A stretch of DNA of 58,971 bases from Terriglobia bacterium (GTDB lineage: Bacteria > Acidobacteriota > Terriglobia > Acidiferrales > UBA7541), in the NCBI GenBank assembly GCA_020073705.1, contig JAIQES010000026.1:1-58971 (forward strand), read 5' to 3'. The number at the start of each line of letters is the position of its first letter. Positions within the stretch are counted from its first letter, which is position 1. Below are positions 1-58,971 of the stretch, piece after piece. The position numbers and the translations under genes were made by a program. Under the pieces are notes generated by a model. It worked only from the letters and a program-made list of their open reading frames with translations. It was not told the DNA's origin and made no database searches.

Positions 1-296
1 GTAAGGTCGAGTTCGCTCTCTTCTGCAACCGGGAACCTGTCGCTCCATTCAACCGTGGGGGTCTCGGAGACGAGGGGGTCTGGGGTGGCGCGAGCGGCCT
101 TGGCGGCGGCGAGGTCCTCGTAGATGCTGATCCCGATGCGCTCGAAAGTGGAGAGCAGATCGTCAATTTCCTCCGACGAGTGCACCCCGGGGGGCAGAAC
201 ATGGTCTACTTCGTCGGAGAGCAGGTATCCGCGCTCCTTACCCACATTGATGAGGTTGCGGACTTCTTCACGCATTTCTTGCGTTGTCAGCGACAA
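1..296 (-). CDS. rpoD: RNA polymerase primary sigma factor, N-terminal part (runs off the left edge)
   Basis: The minus strand is open from a TTG at 296 to the window edge, and its translation matches sigma-70 region 1.1: a helix rich in Glu/Arg, then NVGKERGYLLSDEVDHVLP, then SSEEIDDLLSTFERIGISI. Region 1.1 occludes DNA binding by the free primary sigma factor, so this is the housekeeping sigma rather than an ECF or stress sigma. An AGGGGGAG Shine-Dalgarno lies about 6 nt before the TTG; an ATG at 275 is the alternative start. Only about 98 residues are present, so regions 1.2 to 4 cannot be examined. The gene symbol is assigned from the region 1.1 pattern alone. Confidence 0.8.
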   Translation of the reverse strand, partial: MSLTTQEMREEVRNLINVGKERGYLLSDEVDHVLPPGVHSSEEIDDLLSTFERIGISIYEDLAAAKAARATPDPLVSETPTVEWSDRFPVAEESELDL

Positions 297-824
297 GTAA
301 TTCTCCCCCTTGCGAAGTAGCGCACTGCGGTTGTCAAGCCTATCTGGGCCATCGCTACAGTGCCGGCGAACTGATACGCGAACGACGGAACTCGACGCTC
401 AACTAGATCACGGCCAAATTGATAGCGCCCGCTGACATGTCCCTTCCGGAGAACTGTGCTTCTTCCTTTCGTTACAACGTGATAGGAAATAGGGCGAGCC
501 CGGGATCGCCGGTCCAACCCTTCACAGTGGAGGCTTATATCTTTCGACGGGGCGCAGACATACATAGCCAACTAAAAAGCCCAGACGAAACCTCTCAAAT
601 CCATCCATCCAGAGTATTCAGAAAGTACCAAACACCAATAATAGTATCTCATGATTCCACCTTTGCCGCACAAAAGAACTGCTGCCCGGGTAAGTGTTCC
701 GGTTTGAATAAGATATGGCCTCTCCGCCTTGAGTTCGTCTCCTGAAGAGAGCGGAAAGAGGGACAGACCACTGAACAGTGTAACTTCTCATGTTGACACC
801 TAAGCGGAAGCAGCCTCGGGACAA
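297..824. other. 528-base gap without a convincing gene
   Basis: This stretch separates the rpoD start from the end of the upstream minus-strand TPR gene. Short open frames exist on both strands but have arginine/serine-rich, low-complexity translations, no recognisable domain and no good ribosome binding site. It presumably carries the rpoD promoter and 5' leader. I could not pick out a convincing -10/-35 pair. Confidence 0.5.
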
Positions 825-1547
825 TCAGCTTTTTGCGTTAATTAGTTCGAGGCCCTGATCGGCTTGTTCGGCAGCGGGAGTATCAGGAAAATCCCGCTTG
901 ACCTGATTGTAGAGTTTCGAGGCCTGTGCGGGATCGGTCTTGCGGTAATAATCCGCGAGCGTCAGCAGCACCATTGGCTTTGGCACAAAAAGCGTGGGCT
1001 TATCCGCCAGTTGCTTGTACAACTCGACGGCCTGTGGTCCCTTGCCATTCTGGGCATATACCCAGGCCAATTGGAACCGGGCAAGACCCGCCAGATCCTC
1101 ATCGCCGCTCGAATCCAACTGCTTCAGATTCTTTTCCGCGTCGTCGAATAGCTTCAAATGCTCCTCGGACAGGGCCGCGTAATATCGCGCAATCTGGCCG
1201 GGCCGCGTGCGTCCATATTGGGTCGCAACCTGCAGAAATTTTCGCTCGGCGTCGCCGTACTTGTTCTTCTCATCGACGTACGCGATCTCGCCGGGCTCGG
1301 CCGGTTCGCCCGGGGCTCGAATCCGCGCCTGGAAAATTTTCATCGCGTCATCCAGTACCGCAGCAGCTTTCGCCGTCTGCCGCCGGGTATAGCTGCTCCA
1401 GCCGAAGGCCGCCAGGGCCACGACCAGGACAGCGCCGACGACAATCCACAACAACTGCTGGTGCGAAACGACGGACTCGACACCCTGAACGAATTTCTCG
1501 CGGATCTCGTCCTTCTTCAGATCCTTGCGCAAGATATGCTGCGCCAC
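825..1547 (-). CDS. Membrane-anchored TPR protein, YfgM-like
   Basis: About 240 residues. A short charged N-terminus (KKDEIREKF) is followed by one transmembrane helix at roughly residues 28-46 (LLWIVVGAVLVVALAAFGW) and then an extracytoplasmic TPR-rich domain, with segments such as ARFQLAWVYAQNGKGPQAVE and LLTLADYYRKTDPAQASKLY. This is the architecture of the YfgM/TPR_21 family, which works beside the SecYEG translocon and periplasmic chaperones. I chose the GTG at 1547 because GAGGAG stands 6-10 nt before it; the longer in-frame ATG at 1592 lacks such a site. It is followed by rpoD on the same strand after a 528-base gap. Exact orthology to E. coli YfgM is not proven. Confidence 0.75.
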   Translation of the reverse strand: MAQHILRKDLKKDEIREKFVQGVESVVSHQQLLWIVVGAVLVVALAAFGWSSYTRRQTAKAAAVLDDAMKIFQARIRAPGEPAEPGEIAYVDEKNKYGDAERKFLQVATQYGRTRPGQIARYYAALSEEHLKLFDDAEKNLKQLDSSGDEDLAGLARFQLAWVYAQNGKGPQAVELYKQLADKPTLFVPKPMVLLTLADYYRKTDPAQASKLYNQVKRDFPDTPAAEQADQGLELINAKS

Positions 1548-1724
1548 AGGTTCACTCCTCCACTTGATTCCGGATGCGTCATCGTACCACAACTTCCTGC
1601 GTCGAGCGGGAACACAGCACTTGTCTCCGGTTTCGGGAGTCCGGTGCGCTCCGGAGTCCAGACACCGGATCCAAGCGTTCGCAAGGATTGCCCTGCCCTT
1701 AAGTCGCCGTACTGGAATGCGAAA

Positions 1725-1756
1725 GGGCCCTGCCTGCTAGCATTGGACAGGGCCCC
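1725..1756 (-). terminator. Rho-independent terminator after the cold-shock gene
   Basis: GGGCCCTG at 1725-1732 pairs with CAGGGCCC at 1748-1755. Read on the minus strand the stem is followed by TTTC. It lies 17 bases beyond the stop of the minus-strand cold-shock gene. Confidence 0.6.
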
Positions 1757-1772
1757 TCAGAACCTGACGTGA

Positions 1773-1979
1773 TTATGCAGCGGTGACGTTTTCGGCCTGA
1801 TAGCCCTTCGGTCCTTGCTTGACCTCAAATTCGACCATCTGGCCTTCGTTCAGTGTTTTGTACCCGTCCATTTGGATGGCGGAGAAGTGAACGAACACGT
1901 CTTCGCCCGACTGGCGCTGGATAAACCCATAACCTTTGGATGCGTTAAACCACTTCACCACACCTTGTTCTTTGCTCAA
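1773..1979 (-). CDS. Cold-shock protein, CspA family
   Basis: A 68-residue single-domain OB-fold protein with both nucleic-acid-binding motifs: RNP1 as KGYGFIQR near residues 15-22 and RNP2 as DVFVHFSAI near 27-35. Such proteins bind single-stranded RNA/DNA and act as RNA chaperones or antiterminators in the cytoplasm. The TTG start at 1979 gives the usual family length and the standard beginning [15 protein letters not shown] lies 8 nt upstream. Longer upstream readings would add an unrelated arginine-rich tail. A hairpin terminator follows directly. Confidence 0.92.
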
Positions 1980-2200
1980 CTTCTTGACTCCTCTTTCCTG
2001 AGCGGTCGCTATTTGCCGGGCGTAACGCCAGCCGGTAGTGGAGCAAAACCCGTCGCAGCGGGCCTCCATACACCTAACGGAATTACTGGACCCACAAAAG
2101 CGAGCCATCAATACACCAAAATCCGGCGTCTGTCCAGATGGTTTCCCGTTTTGCCTTCATCCAGCGACGCTCCCGAGCGACAATTTGGCCATGAGCGCCC

Positions 2201-3739
2201 TCAGGCCCAGTACGTGCGGTCGAGCGTGCGGTACTGGATGGCTTCGGCGAGGTGGCGCGTTTCGAGGTTGGCAGACGCATCGAGATCGGCGATCGTGCGC
2301 GCGACTTTCAATATGCGGTCGTGGGCGCGCGCGGAAAGTCCCAGGCGCGTAATCGCGCTCTCCAGCATCTTCTCGCCGTCTTCGGAGATGGCGCAGAATT
2401 TCCGGATCAGTTTCGGCGGCATCTGCGCGTTCGCGAAAACTTTCTTCTCGCCGGTGAATCGCTCGATTTGGCGCGAGCGCGCGCGCAGGACGCGTTCGCG
2501 CACCAGGGTGGAATCTTCGGTGGCAACGGCGCCGCGCAGCTCCTTGTACTTTACGGCAGGCACTTCGATGTGGATGTCGATGCGGTCGATCAGCGGCCCG
2601 GAGATTTTTGATACATAGCGCTGAATCTGCGGCGGGGAGCAGTGGCAGTCGCGCGTCGAGTCGCCAAAAAATCCGCACGGGCAGGGGTTCATCGCCGCGG
2701 CGAGCATGAAGCGCGCGGGGAACGTCACCGAAGTCGCGGCGCGCGAGATCGTCACCGAGCCGTCTTCGAGCGGCTGGCGCATCACTTCGAGCACGTTGCG
2801 CTGGAATTCCGGCAATTCGTCGAGAAACAGCACGCCGTGATGCGCAAGCGAAACTTCTCCCGGACGCGGCACCGCGCCGCCGCCGATCAGCCCCGCGTCG
2901 CTAATCGTGTGGTGGGGCGAGCGAAACGGCCGCGTGCCCACCAGCCCGCGCGAATCATCGAGCAGCCCCGCAACGCTGTGTATGCGTGTCGTTTCGATGG
3001 CCTCTTCGAGCGACATCGGCGGCAGGATCGTGGGAATGCGTTTGGCCAGCATCGTCTTGCCCGCGCCGGGCGGTCCGATGAAGATGATGTTGTGCCCGCC
3101 GGCGCAAGCCACTTCGAGCGCGCGCTTGGCGGCTTGCTGGCCGCGGACGTCGCGCATGTCCACCGCATATTGCGCGGCATCGTCCAGCATCGTGCGCGCG
3201 TCCACACGCACCGGGGCGAACGATTCGGGCGCGTTGATCAAGTCCAACGCTTGCGGGAGCGTGCACACGGCGAATACGTCGATCCCTTCGACGACGGCTG
3301 CCTCGCGCGCGTTGGCTTCCGGGACCACCACCGCGCGGATGTTGAATTCGCGCGCGGCCAGCGCGGCCGAGAGCGCTCCGCGCACAGAGCGCACTTGCCC
3401 GTCGAGCGATAACTCTCCGAGAAATATGAATTGGTCGAGCCGCTTGCCGAAAAATGCGCCCTGGCAGCCCAGAATCGAAAGCGCCATGGGGAGATCGAAC
3501 GCCGAACCTTCCTTGCGGATGTCGGCGGGCGCCAGGTTGATGGTGACGCTCTGCTGAGGAAAATCGTGGCCGCAGTTCTTGAGCGCCGCCTTGACGCGTT
3601 CGCGGCTCTCCTTCACCGCGACGTCGGGCAGGCCCACGACGTTGAAGTCGCCGGGGCGGCTGGAGCCGACGTCCACTTCCACTTCCACCAGATAGGCATC
3701 GATGCCGAAGACTGCGGCGCTGAGGGCTTTAAAGTGCAT
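2201..3739 (-). CDS. YifB/ComM family Mg-chelatase-like AAA+ ATPase
   Basis: 512 residues, the usual YifB/ComM length. The N-terminal ChlI-like domain ([13 protein letters not shown], then [16 protein letters not shown]) precedes an AAA+ core with Walker [11 protein letters not shown] at about 221-230 and Walker B as [10 protein letters not shown] cysteine cluster [10 protein letters not shown]...CHC follows, as is normal here, and the C-terminal Mg_chelatase_C domain ends near YRTLDR. In Vibrio and Haemophilus, ComM is a hexameric helicase for branch migration during natural transformation. The ATG at 3739 gives the canonical start [10 protein letters not shown]; its Shine-Dalgarno is weak. 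Confidence 0.93.
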
Positions 3740-3917
3740 AGCGGGCGGAAGCGGATGCTTCCGGCGCGCGCAAGAGTAACGCAAATGCTACTTCCACGCC
3801 AGCTTCAGAGGGACGTGCAGCCGCAAGCCCGGTATGGTAACGCCATGTCGGCCTATGGAGGTGGTATTATCCGGCCGTGATGCACCGTCAAGAGAAGACG
3901 AATACCTTGGCCGACAG

Positions 3918-3928
3918 GTCTTATACTC
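3918..3928 (+). promoter_or_regulatory. Candidate C-box of the restriction-modification controller
   Basis: GTCTTATACTC matches the C-box consensus GACTTATAGTC (recalled from the controller-protein literature) at 9 of 11 positions and lies 22 bases before the controller start. It contains TATACT, which could serve as the -10 element. No good -35 box is visible, as expected for a promoter that needs activation. I did not find a clear second C-box. Confidence 0.4.
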
Positions 3929-3949
3929 GGTTCCGACGGACGGGGTATC

Positions 3950-4180
3950 TTGGCCAATAACGCCTATAAAAAGCTTCGTGAGCTTCTTGTTGCCGCTCGT
4001 GGGGAGGCAGACCTTACGCAAGTAGAGCTCTCTTTGCGGTTAAGGCGTCCACAATCCTTCGTCTCAAAGTACGAACGAGGCGAGCGCCGTCTCGACGTGA
4101 TTGAGTTCGGTGAAGTCGCTCGCGCACTCGGGATTGACCCCCTACGAATTCTGGGCAAGTTCTACCGGGAGATCTCATGA
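3950..4180 (+). CDS. XRE-type controller (C) protein of the restriction-modification system
   Basis: A 76-residue single-domain helix-turn-helix protein. The HTH covers about residues 20-55, with LTQVELSLRLRRPQSFVSKY and then GERRLDVIEF, typical of Cro/C1-type C proteins. Its stop codon overlaps the ATG of the downstream endonuclease by 4 nt, the classic C-R arrangement, in which C first activates its own and the R gene and later represses, delaying endonuclease until methylation is complete. The TTG at 3950 is the only start that keeps the full fold. The adjacent C-box-like site supports the role. Confidence 0.85.
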   Translation: MANNAYKKLRELLVAARGEADLTQVELSLRLRRPQSFVSKYERGERRLDVIEFGEVARALGIDPLRILGKFYREIS

Positions 4181-4785
4181 AGATCGTCCACATAGAGACG
4201 ATTTTGAGCTGTGGGGCATACGCGAAGTCAGCCCATTGGACAGAGACCCGGGACGCTATTCATAAGGCAGTCCGCAAATGCGCGTGGCCTCCTGGAAGCG
4301 GTTCGTTCACGATCTATCCGCAGAGTGGGAAGAAACGTGGTGAAGGTAACGGCGTCGTTCCAATCAGAAGCGAATTCATCAAAGAGCTTAAGAAACTGGA
4401 ATGGACAATTGAGGGGAAAGCCAAGAATCTCCTAAACCAGCAGCTCGGAGATTTCGATGCGGTGCTACCCGGCCCGGAAGGTCCCGTTGTCGTCGAGTGG
4501 GAGACGGGGAATATCTCATCGAGTCACCGCTCGATGAACAAGCTCACGATGCTCGTGGCCGACGGGATCATCGCCGCCGGCATTCTCGTCGTTCCCTCGC
4601 GAAAGCTCTACGTGTACTTAACGGATCGTATCGGCAATTACAAAGAACTCGAACCATATTTAAAGTTGTGGAAGTCGGTGCCATGCAAGACCGGAGTGCT
4701 GGAGATCGTCGTCATTGAGCAAGACTTCGAAAGCAAAAAGGTACGGAAAATCCCGAAGACCACGGCTGGCCGGGCGAAAGGTTAA
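4177..4785 (+). CDS. Type II restriction endonuclease, BamHI-like
   Basis: 202 residues that follow BamHI closely: NGVVPI at 58-63, then VEWETGNISSSHRSMNKL at 106-123, then YLTDRIGNYKELEPY at 147-161. The BamHI catalytic residues D94, E111 and E113 correspond to D94, E107 and E109 here. The BamHI major-groove contacts N116, S118, R122, D154 and R155 correspond to N112, S114, R118, D150 and R151. Conservation of these residues suggests cleavage at GGATCC, an inference from recalled BamHI structure work. The start overlaps the controller gene by 4 nt. The 3' end overlaps the convergent methyltransferase gene by 4 nt. Confidence 0.88.
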   Translation: MKIVHIETILSCGAYAKSAHWTETRDAIHKAVRKCAWPPGSGSFTIYPQSGKKRGEGNGVVPIRSEFIKELKKLEWTIEGKAKNLLNQQLGDFDAVLPGPEGPVVVEWETGNISSSHRSMNKLTMLVADGIIAAGILVVPSRKLYVYLTDRIGNYKELEPYLKLWKSVPCKTGVLEIVVIEQDFESKKVRKIPKTTAGRAKG

Positions 4786-5660
4786 CGTTCGACGTAATCG
4801 TCGTTCCTATGTGACCGGATCTCGCCACTCTCAAGCCGATCAATTATTTCTTGCGCGAAATCTATCTCCATACCAATCCACTCACGTCCCTTCTTTTCGC
4901 ACACGGCAAAGGTAGTGCCGCTTCCTCCAAAGGGGTCAAGGACGAGGCTTCCCGGCTCCGTAGACATTTCTACTACGCGGTCCAGGATTTTTGTGGAGAG
5001 CGCATTCGCGCGGCGTTCCTTTGACTTGAACTTCCAGTGACGAACCGGAGGGACGTCGGTCCAGACATCTTTCAGGTTCACGCCCTTCGGATTCATGGCA
5101 TCCCGGTGACCACCATAGTCCTTAACCTCACCACCGCAGTGCCTACAGGTTTGTATGGGCGTGCGGATGCGCCGGAACGTTTTTGGTTTTCCCTTCGTGT
5201 AGTACAGCAAACTGTAATGGCTGGGATGTAGTCTTCCGGGAATCGGAAGGCACGCCGAGATCTCAACCGCGATCCAATGCCTGAAGTTCATGCCGAGTTC
5301 GGTGAGATGCGAGCCAAGCAAAACGTTCCACTTCGGAAGATTGTAGAGAAAGAATGCCCCACCCGGCTTGATCGTACGCACGCATTCCGCGACCCACTCC
5401 CTACACCACTTCAAATAGTCATCTTCCGATCTCATGTCATTGGAATTTTTCCCGTAGCGTTTGCCGAGATTGAACGGAGGATCGGCAAAAACAGTGTCTA
5501 CGACCGAGTCCCGAATATGCGGGAGGACGGCCAGGCAGTCACCAGAAAAAAGCGCTCCGAACGCGGAGACATAGGTCGACGCGAGCTTGGTGCCCGGCTT
5601 AAGATAAGGGTCTACGTCAAAGACCCGCGTCTCTAATTTCAAGGCTGACTGGCGCGCCAA
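4782..5660 (-). CDS. Type II DNA methyltransferase, beta class, partner of the BamHI-like enzyme
   Basis: 292 residues. Catalytic motif IV is DPPF at 60-63 and precedes the SAM-binding motif I DPFGGSGTT at 242-250, the beta-class order seen in M.BamHI-type N4-cytosine and some N6-adenine enzymes. A CRHC pair near 172-175 sits inside the target-recognition region. It should protect host DNA at the sites cut by the neighbouring endonuclease; DPPF leaves N4C versus N6A open. The TTG at 5660 is the likely start, with GAGG about 8 nt upstream. The gene points towards the C-R pair and ends inside the endonuclease stop region. Confidence 0.88.
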   Translation of the reverse strand: MARQSALKLETRVFDVDPYLKPGTKLASTYVSAFGALFSGDCLAVLPHIRDSVVDTVFADPPFNLGKRYGKNSNDMRSEDDYLKWCREWVAECVRTIKPGGAFFLYNLPKWNVLLGSHLTELGMNFRHWIAVEISACLPIPGRLHPSHYSLLYYTKGKPKTFRRIRTPIQTCRHCGGEVKDYGGHRDAMNPKGVNLKDVWTDVPPVRHWKFKSKERRANALSTKILDRVVEMSTEPGSLVLDPFGGSGTTFAVCEKKGREWIGMEIDFAQEIIDRLESGEIRSHRNDDYVER

Positions 5661-5687
5661 TGGTGGACCTCGCTAGGCGACTAAAAT

Positions 5688-5702
5688 AACCCAAAATGGG
5701 TT
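5688..5702 (-). promoter_or_regulatory. Palindrome in the presumed methyltransferase promoter
   Basis: AACCCA and TGGGTT flank a 3-base centre, 28 bases before the methyltransferase TTG. On the minus strand it falls between a possible -35 (TTGCGT) and a possible -10 (TATTTT). It could be an operator for the methyltransferase or controller. No direct evidence beyond symmetry and position. Confidence 0.3.
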
Positions 5703-5779
5703 ACAGACGCAAGGATAATCAGAATGGACAATCAGGATACCACGTCCTACAGTAAGTCCACGTGCTAGACAATATTGTC

Positions 5780-5956
5780 GGGTGCGCCAGGCTTTTTGAA
5801 CGACTTTGAAGTTCGGGTGCCCCATCCTTGCGGTTTGTGCAAGGGTGGGGCTTTTGGTTTTAGTAACCGAACCGTTGAAGTCAGTCGAGGGGATCGATTG
5901 AGACGAGCCCCGGCTGCTTCTTCGCAGAGAACGAGAAACCACTCCAGGGCTAGTCC
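5780..5956 (+). repeat. Intergenic repeat copy A with a 13-bp hairpin
   Basis: First of two direct copies that flank the amidohydrolase gene; the second is at 7462-7632. Shared blocks include CGACTTTGAAGTTCGGGTGC, TAACCGAACCGTTGAAGTCA and GACGAGCCCCGGCTGCTTCT. Its core is a hairpin, GCCCCATCCTTGC pairing with GCAAGGGTGGGGC across a 7-base loop, followed by CTTTTGGTTTT. Stem changes relative to copy B keep pairing. Function unknown: a terminator-like element, a structured RNA or a non-autonomous mobile repeat are all possible. Confidence 0.8.
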
Positions 5957-6030
5957 TCCGGATGGGAAACCAGTTTTCGCTTGACGGGATTCATGCGCAC
6001 GTACAGCCGTTTCTCGACTCCTTCGCCCGC

Positions 6031-7293
6031 TCAGGGGCGCGGGGCGACGTTCATTCGGTTAAGCGCAACCCTGCCATTGTTGACGACCATCAGCACGTCC
6101 GCTATATGCCGAATATCTTCAAGAGGGTTGCGGCCTACAATCACAAAATCCGCTTCGTATCCGGCGCGGATCGAGCCGGTCCGCTTGTCTACGCCCAATT
6201 CTTCCGCCGACGCAGAGGTTCCCGCTTTGATCGCATCCATCGGCGGTAGGCCATCGCCCGCGAGTTCGATGATTTCATCGGCCATCGTTCGATTGTTCTT
6301 AGCAAAATAAGTGGTGTCCGTGGCCGCCACGATCTTGATTCCCATTTTCCATGCCCTCCCGACCAGTTCACGCGCTATCGGCAGCATGGCCCGGCCGCGC
6401 ATCTGCAGGACGGGGTCATCGTATTCACCCTCGGGATCGGTCATATCCACGGTCGCCGTTACGGTGGGATCGAGATAGACGCCCTTCTCCTTCATGAGCC
6501 GAAGCGTGTCATCGCTCAGGTATGTACCGTGCTCAATGCAGTGCACGCCAGCGCGCACCGCAGCCGCGGCGCCTTCGTCGCCGTGCGCATGTGCCACTGT
6601 CCACAGTCCGGCTTTGTTCGCTTCGTCGACAATTGCAGCCAGCTCATCGTCGTTGAAAATGCGGATGCGAGGATCGGTGTCCGGCAAGCCTGCCCGTTCG
6701 GTGGCCATCACCTTGATCCGGTTCACGCCGCGGCTCGCCATTTCGCGGACCATCCGGCGGACATTATCCGTTCCACGCACTCCGCCCAGGAGGTCGGCAT
6801 CCTGTGGAAAATCAAGAAAATAGTCATCGGCCGGATGAGTTCGAATGTGGTAACCCGCAGCGACAACGTCTGGCACGTCCACGACGCCTTTATGATTCAG
6901 CTCGCGCATGCCAATGTCCGCGAAATGATTGACGCCGGCCTCTCCAACCGTCGTCGCGCCCGAACGAAGAGCTCGCCTGGCGGCCGCTAGATCAGCCACG
7001 TGTACATGCGCATCTACGAAACCTGGTAGCAACCAGTGGCCCTTGAGATCAATCACGGTGCTTTGGCCGGAGGCCGCTTCATGCCCGATGCTTTGAATGT
7101 GGCCGTTCACTACAACTACGGTAGCGTCCATTAAGGGAGCATTTGAAATCCCGTCGATCAAATTGGCGTGCACGAGTGTTAGTGAGTCGCTTCCTCCCGT
7201 CTGAGCATCGACCTGCAACGCGAGCGCCAACAAGAACAACATGAACAAACCACAGGCCGGGAGTGCGACGAGACGGCTGAGAGTTGTCTTCAT
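6031..7293 (-). CDS. Secreted metal-dependent amidohydrolase
   Basis: 420 residues. A signal peptide (about residues 1-30, hydrophobic core LFMLFLLALALQV, cleavage after VDA) precedes an imidazolonepropionase/prolidase-type amidohydrolase. Visible metal-site features are DAHVHV at 95-99, the Lys of IKVM near 194 (a candidate carboxylated lysine), AHAHG near 235-238, IEHGTYL near 254 and ATDTTY for the catalytic Asp. These enzymes cleave amide or peptide-like bonds in the periplasm; the substrate cannot be read from sequence. The start has a strong Shine-Dalgarno (AGGAGA). The gene stands alone between two direct copies of an intergenic repeat. Confidence 0.85.
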   Translation of the reverse strand: MKTTLSRLVALPACGLFMLFLLALALQVDAQTGGSDSLTLVHANLIDGISNAPLMDATVVVVNGHIQSIGHEAASGQSTVIDLKGHWLLPGFVDAHVHVADLAAARRALRSGATTVGEAGVNHFADIGMRELNHKGVVDVPDVVAAGYHIRTHPADDYFLDFPQDADLLGGVRGTDNVRRMVREMASRGVNRIKVMATERAGLPDTDPRIRIFNDDELAAIVDEANKAGLWTVAHAHGDEGAAAAVRAGVHCIEHGTYLSDDTLRLMKEKGVYLDPTVTATVDMTDPEGEYDDPVLQMRGRAMLPIARELVGRAWKMGIKIVAATDTTYFAKNNRTMADEIIELAGDGLPPMDAIKAGTSASAEELGVDKRTGSIRAGYEADFVIVGRNPLEDIRHIADVLMVVNNGRVALNRMNVAPRP

Positions 7294-7461
7294 GCGATTT
7301 TCTCCTAATCCGGAATTTTCGATTTAGGTCTCGGCTCGCGCATCGTACGCTTCTCCTGCCCCGGACACAACGAATTTGCCACCAGAGGAGGCCCCCAGCG
7401 AGATCAGCGGGGTTCCGACGGCTCGTTTTTGCCCGTCTGACAAGTCCCGCTTGCTGGGCGG

Positions 7462-7632
7462 GTGGCAGAACCTTTGAGCGACTTTGAAGTTCGGGTGCCC
7501 AACGCTTGCGGTCTTCAAGCGTGGGGCTTTTGGTTTTCGTAACCGAACCGTTGAAGTCAGTGGAAGAGAACGATTCGGACGAGCCCCGGCTGCTTCTTCG
7601 CATAGAACGAGAAACTACTCCAGGGCCAGTCC
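7462..7632 (+). repeat. Intergenic repeat copy B with covarying hairpin
   Basis: Second copy of the ~170 bp repeat, same orientation as copy A. The hairpin is GCCCAACGCTTG pairing with CAAGCGTGGGGC (one mismatch), loop of 7. Relative to copy A a T-G pair has become C-G and a C-G pair has become G-C, so the stem is kept while sequence drifts. An indel between copies breaks any shared reading frame, which argues against a protein product. Confidence 0.8.
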
Positions 7633-7721
7633 TTGGGAGATGCGCACCCAGCGGGCAACAAACCAAGGAACGAAAAAGATCATCTAACAGATAGTGAAGT
7701 GGAAGGGAGGTGGAGGTCGCC

Positions 7722-8171
7722 ATGACTCGATATTTGAAAGTTGCGGGGTTGGCTGTGTTGGCGCTGCTGATTTCCGCGCCCATGGCATCGGCTCAGCGCA
7801 GGGGCGGATTCAGAGGAGGCGGCGGATTCAGGGGCGGATTCGGGTACGGAGGAGGGTTTTACGGCGGATGGTATGGTCCTGGGCGGGGCTGGTATGGTCC
7901 CGGCTGGGCTTGGGGCTGGTATGGACCAGGCTGGTATGGACCGTATGCCTACGTACCAACCACCCCGACCGGGAAGGTCAAGATCAAGACCAAGGAAAAG
8001 GACACAGAAGTGTTCGTGGATGGTGGTTACGCAGGAACGGTGAAACAACTTGGGACGTTCCGCCTGAAGCCCGGTGCGCACGACATCGAACTGCGCCATC
8101 CGAATGGGGAATCATTTTATCAGCAGCACCTTGAAGTGATCGCGGGGAAAACGACCGACATCAAGCCCTGA
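7722..8171 (+). CDS. Secreted Gly/Tyr/Trp-rich protein with a PEGA-like domain
   Basis: 149 residues. A signal peptide ending at ASA (about residue 25) leads into a low-complexity stretch of GGF, GGW and WYGPG repeats (about residues 27-80), then a folded C-terminal part with GKVKIKTKEKDTEVFVDGGY and LKPGAHDIELRHPNG, the pattern of PEGA domains associated with surface layers. It probably acts at the cell surface or in the periplasm; no enzymatic motif is visible. GGAGG before the ATG at 7722 fixes the start. It is convergent with the MFS transporter gene. Confidence 0.7.
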   Translation: MTRYLKVAGLAVLALLISAPMASAQRRGGFRGGGGFRGGFGYGGGFYGGWYGPGRGWYGPGWAWGWYGPGWYGPYAYVPTTPTGKVKIKTKEKDTEVFVDGGYAGTVKQLGTFRLKPGAHDIELRHPNGESFYQQHLEVIAGKTTDIKP

Positions 8172-8188
8172 GCGGTCTCCGGCTTGAA

Positions 8189-9568
8189 TTACGAGGAGAC
8201 AATTTCGGGCTCCCGAGCGGGTGCTTCGTCCAGCCGGTATCCACGAAAACGGCGGATGCAAAGCCGCAGAAAAAATGCGCACAGGACAGCGCCTACTCCC
8301 AGGGAAATGGCTGGTGCGAGGAAAAGCTGGCGTTGTGACAGGTGCATGCCGAGCAGAAGGCCCCCGAGCATCGATCCACTCAACGAGCCGATTCGCCCCA
8401 CCGCCATTGTCCAGCCGACGGCGTTTGAGCGGATGGCAGTCGGATAGATCATTCCCATCACCGCGTTCGTGCCGAAATTGATGCTGATGATACAGAACCC
8501 GGTCCCGGCGGCTGCGCCCAACAACACAATTGTTGGAAGGCCCGGCACACCAAGCCCGACAACCAGGGGCACGCCGAGCGCAAACAGCGCGACAATGGGG
8601 ATGGCGCCAAATCGATCAACAAGGAAGACCATCACAGTCCCGCCGATCATGCCGCCGATACCATATAGGCTGGTACTAACTGCGGTATGGCCCCTGGTTG
8701 CACCTGCGGACCGAAGCAACAAGGGCAGCCAACTGATCATAAAGAAATTCGCCACCTGAAGGGCTATTTGAACGGGCCAGAGCAGTGCTGTCATTGGCGC
8801 TAGTCCTGCGGCAAACAGCTTTGCCGGTGAGATTCCCGTGGTAACCGGACTGCTGGGGATGACAAACTGCGCGTCTTCGCTGTGTAGCAATTCAGGCCGG
8901 AGGATTCTTGCGATTCGTCTTACTTCGGCGACGCGGCTCGCGTGGAGTACGAGGTACTTGATCGATTCCGGCAAAAGGAAATAGGCAACAAGGGTCAATA
9001 AGAGCGGAACCACGCCACCCAGCAAAAACAGCACCCGCCAGCCATGGGCAGGAACCCACAGACCAGAGACCATGCCGCCCAAGGCCTGTCCAGCTGGAAT
9101 GCCAAACTGCGTAATGATGATGAATGCCGCGCGCAGCCGCTTCGGCGCAAATTCCGCATTCAAAGCGATGACGTTGGGAATCACGCCGCCTAGCCCCAGC
9201 CCCACGACGAAGCGCAGGACCATCAGTTGGTGCAATGAAGTTGCCGGAGTGGCGAGCAGCGTGAAACCGGCAAAAATCAGAGTGCCGAGTATAATCGCCT
9301 TTTTGCGGCCGAAGCGGTCGCCGAAATAGCCCAGCAACGGCGCTCCGAACAGAAGCCCGACGACGCTGGCGGTAAGGAATGGTCCGAGGGCGGAAGGAGC
9401 TACATGCCATTCCTTCACGAGTTCCGGAGCCGCAAATGCGGCGGCGAAAATACCGTATCCATCACAAGTCAAAATCAGTGTCGATACAACAAGGAGCGTG
9501 ATACTGAAAATACCAACTCGCTGCTCATCGACGAGTTCTCTGACGTCGATCCGTTGCGTCTCGGACAT
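8189..9568 (-). CDS. MFS transporter, aromatic acid:H+ symporter (AAHS) type
   Basis: 459 residues with twelve predicted membrane helices in two halves. The first helix carries the acidic DGYG motif typical of AAHS transporters, and GYFGDRFGRKKA in loop 2-3 is the MFS signature; loop 8-9 has the weaker VFLVDRFG. AAHS members such as PcaK import 4-hydroxybenzoate, vanillate or hydroxycinnamates. GGGAGGT lies 9 nt before the ATG. Its divergent orientation from the hydroxycinnamoyl-CoA hydratase/lyase operon suggests the same substrate class. Confidence 0.85.
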   Translation of the reverse strand: MSETQRIDVRELVDEQRVGIFSITLLVVSTLILTCDGYGIFAAAFAAPELVKEWHVAPSALGPFLTASVVGLLFGAPLLGYFGDRFGRKKAIILGTLIFAGFTLLATPATSLHQLMVLRFVVGLGLGGVIPNVIALNAEFAPKRLRAAFIIITQFGIPAGQALGGMVSGLWVPAHGWRVLFLLGGVVPLLLTLVAYFLLPESIKYLVLHASRVAEVRRIARILRPELLHSEDAQFVIPSSPVTTGISPAKLFAAGLAPMTALLWPVQIALQVANFFMISWLPLLLRSAGATRGHTAVSTSLYGIGGMIGGTVMVFLVDRFGAIPIVALFALGVPLVVGLGVPGLPTIVLLGAAAGTGFCIISINFGTNAVMGMIYPTAIRSNAVGWTMAVGRIGSLSGSMLGGLLLGMHLSQRQLFLAPAISLGVGAVLCAFFLRLCIRRFRGYRLDEAPAREPEIVSS

Positions 9569-9872
9569 GTGACGGAGACCTCCCGTGGCCGAATCTTAGT
9601 TTCTCTCGCGAAAACATCAGCATTGTCTCAATATCGCGCAACCCTATCGTGGACGGACCGGAAATGAAGGCGCCCTAATATAAGCAGCAATGTGGGCCGT
9701 TGCAATGCGGGAATCGGTAAACGGGGGTTGCTGCCGGTAAGGGAGCCAGACGTGCCGAATTGCATAGGAACCTGAAAAGCCCCGAACTGGTCCAAATGTA
9801 GCGTTCGCCAAGGATCTCGTGATAGTGTACATTTTCACCGCATCGTCAAATGATGAATCTAGATGGAGCGCA
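9569..9872. other. Divergent intergenic region between transporter and catabolic operon
   Basis: 304 bases that must carry both promoters. There is no regulator gene here, so any MarR- or LysR-type regulator of the pathway lies elsewhere. I did not find a convincing operator palindrome or a canonical -35/-10 pair. Confidence 0.5.
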
Positions 9873-10751
9873 ATGACAAATTCGGATGACGGGTCAAACA
9901 TGTCAAAAGGAAGCGGGGAGACGGGGCTCCCGGGCGGCAAGAATGTTCTGGTGGAATATGAGAATGGAATCGCCTGGGTGACGCTAAACAGGCCGGAAAA
10001 ACGCAACGCCATCAGCCCGGCACTCGCGGCCGAAATGCTTTCAGTTCTGGATGCGATCGAAACCGATGATCGATGCGGCGTGTTGGTTCTTACTGGCGCT
10101 GGAGAGTCCTTCTCCTCCGGCATGGACCTGAAGGAATATTTCCGCGCGACGGATAGCCTCTCGGCGGAAGCGCGGTTGCAAATCTACCGCGTGAATGCGC
10201 AATGGCAGTGGCGGCGTCTGATGTACTATCCCAAAGCGACGATTGCGATGGTGAACGGCTGGTGCTTTGGCGGTGGTTTCACTCCGATGATCTCTTGTGA
10301 CCTCGCGATCGCTGCCGAAGAGGCCATCTTCGGTCTCTCCGAGATCAATTGGGGCATCATTCCCGGCGGGATTGTGACCAAGGCTGTCTCCGCAGTGATG
10401 AACCAGCGGGATGCCCTCTACTACATCATGACCGGCGAGACCTTCGACGGGAAACGTGCGGCGAAGATGGGCCTCGTGAATGAGGCCGTGCCTCACGCCC
10501 AGTTGCGCGAGCGCACCACCGCCATTGCTCGCACATTGCTCGAGAAGAATCCAACCGCCTTGCGCGCGGCCAAACATGCTTACCGGCGCGTGCGCGACAT
10601 GTCATGGGACGACGCGGAGGATTATCTTTTCGCCAAGAACGACCAGCTGCGCTTCCTCGATCCGGAAAAGGGGCGCGAAAAAGGGATGACACAATTCCTC
10701 GACGAAAAGTCTTATCGGCCAGGCCTCGGCGCGTACCGCCGTGACCGATGA
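9873..10751 (+). CDS. p-Hydroxycinnamoyl-CoA hydratase/lyase (feruloyl-CoA to vanillin)
   Basis: 292 residues of the crotonase fold that follow the Pseudomonas HCHL/Ech sequence nearly throughout: NRPEKRNAISP at 39-49, GMDLKEYFRATD at 83-94, YPKATIAMVNGWCFGGGF at 119-136 and FGLSEINWGIIPG at 153-165. Glu157 matches the catalytic glutamate of HCHL. The C-terminal EDYLFAKNDQ and KPGL-like endings also match. HCHL hydrates feruloyl-, caffeoyl- or coumaroyl-CoA and cleaves the product to the benzaldehyde plus acetyl-CoA. The ATG at 9873 follows GGAGCG; an upstream ATG at 9819 lacks one. First gene of a three-gene run. Confidence 0.9.
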   Translation: MTNSDDGSNMSKGSGETGLPGGKNVLVEYENGIAWVTLNRPEKRNAISPALAAEMLSVLDAIETDDRCGVLVLTGAGESFSSGMDLKEYFRATDSLSAEARLQIYRVNAQWQWRRLMYYPKATIAMVNGWCFGGGFTPMISCDLAIAAEEAIFGLSEINWGIIPGGIVTKAVSAVMNQRDALYYIMTGETFDGKRAAKMGLVNEAVPHAQLRERTTAIARTLLEKNPTALRAAKHAYRRVRDMSWDDAEDYLFAKNDQLRFLDPEKGREKGMTQFLDEKSYRPGLGAYRRDR

Positions 10752-10788
10752 CGCCCGCTGTCCCCTCTGGTCTGAGGCTATCCGGCGT

Positions 10789-11973
10789 ATGGCAAATCCG
10801 CTGACAGGCGTCAGAGTCCTGGAACTGGGCCACTTCATTGCGGGTCCATTCGTGGGTCTACAGCTCGCGGACCTCGGCGCGGAAGTGGTCAAGGTCGAAC
10901 CTCCCGGGCAGGGCGACCCGTTCCGCGCCTTTGGCACCGGCCCTAACACCCAAGGCTATAGTCACAATTTCTCCGCCTTCAATCGCAACAAACTCAGCTT
11001 GACCATCGATCTAAGCAATGGGCGGGGCCAGGAGCTGTTCCGCAAGTTGACACGCACGGCCGATGTCGTCATCGAGAACTTCCGCTCAGGCGTTATGAAG
11101 CGCTTGGGAATTGATTACGATGTGCTGCGGCAGATCAATCCACGTTTGGTGTATTGCTCGATTTCCGGCTTCTCCGAGGATGGGCCCTATCGGGACAAGC
11201 CCGCTTACGACACCATTGGCCAGGCGCTGTCAGGGATGTTGGGCCTTTTTCTGGACGGAAGTGATCCTCGCATCATAGGCACCACGCTTTCCGATCAGAT
11301 GACAGGCGCGCAGGCCTGCAACGGCATTTTGGCCGCGCTTTATCAGCGAGAGCATACAGGAAAGGGGGCTCGCATCGATATCACCCTGATCGAAGCAAGC
11401 ATGTACTTCATGCCCGACTCCTTCACCGCCTATACACGTTCGGGTGTCATATTGGGCCCGGAAACGCGGGCTGCGTTCTCGCTGGCTTTCGCTTTCAACT
11501 GCGCGGACGGCATGGTGGCCATGCAGGTTTCGTCCATCGAAAGGTTCTGGCGCGCGCTGCTGGCCGCGGTTGAGCGGGAGGACATCGGCAATGATCCGCG
11601 GTTCAAGGATCGGGCAGGACGAATCAGGAATTTTCAGGCGCTTATTGGTGTTTTGCGTCCTATTTTTGCTCCCAAGTCGCGCTCCTATTGGCTGGAACGG
11701 CTTTCCGCCCACGACGTGCCTTGTGCGCCGGTGCTTACAATTCCCGAAGCAATGGCCGATCCGGAGGTCAAGCACCTCGGCATTTTTCATCAACTCGAGC
11801 ATGCACGCTACGGCAAAATGATAGTGATGCGGCGCGCGACCCGTATTGATGGTGAGCGCGAAGCCGACCCGCTGCCGCCGCCCGCTCTCGGTGAGCACAC
11901 GGAGAGAGTGCTGCGCAGTCTCGGCATTGCGGCGAATGAGATCGCCGAACTGCAAGCCGCACAAATTATCTGA
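10789..11973 (+). CDS. CaiB/BaiF family (type III) CoA-transferase
   Basis: 394 residues starting in family style (PLTGVRVLELGHFIAGPF). The conserved aspartate that forms the acyl anhydride in this family is Asp141, in KPAYDTIGQALSG. The C-terminal part contains the usual ERLSAHDVPCAPVLTIPEA block. It probably moves CoA from a donor thioester to an aromatic acid, giving the CoA ester used by the preceding hydratase/lyase. The start is ambiguous: a GTG at 10741 would overlap the upstream gene, while the ATG at 10789 gives the normal N-terminus. Confidence 0.85.
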   Translation: MANPLTGVRVLELGHFIAGPFVGLQLADLGAEVVKVEPPGQGDPFRAFGTGPNTQGYSHNFSAFNRNKLSLTIDLSNGRGQELFRKLTRTADVVIENFRSGVMKRLGIDYDVLRQINPRLVYCSISGFSEDGPYRDKPAYDTIGQALSGMLGLFLDGSDPRIIGTTLSDQMTGAQACNGILAALYQREHTGKGARIDITLIEASMYFMPDSFTAYTRSGVILGPETRAAFSLAFAFNCADGMVAMQVSSIERFWRALLAAVEREDIGNDPRFKDRAGRIRNFQALIGVLRPIFAPKSRSYWLERLSAHDVPCAPVLTIPEAMADPEVKHLGIFHQLEHARYGKMIVMRRATRIDGEREADPLPPPALGEHTERVLRSLGIAANEIAELQAAQII

Positions 11974-11989
11974 CTGGTGGAGAACCGCG

Positions 11990-13138
11990 ATGGATTTCAG
12001 CTTCACTGACGAACAAGTGATGTTGCGCGAAACCGTGCGCAAATTGATGGACGAGCATGCGCCGATCAAATATTTGCGGCGCCTCGATCGCGAACAAACC
12101 TATCCCAGCGAGCTCTATGAGGAGTGGGTCAAGGCGGGATTCTTGAGCATACCTTTTCCCGAGGCTTATGGGGGGCTCGGTGGCAGCGTCTTGGACGTGG
12201 TCATTATCGCCGAGGAATTGTCCCGAAGGAGCGCCGATCTTGTCATGGCCTACGCCGGAAGCGTTTTTTGCGGGCTGAACATTCTCCGGAAGGGTTCCGA
12301 AGAACAAAAGCGTCACTGGCTTCCTAAACTGCTTTCTGGCGACAGTAAGATGTCGATTTCGATTTCGGAACCCGATGCTGGTTCGGATGTCGGTGCGATA
12401 CGTACCACTGCACACCGCGACGGCGACAATTGGATTATCAACGGACAGAAGCTATGGGCAACCGGAGCCGCTGCGAAGAACAATGTGATCAACGTTTATG
12501 TTAAGACCGATTCAAACGCGCGGTACCAAGAGGGCATGTCGTTGTTCCTGGTCGACAACGACACGCCGGGCGTGAAGATGCGCAAGCTCGATATGCTCGG
12601 CCGGCGTTGCGTAGGTACGTATGAAGTCTTTCTCAATGACGTCCGGGTCCCAGCGGACCGGCTCGTCGGAGGAGAAAATAAAGGTTGGGACGTCGTTCTG
12701 TCCGGCCTTCAAGTGGAGCGTGTGACCGCTGCGGCAACTGCGTGCGGTGGCGCGCAGGCAGTTGTAGACTTGGCGCTGCAATATGCCAAAGATCGCAAGC
12801 AGTTTGGCCGGCCTATCGGAACCTTCCAGGCGATTGCCCATATGCTCGCGGACATGCAAACCGAGGTGGAGGCGGCGCGGACGCTGATGTGGCGCGCTGC
12901 GTGGATGGTCGCGAGTGGCCAGAAGGCCTTGCGCGAAATCACCATGGCCAAGCTGCTCGCCTCCGAAACCTACGTGAAGGTGGCCAGCATGGGCATGCAG
13001 GTTCTTGGCGGATATGGCTACAGCATGGAATTTGATATGCAGCGCTACTTCCGCGATTCTCGCGCTGCAACGATCGCCGGAGGCTCTTCGCAGATGCAGC
13101 GCAATCTGCTTGCAGGGTTGATGGGTTTGAAGGTGTGA
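11990..13138 (+). CDS. Acyl-CoA dehydrogenase
   Basis: 382 residues with the full ACAD fold: SEPDAGSDVGAIRTTAHR at 126-143, WIINGQKLWATGA at 148-160, the FAD-binding RKQFGRPIGTFQAIAHMLAD at 269-288, and QVLGGYGYSMEFDMQRYFRD at 337-356. The usual C-terminal catalytic Glu is absent (ATIAGGSSQ), but QVERV carries Glu243 where isovaleryl-CoA dehydrogenase has its base. It introduces a 2,3-double bond into an acyl-CoA and passes electrons to ETF. In this operon it could turn a phenylpropionyl-CoA into the cinnamoyl-CoA taken by the hydratase/lyase. GGAG precedes the ATG. Confidence 0.88.
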   Translation: MDFSFTDEQVMLRETVRKLMDEHAPIKYLRRLDREQTYPSELYEEWVKAGFLSIPFPEAYGGLGGSVLDVVIIAEELSRRSADLVMAYAGSVFCGLNILRKGSEEQKRHWLPKLLSGDSKMSISISEPDAGSDVGAIRTTAHRDGDNWIINGQKLWATGAAAKNNVINVYVKTDSNARYQEGMSLFLVDNDTPGVKMRKLDMLGRRCVGTYEVFLNDVRVPADRLVGGENKGWDVVLSGLQVERVTAAATACGGAQAVVDLALQYAKDRKQFGRPIGTFQAIAHMLADMQTEVEAARTLMWRAAWMVASGQKALREITMAKLLASETYVKVASMGMQVLGGYGYSMEFDMQRYFRDSRAATIAGGSSQMQRNLLAGLMGLKV

Positions 13139-13240
13139 CGCGCCACAGCTATGAGAATCGTAGTGGGTTTTATAAAAGGGGATGATCGGAGAACGCAATA
13201 CCGGTCTTCCGGCTTACTTCTAGAGTTTGAGGAGGGACCA

Positions 13241-14509
13241 ATGTTTCGCAACAGCGGCTGGTCTTCATCCATCTTGCAATTGCTGTCGCAAGCCACCTTG
13301 CTGGGAGCTCTTTTGTTCGCGGCGGCCGTCGTGCCCGCATCGGGAGCGGAAAAGCCCAAAGTCCGCACGATCACCGCGTTTATTCGCCTGGACACCAGCC
13401 AGTACAAGCAGCAGGTCGCAGAAACTTTGACCATGCTGCGCAATGCGAAGGCCAGATTCGAACTTGCAGGCTACGAAGTGGAGACGATCCGCATCTCCAC
13501 GCAGCCTTTCCCCGAATATACGCGCGGGATGTCGAAGCAGGCCATGCTCGCTTTCTTCCACGATTTCGATAATCTCGCGAAGCAGGAGAATTTCGTCGCC
13601 AGTATCGGTCCCGCGCTGATTTCCGAAAAGGATGATCCCGGACAGGCGCAGGTACTGGCCGAGATTCTGGGCCTCACCAGCGCCTTGCACGGAAGCATCG
13701 TGGTGGCCGGGGACGATGGCGTCCACTGGAAGGCCGTGCATGCGGCCGCGGACGTCATGAAATATCTCGAAGACCACACCGACCACAGCCTCGGCAATTT
13801 CCGCTTCGCGGCCATTGCCAACGTGCCTGCCTACACGCCGTTTTATCCTGCGTCGTATCACCAGGGGCTAGGCCATCAATTTGCCGTCGCGCTCGAGTCC
13901 GCGAATGTTGTCGCCGCGGTGATGGCCGTGCAGCGCGACCCTGAGGCGACGCGACAGGCTCTGATCGCCGAGTTGGGAATGCACGCCCAGGCTGTTCAGG
14001 ACCTCGCGAGCAAAATCGATCACGACACCGGGTGGACCTACATGGGTCTCGATCTTTCTCCCGCGCCGAGGAAGGCTGCCTCGATCGGTTCGGCGACGGC
14101 GGGATTCACTGGCGGCAGATTCGGCACCAGCGGCACGCTGACCGCGGCTGCGATCATTACTTCGGCGCTGCGCGATATTGCCGTAAAAAAGGTGGGCTAT
14201 TCGGGGTTGATGATGCCGGTACTCGAAGACAGCCGGCTCTCGCAGCTCTGGAGCGAAGGCGCACTTTCGATGGACCAGCTTCTTGCCTATTCGGCCGTGT
14301 GCGGAACCGGACTCGACACGATCCCGCTGCCGGGTGACGTCACGGCGGAACAACTTGCGCGCATCATCGGCGATGTCGCCAGCCTCTCGGTGAAATTGTC
14401 GAAGCCGCTGAGTGCGCGCCTGCTGCCCGTCGCAGGAGCAAAACCCGGCGACCGGACAGCGTTCGACGATCGGAATCTCGTGAACACAGTCATCCAGCCG
14501 CTGCCGTAG
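13241..14509 (+). CDS. Exported DUF711 (UPF0210) family protein
   Basis: 422 residues. The body matches DUF711/UPF0210 proteins: [11 protein letters not shown] near the start, then [17 protein letters not shown] and the late segment [15 protein letters not shown]. Members are usually cytoplasmic and uncharacterised. Here a hydrophobic N-terminus (about residues 13-33, ending PASGA) looks like a signal peptide, so the protein is probably secreted or periplasmic. GAGGAGGGA stands 5-6 nt before the ATG at 13241. It lies 100 bases after the catabolic operon and is probably a separate unit, since a hairpin follows it. Confidence 0.75.
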
Positions 14510-14511
14510 GT

Positions 14512-14541
14512 AGCAGGACAGGCAAGAGTGCGTGTCCTGCT
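14512..14541 (+). terminator. Hairpin after the DUF711 gene
   Basis: AGCAGGACA pairs perfectly with TGTCCTGCT across a 12-base loop, two bases after the stop codon. The following TCTTGG is a poor T-run, so it may be a weak terminator or an mRNA-stabilising stem. Confidence 0.5.
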
Positions 14542-14655
14542 TCTTGGTGTAGTTTGCCAGTTGGTTTAGGATAGGACATATTTTTGGCGATATCGCGCGC
14601 ATGACCTGTGTCCGAACGCGCGCCGAATCCAAAATTCCAACGGGCGGGAGATCTG

Positions 14656-15642
14656 ATGGAAATCGAACTGAGTCTGCAATTTTTGCGCGTCGTCGAAAGG
14701 GCGGCGATTGCATCTGCAAAGACGATGGGACTGGGCGACGGCCACAAATCCGACCAGGCAGCCGTCGAATCCATGCGCCACGTGATGGACGAAATGCCGA
14801 TGGATGGCACGATCGTGATCGGAGAGGGCGAGCGGGACGAAGCCCCCATGCTCTTTATCGGCGAAAGAGTCGGCGCCGCGCAGCACGTCCGGGGCTATAA
14901 CTTCCCGACCGTGGACATCGCCGTCGATCCCCTCGAAGGCACCAATCTCTGCGCCACCGGTGCGCCAGGCGCGATTACCGTTCTGGCCGCAAGCGAAAAG
15001 GGCGGACTGCTCCACGCCCCCGACCTTTATATGGAGAAGATCGTCGTGGGGCCGTCGTGCAAGGGCGCCGTAGACCTGGACGCTCCGGTTGCCGATAATC
15101 TGCGCTCCATTGCCAAACGTCTCGATCGAGACGTCGAGGACCTGACCGTGACCGTTCTCGATCGCACGCGGCATGAGAAGTTAATCGCGGACATCCGCGC
15201 GGCGGGTGCGCGCATCCGTTTGATCAGTGACGGTGACCTTTCGGCGGGCATTTCCGCAGCCGTGGTCGGGACTGGCGTCCACGCGGTGATGGGCACCGGC
15301 GGCGCACCTGAAGGAGTGCTGACTGCGGCGGCGTTGCGCTGCCTGAACGGCGAGATCCTGGCGCGGCTGGTGGTCTCCAAGCCAGAGCACGAGGAGCGGC
15401 TGGAAAAGATGGGCATCAAGGACGGCAAGCGCGTCTACGCCACCGACGACCTGGCGTCAGGGAAGAAAATTATCTTCGCGTGCACGGGAGTGACCGAGGG
15501 AAACCTGTTGCGCGGCGTGCGGTTCTTCGGCGAAGGCATTCGCACGCAGTCGCTGATCGTCACGCTGGACGAGCGGCAGGTGCGCTTCATCGACACCGTG
15601 CATCTCGAAAAGCGTCCCGACGTCAAAGTGCGCTTCCCATAG
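14656..15642 (+). CDS. glpX: Class II fructose-1,6-bisphosphatase
   Basis: 328 residues, the family length. The metal and phosphate motifs are [11 protein letters not shown] at 56-66 and DPLEGTN at 91-97. [17 protein letters not shown] later in the chain is the conserved GlpX block. It dephosphorylates fructose-1,6-bisphosphate with a divalent metal, a gluconeogenic step in the cytoplasm. The ATG at 14656 with GGGAG five bases upstream is preferred over a GTG at 14608; it gives the usual start of a short acidic helix followed by [12 protein letters not shown]. No neighbour suggests an operon. Confidence 0.93.
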
Positions 15643-15674
15643 CGGGCGTCGGCCGGCGGGCATTTCTTGACCGG

Positions 15675-16352
15675 CTACCGGTGGCTCATCGCGGCTGGGT
15701 GAATGCGGCGCACCAGGTGCTCCATTCGAGACGGCTGAGGCTGTCCTATGGGACGCACCTGCCCGTTGCCGGTGGAGACGTGGTCGCTGATCGCGGCCAG
15801 GCGCTTCAGAATCGATTGCCACTGTTCCCAATCGAGCTGCCGCAGGAACGGCCGCAGCCCCTGGATGAATGGATCCTCCAGCAGGGTTTCGCCGTTCGAT
15901 TCGGGAACGAAGAAGCGGTTCAAGCCGACGCCGAGCGCTTCGGAAATTTTCTCCAGCGTTCCGAGACTGGGCGTCATCTGGCCGCTTTCGATCCGCGACA
16001 AATACGACCGTGAAACGCGCGAGCGCGCCTGGAGCTGGCTCTGCGTCATCCCGCGCGATTCGCGCAACTGCCGGATGCGCTGCCCGATGTTCTCCACAGT
16101 ATCGCGGTTCGGCCACTTCTCGAAGAGCTGCCGATCGTCGCCTGGAAGCTCCTGCGGCTCCGGAGGCGGAATCAGAAACTCCACCTTCGGCGGCAGCAGG
16201 CGCAGGCAGCGGCGGCAATTCCCCGTGCGCGTGCGATATTGCACGAGCCCGCAAGTCTTGCAACGAATGACTTCGCGGTCGAGGTCCACGTCCGTGATGG
16301 CCTTGTTCCCGTTTGTTCCGTTCATACCATTCGTACTATTTTGTTCCGACAC
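15675..16352 (-). CDS. Zinc-ribbon plus XRE-type transcriptional regulator
   Basis: 225 residues. An Asn/Gly-rich N-terminus is followed by a four-cysteine ribbon, Cys31 and Cys34 (CKTC) with Cys46 and Cys49 (CRRC), a proline-rich linker and an XRE helix-turn-helix at about 90-150 (RQLRESRGMTQSQLQARSRV then SRSYLSRIESGQMTPSLG). The C-terminal 70 residues have no clear domain. The combination of a metal-binding ribbon and Cro/C1 HTH suggests a cytoplasmic regulator that may sense metal or redox. The GTG start at 16352 has GAGGAG upstream. An inverted repeat overlaps its presumed promoter. Confidence 0.8.
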   Translation of the reverse strand: MSEQNSTNGMNGTNGNKAITDVDLDREVIRCKTCGLVQYRTRTGNCRRCLRLLPPKVEFLIPPPEPQELPGDDRQLFEKWPNRDTVENIGQRIRQLRESRGMTQSQLQARSRVSRSYLSRIESGQMTPSLGTLEKISEALGVGLNRFFVPESNGETLLEDPFIQGLRPFLRQLDWEQWQSILKRLAAISDHVSTGNGQVRPIGQPQPSRMEHLVRRIHPAAMSHR

Positions 16353-16432
16353 CGGTGCTCCTCGCAGACTATTCCGGCATGCGGATGAGAGGAACTACGA
16401 TCGGGGGGAAGGCAGAAGCTGGCGCGACCGCC

Positions 16433-16487
16433 ATATTGAGGGTATCCGGTCCTGGTGTCAAGAACTTTTTGCATTCGATCGTTCTTG
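16433..16487 (-). promoter_or_regulatory. Promoter with overlapping inverted repeat upstream of the XRE regulator
   Basis: On the minus strand TTGACA (16461-16456) is followed after 17 bases by CAATAT (16438-16433). The inverted repeat CAAGAAC (16459-16465) and GTTCTTG (16481-16487), separated by 15 bases, overlaps the -35 box. Position between the divergent regulator and HD genes suggests autoregulation. Confidence 0.4.
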
Positions 16488-16579
16488 TACCAAACTGACA
16501 CGCTCGGGTAAGAACAGGCCGCCAGCGCTAAGGTTGCGGTATCCTAGCCTATCCCCTTTTGGGATTATGGGAGAGCACG

Positions 16580-17182
16580 ATGCCAAACTTGCCATCGAGA
16601 GATGATGCCTGGGCTCTGCTTTGCGAATACACGCAGAACGAAAGCCTGCGCAAACATGCATTGGCGGTCGAGGCCTGCGTGCGCGCCTACGCTCGCAAGA
16701 CCGGCGCCGACGAGGAACTTTGGGGCATCACCGCCCTGCTGCACGACTTCGACTATGAACGCTGGCCCAACGTCCCGCACAGCCCGACGGAAGAACACCC
16801 CGCAGGCGGATCGGCGATCCTGCGCGAGCGCGGCTATCCCGACGAGCTGATCCGGGCGATTCTCTCTCACGCGGATTACAGCGGAGTCCCGCGACAGACT
16901 CCGCTCGAACATACATTGTTTGCGTGCGACGAACTGGCCGGGTTCCTCACCGCGTGCGCGCTGGTCAAGCCCGGCAAGAGCATTTTCGAGGTCGAGCCCG
17001 ACTCGGTGAAGCGCAAGCTCAAGGACAAGGCGTTTGCCCGCGGCGTCAATCGCGACGACGTGCGCAAAGGCGCCGAAGAGTTGGGCGTCCCCATCGAGCA
17101 GCACTTCGCCTTCTGCATCGCCGCCATGCGCGACGCCGCTGATGCGCTCGGCCTGCGCGGAAATCAGGCGGCAAGCGGATAA
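16580..17182 (+). CDS. HD-domain hydrolase
   Basis: 200 residues. The HD metal site is visible as H26, H55-D56 (LLHDFDYERW), H73 and H97 (ILSHADYSG), with Asp109-equivalent acid in LFACDELAGF. This variant is shared by small predicted phosphohydrolases, sometimes annotated as HDIG-domain proteins, that act on nucleotides or related phosphates; the substrate is not deducible. The ATG at 16580 is preceded by GGGAGAG, so I reject a start at 16559. It is divergent from the regulator and may be a target of it. Confidence 0.82.
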   Translation: MPNLPSRDDAWALLCEYTQNESLRKHALAVEACVRAYARKTGADEELWGITALLHDFDYERWPNVPHSPTEEHPAGGSAILRERGYPDELIRAILSHADYSGVPRQTPLEHTLFACDELAGFLTACALVKPGKSIFEVEPDSVKRKLKDKAFARGVNRDDVRKGAEELGVPIEQHFAFCIAAMRDAADALGLRGNQAASG

Positions 17183-17289
17183 ACGGTCAATTCCTATTTC
17201 TCTATAGATCTCAGAATGCCTCTTCTTACATTTTGAATACCGCTGGCAGGATGCTGGCGCTACCAAAAGCATGCCCACGATGATGCATT

Positions 17290-17318
17290 TTGCTGCCTCG
17301 GTGCAAGGCTGTTATGAT
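17290..17318 (+). promoter_or_regulatory. Possible promoter of ispG
   Basis: TTGCTG (17290-17295), a 17-base spacer and TATGAT (17313-17318) would start transcription near 17325, about 18 bases before the ispG ATG. The -10 is good, the -35 weak. Confidence 0.35.
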
Positions 17319-17342
17319 TGACAGGACTCCAAGATTAGGCAC

Positions 17343-18611
<1,269 letters not shown>

Positions 18612-18690
18612 GCCGGCATTACCTCTTGGTTTGAATTCTTGCCGAAGGCCGCTTGGTGTACACTGTATTTGTCCCCGCCGAGGAGGAATT

Positions 18691-19215
18691 ATGCGTATCT
18701 ACCTCTTTCCGCTCGCGGCGGTTCTGGCGTTGGCGATTGCGTTTCCATCGCACGCCGCAGAAAAGCCACGCACCGGTCAAGCGAATCAGAATCAATCCAA
18801 GAAAGTCTGGACGAACGACGATATGGATCAGCTACGCGTGCGGGGTCTGATCTCTATTGTCGGCCAGGTTCCTGAAACAGCTGCGCAAGCTCCGGTTGCG
18901 CCTTCCGAACCGGCCTTTCCGGTTTACGCCTCGAGGCTGGAAGATCCGGAATGGTACGCTGAGAAAGTAGCCGACCTACAGGCCGAACTGGACAAACGCG
19001 CAGAGACCCTGCGCGAAGCTCAGACGGCCCTGGCACAAGCGGCAGATGGAATAACGCAACCGGGTATCGCCTTGGACAAGAAAAATGTCGGCATCACGCC
19101 GCAAGCGAGCATCGCGATACTAGAAGCGCAGGTGGGCGAAGTTCAAAGCCAACTCGATGACCTCAGCGACCTCGCCCGGCAAAACGGTATTACACCGGGC
19201 GTGTTGCGCGGCTAG
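18691..19215 (+). CDS. Small secreted coiled-coil protein, unknown function
   Basis: 174 residues. A signal peptide (about 1-22, cleavage after HAA) is followed by a polar segment rich in Gln/Asn, a conserved-looking VWTNDDMDQLR block, a proline/alanine linker, and a helical coiled-coil region around DPEWYAEKVADLQAELDKRA. Near the C-terminus a second helix (ILEAQVGEVQSQLDDLSDLA) is amphipathic. No enzymatic motif. GAGGAGG lies 5 nt before the ATG at 18691. It ends one base before the stop of the convergent SnoaL-like gene. Confidence 0.7.
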   Translation: MRIYLFPLAAVLALAIAFPSHAAEKPRTGQANQNQSKKVWTNDDMDQLRVRGLISIVGQVPETAAQAPVAPSEPAFPVYASRLEDPEWYAEKVADLQAELDKRAETLREAQTALAQAADGITQPGIALDKKNVGITPQASIAILEAQVGEVQSQLDDLSDLARQNGITPGVLRG

Positions 19216-19216
19216 T

Positions 19217-20122
19217 TTATGACTTAGGTTGCGGCACTGAATAGGTCGCCGGTACGTCCGTTCCGCAGTGTTGACAGACCCCGAAGGTCTCGAAGCCGAA
19301 AAGGAGTACCCAGCGGCCATTGCGCTGCACGAACATGCGGGTGTTGACATCGTGCAGCCCGTCGCGCGTGGGCCATTTGGCTAGCAGTATCACCGCGCCG
19401 TCGAAGTCGAACATTTTCGCCACTCTCGTGGGATCATTTATCGCCGGCGGAGCCCCCGCCTGCTTCTGCTTCGTGAGGAACGCGATCCGATCCGCTTTGG
19501 TGAGCACCCTCTTACTCAAGGACATGGTCATTTCGAAATCCTCTGCGGTACTCTTGTCGTAGGCATCCACGTCCCAGTAGGCGAGGCCCATAATCACGCC
19601 GTGCATAGACTCCAGCACTTCTTTTTCGATCTGGTTCTTCGGCTCATAAGGGTAATGCTTGCAGGGATTGTAACAATCGGCGTTGACGCCGGGCGGCAGC
19701 GGCGGGCGAGCTGGCGCGGATTCCATCACGAGCTCCTGATAGATCAGTGTGCGCCAGCCGGCGGGGCGCTTTATCCAAATGCGCATCACTTTATCTTTGT
19801 CGCGCTCGGCTTTGACCACGGCCACTTGGCCGTAGAGCTTCACGTTGGGTTTCACGTCGGCATCCATTACCGGAGGGAATTTCTGCAGAACCTCAGCGCG
19901 AGTCCATTGATTGGCATTCGCGTCCACCCACAGAAAATCCGGTTCGATAGCTTTGCCCACCGCAACTTTATCGTTCTTGGCGATGGCCTGGAGAAAGGCC
20001 GCGTCGGCAGCCAGCGCGGCCTGGCTATCGTCGGCCGCGGCAACCGGCCTGAGTTCGACAGCGCCCACGATGCCAAACCACACGACGCCGATGACGACTG
20101 CATTTCTGATGAAACGATTCAT
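19217..20122 (-). CDS. Secreted SnoaL/DUF4440-like protein, paralog 1
   Basis: 301 residues. A signal peptide (NAVVIGVVWFGIVGAVEL core, cleavage near VAAAD) precedes two NTF2-like cone folds: the first at about 30-140 with FLQAIAKNDKVAVGKAIEPD and FLWVDANANQWTRAEVLQKF, the second at about 170-285 with GLAYWDVDAYDKSTAEDFEM and GRWVLLFGFETFG. It is about 60 percent identical by eye to the next gene upstream, a tandem duplication. Unlike its twin it has a C-terminal tail with a CQHC pair, a possible metal or disulfide site. Function unknown. The ATG at 20122 has GGAG upstream. Confidence 0.72.
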   Translation of the reverse strand: MNRFIRNAVVIGVVWFGIVGAVELRPVAAADDSQAALAADAAFLQAIAKNDKVAVGKAIEPDFLWVDANANQWTRAEVLQKFPPVMDADVKPNVKLYGQVAVVKAERDKDKVMRIWIKRPAGWRTLIYQELVMESAPARPPLPPGVNADCYNPCKHYPYEPKNQIEKEVLESMHGVIMGLAYWDVDAYDKSTAEDFEMTMSLSKRVLTKADRIAFLTKQKQAGAPPAINDPTRVAKMFDFDGAVILLAKWPTRDGLHDVNTRMFVQRNGRWVLLFGFETFGVCQHCGTDVPATYSVPQPKS

Positions 20123-20283
20123 TGCACACACTCCTGTGGATTTTCTTATGACGGCCTGTGCAGGGGAATCATACTCCCATGATAGCGCTTACGGCAATGT
20201 GCAAGCTCTCCCGTACCCGGGGACGCGCTGCTACGCTGAAGTTCCACTCGCGGTGAACGCTCGCGGTGAACCGCTATCGCTGC

Positions 20284-21129
20284 CTATCCGATCGTCTCGA
20301 AGCCGAAGAGGAGCACCCAGCGCCCATTGCGCGGCACGAACATGCGGGTATTGACATCGTGGAGCCCGTTGCGCGTAGTCCATTCCGTACTCAGTACCAC
20401 CGCTCCGTCGAAGTCGAACATTCGCGCGAAAGTTACCGGAGCGGGTATGGAAGGTGCAACCGCCGCCTGCTTCTGCCGCGCGAATCCGGTGAGCCGCTCG
20501 GCTTTGGAGATCAACTTAGGGCTCGTGGAGACGGTCATCTCGAAATCGTCCGCAGTGTTCGCGGCGTAGGAATCGCCGTCGTAGTAGGCAAGGCCAATGA
20601 TTACGCCGTGCAAAGCGGCCAGCACATCCCTCTCGGTCTGGTTCTTGGGCTGGTAGGGGAAATTCTTGCAGGGATTGTCACATTCGGTGCTGGCGCCCGG
20701 CGATAGCGGAGGCGCAGCCGGCGCCGATCCCAGGGCGACCTCCTGATAAATCAGGGCGCGCCAGCCTGCGGGATGCTTAACCCAAATGCGCATAACTTTG
20801 GCTTTGTCGCGGTCGGCTTTGACCACTGCCACCCCGCCGTAAATGTTCACTTTTGGTTCCACGTCGGCGTTCGCTACCGAAGACAATTTCTGCAGAACCC
20901 GGGCCCGGGTCTGCTTGTTGGCATTCGCGTCTACCCACATAAAGTCCGGTTCGAGAAGTTTGTCCACCGCCGCTTTGTTGCCCTTGGCGATGGCCTGGAG
21001 AAAGGCCGCATCGGCAGCCAGCACCGCCTGTTTCTCATCGGCAGCGACAACCGGCCTGAGCTCGACAGCGGCCACGATGCCAAAGCACACGACGCCAATA
21101 ACGACCGCATTCCTGATAAAACGATTCAT
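20284..21129 (-). CDS. Secreted SnoaL/DUF4440-like protein, paralog 2
   Basis: 281 residues, tandem paralog of the downstream gene with the same signal peptide (MNRFIRNAVVIGVV is identical) and the same two NTF2-like domains. It stops right after GRWVLLFGFETIG and therefore lacks the cysteine tail of its neighbour. Upstream of each copy the DNA is also similar (ATCATACTC and GATAGCGCT blocks), so the duplicated unit included the promoter. A clear AGGAGGGGG precedes the ATG. Both may be enzymes, binding proteins or inhibitors in the periplasm; nothing in the sequence decides. Confidence 0.72.
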   Translation of the reverse strand: MNRFIRNAVVIGVVCFGIVAAVELRPVVAADEKQAVLAADAAFLQAIAKGNKAAVDKLLEPDFMWVDANANKQTRARVLQKLSSVANADVEPKVNIYGGVAVVKADRDKAKVMRIWVKHPAGWRALIYQEVALGSAPAAPPLSPGASTECDNPCKNFPYQPKNQTERDVLAALHGVIIGLAYYDGDSYAANTADDFEMTVSTSPKLISKAERLTGFARQKQAAVAPSIPAPVTFARMFDFDGAVVLSTEWTTRNGLHDVNTRMFVPRNGRWVLLFGFETIG

Positions 21130-21254
21130 CGCCCCCTCCTGGAGACTTTCTTATGAAGGGCCTATGCAGGTGGATCATACTCTCCTGATAGCGCTCGCGG
21201 CAAACGTTCCGTGCCGCTACTCCCTCGGTGTTTTCTTGTGGTACAGTTCCGCCT

Positions 21255-21932
21255 ATGCGGCGCCGTCAGTTTCTGGTTCTTTCCGCAGCAAGTATCGGCG
21301 GCGTATTGGTGTATTCGCTGGACCGCCGGGCATCCCGCCTCTTCGCCCAGGAGAAATCGTCTCAGTCCCTGAAAATTCCGCTGCGATTTTTCACCGAGGC
21401 GGAAGCGCTAATCGTCGCTGCCGCGGCGTCGCGAATCTTCCCGAGCGACGACTCCGGTCCGGGAGCCAAGGAAGCCGGTGTGGTGATCTACATCGACCGG
21501 CAACTTGCCGGACCCTATGGGCGAGACCGTTACCGCTACACGCAAGGGCCGTTCGTAGAAGATGCCCCGCGGGAGTTCGGGTATCAGGGCAAAGCTACAC
21601 CTCGGGAGGTTTATCGTGAGGGGTTGAAAGACCTGAAAGGTTTCGATCGCCTGTCGCCCGAAGAACAGGACAAGCAGTTAAGGCAAATCGAGTCCTCGCA
21701 TTTCTTTGCTCTATTGCGCCAAAACACCATCGAAGGAATGTTCTGCGATCCCATGCACGGCGGAAACGCCGACATGGTCGGCTGGCAGCTCATCGGGTTT
21801 CCTGGCCCGCGCATGAGTAATTATGCCGACGTGGACAAACACTACGGCGAGGCGTTCCGTCCCAAGCCCGTCAGCTTGCAGCAGGTGGTCGGGCGTAAGG
21901 TCCGCCCCAGCGAGGACGAGGACCTGAAATGA
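21255..21932 (+). CDS. Gluconate 2-dehydrogenase subunit 3-like protein with Tat signal
   Basis: 225 residues. The N-terminus MRRRQFLVLSAASIGGVLVY is a twin-arginine signal. The mature part fits the gluconate 2-dehydrogenase subunit 3 family: FFTEAEALIVAAAASRIFPSDD, GAKEAGVVIYIDRQLAG, then the late GMFCDPMHGGNADMVGWQLI. These small subunits accompany flavin-containing GMC dehydrogenases at the periplasmic face and help the partner be exported or docked. The gene overlaps the GMC gene by 4 nt (ATGA), confirming the pairing. The ATG at 21255 has no strong Shine-Dalgarno but fixes the Tat motif at the start. Confidence 0.85.
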   Translation: MRRRQFLVLSAASIGGVLVYSLDRRASRLFAQEKSSQSLKIPLRFFTEAEALIVAAAASRIFPSDDSGPGAKEAGVVIYIDRQLAGPYGRDRYRYTQGPFVEDAPREFGYQGKATPREVYREGLKDLKGFDRLSPEEQDKQLRQIESSHFFALLRQNTIEGMFCDPMHGGNADMVGWQLIGFPGPRMSNYADVDKHYGEAFRPKPVSLQQVVGRKVRPSEDEDLK

Positions 21933-23692
21933 AGACCCTCCGCTCGACAGACGTCGTGATCATCGGTGGCGGATGGACGGGTTTGCTCATGGCCAAGGAA
22001 CTGGGCTCTCGTACGGCGCTCTCGGTGGTCGTGCTGGAGCGCGGCGGCCCGCGGAAGACGCAAGACTATGCCGCGGACATGGATGAACTCGATTATTTTG
22101 TCCGCTTGCACATGATGCAGGACCCTTCGCGGGAGACGGTGACGCTGCGCCACAGCCCCAGCGAGCGCGCTCTTCCGATCCGGCAATTTGGTGCTTTCCT
22201 TCCCGGCTCCGGCATCGGCGGCACCGGCGAACACTGGGGGGCGGTCTACCCTCGCCTGCTACCCGATTGTTTCGAACTCTATTCGAAAACCGTCGGGAAG
22301 TACGGCGTAAAGAAATTGCCCGAAGGCCACTCGATGCAGGATTGGGGCATAACCTACGACGAGTTGGAACCCTACTACGCGCGGTCGGAACGTGAACTAG
22401 GCGTATCCGGCAAAGCAGGAAACCTAAAAGGAAAAAAGATCGAGGGCGGAAACATCTTTGAGGGCTGGCGCAGCAGTGAATATCCCATGCCACCTGTCAA
22501 GACTCCTTACTTTTCCGATTTGTTCGGGAAGGCTACAAAGTCCCTCGGATATCATCCTTTCTCCAATCCCGTTGCCATCAACAGCGAGCACTACACGAAT
22601 CCCGACGGGATGTCGCGGGCCGCTTGCGCTTTTTGCGGATACTGTGAACGCTTGGGCTGCATGATCGGCGCCAAGGCGCAACCCACCAATACGTTTCTGC
22701 CGGTGATCCAAAAGCAAAAGAGCGTGTCAATTCGTACAGGAACTTCGGTCCGCCGCATCGTTAAAGACACAGCAGAAGCCTATGGAAAGGCGCGCGGAGT
22801 CACCTACATCGATGTTTCGGGCGAAGAAATCTTTCAGCCCGCGGATCTGGTGATTCTTGCTTCCTGGACTCTCGGCAACAACCACCTGCTCCTCCTTTCC
22901 GGCATTGGAAATCCTTACAACCCTGCGACGGGTAAGGGAATTCTGGGAAAGAATCTAACGCATCAAGTCAGCTTTCCTGCTGCTCAGTCCTTCCTCGAAA
23001 AACCGTTGAACCGGTTCATGGGCGCCGGCGGCATCGGCATGCGCATTGCCGATCTGGAAGGCGACGTGCTTGATCAAAGCAATCTTCCCTTTATCCGGGG
23101 CGGGATTTTCCAGGGCCATAGTGTGGGCTATCAGCCGATTGCAATATTTGGCAGCGTGCCCCGATCGGTTAAGTCGCGCTGGGGCGCGGAATGGAAGAAG
23201 GCGTCCATCGAATACTATGACCGCACGGGAACCGTCTCTTTTTCAGGAGAGCAAATTCCCTACAAAGGAAACTATATCGATCTCGACCCCACCTACAAGG
23301 ATCACGCGGGCGACCCGCTACTCCGTCTGACGATCAACTGGCGAGAGAATGAGCGGAAAATGGTGGAATATATGACCGCGAAGGGAGTCGAAATCGCGCG
23401 CGCCATGGGCGCGAAGGAAATCAATCCATTTCCGGGATATGGCGATTACGACGTGACGCGCTACCAGTCCACACATCTTCAGGGCGGCACGATCATGGCA
23501 CCGTCTCCCGAACGCGGCGTAGTGAACACGTTCCTCCAGCACTGGCAGGTCCCAAATCTCTTCATTCTGGGCGCATCCACGTTCCCGAACACGGGTTCGG
23601 CAAATCCCACGCCTACCATCCTCGCCCTAACCTATCGCACCGCCGATGCCATCGTGGACCGGTATCTGAAGAATCCAGCGCCGTTGGCGTAG
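21929..23692 (+). CDS. GMC family FAD-dependent dehydrogenase (periplasmic, large subunit)
   Basis: 587 residues. The ADP-binding motif is VVIIGGGWTGLLMAKELG near residues 9-26; GSGIGGTGEHWGAVYPRL is the second flavin motif, and the C-terminal GMC_C block includes HLQGGTIMAPSPERGVVNTF and FPNTGSANPTPTILALTYR. It matches large subunits of gluconate or 2-keto-gluconate-type dehydrogenases and has no signal of its own, so it is probably carried out with its Tat-bearing partner. The sugar or alcohol substrate and the electron acceptor (usually a cytochrome c subunit) are not encoded beside it. A CAFCGYCERLGC cluster near residues 232-243 is notable. Confidence 0.85.
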   Translation: MKTLRSTDVVIIGGGWTGLLMAKELGSRTALSVVVLERGGPRKTQDYAADMDELDYFVRLHMMQDPSRETVTLRHSPSERALPIRQFGAFLPGSGIGGTGEHWGAVYPRLLPDCFELYSKTVGKYGVKKLPEGHSMQDWGITYDELEPYYARSERELGVSGKAGNLKGKKIEGGNIFEGWRSSEYPMPPVKTPYFSDLFGKATKSLGYHPFSNPVAINSEHYTNPDGMSRAACAFCGYCERLGCMIGAKAQPTNTFLPVIQKQKSVSIRTGTSVRRIVKDTAEAYGKARGVTYIDVSGEEIFQPADLVILASWTLGNNHLLLLSGIGNPYNPATGKGILGKNLTHQVSFPAAQSFLEKPLNRFMGAGGIGMRIADLEGDVLDQSNLPFIRGGIFQGHSVGYQPIAIFGSVPRSVKSRWGAEWKKASIEYYDRTGTVSFSGEQIPYKGNYIDLDPTYKDHAGDPLLRLTINWRENERKMVEYMTAKGVEIARAMGAKEINPFPGYGDYDVTRYQSTHLQGGTIMAPSPERGVVNTFLQHWQVPNLFILGASTFPNTGSANPTPTILALTYRTADAIVDRYLKNPAPLA

Positions 23693-23898
23693 ACGGTTCC
23701 CCAACTTTTCTGAGAGGCTCCGCCGGAAGACGACCAGAGACAGCTGCTACCTGTAGTTTCGCGACCATCAATGCTGTTCGGGCTAAAGCAGGCGACGGTG
23801 CTGTGATAGGGCGGGAAGGGGCCGGAGTGCTTGAGGGGCACCGGCTGGGTAGCGTATGATTCGTCAGCTGTAATCAGGGTCTTACGGCACACGTAAAG

Positions 23899-24510
23899 AT
23901 GATCACACGCAAGATTGGCGAAGGTGGCCGCTGGCTACTCGAAAAAATCGTGGATGTGGTCGCCTCCACCGGCATCAATCCAAACTTGCTCACATTTTTC
24001 GGCCTGTTGGTGAATGGCTGGGCGGCAGTGCTGTTTGCGATGGGAAAATTTCGCTCCGCGGCCATGGTCATTTTCTTTGCCGCGTTCCTCGACATGCTGG
24101 ATGGGCAGGTAGCGCGCCGGGCGAAGCGTGTGACGGCGTTCGGCGCGTTTTTTGATTCGACGCTCGACCGTTACTCAGACATGGCGCTGTACATGGGATT
24201 GCTTGTGTATTATGCGGAGGCCGGGCGGGCATCCTATGTAATCCTGGCGGCGGTCGCAACGGCAGGGTCGGTGATGGTCAGTTACTCGAGAGCGCGCGCC
24301 GAGTCGCTGATTCCATTGTGCAAGGTCGGGTTCATGGAGCGTCCCGAGCGCATGGTGCTGCTGATCCTCGGCGGCTTCTTCAATCACATGGCCCCGGCGC
24401 TATGGGTCATCTCCGTGGTTTCGACGCTCACCGTCATCCACCGGATCGTTTTCACCTGGCAGGAAACCAAGGCCGGCCGCACGCTGCCGAAAATCCGTCT
24501 CCCCTTGTAA
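23899..24510 (+). CDS. CDP-alcohol phosphatidyltransferase
   Basis: 203 residues, polytopic. The family signature D-x2-D-G-x2-A-R-x8-G-x3-D-x3-D is complete in DMLDGQVARR followed by GAFFDSTLDR (about residues 65-92). Such enzymes displace CMP from CDP-diacylglycerol (or CDP-archaeol/CDP-alcohol) with an alcohol such as glycerol-3-phosphate, inositol phosphate or an alditol. The family pattern here resembles the inositol-phosphate/unknown-alcohol branch rather than PgsA, but that is a weak judgement. The gene is convergent with, and 20 bases from, the PlsC gene that ends the lipid cluster. Confidence 0.88.
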   Translation: MITRKIGEGGRWLLEKIVDVVASTGINPNLLTFFGLLVNGWAAVLFAMGKFRSAAMVIFFAAFLDMLDGQVARRAKRVTAFGAFFDSTLDRYSDMALYMGLLVYYAEAGRASYVILAAVATAGSVMVSYSRARAESLIPLCKVGFMERPERMVLLILGGFFNHMAPALWVISVVSTLTVIHRIVFTWQETKAGRTLPKIRLPL

Positions 24511-24530
24511 TTATCACCACAGACAAAAAA

Positions 24531-25340
24531 TCAGTGGTTTTGCGAGTCGTTGATGGCGTCGTCAATCGGCCGCGACATAATTGCATGGACGCGGTCGCGG
24601 AGCGCGGAGAAGTCTTCCTTGCGCAGGTCCTTCGTTTCGATGTTGTCGTGGAGATAGACGGTGATCCTGCCCGGCTTGAGCAGCCAGCTCGTTTTCTTGT
24701 GGAATTCGAACGCGCCGACCATGCTGACTGGGACGATGGGCGTGCCGAATTGCAGCGCCATGCGAAAGACGCCGTCCTTGAACGGGCCGAGACGGCCATT
24801 GACGGTACGCTGCCCTTCGGGAAAAACGGCGAGGCTGACGCCTGAATCGAGCGCGGCGCGAGTCAGCCGCCACATGCGCTTCAAGTCCGAAGGGCGGTTG
24901 TTGTCCGGCACGGGGACGTTGCCGAAGCGTTTCATCATCCATCCGTACACGGGAATGCGGAAGTGCGATTCAAACTCCAGCCCCCGCAAGAATTGCGGGA
25001 TCGTGGCATAGAGCACGAATGGATCGAATAGATTGACATGATTGACGAGAAAAAAGCAGGTGCGCGCCGGATCAAACCCCGGTGCGCGCCGCACGACGAT
25101 TTTCGCGCCCGCGAGCTTCATCGTGGCGCGGCAGAGCATGCGCTGCGCGCCATCGTTCCCGCGGGGATCGATGAAAATGCCGAGCAGTACGAGAAAGGCG
25201 CACACGGGAAAGAAATATGCCGCACAGAGCAGCCAGTGAAACGTGCTGCGCACAATCGCCCAGGTGCGGCGCACGCCGCGTTCGGTGGGTACGCCGCTTG
25301 CCGCAGCTGCCGAAATCTGCTGTCCGCTTTCGCCGTTCAT
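24531..25340 (-). CDS. PlsC-type lysophospholipid acyltransferase
   Basis: 269 residues. One membrane anchor at about 33-55 is followed by the acyltransferase domain. Motif I is NHVNLFD at 100-106 (the usual NHxxxxD), motif III is FPEGQRT at 173-179, and GTPIVPVSMVGAFEF is the late motif. Members transfer an acyl chain from acyl-ACP or acyl-CoA to a lysophospholipid or glycerol phosphate at the inner membrane. The start overlaps the lipid kinase stop by 4 nt, so the two are translationally coupled. Its place at the end of a cluster containing an ACP and acyl ligases suggests it finishes the lipid. Confidence 0.88.
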   Translation of the reverse strand: MNGESGQQISAAAASGVPTERGVRRTWAIVRSTFHWLLCAAYFFPVCAFLVLLGIFIDPRGNDGAQRMLCRATMKLAGAKIVVRRAPGFDPARTCFFLVNHVNLFDPFVLYATIPQFLRGLEFESHFRIPVYGWMMKRFGNVPVPDNNRPSDLKRMWRLTRAALDSGVSLAVFPEGQRTVNGRLGPFKDGVFRMALQFGTPIVPVSMVGAFEFHKKTSWLLKPGRITVYLHDNIETKDLRKEDFSALRDRVHAIMSRPIDDAINDSQNH

Positions 25341-26233
25341 ACCATCACATCAAGGGCGCCGGGAAGCACTTCGAGCGATTTGACTTCGAGTGTAAGCACT
25401 TCACCGTCCACCACAACGTCCACCGGCCCGGTAAGATCGAATTCGATCCGTGTCGCTATGCGGCGAGAAGCCAGCGGATGGCGGATATGCGAGCCGTCAA
25501 ACAGGGCTGGCAGATTCCGCACCAGGCCGAGGCGCCCGATCGGGCCCCAGTGCACGTATTCGATCGCGCCGCTGTCGATCGAGGCATTTGGCGCAATCAT
25601 CATCTTACCGCCAGTGAACTTGCTATTGCTGAATGCCAGAAACAAGCAGCGGCGCTCGTCGCGCTCGCCATCGGCGCGCAAGGGAAACGGGCGGCGGCGC
25701 AGCCGCGCCAGGGAAACCAGCACCCCAACCAAATAGCCAAGCTCGCCCAGGCGTTTCAAGCGGCGATTGACCAGCGTAGCGACGTCGGCGGCAAAACCAA
25801 TATTCAGCGTGTTGATGTAAAAGAGCGTGCCGCCTGCGTGGTTCAGGCGAATGACGTCGCACGGGCGCCGGCGGCGGGCGGCAATGGCCTCAATGGCATA
25901 GTCTGCGCCGCGTTCGGTGAAGTCGCGAAGAAAAGAATTGCCCGTTCCCAGAGGGAGAAATCCCAGCGCGGCGCGCCCCTCCGAGGCGGCAGCGGGGAAA
26001 AGGCCGTTGACGATCTCGAAACCGGTGCCATCGCCGCCGGCAGCGATAAAATTGCGGAATCCGGCGGCATAGGCGTCGCGGGCAAGAATAGTGGCTTCGC
26101 CAGGAGCGCGCGTCTCGCGTACCTCGAGGGCGAGACCCGCCGCGCGCAGTCTGTCGAGCGCCGCCGGAGCGAGCTTCCCGCAACGTCCACCGCCCGCGGC
26201 TGGATTCACGATCGTGAAGTACCGCGCGCTCAC
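25337..26233 (-). CDS. Diacylglycerol-kinase-like lipid kinase (YegS/DagK family)
   Basis: 298 residues. The nucleotide motif GGDGTG at 66-71 and the earlier [12 protein letters not shown] at 9-20 are those of the DAGK catalytic domain; [13 protein letters not shown] follows. It probably phosphorylates a diacylglycerol-like or sphingosine-like lipid at the membrane. Its ATG overlaps the acyl ligase stop by 4 nt and its stop overlaps the PlsC start by 4 nt, placing it in the middle of a tight triplet. The lipid acceptor is unknown; in this context a fatty-alcohol or ether-type glycerolipid is possible. Confidence 0.87.
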
Positions 26234-27951
26234 AGAGCAACCATTGCGCCACGGTCAAGCTGTTTACCGATCTGTTCGGCAAGGACGGCGCGTTTGATTT
26301 TCATGGAGGCGGTGCGCGGAAAATCCTGGTCCCAGACAGCATAGCCGCTGATGCGTTTGTAATTGAGAAGCCGCGCGTTGCGCCGGGCGATCTCTGCGCG
26401 GAGAGCGTCGTTCACCGCCTGCCCCGGCTCGGGATGGAGCACCAGGAGGAGCTTTTCGCCGGTCATGGTGCGCTGCGGCCACAGATAGTTAGCCGCGAAG
26501 ATGCAGGACTCCTTCACGGGAAGCCCTTCGAAGGCGTTCTCGATGTCTTCCGGATAAATATTCTTCCCTTCGGCGGTGACGATCATGTTTTTCTTACGGC
26601 CGAAGAGTTGAAGGTGGCCTGTCGCATCGATGCGCCCGAGGTCGCCGGTCATCAGCCAGCCGTCTAGGATCGTTTCTGCTGTCATCTCCGGATCATCGAG
26701 ATAGTGCGACATCACGGTCTTGCTGCGGATGGCGACTTCGCCGATCCCGTCTGCGCCGGGCTCGACGATGCGAATTTCCATGCCGGGCAGCGGGCGGCCA
26801 ACTGTATCTGGACGAAACGGGTTGAAATCGTTGAGCGTGACGGCGGTGCCCGCCTCGGTTAAGCCGTAGCCGTTGGCAACCGGAATGCCCAGGTCATAAA
26901 AAAATTGCAGCGTCTGCGGCTCGGTGAACGCCCCGCCCACAAACAGAGCGCGCAACTCCCCGCCAAACGCCTGATGGACCTGCTTGAGCAATCGGCGGCT
27001 GAGGAAAAGATTCGGACGGCGGCGCGTGAGCCGCTTGTTCACCGCGACGAGGGCGTTGAAGATCCTGCGTTTCGCGGGGGGCAGTTCGGCAAATCGCGCT
27101 TGCAGGCCTTTTTGCAGATTCTTGAGCACGAGCGGAACAAGGCCCATGTACGTGATCTTGTATCGCGTGAAGGCTTCACGCACGAATTCGGGGCGGAGCG
27201 TTCGCAGATGCACTACGGTCGCGCCGCATGTGAACGGGCCGATGAAGCCCACCATGAAATCAATCGCATGATTGGTGGGGAGAATGCTGAGGTAGCGCAC
27301 GCCGGGCCAAAACGGATACAGCGCAGTGAGCGACCGGCACTGCTCGAGATAATTCTCATGCGTCATCACGCATCCCTTTGGACGGCCTCCGGTGCCGGAG
27401 GAATAGACGATGCACGCTGTGTCTTTGCGTGTGCGAGGCCGGAATTCGGGTGCGTGCGTGCCGCGAAATTCCTCCCACCGAATCCCGCCCGCGAGATCCG
27501 CGTTCGGCGGCGCCTCGGTAACCAGGACCGTGTGCGGCTTGTATTTGCGAGAATCTTCGACCTGCATGATAGCGCGCCAGAACGGATATTCAACGATCAG
27601 CACACCCGCTTTCGAGTGTTCCAGCAATTGCAAGTGCTCGGCAGCGGAGAGCTTGTAATCGAGCGGAACGACCACGCCGCCCGCGAAGAATAGAGCGCAG
27701 GCCGAAATCAGCCACTTCGGCTGATTGGTCATGATGATCGCCGCGCGGTCTCCGGCGGCAAACCCTGCGTCTTCGAGCGCTGCCGCCAACGGCTCGGCGG
27801 CTTCACGGAATTGCCGGTAGGTCAGGCGCGAGCGCTCGCGTTCGCGGTCAGCTTCGATCAGGCAGACCTCATCCGGCCAGCGGTTGAGCGCCGCGTGCAG
27901 CGCCGTGCCCAGCGAGTCGTATTGCGTCAAGTCGAGCATCAAAATAGCCAC
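26230..27951 (-). CDS. AMP-forming acyl-CoA/acyl-ACP synthetase A
   Basis: 573 residues of the ANL superfamily. The phosphate-binding loop is [11 protein letters not shown], followed by the A5-type [13 protein letters not shown] and the A7/A8-type [20 protein letters not shown]; lysine A10 is in [11 protein letters not shown]. It activates a carboxylic acid as an adenylate and passes it to CoA or to a carrier protein. A stand-alone ACP gene just upstream could be the acceptor. The GTG at 27951 has no clear Shine-Dalgarno and sits next to an inverted-repeat element; an ATG at 27939 is possible. It overlaps the lipid kinase by 4 nt. Confidence 0.87.
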
Positions 27952-27955
27952 AGAG

Positions 27956-28111
27956 CCACGGAGACACGGAGAAAAACAAGATTATATGAGGAATTCACCT
28001 GATGAATCGCTTTATTCCGTCATTTAGCGCCGCCCCTTCAGGGCGGCACCTTAATCAAGCACATGCCCGCCTAAAGGCGGGCGCTACATTTCTTCCTCTG
28101 TGTCTCCGCGG
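27956..28111. repeat. 156-bp REP/MITE-like element with inverted ends and two hairpins
   Basis: CCACGGAGACACGGAG at 27956-27971 and CTCTGTGTCTCCGCGG at 28096-28111 are inverted with 14 of 16 matches. Inside are two perfect stems: GCCGCCC/GGGCGGC (28029-28047) and GCCCGCC/GGCGGGC (28065-28082). It has no coding capacity and sits in the only sizeable gap of the lipid cluster, between the ACP and ligase A genes. Similar hairpins are, from memory, scattered in acidobacterial genomes. Confidence 0.75.
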
Positions 28112-28115
28112 CAAA

Positions 28116-28358
28116 TCAGAGCCTTGCCTGGATACGCGTGGCGAGGGTGCGAAAATCGCTGACGCCCTGAACTTCGTAATCGGGAAGCTCAACGCCGAAA
28201 TGGTTTTCGAGGCGCGTGAGCAGTTCAAGCGCCTGCAGGCTGTCGATCCCGAGCTTCTTGTAGAAATCGTCGCTGGCCTGGAGGCCGGCGCGCGCGACTT
28301 TGAAGTGCGCAGCCGCCAGATTCAGGATTTCGTCAGTCGTCTGTTCAATAGTTTTCAT
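28116..28358 (-). CDS. Acyl carrier protein
   Basis: 80 residues, one carrier domain. The phosphopantetheine serine is Ser40 in LGIDSLQALELL, and the following helix LTRLENHFGVELPD is typical. Such stand-alone ACPs outside the fab locus usually serve a dedicated lipid or secondary-metabolite pathway. It lies between an enoyl-CoA hydratase and two AMP-forming ligases, so it is likely loaded by one of them and unloaded by a reductase or the PlsC enzyme. The gap of about 118 bases before it and the repeat element after it could allow separate expression. Confidence 0.9.
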   Translation of the reverse strand: MKTIEQTTDEILNLAAAHFKVARAGLQASDDFYKKLGIDSLQALELLTRLENHFGVELPDYEVQGVSDFRTLATRIQARL

Positions 28359-28476
28359 GAGCGTGCCACCAAGAATCCTCTTTTTATCTTACAGGAAGAC
28401 GGCGCAAGCCGGCGAATCGGGCAAGGCAAATTTCACTAAGGGCTCCTGTGCTTCACCAAACGTGGCAAGCGTTGAG

Positions 28477-29280
28477 TTACGGCAGATACGGATGTGCCCC
28501 GGTATCTTCGACGAACTTACGCAGGCCCTTCATGACGGCCGGCCGCATGAAGAGTTCGCAGAAGATGTCGATCTCGCGGCGTAATTCCTCCGCCGGAAGC
28601 GGCTTGATGAAACGCTTCGCGGCGGCGGCGGTGGCGCGATCAAATTTGGTCACTTGCGCGGCGGTGGCGCGGGCCAGGCGCAGGGATTCACCCTCGGCGG
28701 CCACCTGGCTGGCCAAGCCGGCGGCGAGTGCCTTGTTGGCATTGATGCTTCGTCCGGTAAGAAGCAGATCGCGGACCATGGCATTCCCAATGTCCCGTTT
28801 CAATCGCGGAATGCCGCCGAAACCGGGGATAAGCCCCAGGCGCAGCTCCGGGAAGCAGAAACGAGCCATCTTGTCGGCGATGATCAGGTCGCAGACGAGG
28901 GCCAGCTCGAAGCCGCCACCGAAGCAGACGCCGTGGACGGCCGCGATGGTCGTAAGTGGCGACGTATCAAGCCGGTCGAGCACGGCGTGGATGCGTTCTA
29001 GGAACTCGCGGACGCCCTTTGCAGCGGCAGTCATCTCCATCTGCTGCGCGAGCGTGTACAGTTCTCGGAGGTCGGCGCCGGCCGAGAAGCCGGAAGACTG
29101 CTTGCTGTAAAGAATCAGCGCGCCGGCCTGTGATTCGAGGGCGGGCAGCGCGGCGGTGAAACGTTCAAGGTCGTCCAGCATGGCCATGCCGATTTCGTTG
29201 ACGGGCGCGCGGTCGAGCGCCAGCTCGATCACGCCATCCTCGACCTTCCACGAAAGCGTGTTCCCGGTGTATTCGTTCAT
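28477..29280 (-). CDS. Enoyl-CoA hydratase/isomerase family protein
   Basis: 267 residues of the crotonase fold. The oxyanion-hole segments are GFSAGADLRELY and GVCFGGGFELALVCDLI, and FCFPELRLGLIPGFGGIPRL includes the Glu used by many hydratases. It probably hydrates or isomerises an acyl-CoA or acyl-ACP intermediate of the lipid cluster. The start is uncertain: the ATG at 29280 has AAAGG upstream, while a GTG at 29319 would begin 3 bases after the upstream ligase stop and add 13 residues. Confidence 0.83.
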   Translation of the reverse strand: MNEYTGNTLSWKVEDGVIELALDRAPVNEIGMAMLDDLERFTAALPALESQAGALILYSKQSSGFSAGADLRELYTLAQQMEMTAAAKGVREFLERIHAVLDRLDTSPLTTIAAVHGVCFGGGFELALVCDLIIADKMARFCFPELRLGLIPGFGGIPRLKRDIGNAMVRDLLLTGRSINANKALAAGLASQVAAEGESLRLARATAAQVTKFDRATAAAAKRFIKPLPAEELRREIDIFCELFMRPAVMKGLRKFVEDTGAHPYLP

Positions 29281-29322
29281 TCTCTTAGCCTTTGCGTGAA
29301 CCGGACATTGTTCATTCACCGG

Positions 29323-30990
29323 TCAGGAACCCGGTTGCTCGGTCTTCGCGTACATCCGTGCGATCTCCGCAGCGAAGCGTGCGGCGATGGCATCGCGCTT
29401 CAGCTTGCCGTTGGCCGTCAGCAGGCCGTTTTCGATCGTGAAGGGCTGCGGCTCCACGTGAAACCTCCGAATCTTCCGGTAGTGGGGCAGTGTAGCGTTC
29501 AACCGCTCGATTTGCGACTCGATTTCCTCATGCGTGATTTCGCCAGTGATTATCGCCGCCAGAAAGCTGCGGCCATTTCCGACAAGCATGACCTGCTGCG
29601 CGCCGCGAAGCGCGCGGAGAAGCTCCTCCTCGATCGGCTCAGGCGCAATGTTGTGGCCGGAATTCAGAATGACCAGATTTTTCAGCCTTCCGGTGATCCG
29701 CCATTTGCCATTCGCGTCCACGTCACCCTGATCGCCGGTATGGAACCAGCCGTCGTAAAGCACCTGCGCCGTTTGTGCCGGCCGGTTCCAGTAGCCGGGG
29801 AAAATATTCGGGCCGCGCACCAGGATTTCGCTGTTTTCGCCGGTTTTCATTTCGACGCTGGGGACGGCCGGGCCGACGCGCCCGGGCTCGATGTGGCGCG
29901 GGTCGTCCATCGTGCAGATGGCCGTAGTTTCGGTGAGGCCGTATACCTGGAGCACGGGGATGCCGAGCATCATAAAAAATAATTGCGTTTCCCGCGCGAG
30001 CGGCGCCGAACCACAAATGAGCGCGCGAAGATTCGGGCCGAGGCGCTTGCGGATAGAAGGAAAGATCAATGTGCCTGCCAGGCCCAGCCACAGAAAATCC
30101 CATGGCCGTGGCATTTTCGCGTCCAGACGCAACCACGCGGCCTTCGCACGATCAAAAATGTTGGCAATCGCGCCCCCGCGCTTGCGGAGGTTGTCTTCGA
30201 CGCCAGTGCGGATGCGCTCCAGCAGCGCCGGCACATTGAGGAAATAGTCGGGCGCCGCGCCGCGCATTTCGTCGGCGAGTTTCGTCAGATCCATCGAAAG
30301 CGTGAGGACACTGGTTCTCGACAGGCATGACAGCAGCAAAATCCATGACCCGGCAAAGCAGAACGGCAGGTAATGGAAGACACGGTCCGGCACATCGCCC
30401 CGTCCCATCAGTTGATCGAGGCGCGCTGTGGTGCAGGAAAGCATGTGGTCGAGATTGCCCACGGTGATTACAACGCCCTTGGCTTCACCCGAAGTTCCCG
30501 ATGTGTACAGGATGGCGGCGGCGTCCTGTGGCGCAAGCGCGACGGGCGTGGCTGCAACCGCCGGTGTTGGAGCAGGAATTGCGGCGAAGATTTCGTCAAA
30601 CAGCGCGAGACCTGGCGCACCCGGCCAGGCGGATGCGATGGAGTCGCGAAGAGCTGCGTCACCACAGCAAATCAGGCCCGGCCCGGCGTCGCGCAGCATC
30701 GCGGCCAGTTCGCCGGGAGCCTGGCGGGCGTAAAGAGGAACCGCGATGATGCCTTCTGCAAGAATCGCGAGATCGAGTGCGGCCCACCGGATGCTGTTCG
30801 GAGCGACCAGGGCGCAACGATCTCCCTTTGCAAGGCCCGAAGTGCGAAGAAACGCGCGCGCCGTAGCGATTTGCGCAAGCAAGTTCGTTCCTGTCGCCGT
30901 GAGCGGTGAACCGCCTGCGTGGGCTTCGGCCAGGATTACGCGGCCAGCCGCGTGATTCAATCGTAAGAAGATGTTTTCAAGGAAGTTCAT
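29323..30990 (-). CDS. AMP-forming acyl-CoA/acyl-ACP synthetase B
   Basis: 555 residues of the ANL superfamily. The phosphate loop is [11 protein letters not shown], with [12 protein letters not shown] as A5 and [20 protein letters not shown] as A7-A8; the C-terminal lysine is in [14 protein letters not shown]. It differs from ligase A across most of its length and is not a recent duplicate. Closest in pattern to long-chain fatty-acid ligases/FAAL-like enzymes. With ligase A it suggests two different acids, or one acid delivered to two carriers, are activated. It follows the pyruvyl-transferase-like gene after 15 bases. Confidence 0.87.
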
Positions 30991-31005
30991 CGCGAATCGA
31001 ACGGC

Positions 31006-32442
31006 TTAGTCCCCGGCTGCCGAGGCTGCCGCGCCTTCATAGGTTTCGACCAGCCGCTCGAGATTCCCGTTCATCGGCGGAAGATACTCTTCCCAGCTGT
31101 GCACGCCCGAGCGCACCGGGAATTCCGGATAGCGCTGATGCACGGCGCGCTCGAGAAAGACTCCCATGCGGGCCATGGTTTTCAGATTACGCACTACGGA
31201 GCGCGCAATGGCGTCGCGTATGGCGTCGGTTTCGGCCGCGAGGCGCTCCATCACGGTTAGGAGTTTCGCTTCAAGATCGGGATCATCCACGGTGAGCAAT
31301 AATTGTTCGTGGCCGCGTTCCCGGAGCAGGTTGCGAATGCGCTCGTCCATGGTGATGCCGGCCGAGGCGACCAGGCCGGGCATGGACGTGACAATGCCGT
31401 GATAGCGGGAAGAAACCATCAGGTTGCAGCAGCGCAGCACGCTCACCAGTCCGTACATATCGTGCTCGTTGGAGGTAAATACGGGCGCGCCGCCCAACTG
31501 TGCCGCCAGCGCCTCGCAGGCCTTGGCGTCCAGCCGCTCCATGGCGACCAGGATGGTGAATACATTGTGCCGGGCGCGAAACGCCTTGACGGCGCCTGCC
31601 ATCGCCCCAAGATACTTGTTGTACGCCGCATCCACCGCGGGACCCTCATTGTGAAAGTAAACAGAGCGATAGTGGCTTTCCCTGTGAGCACCGAAGCACG
31701 TGCGGGCAAGGAATTTCGCGAGGGAGGCTTTCACCGGCCACCAGAACGGGTTAATGGGACACAGAACGAGCACTTGTGTTCGGCCGTCCCAGCCGGCCGC
31801 GCTCAAGGCCTTGTGGCCGTACGCTGGAGGATGCGGGTCAAAGGTCCAGGCGGTGTCCGTGCCGAGTTCGGTTGGCACGCCCAGATTGCTTAACACCGAC
31901 TGCGATTCCTCATTGCGCGTGATGACGAGCGAGCGGCGGCAGAAGCGCGCGCACATTTTTTCGAGCAGCGGGTCCATGTGGCCCGCCTCAGCCCCATAAC
32001 CGATGGAGAGCTTGTTTTCGGCCGCGGCGATTCCCAGCGAGCCGATCATCATGGTCGCCAGCGCGTTGGCGAACTTACTCTTGAACATCGAGCCTTCGCA
32101 CGCGATCACGCCGTGCTGTTGGCGCACCTCGTGATAAAGAAATGGCGGAAAAATGTCGGGCAAGAACACCTGGCGAGCATCGCCGAAGTAGCCGCGCGTG
32201 CGGTCGAAGTTCTGTGTCATCACGCTCAGTGCAAGATGGTCTTCGCCCAGCACCCGGCGCACTTGGCGAAGCATCTCTTCGACACGCACGTCGGAGCCGG
32301 TGTTGCGCGTGCCGTTGTAGCCGGCGAACAGCAGCTTGAGTTTTTCGCCCGGTTGCCACGGGCGGCCCACCCCCAGCATCCAGAGGACACGCGTGACTTC
32401 AATCAGCGAGCTGACCCATGCTTCGAGAAGGAGATCGGTCAT
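31006..32442 (-). CDS. Polysaccharide pyruvyl transferase family protein
   Basis: 478 residues. The CsaB/WcaK-type N-terminus [20 protein letters not shown] and the late [19 protein letters not shown] with conserved RYHG fit the polysaccharide pyruvyl transferase fold (a GT-B-like fold). Family members add a pyruvyl ketal to a sugar of a cell-wall or secreted polymer; some may use other donors. Here the gene lies between reductases and acyl ligases, which points to a glycolipid rather than a wall polymer. The ATG at 32442 overlaps the upstream reductase by 4 nt. A longer in-frame reading to 32757 overlaps that gene and has no family similarity. Confidence 0.8.
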
Positions 32443-33617
32443 CGCAGAAATCCTTCTGTCTTGCCAACGCTGGCCGCTGCGGCATCCTCGCGAACCGGCG
32501 CAACCGAGGCGGGCCATTCCCGGTACGGATACGAGAAATGGTGATCGCGGCTGAATCGCAGCAGCGGATAGCAATACTTGGAGAACGGTTCCGGGGCGCG
32601 GCCCATTTCCGCCACGATCCGCGAATTGTCGAACACCGTGTCCCAAACCAAGTATGGCAGGAAGACTTTCAGCAGCGACGCGCTGCGGCTGAACCTTCCA
32701 GGATTGCCCGACAGCCAGCTCACGACGGACGAAAACTGGCGTTCGAGCCCCGGCCAAAACAACGGCTCCATCTTTCCGGCCGCCTGCGCCAGAGCGCGCG
32801 TAAGCTGTCCAAACGTCTCGGAACCGGTGCCCGAGGAGAGGTGGTAAATCTCGTGCTGCGGATTCTGCTTCTGATGCAGAGCGACGACCGATTCCGCGAC
32901 GTAATCCACCGGGACAATATCGATCCGGTCGGTCGAACGGAACGGCAGAACAGGCAGCCCGGCAAGGAATACGAACGCGCGGACCATGTCGAATTGCGTT
33001 GTTTCGGCGCGGCGGCTGTCGCCTAGCACGATGCTCGGGCGGAAAACCGTGCGCGGCACTTCGGAGAGGAGTTCGCGCACCATGTGCTCGCAGAATTTTT
33101 TCGTGCGCGCATACGGATCATAGTCGGAGCGATTCCAGTCGATCGAGGCATCCTCGGTGACGACTTCATGACTGCGCGCGCCGGCCACCGCGACGGTCGA
33201 GACCTGACTGAAGCGGCGCAATCCGTGCGCGTCCTGGGCGCGGCGAGCCAGTTGCGCGACTTCGAGGGTCCCGCGAAGGTTTACGTTGAGGCAGCTTTTT
33301 TCAGACTTGCGGTTAAGTGATGCGGCGCAGTGAATCACCGACTCGGTCGTCCCGACCAGGCGCGAGTATTCGGCTGCGTCCAGGCCGAAACGCGGATCGG
33401 TGAGATCGCCTCGAAATACGGAGATGCGCGTGTCGAGAGCGTCCTGCAATAGAGGGAAATCCAGATGCAATTGCAGGGCATGCCAGAGGCGGATGTTCGC
33501 CTCTTGTTCCGTCTTCGCACGCACCAGCAGATTCAGCCGGTCGGTATGACGATCGAGCAGGATTGCGGCGACGTGCGCGCCGATGTAGCCGGTCGAACCG
33601 GTCAGGAAGATAGCCAT
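32439..33617 (-). CDS. NAD(P)-binding thioester/acyl reductase (SDR, male-sterility type)
   Basis: 392 residues of the extended SDR fold. The Rossmann motif is TGSTGYIG at 6-13 and the catalytic pair is Tyr169 and Lys173 (YARTKK). It matches the NAD_binding_4/thioester-reductase family, which reduces a carrier-bound or CoA-bound acyl group to aldehyde or alcohol. The end region YPYREW has no clear domain. It starts 3 bases after the stop of the HAD-reductase fusion, so two reductases are made from one message. Each may carry out one of the two reduction steps. Confidence 0.85.
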
Positions 33618-33620
33618 GGA

Positions 33621-36080
33621 TCAGGATTGGATCCCTGTATTCGCTGCTGTCCCCGCTCGCGGCGTGCCCGCGCGGCGAGCCGTCCCGCCGGTAGCGGGCT
33701 GCGGGGAAAAAACGCGGCGCGGGCGCGATTCCGGCGCGCGCCCCTCGATGAGCGGGTAAACCCACCGCCGCAGAGCCGGAACGTGGATGTTAATCCAATA
33801 TTCCCACCAGTCAATCGAGTGAGGATCATAACCGAAGGCCCGGCGTTCGTCCTCTGGAAGGGAAGCTGAGAGCAACTGGACATTCTCCGCCTCGAACACC
33901 TGCTCGTTGTGCAGAATGAATGGTTCGTAGAGCTCGATGAGCTTTTCGACGCGAGCGAGGTCGCGCTCCTGCCGGGCCAGTGGAGGATGCTTCATCTGGA
34001 GGGCCGAGGCGAAACGGTTGATGCTCCGGACCACGGCCTTCTGCGCGGGAACCGAGAATTTGTCGTAGCGGGACTTGGAGACAGCAATGGTGTCGAATTG
34101 CATGCGGATCCAATGCTCCAGACTCTGTTGCGCGCGATAATGTTTGCGGTGCGCGAGGCCAGTGAGTTCGATCGACCGGCCCATGTCGCACGGATTGCTC
34201 GCAGAGGTGGCGAGCTGGTAGATCGGCTTATGGCGCCGGGCGATGATCGCGGCGGCAATCAGCGTCATCCCTCGGCAGACCATGTCCACGGGAATCACGT
34301 CAAGGCATTTGCGCTTGTTGGTCGGCAACTGGCGGAAGTAGGTACCGAGCAGGTAAGAGAGCGGCGCCGACGTATTGATGCCTTCATTCCAGCCGCGGAA
34401 GGGCTGGTCTATTGAAGTCTCGACGATCGAAGGCCGCACGATGGCAACTGGCAAGCCTGCGCCATGCCGGACGAGGAGCGATTCGGCGAGGGATTTCGTA
34501 AGGGTGTAGGTGTTGGGCCAGCCGAGGTGCCGCGCGCGGCGCGTGCCCGCGCGCGTCAGGCGATTCCGCAGCCAGCGCATGCGATTCTTGCGAATGAGAT
34601 TTTCGAGTTCCGGGCCGGAAGGTTCTTCGCCGCCGCGGTGTTTTCCGAGCGCCTGCCGACGCAGCGCCGCCGTGATCTCCGGGCTATCGGAGCGCGCTTC
34701 GGCATGCGCCACCACCTCAAGCAGGGATTGCCACTCGCGCTCGGCGTCGAAGCAGGGGATTGGAAGGGGCGTGTAATTTGGATGGACTTCCTCGGGAACC
34801 CGGCCATCCCTGGCTCCCACGACATAGCAGGTGGAAAGATGCAACAGACCGGCATGGTCAGAGGCCTTCAGGAACTCGAGCAGATGTCTGACCGGGGCGA
34901 CATTGCTCGCGAGAGCGTCGCGAAGATCCGGATTGAAATCCGTCAGGCCGGAACTGTTGACGATCAGGTCCAGCGTGCATGCCAGATGCGCTCGTATCTC
35001 GGGGGCCATGCCCAGGCCCGGCTGGCTCACGTCGCCCTCGACGACTTCCACGCGATCGCCCACGAAGTTTGCGAATCGATCGCCTAGCTGGTCTTGCAAC
35101 GGGTCGAAAACGGGCGACTCCTCAAAGATTTTCTCAAAGCGGCGCTGTGCGGTCATCGTGCGCTGCCGGCGGACCAGCAGATAAATCTTGCCAATCTGAG
35201 GAACCTCGGTCAACAGTTGCGCCAGCCAGACTTTGCCGATAAAGCCGGTTACTCCAACGAGCAGAATATTCTTGCCGGCGAGCGTGCCGCGAACGGAAAG
35301 CGGCGCGGACTGTTTCTCCCGGTCGAATACGACCAGGGCACGGTGATTCGGCGCCTCCGGGCGCTCGGCGGGCAGAATCGCTTTCTGGAGCTGCTCCCGA
35401 TGTGCGGTGAGACCCAGGTTACGCAGCAGGCGTTCGGCGGGCACGCTGCCATCGGCGCCGCGCTCGGCGGCCCATGCAAGGGGGCTGCGGGGCCGAATCA
35501 CGGGGTCGAGCAGGCGGCCTGTGGCAATCCCGTCGCGGAATTCAAGCCGGTTGCACACCAGCCGCATGACGCCAAAATACTGCGCAAGCGGGCGCATCAC
35601 ATGATCGAGACCCTGGCTGACAAGCACGACATTCTCCGCACCCTTGGCCGTGACGCATTCCCGCAGGCGCTTCACGCCATCGGGTTTGAGCTGCCTCTTC
35701 AGAATGTATTCGAAGTATTCTTCGCCCAGCAAATCCAGCCGGTCGCGCGTGACTCCAGCCAGAAGGGTATGCAGCACGCGTGTGGCGAAAACGCGGTGGC
35801 TGGCATACAGAGCCGGCCGCACCAAGGCCAGCAGCAGCATCCCTCCACGGCGCGCCCAGCGTTCTACGAACGTGTGCGAGTTCCAGGTGAAGTAAGCCAC
35901 CGGTCGGACGGCGCCAAGGTCTGCCAGGCTTCCCTCAACGCGCCAAAAGGTCAGCGTGCGAAGGTCCGGCTGCAAGGGAACTATAGAATTGCTCCCGGGA
36001 GCATGATGGCCGTTGGTACCGAATTGGGCGGTCTGATCACTCAATGCTGAATTCCAATAACAGATGCAGAGAAGAATCAC
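33621..36080 (-). CDS. HAD-fatty acyl-CoA reductase fusion with degenerate HAD nucleophile motif
   Basis: About 819 residues. The N-terminal ~230 residues look like a HAD-IB domain ([20 protein letters not shown] and [18 protein letters not shown]), but the DxDGT nucleophile motif reads FWRVEGSL at 45-52, without the aspartates. A fatty-acyl-CoA reductase follows: [15 protein letters not shown] at 276-290, [13 protein letters not shown], and catalytic Tyr525/Lys529 (YTLTK), then a FAR_C-like end. It should reduce acyl-CoA or acyl-ACP to fatty alcohol. The start is uncertain: GTG 36080 or TTG 36044. It is the first gene of the lipid cluster. Confidence 0.83.
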
Positions 36081-36425
36081 CCAGGTTTGGCCAGCACGAA
36101 ACTAACATTCTTGGGGCATGATTCGCAAGGGCTTGACGTACACGGCACTGTCCAGCATTTCTGTTGCAGGTCGAGTTGGGTGTGGGTCAGTTTCCGAGAA
36201 GAGCGTTCTCAGGAGTTAGCCGCTTCTGCCGGAACCGGTTGCTGGTGATGGGGATTGCCGACACGAGTAGGGTCATCCCGATTAGCTCGCAGCTTCCATA
36301 GTCAGCAGTGAAGCATGACCGCCATGAACCGGGTTTGGCAGGAGAGAGTGTCTGCCATAGCATGCGCACAGAATCAGCGCGGAAGCCAAAAATTCGGGGA
36401 AAGCGTTACGCTAAGGAGGATATCC
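36081..36425. other. Gap upstream of the lipid cluster
   Basis: 345 bases between the divergent lipid cluster start and the small open frame at 36426. It should contain the promoter of the cluster. A weak TTGACG is present on the plus strand at about 36134, but no matching -10 box was found. A minus-strand fragment at 36187-36369 is discussed and rejected. Confidence 0.4.
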
Positions 36426-36554
36426 ATGGGCCGTCAGCACCGATATTTCCTGTTGGTTACCACAACTGCGACGACTTTGACTACGACTGAACATCTTCTT
36501 GCGCAGACAGTGCCTGCCCCCCTACTTACACCGTGTCCAAACGGTAAGCTGTAA
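36426..36554 (+). CDS. Possible 42-residue small protein
   Basis: A strong Shine-Dalgarno (AAGGAGGA) stands 5 bases before an ATG that opens a 42-residue frame, starting MGRQHRYFLLVTTTATTLTT and ending CPNGKL. It has a hydrophobic-threonine core followed by LLAQTVPAP, which could be a signal-peptide-like segment. It has no recognised domain and might be a truncated export signal left from a decayed gene. The ribosome binding site is much better than expected by chance, so I list it at low confidence. Confidence 0.35.
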   Translation: MGRQHRYFLLVTTTATTLTTTEHLLAQTVPAPLLTPCPNGKL

Positions 36555-36669
36555 CTGATTCCCGGAAGGCCCAGGAAATTGTGGACCTGTGAATGTCCAG
36601 TCCCTCTAAACTGGCATCAGAAACCCGTTGGAAATTTACTTATTTCTAGCCTGCGAGGGAGGCGCTAGC

Positions 36670-38172
36670 ATGCTCATCCCGCTTCGCCACGAAAACATGC
36701 AGGGACGCCGGTGGCCGGTCATCACAATCGGCATCATCGCGCTCAACCTCGTGATCTTCCTCGGCACTCATTGGACGATGGACCAGCAGGCTCCAGAGCT
36801 TGGTCATATCAAACTGCATGTTGTATTGCTCGCGGCCATGCATCCGGAACTGAAGATGCAGGAAAAAGCCCAGCAATTCGTCACGACCGTCCAAACAAAG
36901 AGCCCGCAACTGTGGAAGGAAGCGCAGAAGTCGAATCGCGACGTGCAGGATGCCTGGGACGCAAGAATCCGCCTGGAGGATGATCCAGGTGCCTTGCAAC
37001 AAGAGATGGACTCTCTTTCAAACCGCTTTGCGGAGCTGGATGCCGCCTCGATCCTTAGCAAGTATGCGTTCGTCCCGGCCCATCCGACAGCCTTGAGCTT
37101 GCTCACTGCGAATTTCCTGCACGGTGGTTGGCTGCATTTAATCGGCAATATGTGGTTCTTGTGGCTGGCGGGCGCCGTTCTCGAAGACACCTGGGGCCGG
37201 GTGATCTATCCAGCGTTTTATCTAATTGCCGGTGTGCTCGCATTGCAAGTGCACGCCATGGTCAACGCAGGAAGTCTCACCCCTACGCTCGGCGCTTCAG
37301 GAGCCATCGCTGGGCTGATGGGCGCATTTCTGGTGCGATTCCCCAAGACAAAGATCGAGATGGGCTGGCTGCTTATGTACCGCTTCTACCGGTTCAAAGT
37401 AGCTGCTTACTGGCTGCTCCCGCTGTGGCTCCTGATGGAGATTTTCTACGGGTCATTGTTTGGACAGCTCTCCGGCGTTGCGCACTGGGCGCACATCGGA
37501 GGGTTTGTTTTCGGTGGGCTGATCGCGATGGGCGTGCGGGCATCCGGGCTCGAACATATGGCGGAGAAAAGCATTCAGGAAAAGATTTCCTGGGTCAGCC
37601 ACCCATTGCTTGTGGAAGCTGGCGAACAGATCGACAAGGGACAACTGGACGCCGCAGAGTCCAGCCTGAAGAAATTGCTTCAGGAAAAGCCGGATTCCAT
37701 CGACGCATACCGAATGCTGCAAAGCATATACTGGCGCAAGAACGATCTTCCCGCCCATCGCGACGCGCTGGACAAACTCGTGGGTTTCGAACTAAGAGCG
37801 AACGATCCCGATGGGGCGTGGCAGACATATCAAACCTCCAAGAATTCGGGCGGGGAAAAACTCTCCGCATCCGTCTGGCTCGATCTTTGCCGCCAGATGG
37901 AAACGCAACCTGACGTGGAACGTGCCGCAGGGGTGTATCAGGAGCTAGCACAGGCTTACCCCGCCGAAAAGCAAGGACTGCTCGCGCAGATGGCCGCCGG
38001 CCGCATCTATTTGAAGCGCCTTAATCGTCCCTCGGATGCGTTGCGATTCTACGAAGCCGCCCAGAAATCGCCCGTACCGCATCCCGATTGGCGGACCACA
38101 ATCGAGCGCGGCATCGTGGACGCCAAGAAAGCGCTGCAACCGAAGACCGCGCCTGTCACGTCTGCTTCCTGA
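36670..38172 (+). CDS. Rhomboid intramembrane serine protease with C-terminal TPR region
   Basis: 500 residues. The rhomboid core shows HGGWLHLIGNM at 151-161, the nucleophile Ser210 in LGASGAIAG, and His275 in HWAHIGGF. Two features are unusual: about 95 mainly helical residues (38-130, HPELKMQEKAQQFV and on) separate helix 1 from the rest, and a TPR-type tail of about 200 residues follows helix 6 (DAYRMLQSIYWRKNDL and on). Rhomboids cleave membrane-spanning substrates. The tail probably binds partners in the cytoplasm. GAGGGAGG lies before the ATG at 36670; earlier in-frame starts are less good. Confidence 0.88.
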   Translation: MLIPLRHENMQGRRWPVITIGIIALNLVIFLGTHWTMDQQAPELGHIKLHVVLLAAMHPELKMQEKAQQFVTTVQTKSPQLWKEAQKSNRDVQDAWDARIRLEDDPGALQQEMDSLSNRFAELDAASILSKYAFVPAHPTALSLLTANFLHGGWLHLIGNMWFLWLAGAVLEDTWGRVIYPAFYLIAGVLALQVHAMVNAGSLTPTLGASGAIAGLMGAFLVRFPKTKIEMGWLLMYRFYRFKVAAYWLLPLWLLMEIFYGSLFGQLSGVAHWAHIGGFVFGGLIAMGVRASGLEHMAEKSIQEKISWVSHPLLVEAGEQIDKGQLDAAESSLKKLLQEKPDSIDAYRMLQSIYWRKNDLPAHRDALDKLVGFELRANDPDGAWQTYQTSKNSGGEKLSASVWLDLCRQMETQPDVERAAGVYQELAQAYPAEKQGLLAQMAAGRIYLKRLNRPSDALRFYEAAQKSPVPHPDWRTTIERGIVDAKKALQPKTAPVTSAS

Positions 38173-38345
38173 AGGCATCGCGCAGTTATTTCTGAGCTCG
38201 GCAGAAAACCCAAGGGGACGATCCCGCGCTATGCAAACGATTAGTACGGTAGCCACTGCCTGCCGATGTCTGAGGTTCTGCAGGCGAAATCCCTTACGTG
38301 TACTACGTCCTGCCATTTGCACGACCGGTATGTCCCGAAGGCTGG

Positions 38346-39416
38346 CTAGTTTCGTTTCGCATCCGGATGGTGCATCGACCAATTCGATGGCGGAAACGCA
38401 ACTTTCCAAAACGTTTTGTCGGGCACAGTAAATAATACTTCCACCTTGCGTTGATCGTCTTGAGCTTGATCGATGCTGACGACAGTGCATTCCATTTCAG
38501 CTTTTGTGCGGGGGTTTGAAAGAACAAGACGTTGCCCCTTAAATGACGTGGTTTTAAGCGAAACCAATGCCCCATACGGGCTGATGATGATGGTCTTGGT
38601 ATCTTCCACAAAAGGTGTTCCGCGGCTGTTGGTTCCTGCGACTTGCACTGGGATGGGCAGCTTTACTTGCTGGTCAATCCGGCGGTTTGACTTGAGCCAT
38701 AAGCTCTCCTTGGAGGTCTCGATCCACGTCTCAAGGGTCTGAAGCTGTGCCGGCTCGATGGCCGTAAACACTAGCCCCATGCTTTGGCCATACATGGAAA
38801 ACGCAACTCTTGCTAGTGCTTGAAAAGACTCTGTCCCTTTCGTGATCAATACACCTAGGATCGTCCCTGTAGGGTAAGGGCTGCCAGTTTTCAAGTAGCA
38901 GCCTCCTCGACCCAAGTTAACAGGTTGCACTTTCGTGTATTTCCCAGACTCAGGATTTATGATTTCGACCGACCCAGTGAACTTAAAGCGATGATGAGCG
39001 CGATGGTCAGGAATTCGGGATCGACGAACTCTGTCGTGGGGTGGTTCGGGGAGCTTGTTTTTTCGATCAAAGGTCTCCAATTTATCACGCGATTTGGACG
39101 GATCAGTCGCTCCCACCAATTTTCTTAGGAGGGCCCGGTCTCCAATTTGCATCTCCACGAATTCGACACCCATTCCTTTCCCAGGCACTGAGCGCCGCAC
39201 AACAGCACGGACTCGCAACTCTCCGCCGGGAACGTCGAATAATAGCTTTAAAGGAGTTCCGATCATTGGTGGATTTCGTGTCACGATAAATGTGCCACCT
39301 AGACTTAAATGGGAAAAATTCGAGACAAATGTCCCATTTTTACTATGCCAAGCCACCTGCAAGACTTTCAGCAGATTTTTGCGAGGACTTCGTCGTTTCT
39401 CTGACGAGAGTACCAT
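38346..39416 (-). CDS. Protein with three PilZ-like domains
   Basis: 356 residues with three successive PilZ-like beta-barrels: about 5-95 (RRSPRK and LSLGGTF), about 140-235 (RAHHRF and NLGRGGCY), and about 245-345 (NRRIDQ and SPYGAL). The RxxxR motifs of the first two fit c-di-GMP binding, while (D/N)xSxxG is only partly kept, especially in the third, so some domains may be non-binding. Such proteins relay c-di-GMP to motility, pili or surface polymers. I chose ATG 39416 because GGGGGATGG stands just before it; ATG 39425 and 39518 are alternatives. Confidence 0.75.
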   Translation of the reverse strand: MVLSSEKRRSPRKNLLKVLQVAWHSKNGTFVSNFSHLSLGGTFIVTRNPPMIGTPLKLLFDVPGGELRVRAVVRRSVPGKGMGVEFVEMQIGDRALLRKLVGATDPSKSRDKLETFDRKNKLPEPPHDRVRRSRIPDHRAHHRFKFTGSVEIINPESGKYTKVQPVNLGRGGCYLKTGSPYPTGTILGVLITKGTESFQALARVAFSMYGQSMGLVFTAIEPAQLQTLETWIETSKESLWLKSNRRIDQQVKLPIPVQVAGTNSRGTPFVEDTKTIIISPYGALVSLKTTSFKGQRLVLSNPRTKAEMECTVVSIDQAQDDQRKVEVLFTVPDKTFWKVAFPPSNWSMHHPDAKRN

Positions 39417-39518
39417 GACAGCCATCCCCCGATGTTTGTCCCCAAGATTCGAGTCACTCCCTGGTCTGTCCCATTCTGTGAACGGAACACGCCAACTCCA
39501 GTAGTACGAAAGCTTCAT

Positions 39519-39903
39519 TCAGGCCTTTCCGTGTCGTATTCGACAATTCGTTGTCTTGCGTCTGAACAGACGGAGAAGCAAGTTAAATCAAGAACTACAC
39601 ACTTGCGGCTCGGCAACAAAACAGCCGACCCCGACCCTGACGCAGCAGTAACGAAGCGCAGATGATCCGGCGGTCGATGGTCGCTCATCGCCAAGCGATA
39701 AGTCTTCTCCTAAGAAAGTGGCTGCTAAGTTATTCATTCTTCAGGGGGCGCAGAGCAACTTTCTTCCGTTCCTGTCAGGGCAGAGCCCAGTCAATTGCTT
39801 CTCGGAATGTATGGTCCGCCGCAGAGTTGCAAGCGAAAAATCCCATTAACATTAAGTGGTCCACTACCGGAAATTGTGATTCCATTCAGTTTTTCAAACG
39901 GTT
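39519..39903. other. 385-base gap, mostly without a gene
   Basis: Lies between the PilZ gene and the nucleoside phosphorylase gene, both on the minus strand. A minus-strand frame of about 37 codons (about 39787-39897) translates to NGITISGSGPLNVNGIF and ends with a stop. It reads like a decayed secreted-protein fragment but has no start signal. Nothing else was recognised. Confidence 0.4.
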
Positions 39904-41214
39904 TTATGCGCCGATCACTCGGTGCACAAGCGGGGGGATCGCTTTCGGCTCTTCCGGCTCGATCCGGTAGGCGGTCTCGACCAGGCGGCGCGCTTCGTCG
40001 AGCCTGCCGCCGGCGTTGTAGTGAAGCGTGCAGAGCGGTTCGCCACGCTGCACGGCGTCTCCAATGCGTTTGTGAAACTCCAGGCCCACAGCCGGGTCAA
40101 TCGTGTCTTCTTTCTTTTCCCGCCCCCCGCCCAGCACCACGCACGCCACGCCCAACTGTTCACACTGTGTCCCGGCAACGTATCCGTCGGCTGGGCTGGT
40201 TACGCCGAGAGTCTGCCGCGCGCGCGGCAGGCGCCGCGGATCGTCCACTACTCCCACATCCCCGCCCTGCAACCGCACAATTTCCCGAAATTTTTCCCGC
40301 GCATGCCCCGAGGCAATCAGCTCCGCCGAGAGCTTCTTCCCCTCGTCCACGGTCTTTACGCGCTCGCCCAGGTAGAACATCCATCCCGCCAGTTCCAGAC
40401 ACAACTCGCGCAGGTCAGCAGGTCCCCCGCCGCTCAGCGCCTCGATTGCCTCGGCGGCCTCCATGGCATTGCCGGCCGTGCGGCCGAGCGGCTGGTTCAT
40501 GTCGGTCAGCAGCGCCACGACGTTCTTTCCCATGCGATTCCCGGTCTCGACGAGCAGTTCCGCCAGGCTGGCCGCATCCTCGACCTTTTTCATGAACGCA
40601 CCCGAACCGGTTTTCACGTCCAGCACCAGCGCGTCGATCCCTTCCGCCAGTTTCTTGCTCATGATGGACGCGCAGATCAGCGCCGGGCTTTCCACCGTCC
40701 CGGTGACGTCGCGCAGGGCGTAAATCTTCTTATCGGCAGGCGCGATTTCCGCTGTCTGCCCGATCAGAGCGCAACCGCAGGTTTCCAGCACGCGACGGAA
40801 ATTGGCGAGGGACAGATTGACGTTGAAACCAGGAATGGATTCGAGCTTATCGAGCGTGCCGCCGGTGTGTCCCAGACCGCGCCCGCTGATCATCGGCACC
40901 TTCACGCCGCCAGCCGCGACAACGGGAGCGATCACCAGCGATGTTTTGTCGCCCACACCCCCGGTCGAGTGCTTGTCCACTTTCCGTCCCGGCAGGTCGG
41001 AAAAGTCGAGGACGCGGCCCGAGTGCAGCATCGCTCCGGTCAATGCCGCAATCTCCGCGCGGCTCATCCCGCGCAGCACGACGGCCATCAACCATGCCGA
41101 CATCTGGTAGTCGGGAATATCGCCGCCGGTGTACGCGGCGATCAATTGTTCGATTTCTTCGCGGGTAAGTTCGCCCGAATCTCGCTTGCGGCGGATGAGA
41201 TCAACGACGCGCAT
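39904..41214 (-). CDS. Pyrimidine-nucleoside phosphorylase (thymidine phosphorylase family)
   Basis: 436 residues. The family signature KHSTGGVGDKTSLVIAP and the later SGRGLGHTGGTLDKLESIPG are complete. The C-terminal PYNP domain ends with HKRIGDAVQRGEPLCTLHYN. The enzyme splits thymidine, uridine or deoxyuridine with phosphate to give base and pentose-1-phosphate, in cytoplasmic nucleoside salvage. The ATG at 41214 follows the canonical start MRVVDLIRRKRDSGELT; longer upstream readings overlap the metallophosphoesterase gene. The two genes are 14 bases apart and probably co-transcribed. Confidence 0.93.
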   Translation of the reverse strand: MRVVDLIRRKRDSGELTREEIEQLIAAYTGGDIPDYQMSAWLMAVVLRGMSRAEIAALTGAMLHSGRVLDFSDLPGRKVDKHSTGGVGDKTSLVIAPVVAAGGVKVPMISGRGLGHTGGTLDKLESIPGFNVNLSLANFRRVLETCGCALIGQTAEIAPADKKIYALRDVTGTVESPALICASIMSKKLAEGIDALVLDVKTGSGAFMKKVEDAASLAELLVETGNRMGKNVVALLTDMNQPLGRTAGNAMEAAEAIEALSGGGPADLRELCLELAGWMFYLGERVKTVDEGKKLSAELIASGHAREKFREIVRLQGGDVGVVDDPRRLPRARQTLGVTSPADGYVAGTQCEQLGVACVVLGGGREKKEDTIDPAVGLEFHKRIGDAVQRGEPLCTLHYNAGGRLDEARRLVETAYRIEPEEPKAIPPLVHRVIGA

Positions 41215-41228
41215 GCGTTTGGGGGAGG

Positions 41229-42149
41229 TTAGTCGGCAGCCGCTACGTGGAAACTCTCGGACGCACCGGGGAGCAGCTCCAGGTGCGTAATTTCGGCCGG
41301 GCAGCGCACCCGCCAGGGCAGCACGATCGTTCCAATTCCCCGGCTGACGTAGATTTGTGTCGTCCCCAGCCGGTCCCATCCAATTTTGTACCGCAGCCGC
41401 TCAGGTGAACGTCCGTAGACAGTCCCGAGCAGCGGCAGGTTCACTTGTCCCCCGTGCGTATGTCCGGAAAGGACCAGGCTCACGCCGTGCCGCGCGGCGA
41501 GAGAGATGAGGCGCGGATTGTGAGCAAGCAAGACGGTTGCCGCATTGCGCGGAATGCCGCGCAGCGCGCGCCGCAGATCGGCGCCGTAGCCATAATCGTC
41601 CACGCCGGCCAAATACAGGGATTCGCCGCCAAACCGCAGCGCAATGTGGCGATTACGCAGCACTTCAATGCGCTGCCGCCGCAACGCCGAGGTTATCGCG
41701 TCCGCGCCCACTCGAAAATCGTGGTTTCCGAGCACCGCGAACACTCCATACCGCGCTCGCAGACGCCCCAGGATCTCCGCAGCAGGCTCAATATTCGCGC
41801 GGGAATACGTGACGAAGTCGCCGGTCAGCGCAACGATGTCCGCGTCGAGACGATTCGTCTGGCGCACGGCTTCGGCGAGCCATTCCCGTGACAGGAACAG
41901 GCCATGATGAATGTCGGAGATCTGTGCTACGCGCAGGCCGCTGAACAGTTCCGGGAGGGCATCGAGCCAGATGCGCTCATCGCTAACGATAAACCGCTCG
42001 GCCCCACTCCATTGTGCGCGGCTATGATCCAAATCACCCGCCGCGTACTGTTCGATGCCGCCACAACGCCAGCGGCTCATCCAGCGGGTGAGTCTGTCGC
42101 CCAGCCCCGCGCTAGCCGGCACTGGAAAAGTGATACTGTGTCCCATCAT
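41229..42149 (-). CDS. Metallophosphoesterase (YkuE/LpxG-like)
   Basis: About 306 residues. The calcineurin-type metal motifs are all present: QISDIHHG, LTGDFVTYSR, LGNHDF, AHNPRL and SGHTHGGQ. The pattern fits the YkuE/UDP-2,3-diacylglucosamine hydrolase-like branch, which acts on phospholipid- or lipid A-related phosphates or on general phosphodiesters. No signal peptide is clear; a short Arg-rich N-terminal stretch (LTRWMSRWRCGG) could be membrane-attached. Start is either ATG 42149 or 42146, both just after GAGGG. Confidence 0.87.
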   Translation of the reverse strand: MMGHSITFPVPASAGLGDRLTRWMSRWRCGGIEQYAAGDLDHSRAQWSGAERFIVSDERIWLDALPELFSGLRVAQISDIHHGLFLSREWLAEAVRQTNRLDADIVALTGDFVTYSRANIEPAAEILGRLRARYGVFAVLGNHDFRVGADAITSALRRQRIEVLRNRHIALRFGGESLYLAGVDDYGYGADLRRALRGIPRNAATVLLAHNPRLISLAARHGVSLVLSGHTHGGQVNLPLLGTVYGRSPERLRYKIGWDRLGTTQIYVSRGIGTIVLPWRVRCPAEITHLELLPGASESFHVAAAD

Positions 42150-42287
42150 CCCTCGGTAAGTCGACCCTGATTGGGCCGAGCCTAGCACCAACGAAAAATC
42201 GAGTCAACACAACGTTTTACCTGCGCTTGTGCAAAACATCACAGATGGATTTCCGGATTTAGGCGGCGTCCCGGCAGACCTCCCTTG

Positions 42288-43091
42288 TCACGGGAGAGGG
42301 GTTCGCGTCCCTAGGCGCTCGGCAATGCCGGACGCAACACTCTGCATCTCAGCGTGAACATGCCCGTTCGACGCCAGTAGCTCTCGATCGCCAAGCTGGT
42401 ACGGCTGACCGTCGAAGCGCGTCACCGTTCCTCCAGCCTCCCGCACCAGCAGGACGCCCGCCGCAGTGTCCCAGGAATGCAGGCCAAATTCCCAGAATCC
42501 GTCAAACCGGCCGCAGGCGACGGCGGCGAGGTCGAGTGCCGCCGATCCATCGCGCCGTACCCCATGCGACCGCAGACTGAAGTCCCAGTAGTAGTGAATA
42601 TTCGGGTTCTGCACTCGCTTTACGCTCGGGAAACCAGTGCCGAGCAGGCTGGCCGCGAGCTTTTCAATCGCGGAAACGTGGACTTTCTCTTGATTCAGGT
42701 ACGCGCCTTCACCTTTGGTGGCTGTGAACAGTTCCCCGCTCACGGGTTGATAAATGACCCCGGCGACTAGCTCTCCTGCTTCTTCCAGTCCAATGGAAAC
42801 CGCAAAGCAGGGGTATCCATGCGCGAAATTCGTCGTGCCGTCGAGGGGATCCACGTGCCAGCGGAACAGCGAATCCGTTTCGCCGCCGCCGCCCTCCTCA
42901 GCGACTATGGCGTGCTTCGGGAAATGTGTGCGCAGGCGCTTCACGATGGCCTGTTCGGAGCGCCGGTCGGCCTGCGTCACGATGTCGACTTCGCCCTTGT
43001 AGCTGATCTTCACCGGGCGGTCAAACTCCGCAAGCAGAATGCCGCCCGCTTCGCGCGCCGCGTCAATGGCAACTTCGAGAAATGGATTCAT
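42288..43091 (-). CDS. Inositol-1-monophosphatase family protein
   Basis: 267 residues. The lithium-sensitive phosphatase motifs are visible: the first metal acidic motif AEEGGGGETD with HVDPLDGTTNFAHG, and the second WDTAAGVLLVREAGG. Enzymes of this family dephosphorylate inositol-1-phosphate, or act as NADP or fructose-bisphosphate phosphatases in archaea and some bacteria. The ATG at 43091 gives the usual start MNPFLEVAIDAAREAG; GGGGAG lies about 11 nt upstream. Longer in-frame readings on the 5' side are unlikely. Confidence 0.92.
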   Translation of the reverse strand: MNPFLEVAIDAAREAGGILLAEFDRPVKISYKGEVDIVTQADRRSEQAIVKRLRTHFPKHAIVAEEGGGGETDSLFRWHVDPLDGTTNFAHGYPCFAVSIGLEEAGELVAGVIYQPVSGELFTATKGEGAYLNQEKVHVSAIEKLAASLLGTGFPSVKRVQNPNIHYYWDFSLRSHGVRRDGSAALDLAAVACGRFDGFWEFGLHSWDTAAGVLLVREAGGTVTRFDGQPYQLGDRELLASNGHVHAEMQSVASGIAERLGTRTPLP

Positions 43092-43247
43092 GCCGTTCGT
43101 GTCTCCCCACAATGAATCATGCCAGAATACGCACCCGTAGGACAGCCACTCCTTACCCCGAACCCCTTCGAGGGGCTGTCTATGCTCTATGGACTGGTTC
43201 CGGCATGTCTGAGCCCGCGAAAGGGCGCACAATCGGACCAAGGCAGG

Positions 43248-44255
43248 TCAATCGAGACGCCCGCCAGAATAGTACGCCTTGCGGCTGCGCACCTTGCATT
43301 CGCATTTGACGCGGACCGCGAGCGTGCGGTACGTGCCGGCGGGAGGATGCGGGTCAGGATAGTAGCCGAGGCGATACTGCGTGCGGAGTTCCCGGTCGAT
43401 GCGGTCGAACATTTCATCAAGCTCGCCGGCTCCATTCGGAAAATAGGTCGCCCCTCCCGTTGAATCCGCGATGGTCTCGAGCGCATGTTCGCCGGCCGTG
43501 TTGCGGCCACCTTCCACCTTCACCACACGCACCACGATCGTGTAGAGGAGCGCGTCGGCGCGAAGCGCGGCGCGCCGCGCGGTCTCAAAGTCGGTTCGAC
43601 TGGTCGTCTCGCCCCCGTCGGTCACCAGGACGATCACGCGGCGGCGGCCTAAGGGATTGCGCGCAAGAGATTGCGCGCCCAGGTATACCGCGTCATAAAG
43701 CGCCGTCCCGTCACCAGGAACGATGCGCTTGAGGGCCGCTTGCAGCATGGGCACGTCGGAGGAAAACGGCGCGATTTGCGTTATTGTATCGGCAAATTCA
43801 AAAAGCGCCAGACGGTCTCCCGGACGCACGAGTTTCCGGATGAAACGCGAGGCGGCCTCGGTCTCGAACTCGAGATCCTGGGTTTCGCTCAGACTCGTAT
43901 CGATCATTAGGGTGAGATCGAGAGGCTGCTGTGTTTCCGGTTCGAAGATTTCAATCTTCTGCTTAACGCCTTCTTCATATACTTCGAACTGGTCAGGCGT
44001 GAGGTTGAGCGCGGGGCGGCCGTCCTTGTCCAGCACGCTGGAGAGAACGCTGACCAGACTGACCTCGGAACGGATGCGTCCGCGCTGGTCCTGATCGCCG
44101 CGCTGCTGCGCTTCAACCGGCATTCGGGTGGTTGCGACAACCGTCAGGAGCGCCCCCGCGAGCAGGAGGGACGTGGACCATCGAAGTACGGCCGCAGCCA
44201 GCCGCCGGGGCGCGTTCACTCGAAACCTTCTGATGTGGTGCAATGGAGGAATCAT
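43248..44255 (-). CDS. Secreted VWFA-domain protein of the acidobacterial type
   Basis: 335 residues. A hydrophobic segment near 28-43 looks like a signal peptide or anchor. The next part, SEVSLVSVLSSVLDKDGRPA then LNLTPDQFEVYEEGVKQKIE, is the characteristic start of the VWFA-related acidobacterial domain (TIGR03436 pattern). The MIDAS motif is DTSLSE, with later TDGGETTSRTDF. These secreted proteins occur in large numbers in Acidobacteriota and are thought to bind surfaces or proteins through the metal site; no function is established. A good phylum marker. Confidence 0.9.
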   Translation of the reverse strand: MIPPLHHIRRFRVNAPRRLAAAVLRWSTSLLLAGALLTVVATTRMPVEAQQRGDQDQRGRIRSEVSLVSVLSSVLDKDGRPALNLTPDQFEVYEEGVKQKIEIFEPETQQPLDLTLMIDTSLSETQDLEFETEAASRFIRKLVRPGDRLALFEFADTITQIAPFSSDVPMLQAALKRIVPGDGTALYDAVYLGAQSLARNPLGRRRVIVLVTDGGETTSRTDFETARRAALRADALLYTIVVRVVKVEGGRNTAGEHALETIADSTGGATYFPNGAGELDEMFDRIDRELRTQYRLGYYPDPHPPAGTYRTLAVRVKCECKVRSRKAYYSGGRLD

Positions 44256-44296
44256 CCGCAGAAGAATAAGATTCCTGTCTGCGCTAAAAGGATTGC

Positions 44297-44998
44297 TTAT
44301 GCGGAAGGAATTTCTCCTTCGGCCCAGACGGCGCCGTCGCGGAAAAACTCCTTTTTCCAGATCGGCACCGTGTGTTTGAGCGTATCAATACCGAAACGGC
44401 AGGCGTCGAACGCGGCGGCGCGATGCGCCGAGCAGACAACAATAAGCACCGAGGTCTCGCCAATTTCGAGCCGCCCCAGCCGGTGAATCATTGCGAAACG
44501 CCGGATGGAGAATTTATCGCGCATCTGCACGCCGATCTCGCGCATCTTGTCGATTGCCATCGGCTCGTAAGCTTCGTATTCCAGGTATAGGGTTGCGCGA
44601 TTGCCGGAGTGGTCGCGCACGATGCCTTCGAAAACCACCACCGCTCCATCGGGCGGCGACTTGAGCTGCGCGATAATCTCCGGAGTCTCAATCGGCTTTC
44701 GGATCAGTGCGATGAGATTTTCCGCGGCCGCGGTCCCGGCAGGGACAGCGCCCCCGCTGACCGGAGGGAGAAACGCCACCTCATCTCCGGAAGAAAGAGG
44801 GGCGCGCCATTCCGCGAATTCCCGGTTCACCGACGCGGCCACCGAAGCGCGGAATTGGGCAAGCTCGGGAAAACTTCGGCTATAGCGCGCGAACAAGTCT
44901 TCCACGCGGGCGCCTTCAGAAAGTTCGGCATCCTCTTCCGATTTGCCAACAATATCCTTCAAACGGCCGAAAAAAAGAACGCGCACATGCATTGTCAT
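44297..44998 (-). CDS. MoaD-MoaE fusion, molybdopterin synthase
   Basis: 233 residues. Residues 1-83 are the ubiquitin-like MoaD subunit (VRVLFFGRLKDIVGKS, then GDEVAFLPPVSGG); about 93-233 are MoaE (VVVFEGIVRDHSGNR, YEPMAIDKM, HRLGRLEIGETSVLIVVCSA and IWKKEFF). MoaD normally needs a free C-terminal Gly-Gly for sulfur transfer; here Gly82-Gly83 is internal, followed by AVPAGTA. It must be cleaved, as reported for the mycobacterial fusion MoaX, or act in place. No other molybdenum gene is nearby. A second ATG at 44992 is possible. Confidence 0.92.
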   Translation of the reverse strand: MTMHVRVLFFGRLKDIVGKSEEDAELSEGARVEDLFARYSRSFPELAQFRASVAASVNREFAEWRAPLSSGDEVAFLPPVSGGAVPAGTAAAENLIALIRKPIETPEIIAQLKSPPDGAVVVFEGIVRDHSGNRATLYLEYEAYEPMAIDKMREIGVQMRDKFSIRRFAMIHRLGRLEIGETSVLIVVCSAHRAAAFDACRFGIDTLKHTVPIWKKEFFRDGAVWAEGEIPSA

Positions 44999-45220
44999 AT
45001 TCTATCCGCGCTGGAAGCAAAGTTCCACTGTGGATTCCCGCGCCTGGACATGGGATGCAGCAGACCAGCAAAGATATTGAAATTTGACCGGCTTGCAAGG
45101 AATGCCGGGAATCTGAATATCCTGAAATGCCTGAAAATGAGGATGAATTTGTTCCAGAAATTAGATTGACCTCCATAAAGGGCAGCCGTAGCTTGACATT
45201 AGGCAACGGAGGTTCCGCCC

Positions 45221-46144
45221 ATGCGCATCCTGGTTTCAGGTTCGACCGGATTCCTGGGAACGTCACTGATCGACACGCTGGAGCGCGAAAGTCACGCGAT
45301 CGTGCGGCTGGTGCGCCCGGAAAGCGTGCAACGGAAGGCAAACACCACCCGGGCGCAGGCCGTTCGATGGGACCCGGTTGCCGGTCAATTCGACGCCACA
45401 GCGGCAGAGCGCGCGGACGCACTGGTCCACCTGGCCGGCGCTTCGATCTCCGGTGGGCGATGGAGTGTGTCGCGGAAGAATCTGTTGCGCACCAGCCGTA
45501 TCGAAGCGACGCGGCATCTGATCGGAGCCCTCTCACGATTGCGGTATCCGCCGCGGGTAATCGTGGCCTCTTCGGGAATCGGCTATTACGGTGACCGTGG
45601 AGAGGAGATCCTCACTGAGGAAAGCTCCTCGGGCGGCGATTTTCTTTCGGCGCTCTGCCGCGAGTGGGAAGCGGAAACAGCGCGAGGGGCCGAATTCGGC
45701 GCGCGCGTGGTCATGCTGCGGTTTGGAATCGTCCTGGCGGCGCATGGCGGCGCGCTGCCGCTCATGGCGTTGCCGTTCAAGCTGGGCGCGGGAGGGCGGC
45801 TTGGCTCGGGCCGGCAGTGGATGTCGTGGCTCACGATTGGAGAAGCCGTGGGCATGATCCGCTTTGCGCTTGCAAACCCCGGACTTGCCGGACCGGCGAA
45901 CGCAGTGACTCCCAACCCGGTTCGGAACGCCGATTTCACGCGCATTCTCGCCAAGACACTGCATCGGCCAGCCCTTTTTCCCGTTCCGGCGTTTGCGCTG
46001 CGGCTGGCTCTGGGAGAAATGGCTGACGCATTGTTGCTGCCAAGCCAGCGGGTGATGCCGTCGAAGCTCGAGCAGACCGGCTACCAGTTTATACAGCCAG
46101 ATTTGGCAATGGCGATCGCCGAAGTGTTTCGAAAGCAGGCCTGA
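45221..46144 (+). CDS. TIGR01777 family NAD(P)-binding epimerase-like protein
   Basis: 307 residues. The Rossmann motif is VSGSTGFLGTSLID at the N-terminus, and ASSGIGYYGDRGEEILTEES marks the active site with the family's typical GYYG. The C-terminal half includes NPVRNADFTRILAKTLHRPA. This family (YfcH, cell-division inhibitor SulA-like annotation) is widespread but of unknown substrate. GGAGG lies before the ATG at 45221. The preceding ~220 bases are non-coding with no clear promoter. Confidence 0.9.
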   Translation: MRILVSGSTGFLGTSLIDTLERESHAIVRLVRPESVQRKANTTRAQAVRWDPVAGQFDATAAERADALVHLAGASISGGRWSVSRKNLLRTSRIEATRHLIGALSRLRYPPRVIVASSGIGYYGDRGEEILTEESSSGGDFLSALCREWEAETARGAEFGARVVMLRFGIVLAAHGGALPLMALPFKLGAGGRLGSGRQWMSWLTIGEAVGMIRFALANPGLAGPANAVTPNPVRNADFTRILAKTLHRPALFPVPAFALRLALGEMADALLLPSQRVMPSKLEQTGYQFIQPDLAMAIAEVFRKQA

Positions 46145-46228
46145 GCAGCGCCTCTTTGGGACAGCGCGTTGATTAGCTAATTTGTATCAAACAGCGATTC
46201 CGCCGGACCACGGCGCCCCTGCCGGACT

Positions 46229-46594
46229 TTAGAGATCCAACTGCGATAATAAAGTCTCGAGATTCGAGTCATCGACAAAGAGATCGGGCGCATGGGCGGC
46301 CAGCCCTTCGATTTCGTCGAATGCTTGGAACAGGCGCATCTTAGCGACAGCGTACTCTTCGGTGCCCGTAAGCTGTTGTCCAGTACGCGCAAACCATTTC
46401 TTGAGCGCATCCTGCAGGACTAAAATGCGCACTGGGAATGCGTGCTGGCGATTCGCCGAAACCATATAGACGTATTCGGTCCCTGAGGAAAAACCGCGCC
46501 GGATCTTTTCGACCTCATAAAAATAATACTGATAAACATAGCCGGTCGCTGCGGAGTAGCTCTTTACCCGGCGGACGGCTTCGGGGCGAGGCAT
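46229..46594 (-). CDS. Conserved-looking protein of unknown function, leaderless
   Basis: 121 residues with an aromatic N-terminal part (YVYQYYFYEVEKIRRG), a middle beta-rich part (EYVYMVSANRQHAFPVRIL) and a helical C-terminal part (ALKKWFARTGQQLTGTEEY, then AKMRLFQAFDEIEGLAA). No domain is recognised. The ATG at 46594 has no Shine-Dalgarno, but a near-perfect sigma-70 promoter ends 6 bases before it, so transcription should start at or very near the A of the ATG. Upstream in-frame codons belong to no plausible protein. Confidence 0.65.
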   Translation of the reverse strand: MPRPEAVRRVKSYSAATGYVYQYYFYEVEKIRRGFSSGTEYVYMVSANRQHAFPVRILVLQDALKKWFARTGQQLTGTEEYAVAKMRLFQAFDEIEGLAAHAPDLFVDDSNLETLLSQLDL

Positions 46595-46600
46595 GGATGG

Positions 46601-46629
46601 ATTATTCAAACCATTCGTCGCCGTGTCAA
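46601..46629 (-). promoter_or_regulatory. Sigma-70 promoter, leaderless start
   Basis: On the minus strand TTGACA (46629-46624), a 17-base spacer and AATAAT (46606-46601). The predicted start point is about 7 bases after the -10 box, which is the A of the ATG at 46594. No other transcription unit fits the position. Confidence 0.7.
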
Positions 46630-46937
46630 CCTTCGATCTTGCGCAAGTGAACCGCTGCGAATCGGCCCGGCATCGCAACGCATGTTGTACCGATTCGAAA
46701 CAATGGAAGCGTTTATTCTTCCCAATTTGGAACTGGAGTCGGCGCAAGACACGCTGTCAGGCGGTTTGTACTCGGGAGGACTCCTGCCCGCACCTCGAAA
46801 CAGAAAGTGAAGTAAACCCCCGAAGTTGCGAGACTTATTAGCATTCGACTTCTTCGCACCTATGCATTGCGTCACATACATGGAGTGCTTTTCTGTCAAT
46901 GCCCCGCGCTGGCACAGCGCGTGCAATTCGTCGGTGC

Positions 46938-49511
46938 ATGGAACGAGGCACGGAATTTCGTGGACGCCGCAGTTTGACGAATATTTCGTTTTGCTGGTGC
47001 GCCGCATCGTTTTTCGCTGCGTCTTTCCTGGGCTGTGGCGGAGTCGTTGGTTCGGCTCCACCACAGCCCCCTCCTTCAGGCGTGACCATCAACCTGACGC
47101 CGGCTTCGGCTTCAGTGCTGCTCGGTGAACCACAAACATTTACCGCGATGGTCAGCAATGCGACGAACACGGCCGTGAATTGGAGTGTGAACGGAATCCT
47201 GGGCGGCAATACGACGGTGGGAACGATCAGCACAAGCGGCATCTACACCTCGCCGGGTGATCTGCCTGCGCCCAATTCCGTGACTGTGCAGGCCACCAGC
47301 GCTGCGGACAATTCAAAGACCGCGACAGCACTGGTAACAATTACAAGTGACATCTCCGTGTCTGTGTCGCCGCAGACGATGCCGGTGGAACTTGGCGCCG
47401 CGCGGGCATTCACGGCAACCGTGAATTCTTCGGGCAATCCCGACCGGGCGGTCACATGGATCGTTTCCGGAAACGGATGCGCTGGAGCCGCTTGTGGAAC
47501 AGTGAATTCCTCCGGAACATACACAGCCCCTCAAGTTCTGACGGCGCCCCCGAACGTCTCTCTGACCGCCATCAGCGTCGCAGACCCGTCGAAAAGCGGC
47601 GTTGGAACAATCACGATCACCAGTTCATTCTCCTTAACCCTCACCGGGCCCGCTTCGGTCAATGCTGGCGCCACGGCCACCTATACGGCGACGCTGGTTC
47701 CCGCGGCCAATTCAAGTCCGAGCCCCACGATTTCATGGACTGTTTCCGGCGCCGGCTGCGCCGGCGCTGCCTGCGGCACGATTTCCTCCAGTGGCGTATA
47801 CACCGCGCCTTCGCTTCCACCCTCGCCTGCAACGGTGCAGATCACGGCATCACCACTCGCTGATCCCTCGAAGGCAGCGTCTGTTTCTGTGGCGATCATT
47901 TCGATTGTCAGCGTTTCCGTGTCGCCAACCGCGGCGACTGTGGCGCTGGGTGGCGCGCAGGCGTTTCAAGCGATCGTGACCGGAGCGCAGGATGCAACCG
48001 TGACGTGGAACGTGAGCGGCGTGGTTGGGGGAAATGCCACGCTCGGAACGATTCTGAATTCGCAAACCGATCCTGACAACACCACGTACACAGCCCCGCA
48101 GAGTCTGCCGCCAGGAGGCTCGGTCACGGTGCACGCGAGCAGCAACGCAAATCCAAGCATTTCCGCGAGCGCGACGGTTACCTTCACAGCTGCAATCAAC
48201 GTCACGCTGACGCCCGCGAGCGCGACGCGCGCCATCGGCCACCGCCAAACGTTCACCGTGCAGGTGAACAACACGCCCAACCAGAACGTCACCTGGAAGG
48301 TCAACGGCATCGCGGGTGGAAACGCAGCTGCCGGGCAAATCTGCCTTACGGGGTCAAATCCGTGCCAACAGATTTCGGCCAGCAACGGCGACAGCGTTGA
48401 TTACCTCGCGCCGGCGGGCGTGCCTTCTCCCAATCCAGTGACACTGACGGCGACCAGTCAGGCCGATGGCAGTAAGAGCGCCTCGGCAAACGTGACGATC
48501 CTGCCGCATATCGTCGTGAGCGTATTGCCGGGAAACACCACGCTGGCGAGCGGCGGCCAACAGCAATTCGCCGCGAGCATAGCGGGTACGGATAACCAGC
48601 AGGTGACATGGAACACCACCGGTGCAGGATGCGGTAATCCGGGCGTTTGCGGATCCATCAATTCATCCGGGCTATACGTTGCGCCGTCTTCAGCGCCCTC
48701 GCCGAATCTGATCAGTATCGTGGCCACCAGTTCGGAAGACACCAGCCAATCGGGCACCGCAAGCGTGACCATTTCCAGGGGCCCGAACATTTCATCTCTT
48801 GCACCATCGAGTGCATATGCCGGATCGGCCGGCGGCTTCACGCTCGAAATATCCGGGAGCAACTTCATCGCATCGAGTCCGGGTCCCGGCTCCACGATTT
48901 TCGTCACGGGTGCGTCCCGTACCACCTCCTGTGTGTCTAGCGCGGCATGTACGACGTCGCTGGCTGCTGCCGATCTGCAGTCCGCGGGAAACCTGGCCGT
49001 GCAAGTACGGAATCCCGACGGGACACTTTCGAATACAGCGACATTCGTCGTGCTGGCGCCGGGTTCCGGACCGGATTCGATCCCTCTGACGCCGGGCGCT
49101 CCCTTCGCTGCAGGAAAAGACATCGTCGTCGTGGAGTTGAGCACCAATGGCGGGTCGGGCGCTGCGGGAAACGTGAGTTTGAACGTGGCTGCGATTGGAA
49201 CGTACACGGTGGCGACATCATCCTGCACGCTCGGCAGCAGCACAGTGGTCATCCTGCGGCCCGCGACCGGGACGGCAATGGCGGACCTGTGCGTGTTCTC
49301 CATGAGCGGTCTCGATCCGTCCTACACCTACACCATCAGCGGGCCGCCTGTGCCGGACATCACGATCAGCAATCGCGAGCCGCTGGGCCTGGGGATCATC
49401 CACCTGACCTTGCAGGTCCCCGCGACAGCCGCGGCCGGCCCGCGAACACTATTCGTTGAAAATCCAAGTGAAGACGAGGCCGCCGGAACCGGGGCCATTG
49501 AGGTGCGGTGA
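46938..49511 (+). CDS. Secreted lipoprotein with six Ig-like (Big_2) repeats and an IPT/TIG domain
   Basis: About 857 residues. A lipobox-like LGC follows an N-terminal hydrophobic stretch (CAASFFAASFLGCGG). Six repeats of about 90 residues share the pattern VSGxGCAGAACGTxxSSGxY and ADPSKS, typical of bacterial Ig-like group 2 domains. A seventh unit (ISSLAPSSAYAGSAGG) is an IPT/TIG domain, and a C-terminal domain ends LFVENPSEDEAAG. Such proteins are cell-surface adhesins or scaffold proteins. The start is uncertain: ATG 46938 or 46899; both lack a strong Shine-Dalgarno. It is followed by two genes on the same strand. Confidence 0.82.
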   Translation: MERGTEFRGRRSLTNISFCWCAASFFAASFLGCGGVVGSAPPQPPPSGVTINLTPASASVLLGEPQTFTAMVSNATNTAVNWSVNGILGGNTTVGTISTSGIYTSPGDLPAPNSVTVQATSAADNSKTATALVTITSDISVSVSPQTMPVELGAARAFTATVNSSGNPDRAVTWIVSGNGCAGAACGTVNSSGTYTAPQVLTAPPNVSLTAISVADPSKSGVGTITITSSFSLTLTGPASVNAGATATYTATLVPAANSSPSPTISWTVSGAGCAGAACGTISSSGVYTAPSLPPSPATVQITASPLADPSKAASVSVAIISIVSVSVSPTAATVALGGAQAFQAIVTGAQDATVTWNVSGVVGGNATLGTILNSQTDPDNTTYTAPQSLPPGGSVTVHASSNANPSISASATVTFTAAINVTLTPASATRAIGHRQTFTVQVNNTPNQNVTWKVNGIAGGNAAAGQICLTGSNPCQQISASNGDSVDYLAPAGVPSPNPVTLTATSQADGSKSASANVTILPHIVVSVLPGNTTLASGGQQQFAASIAGTDNQQVTWNTTGAGCGNPGVCGSINSSGLYVAPSSAPSPNLISIVATSSEDTSQSGTASVTISRGPNISSLAPSSAYAGSAGGFTLEISGSNFIASSPGPGSTIFVTGASRTTSCVSSAACTTSLAAADLQSAGNLAVQVRNPDGTLSNTATFVVLAPGSGPDSIPLTPGAPFAAGKDIVVVELSTNGGSGAAGNVSLNVAAIGTYTVATSSCTLGSSTVVILRPATGTAMADLCVFSMSGLDPSYTYTISGPPVPDITISNREPLGLGIIHLTLQVPATAAAGPRTLFVENPSEDEAAGTGAIEVR

Positions 49512-50074
49512 TGCGAACACGAATGCAAGTACTCCTTATGGCGGCCGCAATGCTATCCATCGCGACAGCGATCCGCCCGACGACACTGGCTCGCATGAGC
49601 CTCGATCAACTGGCCGCGGCAGCGGATGCGGTAGCACGTGTGCGCTGCGACAGCGCCGAATCGCGATGGGAAAACGGCGCGATCTGGACCGTGACGACCT
49701 TCGATGTCGTCGAATCGATGAAGGGCTCTCTGCCGCCGCAAGTCACGGTGCGCCTGCCGGGCGGACGCGCCGGACATCTGACCGCCGCCGTGGACGGCAC
49801 GCCAAGATTTAATGCCGGCGATGAGGCGGTCGTGTTTCTGGAACGGTCGCGCGCGGGAGAATTTTCTGTGGCGGGCTGGGTCGAGGGAACATTCCGCATC
49901 ACCCGCGATCCGCGCACTCTCCGTGAAACCGTGACTCAGGATTCGAGCACCTTTGCGGTGTTCGACCCGGCGACCCGTGTGTTCCGTACCGAAGGCGTCC
50001 GTCGGATTCCGGTTGAACAGTTCCGCGGGCGCGTCGCGGCCGCGATTGCGCGCGCACAGGAGAAAACACGATGA
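49511..50074 (+). CDS. Secreted protein of unknown function between the Ig-like and matrixin genes
   Basis: 187 residues. A signal peptide (about 1-20, MQVLLMAAAMLSIATAI) is followed by a compact domain: SLDQLAAAADAVARVRCDSA, then WTVTTFDVVESMKGSLPP and the VFLERSRAGEFSVAGW block. It shares no clear family. The ATG at 49511 overlaps the stop of the Ig-like gene, and its stop overlaps the next ATG by 4 nt. The coupling suggests a single secretion module; it could be an inhibitor, chaperone or propeptide-like partner of the metallopeptidase, which is only inference. Confidence 0.65.
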   Translation: MRTRMQVLLMAAAMLSIATAIRPTTLARMSLDQLAAAADAVARVRCDSAESRWENGAIWTVTTFDVVESMKGSLPPQVTVRLPGGRAGHLTAAVDGTPRFNAGDEAVVFLERSRAGEFSVAGWVEGTFRITRDPRTLRETVTQDSSTFAVFDPATRVFRTEGVRRIPVEQFRGRVAAAIARAQEKTR

Positions 50075-51351
50075 CCATGCAGAACGGCCGGCAAGTCCGC
50101 AGTGCCGGGACCGAGCTCCGCTGGGAGCCCGCGAAAATATTATCCATTGCCCTGGCGTGCCTCTTCCTGATACAGGTGACCTCGGCATCCGCAGGAGCCT
50201 ACGCGCTGGGCTCGACGGTGGCAGACATGCGGCAGGCGCCGTCGCGTTCGGGAGGCACCTCGTGCCCGCAGCTTACGCGCTTCGATGTCTCCACCCCGGG
50301 CACGATCAATCGGCAGTGGAGCACGGTGCTCGGAACCAGCCCTATCACGATTCTGACAGCGGACCAGTCCGCGGCTGGGCGACTCAGCGAGATCGAGAAC
50401 GTGGTCCAGCAATCGCTGGCCGTATGGACGGGCGTTTCCGGCACTTCGCTCAAACCCACATCGCTCGGAACGCTGCAGCGCACGGCAGTGCAAACCGCCT
50501 GCACATCATCAGACGGACTGAATTCGATCTGCTTCGACCAGAACGATTCGGCTTTCGCCGCAGGTGTCCTGGCGTTCACGCGCGTCGTGTCGGCCGATAC
50601 TTCGGGCGAACAACTGTCTTCAGGCACACTGCCTTCGACATTCGCCGGCGAGATTCTCGATGCGGATGTGCTCTTGCGGCCCGGCGACGCCACCACAACA
50701 TTCACCACTCCCGCGGCGTTCCCGCCGAACCCGAACGCGTACGACCTCGAATCCATCCTCACGCACGAACTCGGCCACACCTTCGGCTTCAGTCACTCGG
50801 CTGTATGGAGGGCGATGATGTTTCCCTTCGCGCCTCCGCCGGGACAATTCACCGGCGTCCGGCCATCAACGCAACAGCCTGATGCGCCGCTTTCCGACGA
50901 CGACCGCAACGGATTGCGCGTGCTCTATCCGGACCCGAGCGACACGACACACGTGGGCACGATCGGCGGGCATGTCCTGCCGGCAAATCCTCTGGCGCTT
51001 CCGGTTTCGCCGCCCGGGGTGACCGGCATCTTCCCCGCGCAAGTAGTCGCTGTGGACAACGCGACCGGCGCCGTCGCGGCTGCGACGATTGCCGGATGGA
51101 GTTGCAGCGACCCTGGCCCGGCACAATTCGATGGCTCTTATTCGTTCGAACGATTGCAGGTCGGTCCATCGCAGACGTACCAGATTTACGCAGAGCCGCT
51201 CGACGGTTCGGTAACGTTGGGCGAAGTGATCTACAACTCGACATCACTGTGCCGGAACGCCGCAACTGATCCTGGCTGGCCGGCGCAATATGCATGCACG
51301 GTGCCGCCATCTGCCGCGCCTTTTTCCGCGCGGATACGCCCGGGGCCATAG
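50071..51351 (+). CDS. Secreted matrixin-like metallopeptidase (M10A)
   Basis: 426 residues. A hydrophobic segment near 22-42 acts as signal peptide. The zinc motif HELGHTFGFSHS at 232-243 is the matrixin-type HExxHxxGxxH, with a following Met-turn (RAMMFPF, Met249/250). A region near 310-400 looks like a carboxypeptidase-regulatory or Ig-like fold (GTIGGHVLPANPLALPV). The enzyme should cut extracellular protein. It is the third gene of the operon with the Ig-like lipoprotein. The ATG at 50071 is the likely start. Confidence 0.85.
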   Translation: MTMQNGRQVRSAGTELRWEPAKILSIALACLFLIQVTSASAGAYALGSTVADMRQAPSRSGGTSCPQLTRFDVSTPGTINRQWSTVLGTSPITILTADQSAAGRLSEIENVVQQSLAVWTGVSGTSLKPTSLGTLQRTAVQTACTSSDGLNSICFDQNDSAFAAGVLAFTRVVSADTSGEQLSSGTLPSTFAGEILDADVLLRPGDATTTFTTPAAFPPNPNAYDLESILTHELGHTFGFSHSAVWRAMMFPFAPPPGQFTGVRPSTQQPDAPLSDDDRNGLRVLYPDPSDTTHVGTIGGHVLPANPLALPVSPPGVTGIFPAQVVAVDNATGAVAAATIAGWSCSDPGPAQFDGSYSFERLQVGPSQTYQIYAEPLDGSVTLGEVIYNSTSLCRNAATDPGWPAQYACTVPPSAAPFSARIRPGP

Positions 51352-51491
51352 CGCTCCGTCAAGAGTCTCCCGCAGCGCAACCTCCTTTTCATCGCCGAAC
51401 AATACGCTGCCGCTCGGAATTCGCTTTTGGGAGCGTTCGCTGCTTCTGAGCTGCCTGTTTCCTCAAAAACAGTATGGGTAAAGGCTGAAAA
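51352..51491. other. Short gap between the matrixin gene and a shared terminator
   Basis: 140 bases, no recognisable gene. It separates the end of the plus-strand matrixin operon from a perfect palindrome that probably terminates a minus-strand unit and perhaps this operon as well. Confidence 0.4.
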
Positions 51492-51517
51492 GAACCCAGC
51501 CTGATCAGGCTGGGTTC
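51492..51517 (-). terminator. Perfect 26-bp palindrome, terminator of the minus-strand unit
   Basis: GAACCCAGCCTGATCAGGCTGGGTTC is a perfect inverted repeat. Read on the minus strand the stem is followed by TTTTC, a rho-independent terminator. Read on the plus strand the T-run is missing, so it mainly serves the small reading frame at 51545-51682. Confidence 0.75.
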
Positions 51518-51544
51518 TCGTGTCTTCGAGGGAGGAGAGGCCGG

Positions 51545-51682
51545 TTAATATGCGGGCTGGTCGATCCACTGGATCCGCTGAACGGAGGTGTTCACGGTCT
51601 TGGTCACCGTGCAATGCGTCAGTCTTACATACGCCAGCCCAGAAACCGTTTGCGTCGCGCCAGCGGCGATGAGCTTCACCAT
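51545..51682 (-). CDS. Possible 45-residue small protein or decayed gene
   Basis: A minus-strand frame with natural-looking composition: MVKLIAAGATQTVSGLAYVR, then a short Thr/Val-rich end with WIDQPAY. The frame stays open about 21 codons further upstream (NGYILPFPLVKADGSKHA), to a TGA, with a TTG as the only alternative start in between. No Shine-Dalgarno is visible. A rho-independent terminator stands 28 bases beyond the stop, which supports transcription. It may be a small exported protein or the 3' end of a truncated gene. Confidence 0.4.
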   Translation of the reverse strand: MVKLIAAGATQTVSGLAYVRLTHCTVTKTVNTSVQRIQWIDQPAY

Positions 51683-51882
51683 CGCATGTTTCGAACCATC
51701 GGCTTTAACCAATGGAAATGGAAGAATGTAACCATTTGTTACGTCTCAATTGTGGTATCAAATTGGTTCTTCGGCAATCTACCTGTAACCGCATGTAACT
51801 AAAGTGATTGCTCGAAAGATATGATTGGAATCCAGAATGCAATAACAGCGGTAGCCGAAGACGGCCGCAAGGAACAAATTGA

Positions 51883-52485
51883 ATGCTTGAGCGCATGAAA
51901 AAGAATCCCAGAAATTCCCGAAAATTTAGAAATCACGGCTTTTCTCTCGTGGAGCTGGCGATTGTGATGGTCATCGTGATGACTATCGCCGCGATGGCGA
52001 TCCCTGCAGTTCTCACAATGATTCGCGAGCTAAGAATCAGTGGCGAGGCGCGCGACCTTAATGGCGCGATTGTTTTGGCAAAGATGAGAGCAGCAGCAAA
52101 TTTCGCCCGTGCGCGAGTATATGCCGACTTTTCCGCGAAGACCTTTCGGGTAGAATGGCAACAATCAGGTGCTACTTCTTGGACACCCGAAGGCGGAGAT
52201 CAACCCCTTGCAACGGGCGTGTCCTTTGGCTATGGCTCCCTGAGTTCTCCGCCGCTCAACACGCAGGGTACGCTCGGTCAGGCACTTTGCAGCGGGAGCA
52301 CAACCACAGCTTGCATCACATTCAATTCCCGTGGAATTCCAATCACTTCCACAGGTGCACCAACCCCTAACGATGCCATCTACATTACGGATGGCAGGAC
52401 GGTTACTGGCGTGACCGTGTCCGCCACGGGCTTAACCAAAATCTGGCGCACCGAAGCATCCGCCGCAAGTTGGAAGCAAAGGTAA
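51883..52485 (+). CDS. FimT/GspH-type minor pseudopilin
   Basis: 200 residues. The type IV prepilin signal is visible near residue 19 as G^FSLVELAIVMVIVMTIAA, with cleavage expected after the Gly. The following globular domain (LRISGEARDLNGAIVLAKMR, then FNSRGIPITSTG) fits GspH/FimT. These minor pseudopilins prime type IV pilus or type II pseudopilus assembly at the inner membrane. The ATG at 51883 has AAGGA upstream. First of four linked genes. Confidence 0.85.
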   Translation: MLERMKKNPRNSRKFRNHGFSLVELAIVMVIVMTIAAMAIPAVLTMIRELRISGEARDLNGAIVLAKMRAAANFARARVYADFSAKTFRVEWQQSGATSWTPEGGDQPLATGVSFGYGSLSSPPLNTQGTLGQALCSGSTTTACITFNSRGIPITSTGAPTPNDAIYITDGRTVTGVTVSATGLTKIWRTEASAASWKQR

Positions 52486-52493
52486 GGAGAGAC

Positions 52494-53024
52494 ATGGAAA
52501 GGAAACGACTGTATCGGCCATTTCATCGTCCATCGCAGGCGGGCATGTCCCTGCTGGAAACCATGGTCGCGCTTAGCATATTGCTCATTGCCAGCGTTGG
52601 AATCCTGACGATGGGCGCGTTGGCAATGTCCACTACCGAGAATCAGGGGCATTTGGCAGCCCGTACCTCCGAGTATGCCCAGGACAAAATGGAGCAACTC
52701 ATCAGCCTTACGTGGGGCGATCCGAACTCGGATACCACCGTATTTCCGACAGTCGCTAGCGGTGGAACCGGAATGACCGTCGGTGGAAGCTCCGATCCAA
52801 CCGCTCCGGCGACTGGCTATGTAGACTACCTTGACATCAGCGGCCAACCGTCCTCGTCGGCTGCCAATTGGTTCTACATCCGCGTATGGCAGATCTCAAG
52901 TGTTCCCAGTTTCCCGACATTGAAGCAGATCACGGTCACAGCAAAGACGCGAACCCATGTGGGCGCGCTGCAAGGAGCACTTCCCCAATCCACACTCGTC
53001 TCGCTGAAGACGAGTCCATTCTGA
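52494..53024 (+). CDS. PilV/GspI-type minor pseudopilin
   Basis: 176 residues. The prepilin signal is G^MSLLETMVALSILLIASVG near residue 17, with the conserved Glu at position +5. The rest (ENQGHLAARTSEYAQDKMEQ) fits PilV-like pseudopilins, which form a tip complex with PilW and PilX. TAAGGAGAGAC just before the ATG at 52494 fixes the start; it begins 8 bases after the FimT-like stop. Confidence 0.85.
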   Translation: MERKRLYRPFHRPSQAGMSLLETMVALSILLIASVGILTMGALAMSTTENQGHLAARTSEYAQDKMEQLISLTWGDPNSDTTVFPTVASGGTGMTVGGSSDPTAPATGYVDYLDISGQPSSSAANWFYIRVWQISSVPSFPTLKQITVTAKTRTHVGALQGALPQSTLVSLKTSPF

Positions 53025-53033
53025 GGAGGCCGC

Positions 53034-54038
53034 GTGTCGCTTGGCGAAAAAGACGGAAAACGAGTATGGAGAGGGCGGCAACCTGGATTCTCCTTATTGG
53101 AAATGCTGATTACACTCGTCATTCTCCTGGGGGTCACGGGAATCGTCATGACGGCAATGATGGGGATGACGAAGAATCAGGGCACGGTTGCGAACCGGAC
53201 GGAAATGCACAGTAGCGTTCGCAGCGCGACCGAAGTGCTTCAACAGGAAATTGGCCAGGCAGGAAAGGTTTCCTTGGCGGGTTCGACGCCAGTCACGATT
53301 CCACTCACGCCAGTCACTTTGACTACTGCCGTGAGTGTTCTCAATTCGCCCGTTCTGGTTACAGTTAGTTCCGCGGCGGGCATGTTCAATGGCGAGCAAC
53401 TTGCGATCGACACTGGCGACAATGAGGAAACTGTGACGGTTTCGAATCTCTCTTTGGCGACGAATACATTTAATGCGACATTTTATCTCCCCACTCTCAC
53501 CGTCCCCCTGCACGCCATCGGTGCGCCGGTGAGAGTTGAGGGAGCTTTTGCCAGCGGAATCATACCGACAAGCGTGGCCAACGGTTCCGGGGACTTCCTC
53601 TTGAAACTGTACGGCGATGTCAACGACGACGGAGACATGGAGTACATCGAGTACTGGTGCGACACGGCCGGCGGGAATCTCTATCGCAATGTCGTGGCCA
53701 TTGCTCCCGGCGCGACCAAGCTCGCTTTCAATCCCTCGATGATTATCTTGTCGAATCTCTTGGGCAACCCGCCCGATCCCGGTGCTACTACGCCTGCTCC
53801 ATGCTTCAAATACCAGCAGAAACAGGTGGGTGCCGACACCTACGTAGTGGATGTGTCCGTCACCTTAACCGTGCAGACGCCGAACAAGGACCCGCAGACG
53901 AATCAGTTTCAAAGGGAGACCAAGGCCTTGTTGAACGTTTCGCCGCGCAACGTCTTCGAGGGATGGCAACTCGCCAGCGGCGGAGTGGCCAATCGCATCG
54001 AGCCAATGCCTGCGACCGTATTAAGTTTGTTGCCCTAG
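53034..54038 (+). CDS. PilW/GspJ-type minor pseudopilin
   Basis: 334 residues. The prepilin signal is G^FSLLEMLITLVILLGVTG near residue 18. A long domain follows with EVLQQEIGQAGKVSLAGS and a late segment VDVSVTLTVQTPNKDPQTNQ. PilW proteins are longer than other minor pilins and help to hold the tip complex. The GTG at 53034 has GAGGAGG 4 bases upstream and begins 9 bases after the PilV-like stop. It is likely co-translated with its neighbours. Confidence 0.82.
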   Translation: MSLGEKDGKRVWRGRQPGFSLLEMLITLVILLGVTGIVMTAMMGMTKNQGTVANRTEMHSSVRSATEVLQQEIGQAGKVSLAGSTPVTIPLTPVTLTTAVSVLNSPVLVTVSSAAGMFNGEQLAIDTGDNEETVTVSNLSLATNTFNATFYLPTLTVPLHAIGAPVRVEGAFASGIIPTSVANGSGDFLLKLYGDVNDDGDMEYIEYWCDTAGGNLYRNVVAIAPGATKLAFNPSMIILSNLLGNPPDPGATTPAPCFKYQQKQVGADTYVVDVSVTLTVQTPNKDPQTNQFQRETKALLNVSPRNVFEGWQLASGGVANRIEPMPATVLSLLP

Positions 54039-54060
54039 TGCCTGGGAATCGAGGAATCTT

Positions 54061-55584
54061 ATGAAGAGAGCATCTCAAAAAGGGATAGCACTGATCCTGA
54101 CATTGATCTTGCTGTTTGTGATGTCGGTCATGGCTGTCTCCCTCATGTTTATTTCACAGACCGAAACTTGGTCCAGCCTGAATTACCGTCTCATGTCGCA
54201 AGCCCGGGACGGAGGCGAAGCCGGGGTGAACTCAGCGGCCAACTATATTGTGAACAATTACACGGAGCCCGGAGGACCGGGCGACCCGGTCACTGCCTAT
54301 AGCACGACCGTATCACCGGTGACCTATGGCGGCAATCCTGTGATCCTGTCAGCTATGAGCAGTCAGGCTTCGAATTACCCGGTCTCCTCTGTCCGAGATG
54401 CTTTTAATACCACGGGTGTCGGCAAGGGCAGCCTGACGGCTGGCAATGCGACCATCCAGTACAATACATATGCAACGCTTCTCTCCATGACATCAGCGTT
54501 TAAACCATTCGGCTCCACGACAAACACAACGGTGCAGACCTGGCAAATCGTTTCAGAGGGCACGATCAGCACCATTCGGAACGCCAAAGTGCAGGTCTCC
54601 GCGATTTTGGAACAGCACAGGACACCGACCTTCAATTATGCGGCGTTCGCGACCGACCCGAGTTGTAGCGCTCTCCAATTCGGCGGGGGTGGCACTACCG
54701 ATAGTTATGACTCCAACACGGTTAGCGGTGGGACGGTTACGACACAGGCCTATGGCGGCAATGTCGGCACGAACGGAAATTTAGCAACGAGTGGCAACCC
54801 CACTACAATCAATGGCACTCTATCCACGCCCCGAACTGGCGTTGGCACCTGCACCAGCGGCAATGTTACTGCATGGTCGGGCACCACAGGCAATGTGACC
54901 GGAGGTTTGGTGGAGTTGCCTCAACCTGTGACCTACACGCTCCCTACGATCCCGCCACCGGGCACAACGGACCTGAGTATCGGGCACAATGCCACGTGCG
55001 CTGGGATCGGCCTTGCTTCCCCCCCATGCAGAGCTTCGGGCTCAGATATCTACATTCCCCCTGGCTCTTATCAGAACATCACCATATCGGGGAATGAGAA
55101 CGTACACTTTTCGCCCGGGGCCTACAACATCAACACCATCAGGGAACAATCAGCCCAATCTGGCATCATCATTGACGAATATCCCTGTGCCTCCCCCTGT
55201 CTGAGCGCCATTGATCCGAACGTTGGAACTAGCAGTACGCTCGGAAGCGTGATCCTGAACGTCACCGGCAATGGCGGTGGAACCGTAGTGGATCTGACCG
55301 GCAACAGCGTCCAAAATCCCACCCTGGTGCCGGAAAACTTCCAGATCCTCTATGCGGGAACCGGCACGATCAGCCTGAAGGGCAATACGGACGCCTCAGG
55401 ACTGATATACGCGCCGAATGCTACCTTTTCGTTTGCCGGCGGTTCGAGCTGGTATGGAGCCGTCATTGGCAAAGACATGACGGACATGGGCGGTGCCGCC
55501 ATCCACTATGACCGGAGGCTACAGAACGAAAGTTTCACGGTCGGCCCGTGGATGCTCGATTCATTTACCTGGAAGAAGTATTGA
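54061..55584 (+). CDS. PilX-like pilus-associated protein
   Basis: 507 residues. The N-terminal helix GIALILTLILLFVMSVMAVS matches the PilX N-terminal pattern (no Glu at +5). Then a long exported domain is rich in Gly/Thr/Asn (SQARDGGEAGVNSAANY, then GNTDASGLIYAPNATFSFAG). It is larger than classical PilX. The C-terminal part resembles repetitive beta-solenoid surface domains. The ATG at 54061 is 22 bases after the PilW stop. A GC-rich hairpin follows the gene. Confidence 0.75.
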   Translation: MKRASQKGIALILTLILLFVMSVMAVSLMFISQTETWSSLNYRLMSQARDGGEAGVNSAANYIVNNYTEPGGPGDPVTAYSTTVSPVTYGGNPVILSAMSSQASNYPVSSVRDAFNTTGVGKGSLTAGNATIQYNTYATLLSMTSAFKPFGSTTNTTVQTWQIVSEGTISTIRNAKVQVSAILEQHRTPTFNYAAFATDPSCSALQFGGGGTTDSYDSNTVSGGTVTTQAYGGNVGTNGNLATSGNPTTINGTLSTPRTGVGTCTSGNVTAWSGTTGNVTGGLVELPQPVTYTLPTIPPPGTTDLSIGHNATCAGIGLASPPCRASGSDIYIPPGSYQNITISGNENVHFSPGAYNINTIREQSAQSGIIIDEYPCASPCLSAIDPNVGTSSTLGSVILNVTGNGGGTVVDLTGNSVQNPTLVPENFQILYAGTGTISLKGNTDASGLIYAPNATFSFAGGSSWYGAVIGKDMTDMGGAAIHYDRRLQNESFTVGPWMLDSFTWKKY

Positions 55585-55914
55585 TCGCCAGCGAACTCGA
55601 ATAAATGGACCGGCTGCCGCGGCTACCAGCGCCGCGGCAGCTGTTCATCTCGTCCGCAGTCCGTTCTTCCTGCGCGTTACCCTCATCAAACGTGCGCGAA
55701 AATCTCTTTCGATGCCGATTTTCTGAAATAAACAGAATTGAAGCGTCCGTCGAGGGTGAAGAGGCGCGTGCCCTCAGCGATGTAGCGATGTGCGCACTTT
55801 TCACTCCCCACGGACGTTATGATACGATCTCGAAGCTTGCGTTAACGGCAATACCGTGTCGCTCATAATTTGTTATGTTGGCTTCGAAGCGGCGCTATTG
55901 CCTGGCACGTAGAG
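55585..55914. other. 330-base gap with hairpin and presumed promoter
   Basis: Holds the hairpin at 55613-55641 and the presumed promoter of the UPF0182 gene. A possible CATAAT -10 box lies at about 55865, but the nearest -35-like TTGCGT is 21 bases away, so I do not name it. No gene is recognised. Confidence 0.4.
55613..55641 (+). terminator. GC-rich hairpin after the pseudopilin genes
   Basis: GCTGCCGCGGC and GCCGCGGCAGC pair perfectly (11 bp) across the 7-base loop TACCAGC, 29 bases after the PilX stop. No T-run follows, so it may be a weak terminator or a processing/stability stem. Confidence 0.55.
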
Positions 55915-58629
55915 ATGCCTCTTATGCGCCCCTCACAGATTCGCAATTTGCTGGTTCTATCGTTCTTACTCGTGTTTCTCGGTTGGTTGGTCAGTACGGC
56001 CGCCGATTTCACCATTGAATACAATTGGTGGAAAGAGGTCGGGCAGGTTGATACATGGATTGGCATGCTGTGGTACAGCATGGCCCCCGCAGCGGCAGGC
56101 GCCGTGGTGGCGTTTGTCGCACTGTGGCTGGCCCATACGAGCGGGCTACGCTTCGCCGGTATCCGGCAGCGGGATTTTCCCCTATACTCCCGTCTGATTC
56201 CAGTCGGGTTGGCCCTGTTAGCGATATTGTTTGCGACGAGCTCGATTGACTACTGGACCGTCATGCGCTTTTTCGGCTCGCACGGGATTGCCCTGCCTGC
56301 CGACGCGTGGAAGGATCAAGTTTTTTCGCGCGGCCTCCCGTTTTACCTGTTCGATCTGCCTTTCTATTCGCAGCTACTCGGGTTTGTGTTCGTGCTGGCG
56401 ATTCTTTGCGCGCTCGTCTTCTGGGCCACGGCCCGTGGATGGCAGTTGGTCGAACGTTTCCGATACGGACAGCTGAGTGGCGGGCCGGGGAAGACTCTTG
56501 TTCTTGGACCGGACACTCTGCTGTTGCCGGGCGCCACGCGTGCCGGCTTTGTCCGCATCATCAGCGTAATTTTGTTGCTCGGCTTCGCCGTCTGGATTTT
56601 CCTCGGCAACTATGAGCTTCTGCTTAACTCGCACGCCTTCATGACCGGCGCCGATTACGTGGATCAAAAGATTACTCTCCCTTTGCGCTGGCTCCTTATG
56701 GTTGTCACGCTCGGAGCGCTACTCCTGGTGTGGATGCGGAAATATAAACTAGCGATCGTCGTTGTCATGTCCTTTTTTGTCCTGCAACTGGCCTTGCCGG
56801 GCCTGGTGCAAGCCGTATACGTGCGGCCGAATGAGATCTCGATCGAGCGGCCATACATCGAACGTCACATTCAGGCGACTTCGGTTGCCTTCGGTTTGAA
56901 TCGGAACGCCACGGAACATCCGTTTGCGGCTTCCGGGCAAGCGACAGTCGATCCCGTTCAGGATGCCACACTGCTCGATAACGTTCGTCTTTGGGACCTG
57001 CGGGCATACAACGCAACGATCGGCCAGATCCAAGCCCTGCGCCCTTACTACACATTTCCCGAAACCGACGTGGATCGCTACTTTCCAAATGGCCGCATCA
57101 AGCAGGTACTGTTGTCTCCGCGTGAACTCGACGTCAGCCAATTGTCGGCCGAGGCGAGCCAGAGCTGGATCAATCCGCGTTTCATTTATACGCATGGCTT
57201 CGGCGTGGTCCTGTCGGAAGTCAATAAGATCACGCCCGATGGCCTCCCTGTCCTGCTGATCGAAAACGCTCCGCCGGAGATCAAGGCGCCGGGGTTTCAA
57301 ATTACGCGGCCGGAAATCTATTATGGCGGCAAGACGCAAGATCCGGTGTTCGTCCATACCGCTCGCGAGGAATTTGACTATCCATCCGGCGACCAGAACA
57401 AGTACTCAACCTACCAGGGCACGGGAGGCTTTCCTGTCGGATCTTTTCTTCTCAAGGCTGCTGCCGCGATTTCCCAGGGGGAGCCGAACATAATCTTCAC
57501 CGGCTATCTCACTGGGCAGAGCCGCATGATGATTCATCGGAATGTAAAGGAAAGATTGGAACATCTGGCGGGATTCTTGCACTGGGACCAGGATCCTTAC
57601 CTGGTGATCACGGATGACGGCGGATTGGTTTGGATGGTCGACGGCTACACCACGTCCCTTTCGCATCCATATTCAGCGACGCTTCCCGTGGCTGGCCTCG
57701 GGGACGGCGCAAACTACATTCGCAACGCGGTCAAGGCCACAGTGGATGCGTACACGGGGAAAATGTCTCTCTACGTATTCGATCCGAGCGATCCCATTAT
57801 TCAGGCGTACGAGCATCTATTCCCGAAACTCTTCCGGCCCGCCTCTGAAATGCCTGCCGACCTCCGACGGCACGCTCGCTATCCGGAGGCTCTTTTTCAA
57901 ACGCAGGCAGAAGCATACCGAACTTTTCATATGCGCGATCCTCAGGTGTTTTACAACAAGGAAGACATTTGGGAAATCGCGCACAACGTGTTCGGCCAGT
58001 CCGGACAACCTGAGCCCGTGCAGCCGACGTACGTCGTGGCCACTTTGCCAGGGGAGAAACAACCCGAGTTTCTGCTGATTCTGCCATTTACCCCGCGGGC
58101 CAAGGACAATTTGATCGGGTGGATGGCTGCTCGATGCGACGGTGACCACCTGGGGGAGTTGGTCTTTTTTCACCTCCCGAAGCAGCAACTGGTGTACGGT
58201 CCCATGCAGATTGAATCGCGCGTCGACCAGGACCAGAACATCTCCAAGGATCTAACCCTGTGGAACCAGCAAGGCTCGCACGTCTTGCGCGGAAATATCA
58301 TCGCCCTCCCTGTGACGGGCGGCTTCCTTTACGTCGAATCCATTTACATTCAGGCCAGCGAAGCCCGCATGCCACAGCTCAAGAAAGTGGTTCTGGCCAT
58401 GGGCGACCGCCTGATTTATCGCGATACCTTCGACGAGGCCCTGGCCGATCTAACCGGAACGCCGTTGCCGTCGAAGCCTGCAGCGGCAATAGTTGCTTCC
58501 GCTCCCGCCCCGGCAACCGCTAAGGAAAATGCACCCTCGCTGGTCGAGCGCCTCCGCGCCCTCCGGGATCAGGCCGAACAGCTGACCCGGGAACTGGAGA
58601 AGCTGGAAAAGGAAGCAGGTACGAAATAG
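55915..58629 (+). CDS. UPF0182 family membrane protein
   Basis: 904 residues. About seven membrane helices in the first 310 residues (NLLVLSFLLVFLGWLVSTA, then LALLAILFATSS and others) are followed by a large extracytoplasmic domain with VYVRPNEISIERPYIERHI, YTHGFGVVLSEVNKIT and the conserved ITDDGGLVWMVDGYTTS. It ends with a short coiled coil (RALRDQAEQLTRELEKLEKE). UPF0182 proteins are widespread but of unknown role. The ATG at 55915 is chosen for an N-terminus next to the first helix; 55924 is also possible. Confidence 0.9.
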   Translation: MPLMRPSQIRNLLVLSFLLVFLGWLVSTAADFTIEYNWWKEVGQVDTWIGMLWYSMAPAAAGAVVAFVALWLAHTSGLRFAGIRQRDFPLYSRLIPVGLALLAILFATSSIDYWTVMRFFGSHGIALPADAWKDQVFSRGLPFYLFDLPFYSQLLGFVFVLAILCALVFWATARGWQLVERFRYGQLSGGPGKTLVLGPDTLLLPGATRAGFVRIISVILLLGFAVWIFLGNYELLLNSHAFMTGADYVDQKITLPLRWLLMVVTLGALLLVWMRKYKLAIVVVMSFFVLQLALPGLVQAVYVRPNEISIERPYIERHIQATSVAFGLNRNATEHPFAASGQATVDPVQDATLLDNVRLWDLRAYNATIGQIQALRPYYTFPETDVDRYFPNGRIKQVLLSPRELDVSQLSAEASQSWINPRFIYTHGFGVVLSEVNKITPDGLPVLLIENAPPEIKAPGFQITRPEIYYGGKTQDPVFVHTAREEFDYPSGDQNKYSTYQGTGGFPVGSFLLKAAAAISQGEPNIIFTGYLTGQSRMMIHRNVKERLEHLAGFLHWDQDPYLVITDDGGLVWMVDGYTTSLSHPYSATLPVAGLGDGANYIRNAVKATVDAYTGKMSLYVFDPSDPIIQAYEHLFPKLFRPASEMPADLRRHARYPEALFQTQAEAYRTFHMRDPQVFYNKEDIWEIAHNVFGQSGQPEPVQPTYVVATLPGEKQPEFLLILPFTPRAKDNLIGWMAARCDGDHLGELVFFHLPKQQLVYGPMQIESRVDQDQNISKDLTLWNQQGSHVLRGNIIALPVTGGFLYVESIYIQASEARMPQLKKVVLAMGDRLIYRDTFDEALADLTGTPLPSKPAAAIVASAPAPATAKENAPSLVERLRALRDQAEQLTRELEKLEKEAGTK

Positions 58630-58704
58630 ACTAACGCGCACATGAGCAAGCCAGGCGCCATCCTCGGCGCATGGACGAAAAAGACAGCCTGAAGATCAAA
58701 ACTC

Positions 58705-58779
58705 TGGTAGCGCTAGCGGGAATCGAACCCGCATTTTGGCCTTGAAAGGGCCACGTGCTAACCGTTGCACCATAGCGCC
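58705..58779 (-). tRNA. tRNA-Glu (anticodon TTC)
   Basis: The minus strand folds into a full cloverleaf: acceptor GGCGCTA with TAGCGCT, D-arm GTGC/GCAC, anticodon stem TGGCC/GGCCA with loop CTTTCAA (anticodon TTC, reading GAA/GAG), T-arm GCGGG/CCCGC with TTCGATT. The discriminator A and an encoded CCA end are at 58708-58705. Confidence 0.95.
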
Positions 58780-58869
58780 ACGGACGTGAAAAACGTGGTC
58801 AAGCTAGAGTAGAGGAAAGCCGAGGAATTAACAAGCCGCTGAAAAACAGTTGTCTTAGCTCCATAATTC

Positions 58870-58971
58870 TGTCACCCCTTTACAGCAACGTGAAAATGTC
58901 ACCCCTATGGAGACGTACACGTTGAGTGCAAAGGAACTACAACGAGTGACCGTCATTTCCAGTTGCGTGAA
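58870..58971 (+). mobile_element. Left end of an ISNCY-like insertion sequence (cut by the window edge)
   Basis: Two identical 10-base blocks TGTCACCCCT at 58870-58879 and 58897-58906, 27 bases apart, precede a transposase-like ATG. This arrangement looks like a terminal repeat region. The rest of the element is outside the window, so its right end and target duplication cannot be checked. Confidence 0.5.
58907..58971 (+). CDS. Transposase N-terminus, ISNCY-like (partial)
   Basis: The first 21 codons read METYTLSAKELQRVTVISSC then Val, resembling the beginning of ISNCY-family transposases, whose N-terminal helix-turn-helix starts with a TxxAKEL/RVTVI pattern. The ATG directly follows the second terminal-type repeat. 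Only 65 bases are present before the window ends. Confidence 0.5.
   Translation, partial: METYTLSAKELQRVTVISSCV

What the first reader, a model, noticed from the sequence alone, without database searches (positions are those of the whole stretch)
5780..7632. Two ~170 bp direct repeats with a covarying hairpin flank one gene
Copies at 5780-5956 and 7462-7632 share long identical blocks. Their hairpins differ, yet both stems stay paired (T-G to C-G and C-G to G-C), which indicates selection on structure. Indels shift the reading frame between copies, so protein coding is unlikely. Flanking a single amidohydrolase gene, the pair could allow excision or mark a composite unit.
Basis: seen in the sequence. 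Interest (0 to 1): 0.65.

Follow-up and report, generated by a model that had tools for sequence, protein, structure and literature searches.

The report
Two decayed ends of a transposon
The two repeats are broken leftovers of a small bacterial jumping gene (the tail of its enzyme gene plus the DNA hairpin that marks its end) that happen to lie on either side of an ordinary enzyme gene.

Summary
The repeats are real: about 180 nt, 85-89% alike, at 5779-5962 and 7459-7640. They are not a non-coding RNA or a gene cassette. Each is the 3' end of a REP-associated tyrosine transposase (RAYT/TnpA-REP, Y1 family) element: a degenerate terminal repeat, a GGGTG-tagged hairpin and, on the minus strand, the last 24-45 codons of the transposase gene. 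Copy 1 has an in-frame TAG. Both copies lack the catalytic first half of the gene and the left end. Related elements in the same genus (acidobacterial metagenome genomes) are about 770 nt long, with terminal repeats and inverted hairpins on both sides of the gene. The window's genome holds only fragments of this family, including a 331-nt internal-deletion derivative. Excision or mobilisation of the amidohydrolase has no support. RAYT-like genes with terminal repeats in Acidobacteria are already in print (PMC3733652). The less expected part lies outside the window: all 8 resolvable hairpin pairs of this family join one left end with one right end, as deletion derivatives of the transposon would.

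The parts
5779..5795 (+). degenerate terminal repeat (right end) of element copy 1; family consensus CGGGTGGCCCGGCCTTT
   Evidence: aligned with right ends of related elements
5813..5857 (+). GGGTG-tagged hairpin (REP-like, right-end type), copy 1; stem 5819-5851
   Evidence: covariance model R1, 67.9 bits, E 1.5e-11 (this sequence was one of 30 used to build the model); fold z -6.4; right-end type by flank
5881..6021 (-). 3' remnant of a RAYT transposase gene, copy 1: stop codon at 5881-5883, in-frame TAG at 5950-5952; keeps the Y..NP motif, lacks the HUH half
   Evidence: tblastn of intact RAYT from G004:C82 to 6018-5887, 66%, E 2e-16; NF047646 REP_Tyr_transpos E 0.0057, 16.5 bits, far below its 80-bit cut-off; whole-genome search 5887-6021
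6031..7293 (-). amidohydrolase gene (Amidohydro_1) between the two remnants; probably a bystander
   Evidence: Pfam PF01979 E 4.9e-37; about 80% orthologues elsewhere without repeats
7459..7475 (+). degenerate terminal repeat (right end) of element copy 2
7491..7533 (+). GGGTG-tagged hairpin (right-end type), copy 2; stem 7497-7527
   Evidence: R1 50.2 bits, E 4.2e-8 (also among the 30 model sequences); fold z -3.8; right-end type
7557..7643 (-). 3' remnant of a RAYT transposase gene, copy 2 (stop codon 7557-7559)
   Evidence: tblastn 7643-7572, 83%, E 2e-10; 7572-7646 in the whole-genome search

Best explanation
Each repeat is the 3' end of a decayed RAYT-type transposon: terminal repeat, GGGTG-tagged hairpin, short spacer and the last codons of a Y1 transposase gene, read on the minus strand. 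In the intact state the HUH/Y1 transposase would recognise the folded single-stranded hairpins and the GGGTG-containing ends and move the element through single-stranded DNA, as IS200/IS605 relatives do (this step is inferred from the family, not shown). The window copies are two descendants of one element sublineage. Both have lost the left end and the catalytic half and are dead. Stem covariation reflects past selection on a transposase-recognised DNA hairpin. The amidohydrolase lies between them by the accident of where the element landed or was locally duplicated.
For: Intact RAYT proteins match both copies in the right frame and place: copy 1 E 2e-16, copy 2 E 2e-10. 200 shuffled queries reach at most 29.6 bits, against 67.8 and 50.4. 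Of 12 RAYT genes or fragments at least about 49% identical to one of four RAYT queries (the four queries are among the 12), 10 have the hairpin just 3' of the gene on the opposite strand, exactly as in the window, and 9 have an inverted one on the 5' side. L061 and L074, flanked on both sides, were not used to build the model. Elements of 773 and 770 nt in G004 have terminal repeats matching the consensus at 17 and 15 of 17 positions at both ends. Both window hairpins carry right-end type flanks. The window genome holds only fragments of this family: C51 twice, C18 and C48. From the D of the DW motif to the last codon, 8 of 24 codons differ between the copies and all 8 changes are non-synonymous, one of them the TAG, as expected of a dead gene.
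Against: Pfam gave no hit to the short remnants, and NCBIfam only one weak hit to copy 1. No activity is shown. The terminal repeats of the window copies are degenerate. How two remnants came to flank one gene in the same orientation is not resolved.
Confidence: 0.93

Rival explanations
1. The amidohydrolase came in on a circular DNA carrying an element end, by a single crossover with a resident element end. This would leave direct repeats on both sides.
For: Direct repeats of one sublineage (85% to each other, 64-70% to the others) flank the gene; its orthologues sit in unrelated neighbourhoods.
Against: No empty site and no donor found. The copies differ by about 15% and are truncated at different points. 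Two separate insertions or a local duplication explain the same layout.
Confidence: 0.15
2. The repeats form a composite transposon in which two transposase-recognised ends mobilise the amidohydrolase.
For: Two right-end hairpins flank one gene.
Against: Both are right ends in the same orientation, with no left end in the window and no intact transposase of this kind found in the genome. Orthologues elsewhere lack the repeats.
Confidence: 0.03
3. The repeats are a structured non-coding RNA or regulatory element of the amidohydrolase (riboswitch, terminator).
For: Stable covarying hairpin; copy 1 scores as terminator-like on the + strand.
Against: No Rfam family. The T-run is on the strand opposite to the amidohydrolase. 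The hairpin borders transposase genes and lies at many unrelated loci.
Confidence: 0.03

Closest known systems
TIRYT / TIRtron elements of Acidobacteria (Di Nocera et al. 2013, PMC3733652; section 16 and find passages read)
   Same: RAYT-like genes flanked by terminal inverted repeats, in Acidobacteria; in Koribacter versatilis one such repeat (ORF1552) is a dispersed family.
   Different: The window copies are 5'-truncated and dead.
REPtrons / RAYT (TnpA-REP) with REPs and REPINs (PMC8266576 introduction and section 29 read; PMC3116915 find passages)
   Same: Y1/HUH transposase gene bordered by tagged palindromes; related palindromes dispersed as inverted pairs.
   Different: The tag here is GGGTG, not GTAG. 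Copies or fragments of the gene lie at several loci per genome, with distinct left and right ends and terminal repeats, whereas these papers describe RAYTs as mostly single-copy with no evidence of mobility.
IS200/IS605 insertion sequences (from PMC6006769 and PMC8266576 passages)
   Same: Small HUH/Y1 element with subterminal hairpins at two ends.
   Different: The protein matches REP_Tyr_transpos (RAYT); the ends here also carry inverted terminal repeats.

Membership tests
RAYT / TnpA-REP transposase | Homology to the Y1 transposase family with HUH and Y..NP motifs | tested here: inconclusive
   Homology of both remnants is clear, and copy 1 keeps YVRMNP. The HUH half is missing from both, so the window copies cannot meet the full motif set; the intact relative L060 has NHIH and YMHMNP.
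RAYT / TnpA-REP transposase | Gene flanked by inverted tagged palindromes | tested here: met
   3' side 10 of 12, 5' side 9 of 12 related genes or fragments; the window copies keep only the 3' one.
REP (GTAG-tagged) | GTAG tetranucleotide at the foot of the palindrome | tested here: not met
   The foot is GGGTG in all 30 rows of A2, which were mostly selected for it, and in most rows of the BLAST-selected A4.
TIRtron | RAYT-like gene between terminal inverted repeats | tested here: met
   L060 17/17 and 17/17, L067 15/17 and 15/17 matches to the terminal consensus; the window copies keep one degenerate end each.
TIRtron | GGGGWSAS motif shared by many published TIRs | not tested
   Seen in the paper only; not searched for here.
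Composite transposon | Two functional ends able to mobilise the interior | tested here: not met
   Two right ends, same orientation, no left end in the window.

The most novel reading that the evidence does not exclude
This acidobacterial family is a living form of the ancestral state proposed for REPINs: a RAYT-type transposase still inside a self-mobile, multi-copy element of about 770 nt with terminal repeats and distinct left and right ends. Its gene-less hairpin pairs arise by internal deletion, each keeping one left and one right end, and the C48 locus of the window's genome (still carrying 35 transposase codons) is a caught intermediate.
Probability: 0.45. Interest if true: 0.6.

Novelty: new member of a known kind. 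Interest (0 to 1): 0.33.

Why it matters
In itself the window pair is ordinary transposon debris. The family around it may matter. Where REPINs come from, and whether RAYTs were ever self-mobile, is discussed as open in the passages read (PMC3116915, PMC8266576). Here left and right ends, autonomous-looking elements, deletion derivatives and remnants can be read side by side in one bacterial genus.

Tried and rejected
Rfam: no RNA family at the repeats. Pfam on the short remnants: no hit. Tail-only DNA search in 101 genomes: only the two window copies, so the tail is not a dispersed repeat at the DNA level; the homology shows in protein. Synteny at ComM in five genomes: only ComM and genes on its far side shared, so no empty site. 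Flank searches for empty sites of the C15 and C48 elements in 6 genomes: relatives absent or too diverged, uninformative. The MFS neighbour (best match in another genome 44%) gave no help with synteny. Terminator idea: wrong strand for the amidohydrolase.

Limits. The 30 rows of A2/A3 were picked mostly by a hairpin finder, so overstates pairing; one search is the less biased count. R1 contains the two window copies and rows from seven RAYT loci. The terminal-repeat consensus was made by eye and then located in the same elements. The scans with R1 scored only 62 candidates per genome and 150, so counts are lower bounds. In one search, 15 inverted pairs without a full gene were examined: 8 gave left plus right; the other 7 (G001, another hairpin type) had no recognisable left/right flanks, one of them (L171) weakly scoring right on both sides.

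Full report
What is there. Two direct repeats of about 180 nt lie at 5779-5962 and 7459-7640 on either side of an amidohydrolase gene (6031-7293, minus strand; Pfam PF01979). They are 89-90% alike in ungapped blocks, 88% by BLAST with E 7e-54 and 85% over 188 aligned positions.

The hairpin half. The hairpin with its GGGTG foot is a dispersed family. BLAST with copy 1 finds matches in 38 of 101 genomes. A covariance model (R1) finds matches in 54 of 101 genomes at E up to 0.01, 15 of them in the window's own genome, and 20 at E up to 0.05 in a deeper own-genome scan. Stem pairing is kept through double changes at 6 of 12 pairs in 34 rows chosen by BLAST only, and at 9 of 13 pairs in 30 rows mostly chosen by a hairpin finder.

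The gene half. On the minus strand the other half reads as the end of a transposase. Copy 1 has ...YVRMNPVKRKLVSHPED*PWSGFSFSAKKQPGLVSIDPLD* and copy 2 has SPKDWPWSSFSFYAKKQPGLVRI..., followed by a stop. An intact RAYT from genome G004 matches them at 66% (E 2e-16) and 83% (E 2e-10). The best of 200 shuffled queries reached 29.6 bits, against 67.8 and 50.4. NCBIfam NF047646, REP-associated tyrosine transposase, matches copy 1 at E 0.0057. From the D of the DW motif to the last codon, 8 of 24 codons differ between the copies, all 8 non-synonymous, one being the TAG of copy 1.

Intact relatives. Of 12 RAYT genes or fragments with at least about 49% identity to one of four RAYT queries (the queries themselves are among the 12, duplicates of the window not counted), 10 carry the hairpin just 3' of the gene on the opposite strand and 9 carry an inverted one 5' of it. 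The exceptions are L051 (5' hairpin in the other direction), L056 (none), L064 (contig ends at the gene; its 5' match, counted among the 9, is weak, E 0.02) and L072 (a 5'-truncated remnant). In all, 12 of 36 sources searched had any match, 38 matches in 122,631 bases. Nine control loci of 127,197 bases had none. The window's arrangement, with the gene on minus and the hairpin on plus beyond its stop codon, is the same.

Ends. Flanks of the hairpins fall into a left and a right type. Both carry a terminal repeat, consensus CGGGTGGCCCGGCCTTT, about 95 nt outside the left hairpin and 25-30 nt outside the right one. Elements with a gene measure 773 nt (L060, intact gene) and 770 nt (L067, broken gene). 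Eight elements without a full gene measure 241-415 nt. All 8 pair one left with one right end, in both chromosomal orientations. Seven further pairs of another hairpin type in G001 could not be resolved. Both window hairpins, and those at C18 and C29 of the same genome, are right ends.

State of the family in this genome. With the G004 RAYT as query the window's genome gives 5 places: the two window remnants, a third 3' remnant at C18, a 5' fragment of 35 codons at C48, and a distant Y1 gene at C7 (30% identity). The C48 fragment sits between a left and a right hairpin in a 331-nt element, an internal-deletion derivative. C15 holds a 241-nt left-right pair without gene. No intact gene of this kind was found. 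The same-genus genomes G005 and G001 appear to be Terriglobia/Acidobacteria metagenome assemblies, judged by equal contig lengths.

Why the amidohydrolase is between them. Orthologues at about 80% in G001, G005 and G023 have different neighbours, no such hairpin and no transposase remnant. The ComM neighbourhood of five relatives shares none of the nine genes tested from 4.1 kb to 14.5 kb of the window. So there is no evidence that the repeats move the gene, and no empty site to show the order of events. The two copies are each other's closest relatives (85%, against 64-70% to the C18 and G004 sequences), so one element sublineage gave both, by two insertions or by local duplication. Single-crossover capture of the amidohydrolase remains possible.

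Known context. RAYT-like genes between terminal repeats (TIRYT, TIRtron) were described in Acidobacteria in PMC3733652 (section 16 read), with one dispersed repeat family in Koribacter versatilis. Another Y1 class, with secondary structures in about 600 copies in Solibacter usitatus, is mentioned in PMC6006769 (passages). PMC3116915 (passages) proposes that REPINs derive from the ends of an ancestral IS200-like element and calls RAYTs apparently incapable of self-mobilisation; PMC8266576 (introduction and section 29) reports no evidence of tnpA-REP mobility. A search for TIRtron or TIRYT found 2 papers, and one for at least three of RAYT, REPIN, internal deletion and miniature inverted-repeat found 3; of these I read only PMC3733652 and PMC6006769, in part. 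I therefore make no claim that left/right deletion derivatives are unpublished.

Verdict. The thing is a pair of dead right ends of a known kind of transposon. The family they belong to looks like a good place to test how REPINs arise.

Noticed in passing
window 4177-5660: A BamHI-type restriction endonuclease gene (PF02923, E 1e-40) next to a DNA N4/N6 methylase gene (PF01555, E 6e-41): a likely type II restriction-modification pair beside copy 1.
   Followed up: no
window 19217-20131 and 20284-21129, minus strand: Two neighbouring paralogous proteins, seen as a 300-nt direct repeat at 74%; unrelated to this finding.
   Followed up: partly
L104 1344-1674 (G000:C48): 331-nt element with left and right hairpins and 35 transposase codons inside: an internal-deletion derivative of the RAYT element.
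   Followed up: yes
L069 3973-4377 (G007:C65): Four hairpins of this type in a row, all in the same orientation, a direct array unlike the inverted pairs elsewhere.
   Followed up: no
L051 1842-2056 and 2910-3208 (G012:C51): Hairpins repeated about every 84 nt on one strand around a RAYT gene, an apparent tandem array of which part is read as an N-terminal extension of the open frame.
   Followed up: no

Follow-up and report, generated by a model that had tools for sequence, protein, structure and literature searches.

A conserved acidobacterial lipid operon related to, but not identical to, the myxobacterial ether-lipid genes

Introduction

The stretch from position 1 to 58,971 of contig JAIQES010000026.1 (assembly GCA_020073705.1, Terriglobia bacterium, Acidiferrales UBA7541), referred to here as the window, carries a group of genes at positions 23899-36080 whose predicted functions raise the question of what lipid they make and how they relate to the elb genes of Myxococcus xanthus. 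A preliminary description of this DNA proposed a ten-gene lipid cluster in which modules like those of ElbD are encoded separately. Searches limited to open-licence papers found no description of the cluster in the literature.

Organization and conservation of the locus

All ten genes proposed in the preliminary description are present as reading frames, with domains scoring above Pfam cut-offs. Nine lie on the minus strand, and a check of reading frames and coordinates shows that they constitute one tight operon, in which three junctions are exact 4-nt overlaps, in agreement with the overlaps noted previously, and three others leave 3-15 nt between the genes; on either side of the acyl carrier protein (ACP) gene the spacing is wider, at 118 and 164 nt. 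The tenth gene, coding for a CDP-alcohol phosphatidyltransferase, is convergent on the opposite strand and is therefore outside the operon, such that the proposed ten-gene cluster resolves into nine co-directional genes and one that is only adjacent.

Eight of these genes form a core with the order pseudo-HAD-FAR (a fatty acyl reductase, FAR, with a degenerate HAD domain), thioester reductase-like SDR (TR), polysaccharide pyruvyltransferase-like protein (PST), ligase A, enoyl-CoA hydratase-family protein (ECH), ACP, ligase B, and YegS kinase. Of 34 loci from other Acidobacteriota with at least 9 kb of downstream sequence, 27 carry the complete core with order and strand unchanged, and the genes are kept together in the Terriglobia, Blastocatellia and other lineages. 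Its first gene, FAR, is found in 80 of the 89 genomes of the source genome's family, while the distribution in the class is patchy, with about one third of genomes carrying the cluster; many carriers are uncultured soil Acidobacteria. The cluster is thus real and conserved, and more than a chance association.

Some flanking genes hint that the product is not a membrane lipid but a specialised, secreted lipid metabolite, such as a glycolipid or a signal. An MFS-transporter-like protein is encoded just upstream in 13 loci and an esterase-like protein downstream of the core in 14 (both named from sequence only), and the combination of adenylation, ACP and reductase genes has an NRPS-like resemblance. 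Neither flanking gene is seen beside the cluster in the window, however, the occurrence of FAR in nearly all genomes of the family is unlike most specialised metabolites, and the core YegS kinase together with the lineage-associated PlsC and CDP-alcohol transferase suggests phospholipid chemistry; we regard a secreted product as unlikely.

The FAR protein and its HAD domain

The first gene of the operon (33621-36080) encodes an 819-residue protein with Pfam domains HAD (residues 68-209), NAD_binding_4 (274-604) and Sterile (708-774); translation probably begins downstream of 36080. The reductase part has both domains, the nucleotide motif (TGFIGK) and the YxxxK motif (Y525, K529) of an alcohol-forming fatty acyl-CoA reductase, and a fold search with residues 260-782, a query that excludes the HAD part, gives the plant FAR 7eoz as the top match for residues 259-783 (Z 34.7, rmsd 3.8 over 461 residues). 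In a tree containing thioester and carboxylate reductases, from which the cluster FARs are separated, they form one group with the ElbD FARs (support 99) and nest among acidobacterial ElbD FAR domains (support 93), leaving the ElbD FARs paraphyletic to them. The suspected affinity of FAR with ElbD is supported by this tree.

Alcohol-forming FARs are best known from pathways to fatty alcohols and waxes, and a cluster with two reductases and two ligases could conceivably produce fatty alcohols in free form or storage lipids resembling wax esters. We consider this very unlikely, as the operon has no wax-ester synthase, a kinase, an ACP and PST are superfluous for waxes, and FAR groups with the ElbD FARs, albeit in a tree that left out eukaryotic FARs and those of wax-forming bacteria.

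The HAD-FAR fusion noted in the preliminary description is present, although its HAD half is catalytically degenerate. In all orthologues examined the nucleophilic Asp is replaced by an invariant Arg47 and motifs III and IV are lost, with WRVEGSL standing where DLEGTL or DLDGTL is expected. Judged by these residues, the N-terminal domain is not a HAD-IB phosphatase, which has an Asp nucleophile with its acid pair, a Lys, and a terminal acidic motif. A working phosphatase is excluded by this loss, and the HAD half may instead be a structural or docking relic.

Ligases, ACP and ECH

The two AMP-forming acyl ligases, ligase A (29323-30990, 555 aa; PF00501 175 bits, plus AMP-binding_C_3) and ligase B (26230-27951, 573 aa; PF00501 241.5 bits), both retain their motifs, YTSGTSG and the C-terminal NGKLKR Lys in the former, and YSSGTGG and the TASMKIKR Lys in the latter. 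The phylogeny expected to tie them to ElbD does not do so: ligase A, ligase B and the ElbD ligase are each monophyletic and are not sisters, in a tree limited by long branches, and each of the two is also distinct from the source genome's other ligases. Fission of ElbD as the origin of the ligases is rejected as far as this tree reaches. The ACP (28116-28358, 80 aa; PP-binding 44.6 bits) retains its IDSLQ motif, including the Ser, and ECH (28477-29319, 280 aa; ECH_1 138 bits) has Glu at both catalytic positions (GGGFE, FPE).

TR and PST

TR (32439-33617, 392 aa; NAD_binding_4 154.6 bits) scores 134.9 bits against TIGR01746, under that model's cut-off, and its TGSTGYIG and YxxxK motifs are retained in 51 sequences. 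The adjoining PST gene (31006-32442, 478 aa) has a longer possible frame, to 32757, that would begin within TR. Its product matches PF04230 (PS_pyruv_trans) at 32.3 bits against a cut-off of 25.3, and the CsaB model at 56.7 bits, far under the equivalog cut-off of 213. A sequence search of the PDB gave no match. The predicted fold is of GT-B type; the matches listed for the model are mostly UDP-GlcNAc 2-epimerases and GT-B transferases, and Pvg1p (5ax7) is absent among the best 50.

Arg176, Arg346, His348 and Asp51 of PST are invariant in 28 orthologues, and apparently correspond to the PEP-site and acceptor-site residues known from CsaB and Pvg1p (PMC10435577, PMC4872226), with the correspondence made by motif rather than by alignment to those proteins. 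The ketal-pyruvyltransferases CsaB and Pvg1p likewise belong to PF04230, with a GT-B-type fold and PEP-site Arg/Arg/His plus an acceptor Asp, but PST is remote from them in sequence and is located in a lipid operon. By its score and PEP-site residues PST is a member of the pyruvyltransferase family, and PEP-dependent transfer is its putative activity.

Instead of an ether lipid, the cluster could make a fatty diol or glycolipid that bears a pyruvate ketal, with ECH giving a 3-hydroxyacyl-ACP, TR and FAR reducing it to a 1,3-diol, PST placing a ketal across the diol, and YegS phosphorylating it. PST is a constant core gene beside TR with the residue matches described above, ECH has kept both of its Glu residues, and the ElbD-type clusters reported to make ether lipids have no PST, no such TR and no ECH. 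However, characterised members of the PST family use saccharides, the CsaB score is low, and both the kinship of FAR and the recurring YegS, PlsC, Tes and Ino1 neighbours point to membrane phospholipids, so that this outcome also has rather a low probability.

YegS, PlsC and CDP-alcohol transferase

The YegS/diacylglycerol-kinase-type lipid kinase (25337-26233, 298 aa) scores above the cut-off for TIGR00147 (126.7 bits), with DAGK_cat and YegS_C domains and an intact GGDGT motif. The PlsC-type acyltransferase (24531-25340, 269 aa; PF01553 70.4 bits) has HVNLFD and FPEGQRT motifs, and adjoins the core in some lineages only. The inositol-phosphate-synthase-like CDP-alcohol transferase (23899-24510, plus strand, 203 aa; PF01066 63.9 bits) retains the motif DMLDGQVAR...GAFFDSTLD, and its best NCBIfam match is archaetidylinositol phosphate synthase, at 158 bits against a cut-off of 180. 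Of the 48 same-family genomes with this gene and FAR on one contig, 46 have the two no more than 15 kb apart; elsewhere it is linked only in one locus (L119), independently. The transferase is rejected as a universal member, being a near-universal PI-phosphate-synthase-like gene that is mostly unlinked elsewhere. PlsC and the CDP-alcohol transferase, both previously counted as cluster members, are thus beside the core in the source lineage, but are lineage-specific components.

Tes, Ino1 and ether-forming enzymes

Among 47 genomes with the FAR cluster, 6 encode a homologue of tetraether synthase (Tes; 7tol, E 2e-60) upstream of it in the same orientation, where about 0.06 would be expected, and in two it is less than 300 bp away; no such linkage is present in any of 17 source-family genomes examined. 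Tes is found in 378 of 399 genomes of the class, and therefore does not require the more sparsely distributed cluster. Five genomes from two families have Ino1 (myo-inositol-1-phosphate synthase) 0.2-2.9 kb upstream in the same orientation; this gene is near-universal and mostly unlinked elsewhere. Neither is accepted as a constant partner, with linkage confined to some lineages.

No known ether-forming enzyme is encoded within the cluster. The FAD-oxidase_C proteins of the source genome are one adjacent pair (contig C10) resembling glycolate oxidase subunits, and none was recognised as AGPS-type. The genome does encode, outside the cluster, a BcrAD_BadFG plus DUF2229 protein that is a Ger/PlsA-like candidate. 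The Ger/PlsA family is held to make ethers from esters (PMC13274423), and this reduction is likewise a proposed source of bacterial ether bonds; these are CoA-activase-type reductases, unrelated to FAR. The cultured brGDGT producer Solibacter usitatus is reported to be without ElbD, with Ger/PlsA as the present candidate (PMC10087280, PMC13274423). A more speculative proposal, and an improbable one, is that the cluster is an undescribed aerobic ether-lipid pathway in which the PST-family GT-B enzyme would take the role held by AGPS, ElbD or Ger in other routes and join the FAR/TR product to glycerol through an ether or acetal, feeding Tes for brGDGT-type lipids.

Comparison with elb and related clusters

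The cluster is a relative of the myxobacterial ether-lipid genes and not identical to them. Its FAR clade is common to elb/ElbD of M. xanthus (VEPE/AEPE/TG-1, MIBiG BGC0000871) and the acidobacterial relatives, whose ElbD loci, and not the M. xanthus elb proteins themselves, were used in the comparisons. Like the cluster, elb loci include a ligase, an ACP, a PlsC-type acyltransferase, an ElbB-type HAD and an SDR reductase, with YegS in several. In ElbD a single polypeptide holds the FAR, acyl ligase, ACP and acyltransferase modules, and some other acidobacterial genomes encode ElbD proteins of 1440-1515 aa, whereas the cluster has four separate genes; the parallel drawn initially is supported by the separate frames and by domain searches. 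The same FAR, HAD, ligase, ACP, PlsC-type acyltransferase and YegS modules recur in acidobacterial elb loci, in some as fused ElbD and in others as HAD-LarAH-FAR-SDR-YegS. In L125 FAR is beside an ACP-ligase-acyltransferase fusion, and in L119 beside a same-length ACP-ligase fusion, where PlsY and a CDP-alcohol transferase of 57% identity also occur.

The cluster differs from elb in that its HAD is fused to FAR and catalytically dead, its ligases belong to other clades, it adds PST, a second ligase and ECH, and its SDR is of thioester-reductase type where elb has the HpnA-like ElbE. LarAH, a LarA-type isomerase typical of acidobacterial elb loci (LarAH14/15/16; 849 and 807 bits in L090 and L100), is missing, with PST in its place. 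Clusters of the form HAD-LarAH-FAR-SDR-YegS in other Acidobacteriota (L100-L102, L123, L124) share FAR, HAD and YegS with the cluster, and one of them (L101, genome G084) adjoins a Tes homologue, but their HAD is intact and they are without ligase, ACP, ECH and PST.

Discussion

We tentatively favor, at somewhat less than an even chance, the interpretation that the operon is a divergent, unfused elb (ElbD) relative making a putative membrane glycerophospholipid with an alcohol-derived, probably alkyl-ether chain. This is favored because FAR clusters with the ElbD FARs, the modules recur in elb loci, the core order and FAR are conserved, and Tes, Ino1 and the CDP-alcohol transferase are linked in places. 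It is weakened because the cluster has no known ether-forming enzyme and no AGPS-type protein was recognised in the genome, the ligases are not ElbD orthologues, LarAH is absent, a Ger/PlsA-like protein is encoded in the genome, and Tes, Ino1 and the CDP-alcohol transferase are mostly unlinked or cluster-independent elsewhere.

In such an elb-type pathway, ligase B would load a fatty acid onto the dedicated ACP and ligase A would form an acyl-CoA or a second acyl thioester, with ECH hydrating or dehydrating a 2-enoyl or 3-hydroxyacyl thioester. TR and FAR, whose active-site residues are retained, would at the level of their families convert thioesters to aldehyde and alcohol. PST, with its PEP residues retained, might use PEP to place a ketal on a product diol, or perform the missing coupling step. 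YegS would then phosphorylate an alkyl- or alkylacylglycerol and PlsC acylate the alkyl lipid, and in the source family the neighbouring CDP-alcohol transferase would add a head group, probably inositol phosphate. In several lineages the gene neighbourhood suggests that the lipid may go to Tes for tail-to-tail coupling into membrane-spanning lipids.

The presence of a dead HAD in place of a phosphatase, and of PST in place of LarAH, raises questions about elb chemistry itself. The enzymes forming ether bonds in aerobic Acidobacteriota, known producers of the brGDGT climate proxies, are an unsettled question on which the cluster may bear, and an operon with an ElbD-clade FAR, adjacent to Tes in several lineages, provides a concrete gene set to correlate with lipid profiles.

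Gene organization and conservation

Domain searches find all ten genes named in the preliminary description, with the domains assigned to them there. The window corresponds to contig C51 in a genome of 3.79 Mb that is 97% complete; among genomes carrying FAR, its nearest relatives are Terriglobia MAGs, a gp2 acidobacterium and Candidatus Acidiferrum. Nine genes occupy 36080 to 24531 on the minus strand; the CDP-alcohol transferase is encoded on the plus strand and converges with PlsC. There are 4-nt overlaps at three junctions (TR/PST, ligase B/YegS and YegS/PlsC), three further junctions are spaced 3 to 15 nt, and the ACP gene is flanked by two wider gaps of 118 and 164 nt. A Gluconate_2-dh3 and GMC oxidoreductase pair (21228-23692, plus strand) is located upstream of the CDP-alcohol transferase.

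With the FAR protein as query, a scan across 84,980 species genomes that detects close relatives only yields 51 loci, all from Acidobacteriota or without a phylum in the title. Of the 34 that extend 9 kb or more beyond FAR on its downstream side, 27 keep the order and strand FAR, TR, PST, ligase A, ECH, ACP, ligase B, YegS; the other seven are rearranged, incomplete, or have genes under the identity thresholds used. FAR matches at E 1e-60 or better occur in 132 of 399 genomes of the class; counted from the matches listed, 15 of these have only stand-alone FARs (32-37% identical), which leaves the full-length type in 117. Within the window's own family FAR is present in 80 of 89 genomes, and several of the remaining nine are incomplete. 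PlsC adjoins YegS in some lineages only; in 20 related loci (L005:20446-21353, plus strand, and equivalents) a small membrane protein and then a VKOR-family protein follow YegS in its place.

Relationship to the elb operon

Of 149 genomes from the phylum searched with NAD_binding_4, five have cluster-type FARs, 16 have ElbD-like chains of ~1440-1515 aa and three have stand-alone FARs; among the matches listed, no genome combines two of these kinds. The ElbD-like loci contain genes for a HAD protein, a LarA-family isomerase (LarAH14/15/16, 849 bits) and ElbD itself (FAR, ligase, ACP and acyltransferase); an HpnA-like SDR is frequent, and YegS adjoins ElbD in some. Stand-alone FARs sit in HAD-LarAH-FAR-SDR-YegS clusters or adjoin an ACP-ligase fusion of ~930 aa, which in locus L125 has a recognisable acyltransferase domain and in L119 has PlsY and a CDP-alcohol transferase as neighbors. 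Near ElbD, L094:3810-5204 (minus strand) encodes a glycosyl hydrolase family 47 protein (417 bits), a family whose best-known members are eukaryotic mannosidases. In acidobacterial elb loci, the gene following the ElbB-type HAD encodes the LarA-family nickel-pincer-nucleotide isomerase (L090:10956-12554, L100:11892-13643 and L119:2722-4413, all minus strand). LarAH14 activity was not detected in a 2020 survey (PMC7583248), and for M. xanthus elbC, in the equivalent position, the only description is that its function is unknown (PMC9131029).

In a tree that left out the FARs of wax-ester bacteria and eukaryotes, cluster and stand-alone FARs group together with those of ElbD (support 99), which flank the other two on both sides; TR and other reductases fall outside. 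Ligase A, ligase B and the ElbD ligase form three separate long-branched clades. The likeness to ElbD proposed earlier is thus borne out for FAR and not for the ligases, and because of these trees and the make-up of the loci we consider the cluster, as judged from acidobacterial homologues only, to be kin to elb through FAR, HAD and composition, but not through its ligases.

The HAD half of the FAR protein differs from ElbB-type HADs in having lost the nucleophile and the Lys and SDSxSD motifs: FYDLEGTL has become WRVEGSL, with Arg replacing the nucleophile in all 22 aligned sequences. It is thus a predicted pseudo-phosphatase. A fold search pairs the FAR half with the plant FAR 7eoz (Z 34.7, rmsd 3.8 over 461 residues).

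Neighboring genes

A homologue of the radical SAM tetraether synthase Tes (NF045702 315-318 bits, under the cut-off of 450; PDB 7tol, E 2e-60) is encoded in the same orientation as FAR and upstream of it, at 0.22 (G022), 0.27 (G457), 4.0 (G117), 6.5 (G497), 8.1 (G368) and 11 kb (G162), and in G084 it adjoins a HAD-LarAH-FAR cluster. These six of 47 placed genomes compare with 0.06 expected under random positions, although the genomes are related and the true number of linkage events is therefore smaller. The window's own family has Tes near FAR in none of 17 genomes. Tes occurs in 378 of the 399 genomes of the class and is therefore independent of the FAR cluster. Tes-type radical SAM genes adjoin FAR clusters in several acidobacterial lineages (L097:4920-7100, L096:2795-4948 and L101:14943-17102, all plus strand); the homologue in the window's genome (G000:C15:39921-42041, plus strand) has one in-frame TGA, reflecting decay or an assembly error.

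By family profiles, the CDP-alcohol transferase of the window is nearest to archaetidylinositol and phosphatidylinositol phosphate synthases. It shares a contig with FAR in 48 of the 71 family genomes having both, within 15 kb in 46 of these 48 and always on the opposite strand; in the remaining 23, most of which are assemblies of hundreds of contigs, the two are on different contigs. In genomes outside the family it occurs as a single gene that was not seen close to FAR; the exception is G185, where it lies beside a stand-alone FAR. In G074, and in four genomes from one genus of family f70, myo-inositol-1-phosphate synthase is encoded directly upstream of FAR in the same orientation.

Conserved residues and the predicted product

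TR, both ligases, ECH, ACP, YegS and the CDP-alcohol transferase keep their usual motifs across orthologues, and PlsC of the window carries its own. PST retains Arg176, Arg346, His348 and Asp51 in 28 of 28 sequences; by motif the first three correspond to CsaB R148, R306 and H308, which dock or bind PEP, and Asp51 to D106 of Pvg1p (PMC10435577, PMC4872226). The predicted PST structure (pLDDT 83) has a GT-B-type fold, with UDP-GlcNAc 2-epimerase as its best match (Z 21.7, rmsd 3.6 over 328 residues).

None of the known ether-forming enzymes was found in the cluster, and a 1165-aa Ger/PlsA-family candidate for ester-to-ether reduction (BcrAD_BadFG and DUF2229) is encoded elsewhere in the genome (G000:C37, L131:258-3755, plus strand); the chain may be joined by an ether bond. 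PST and ECH are the parts of the cluster least explained by ether chemistry; the main rival is a 1,3-diol product bearing a pyruvate ketal. The most economical reading of the cluster is that its product would be a phospholipid whose reduced chain comes from FAR and TR and which is assembled by YegS and PlsC and, in the window's lineage, also by the CDP-alcohol transferase.
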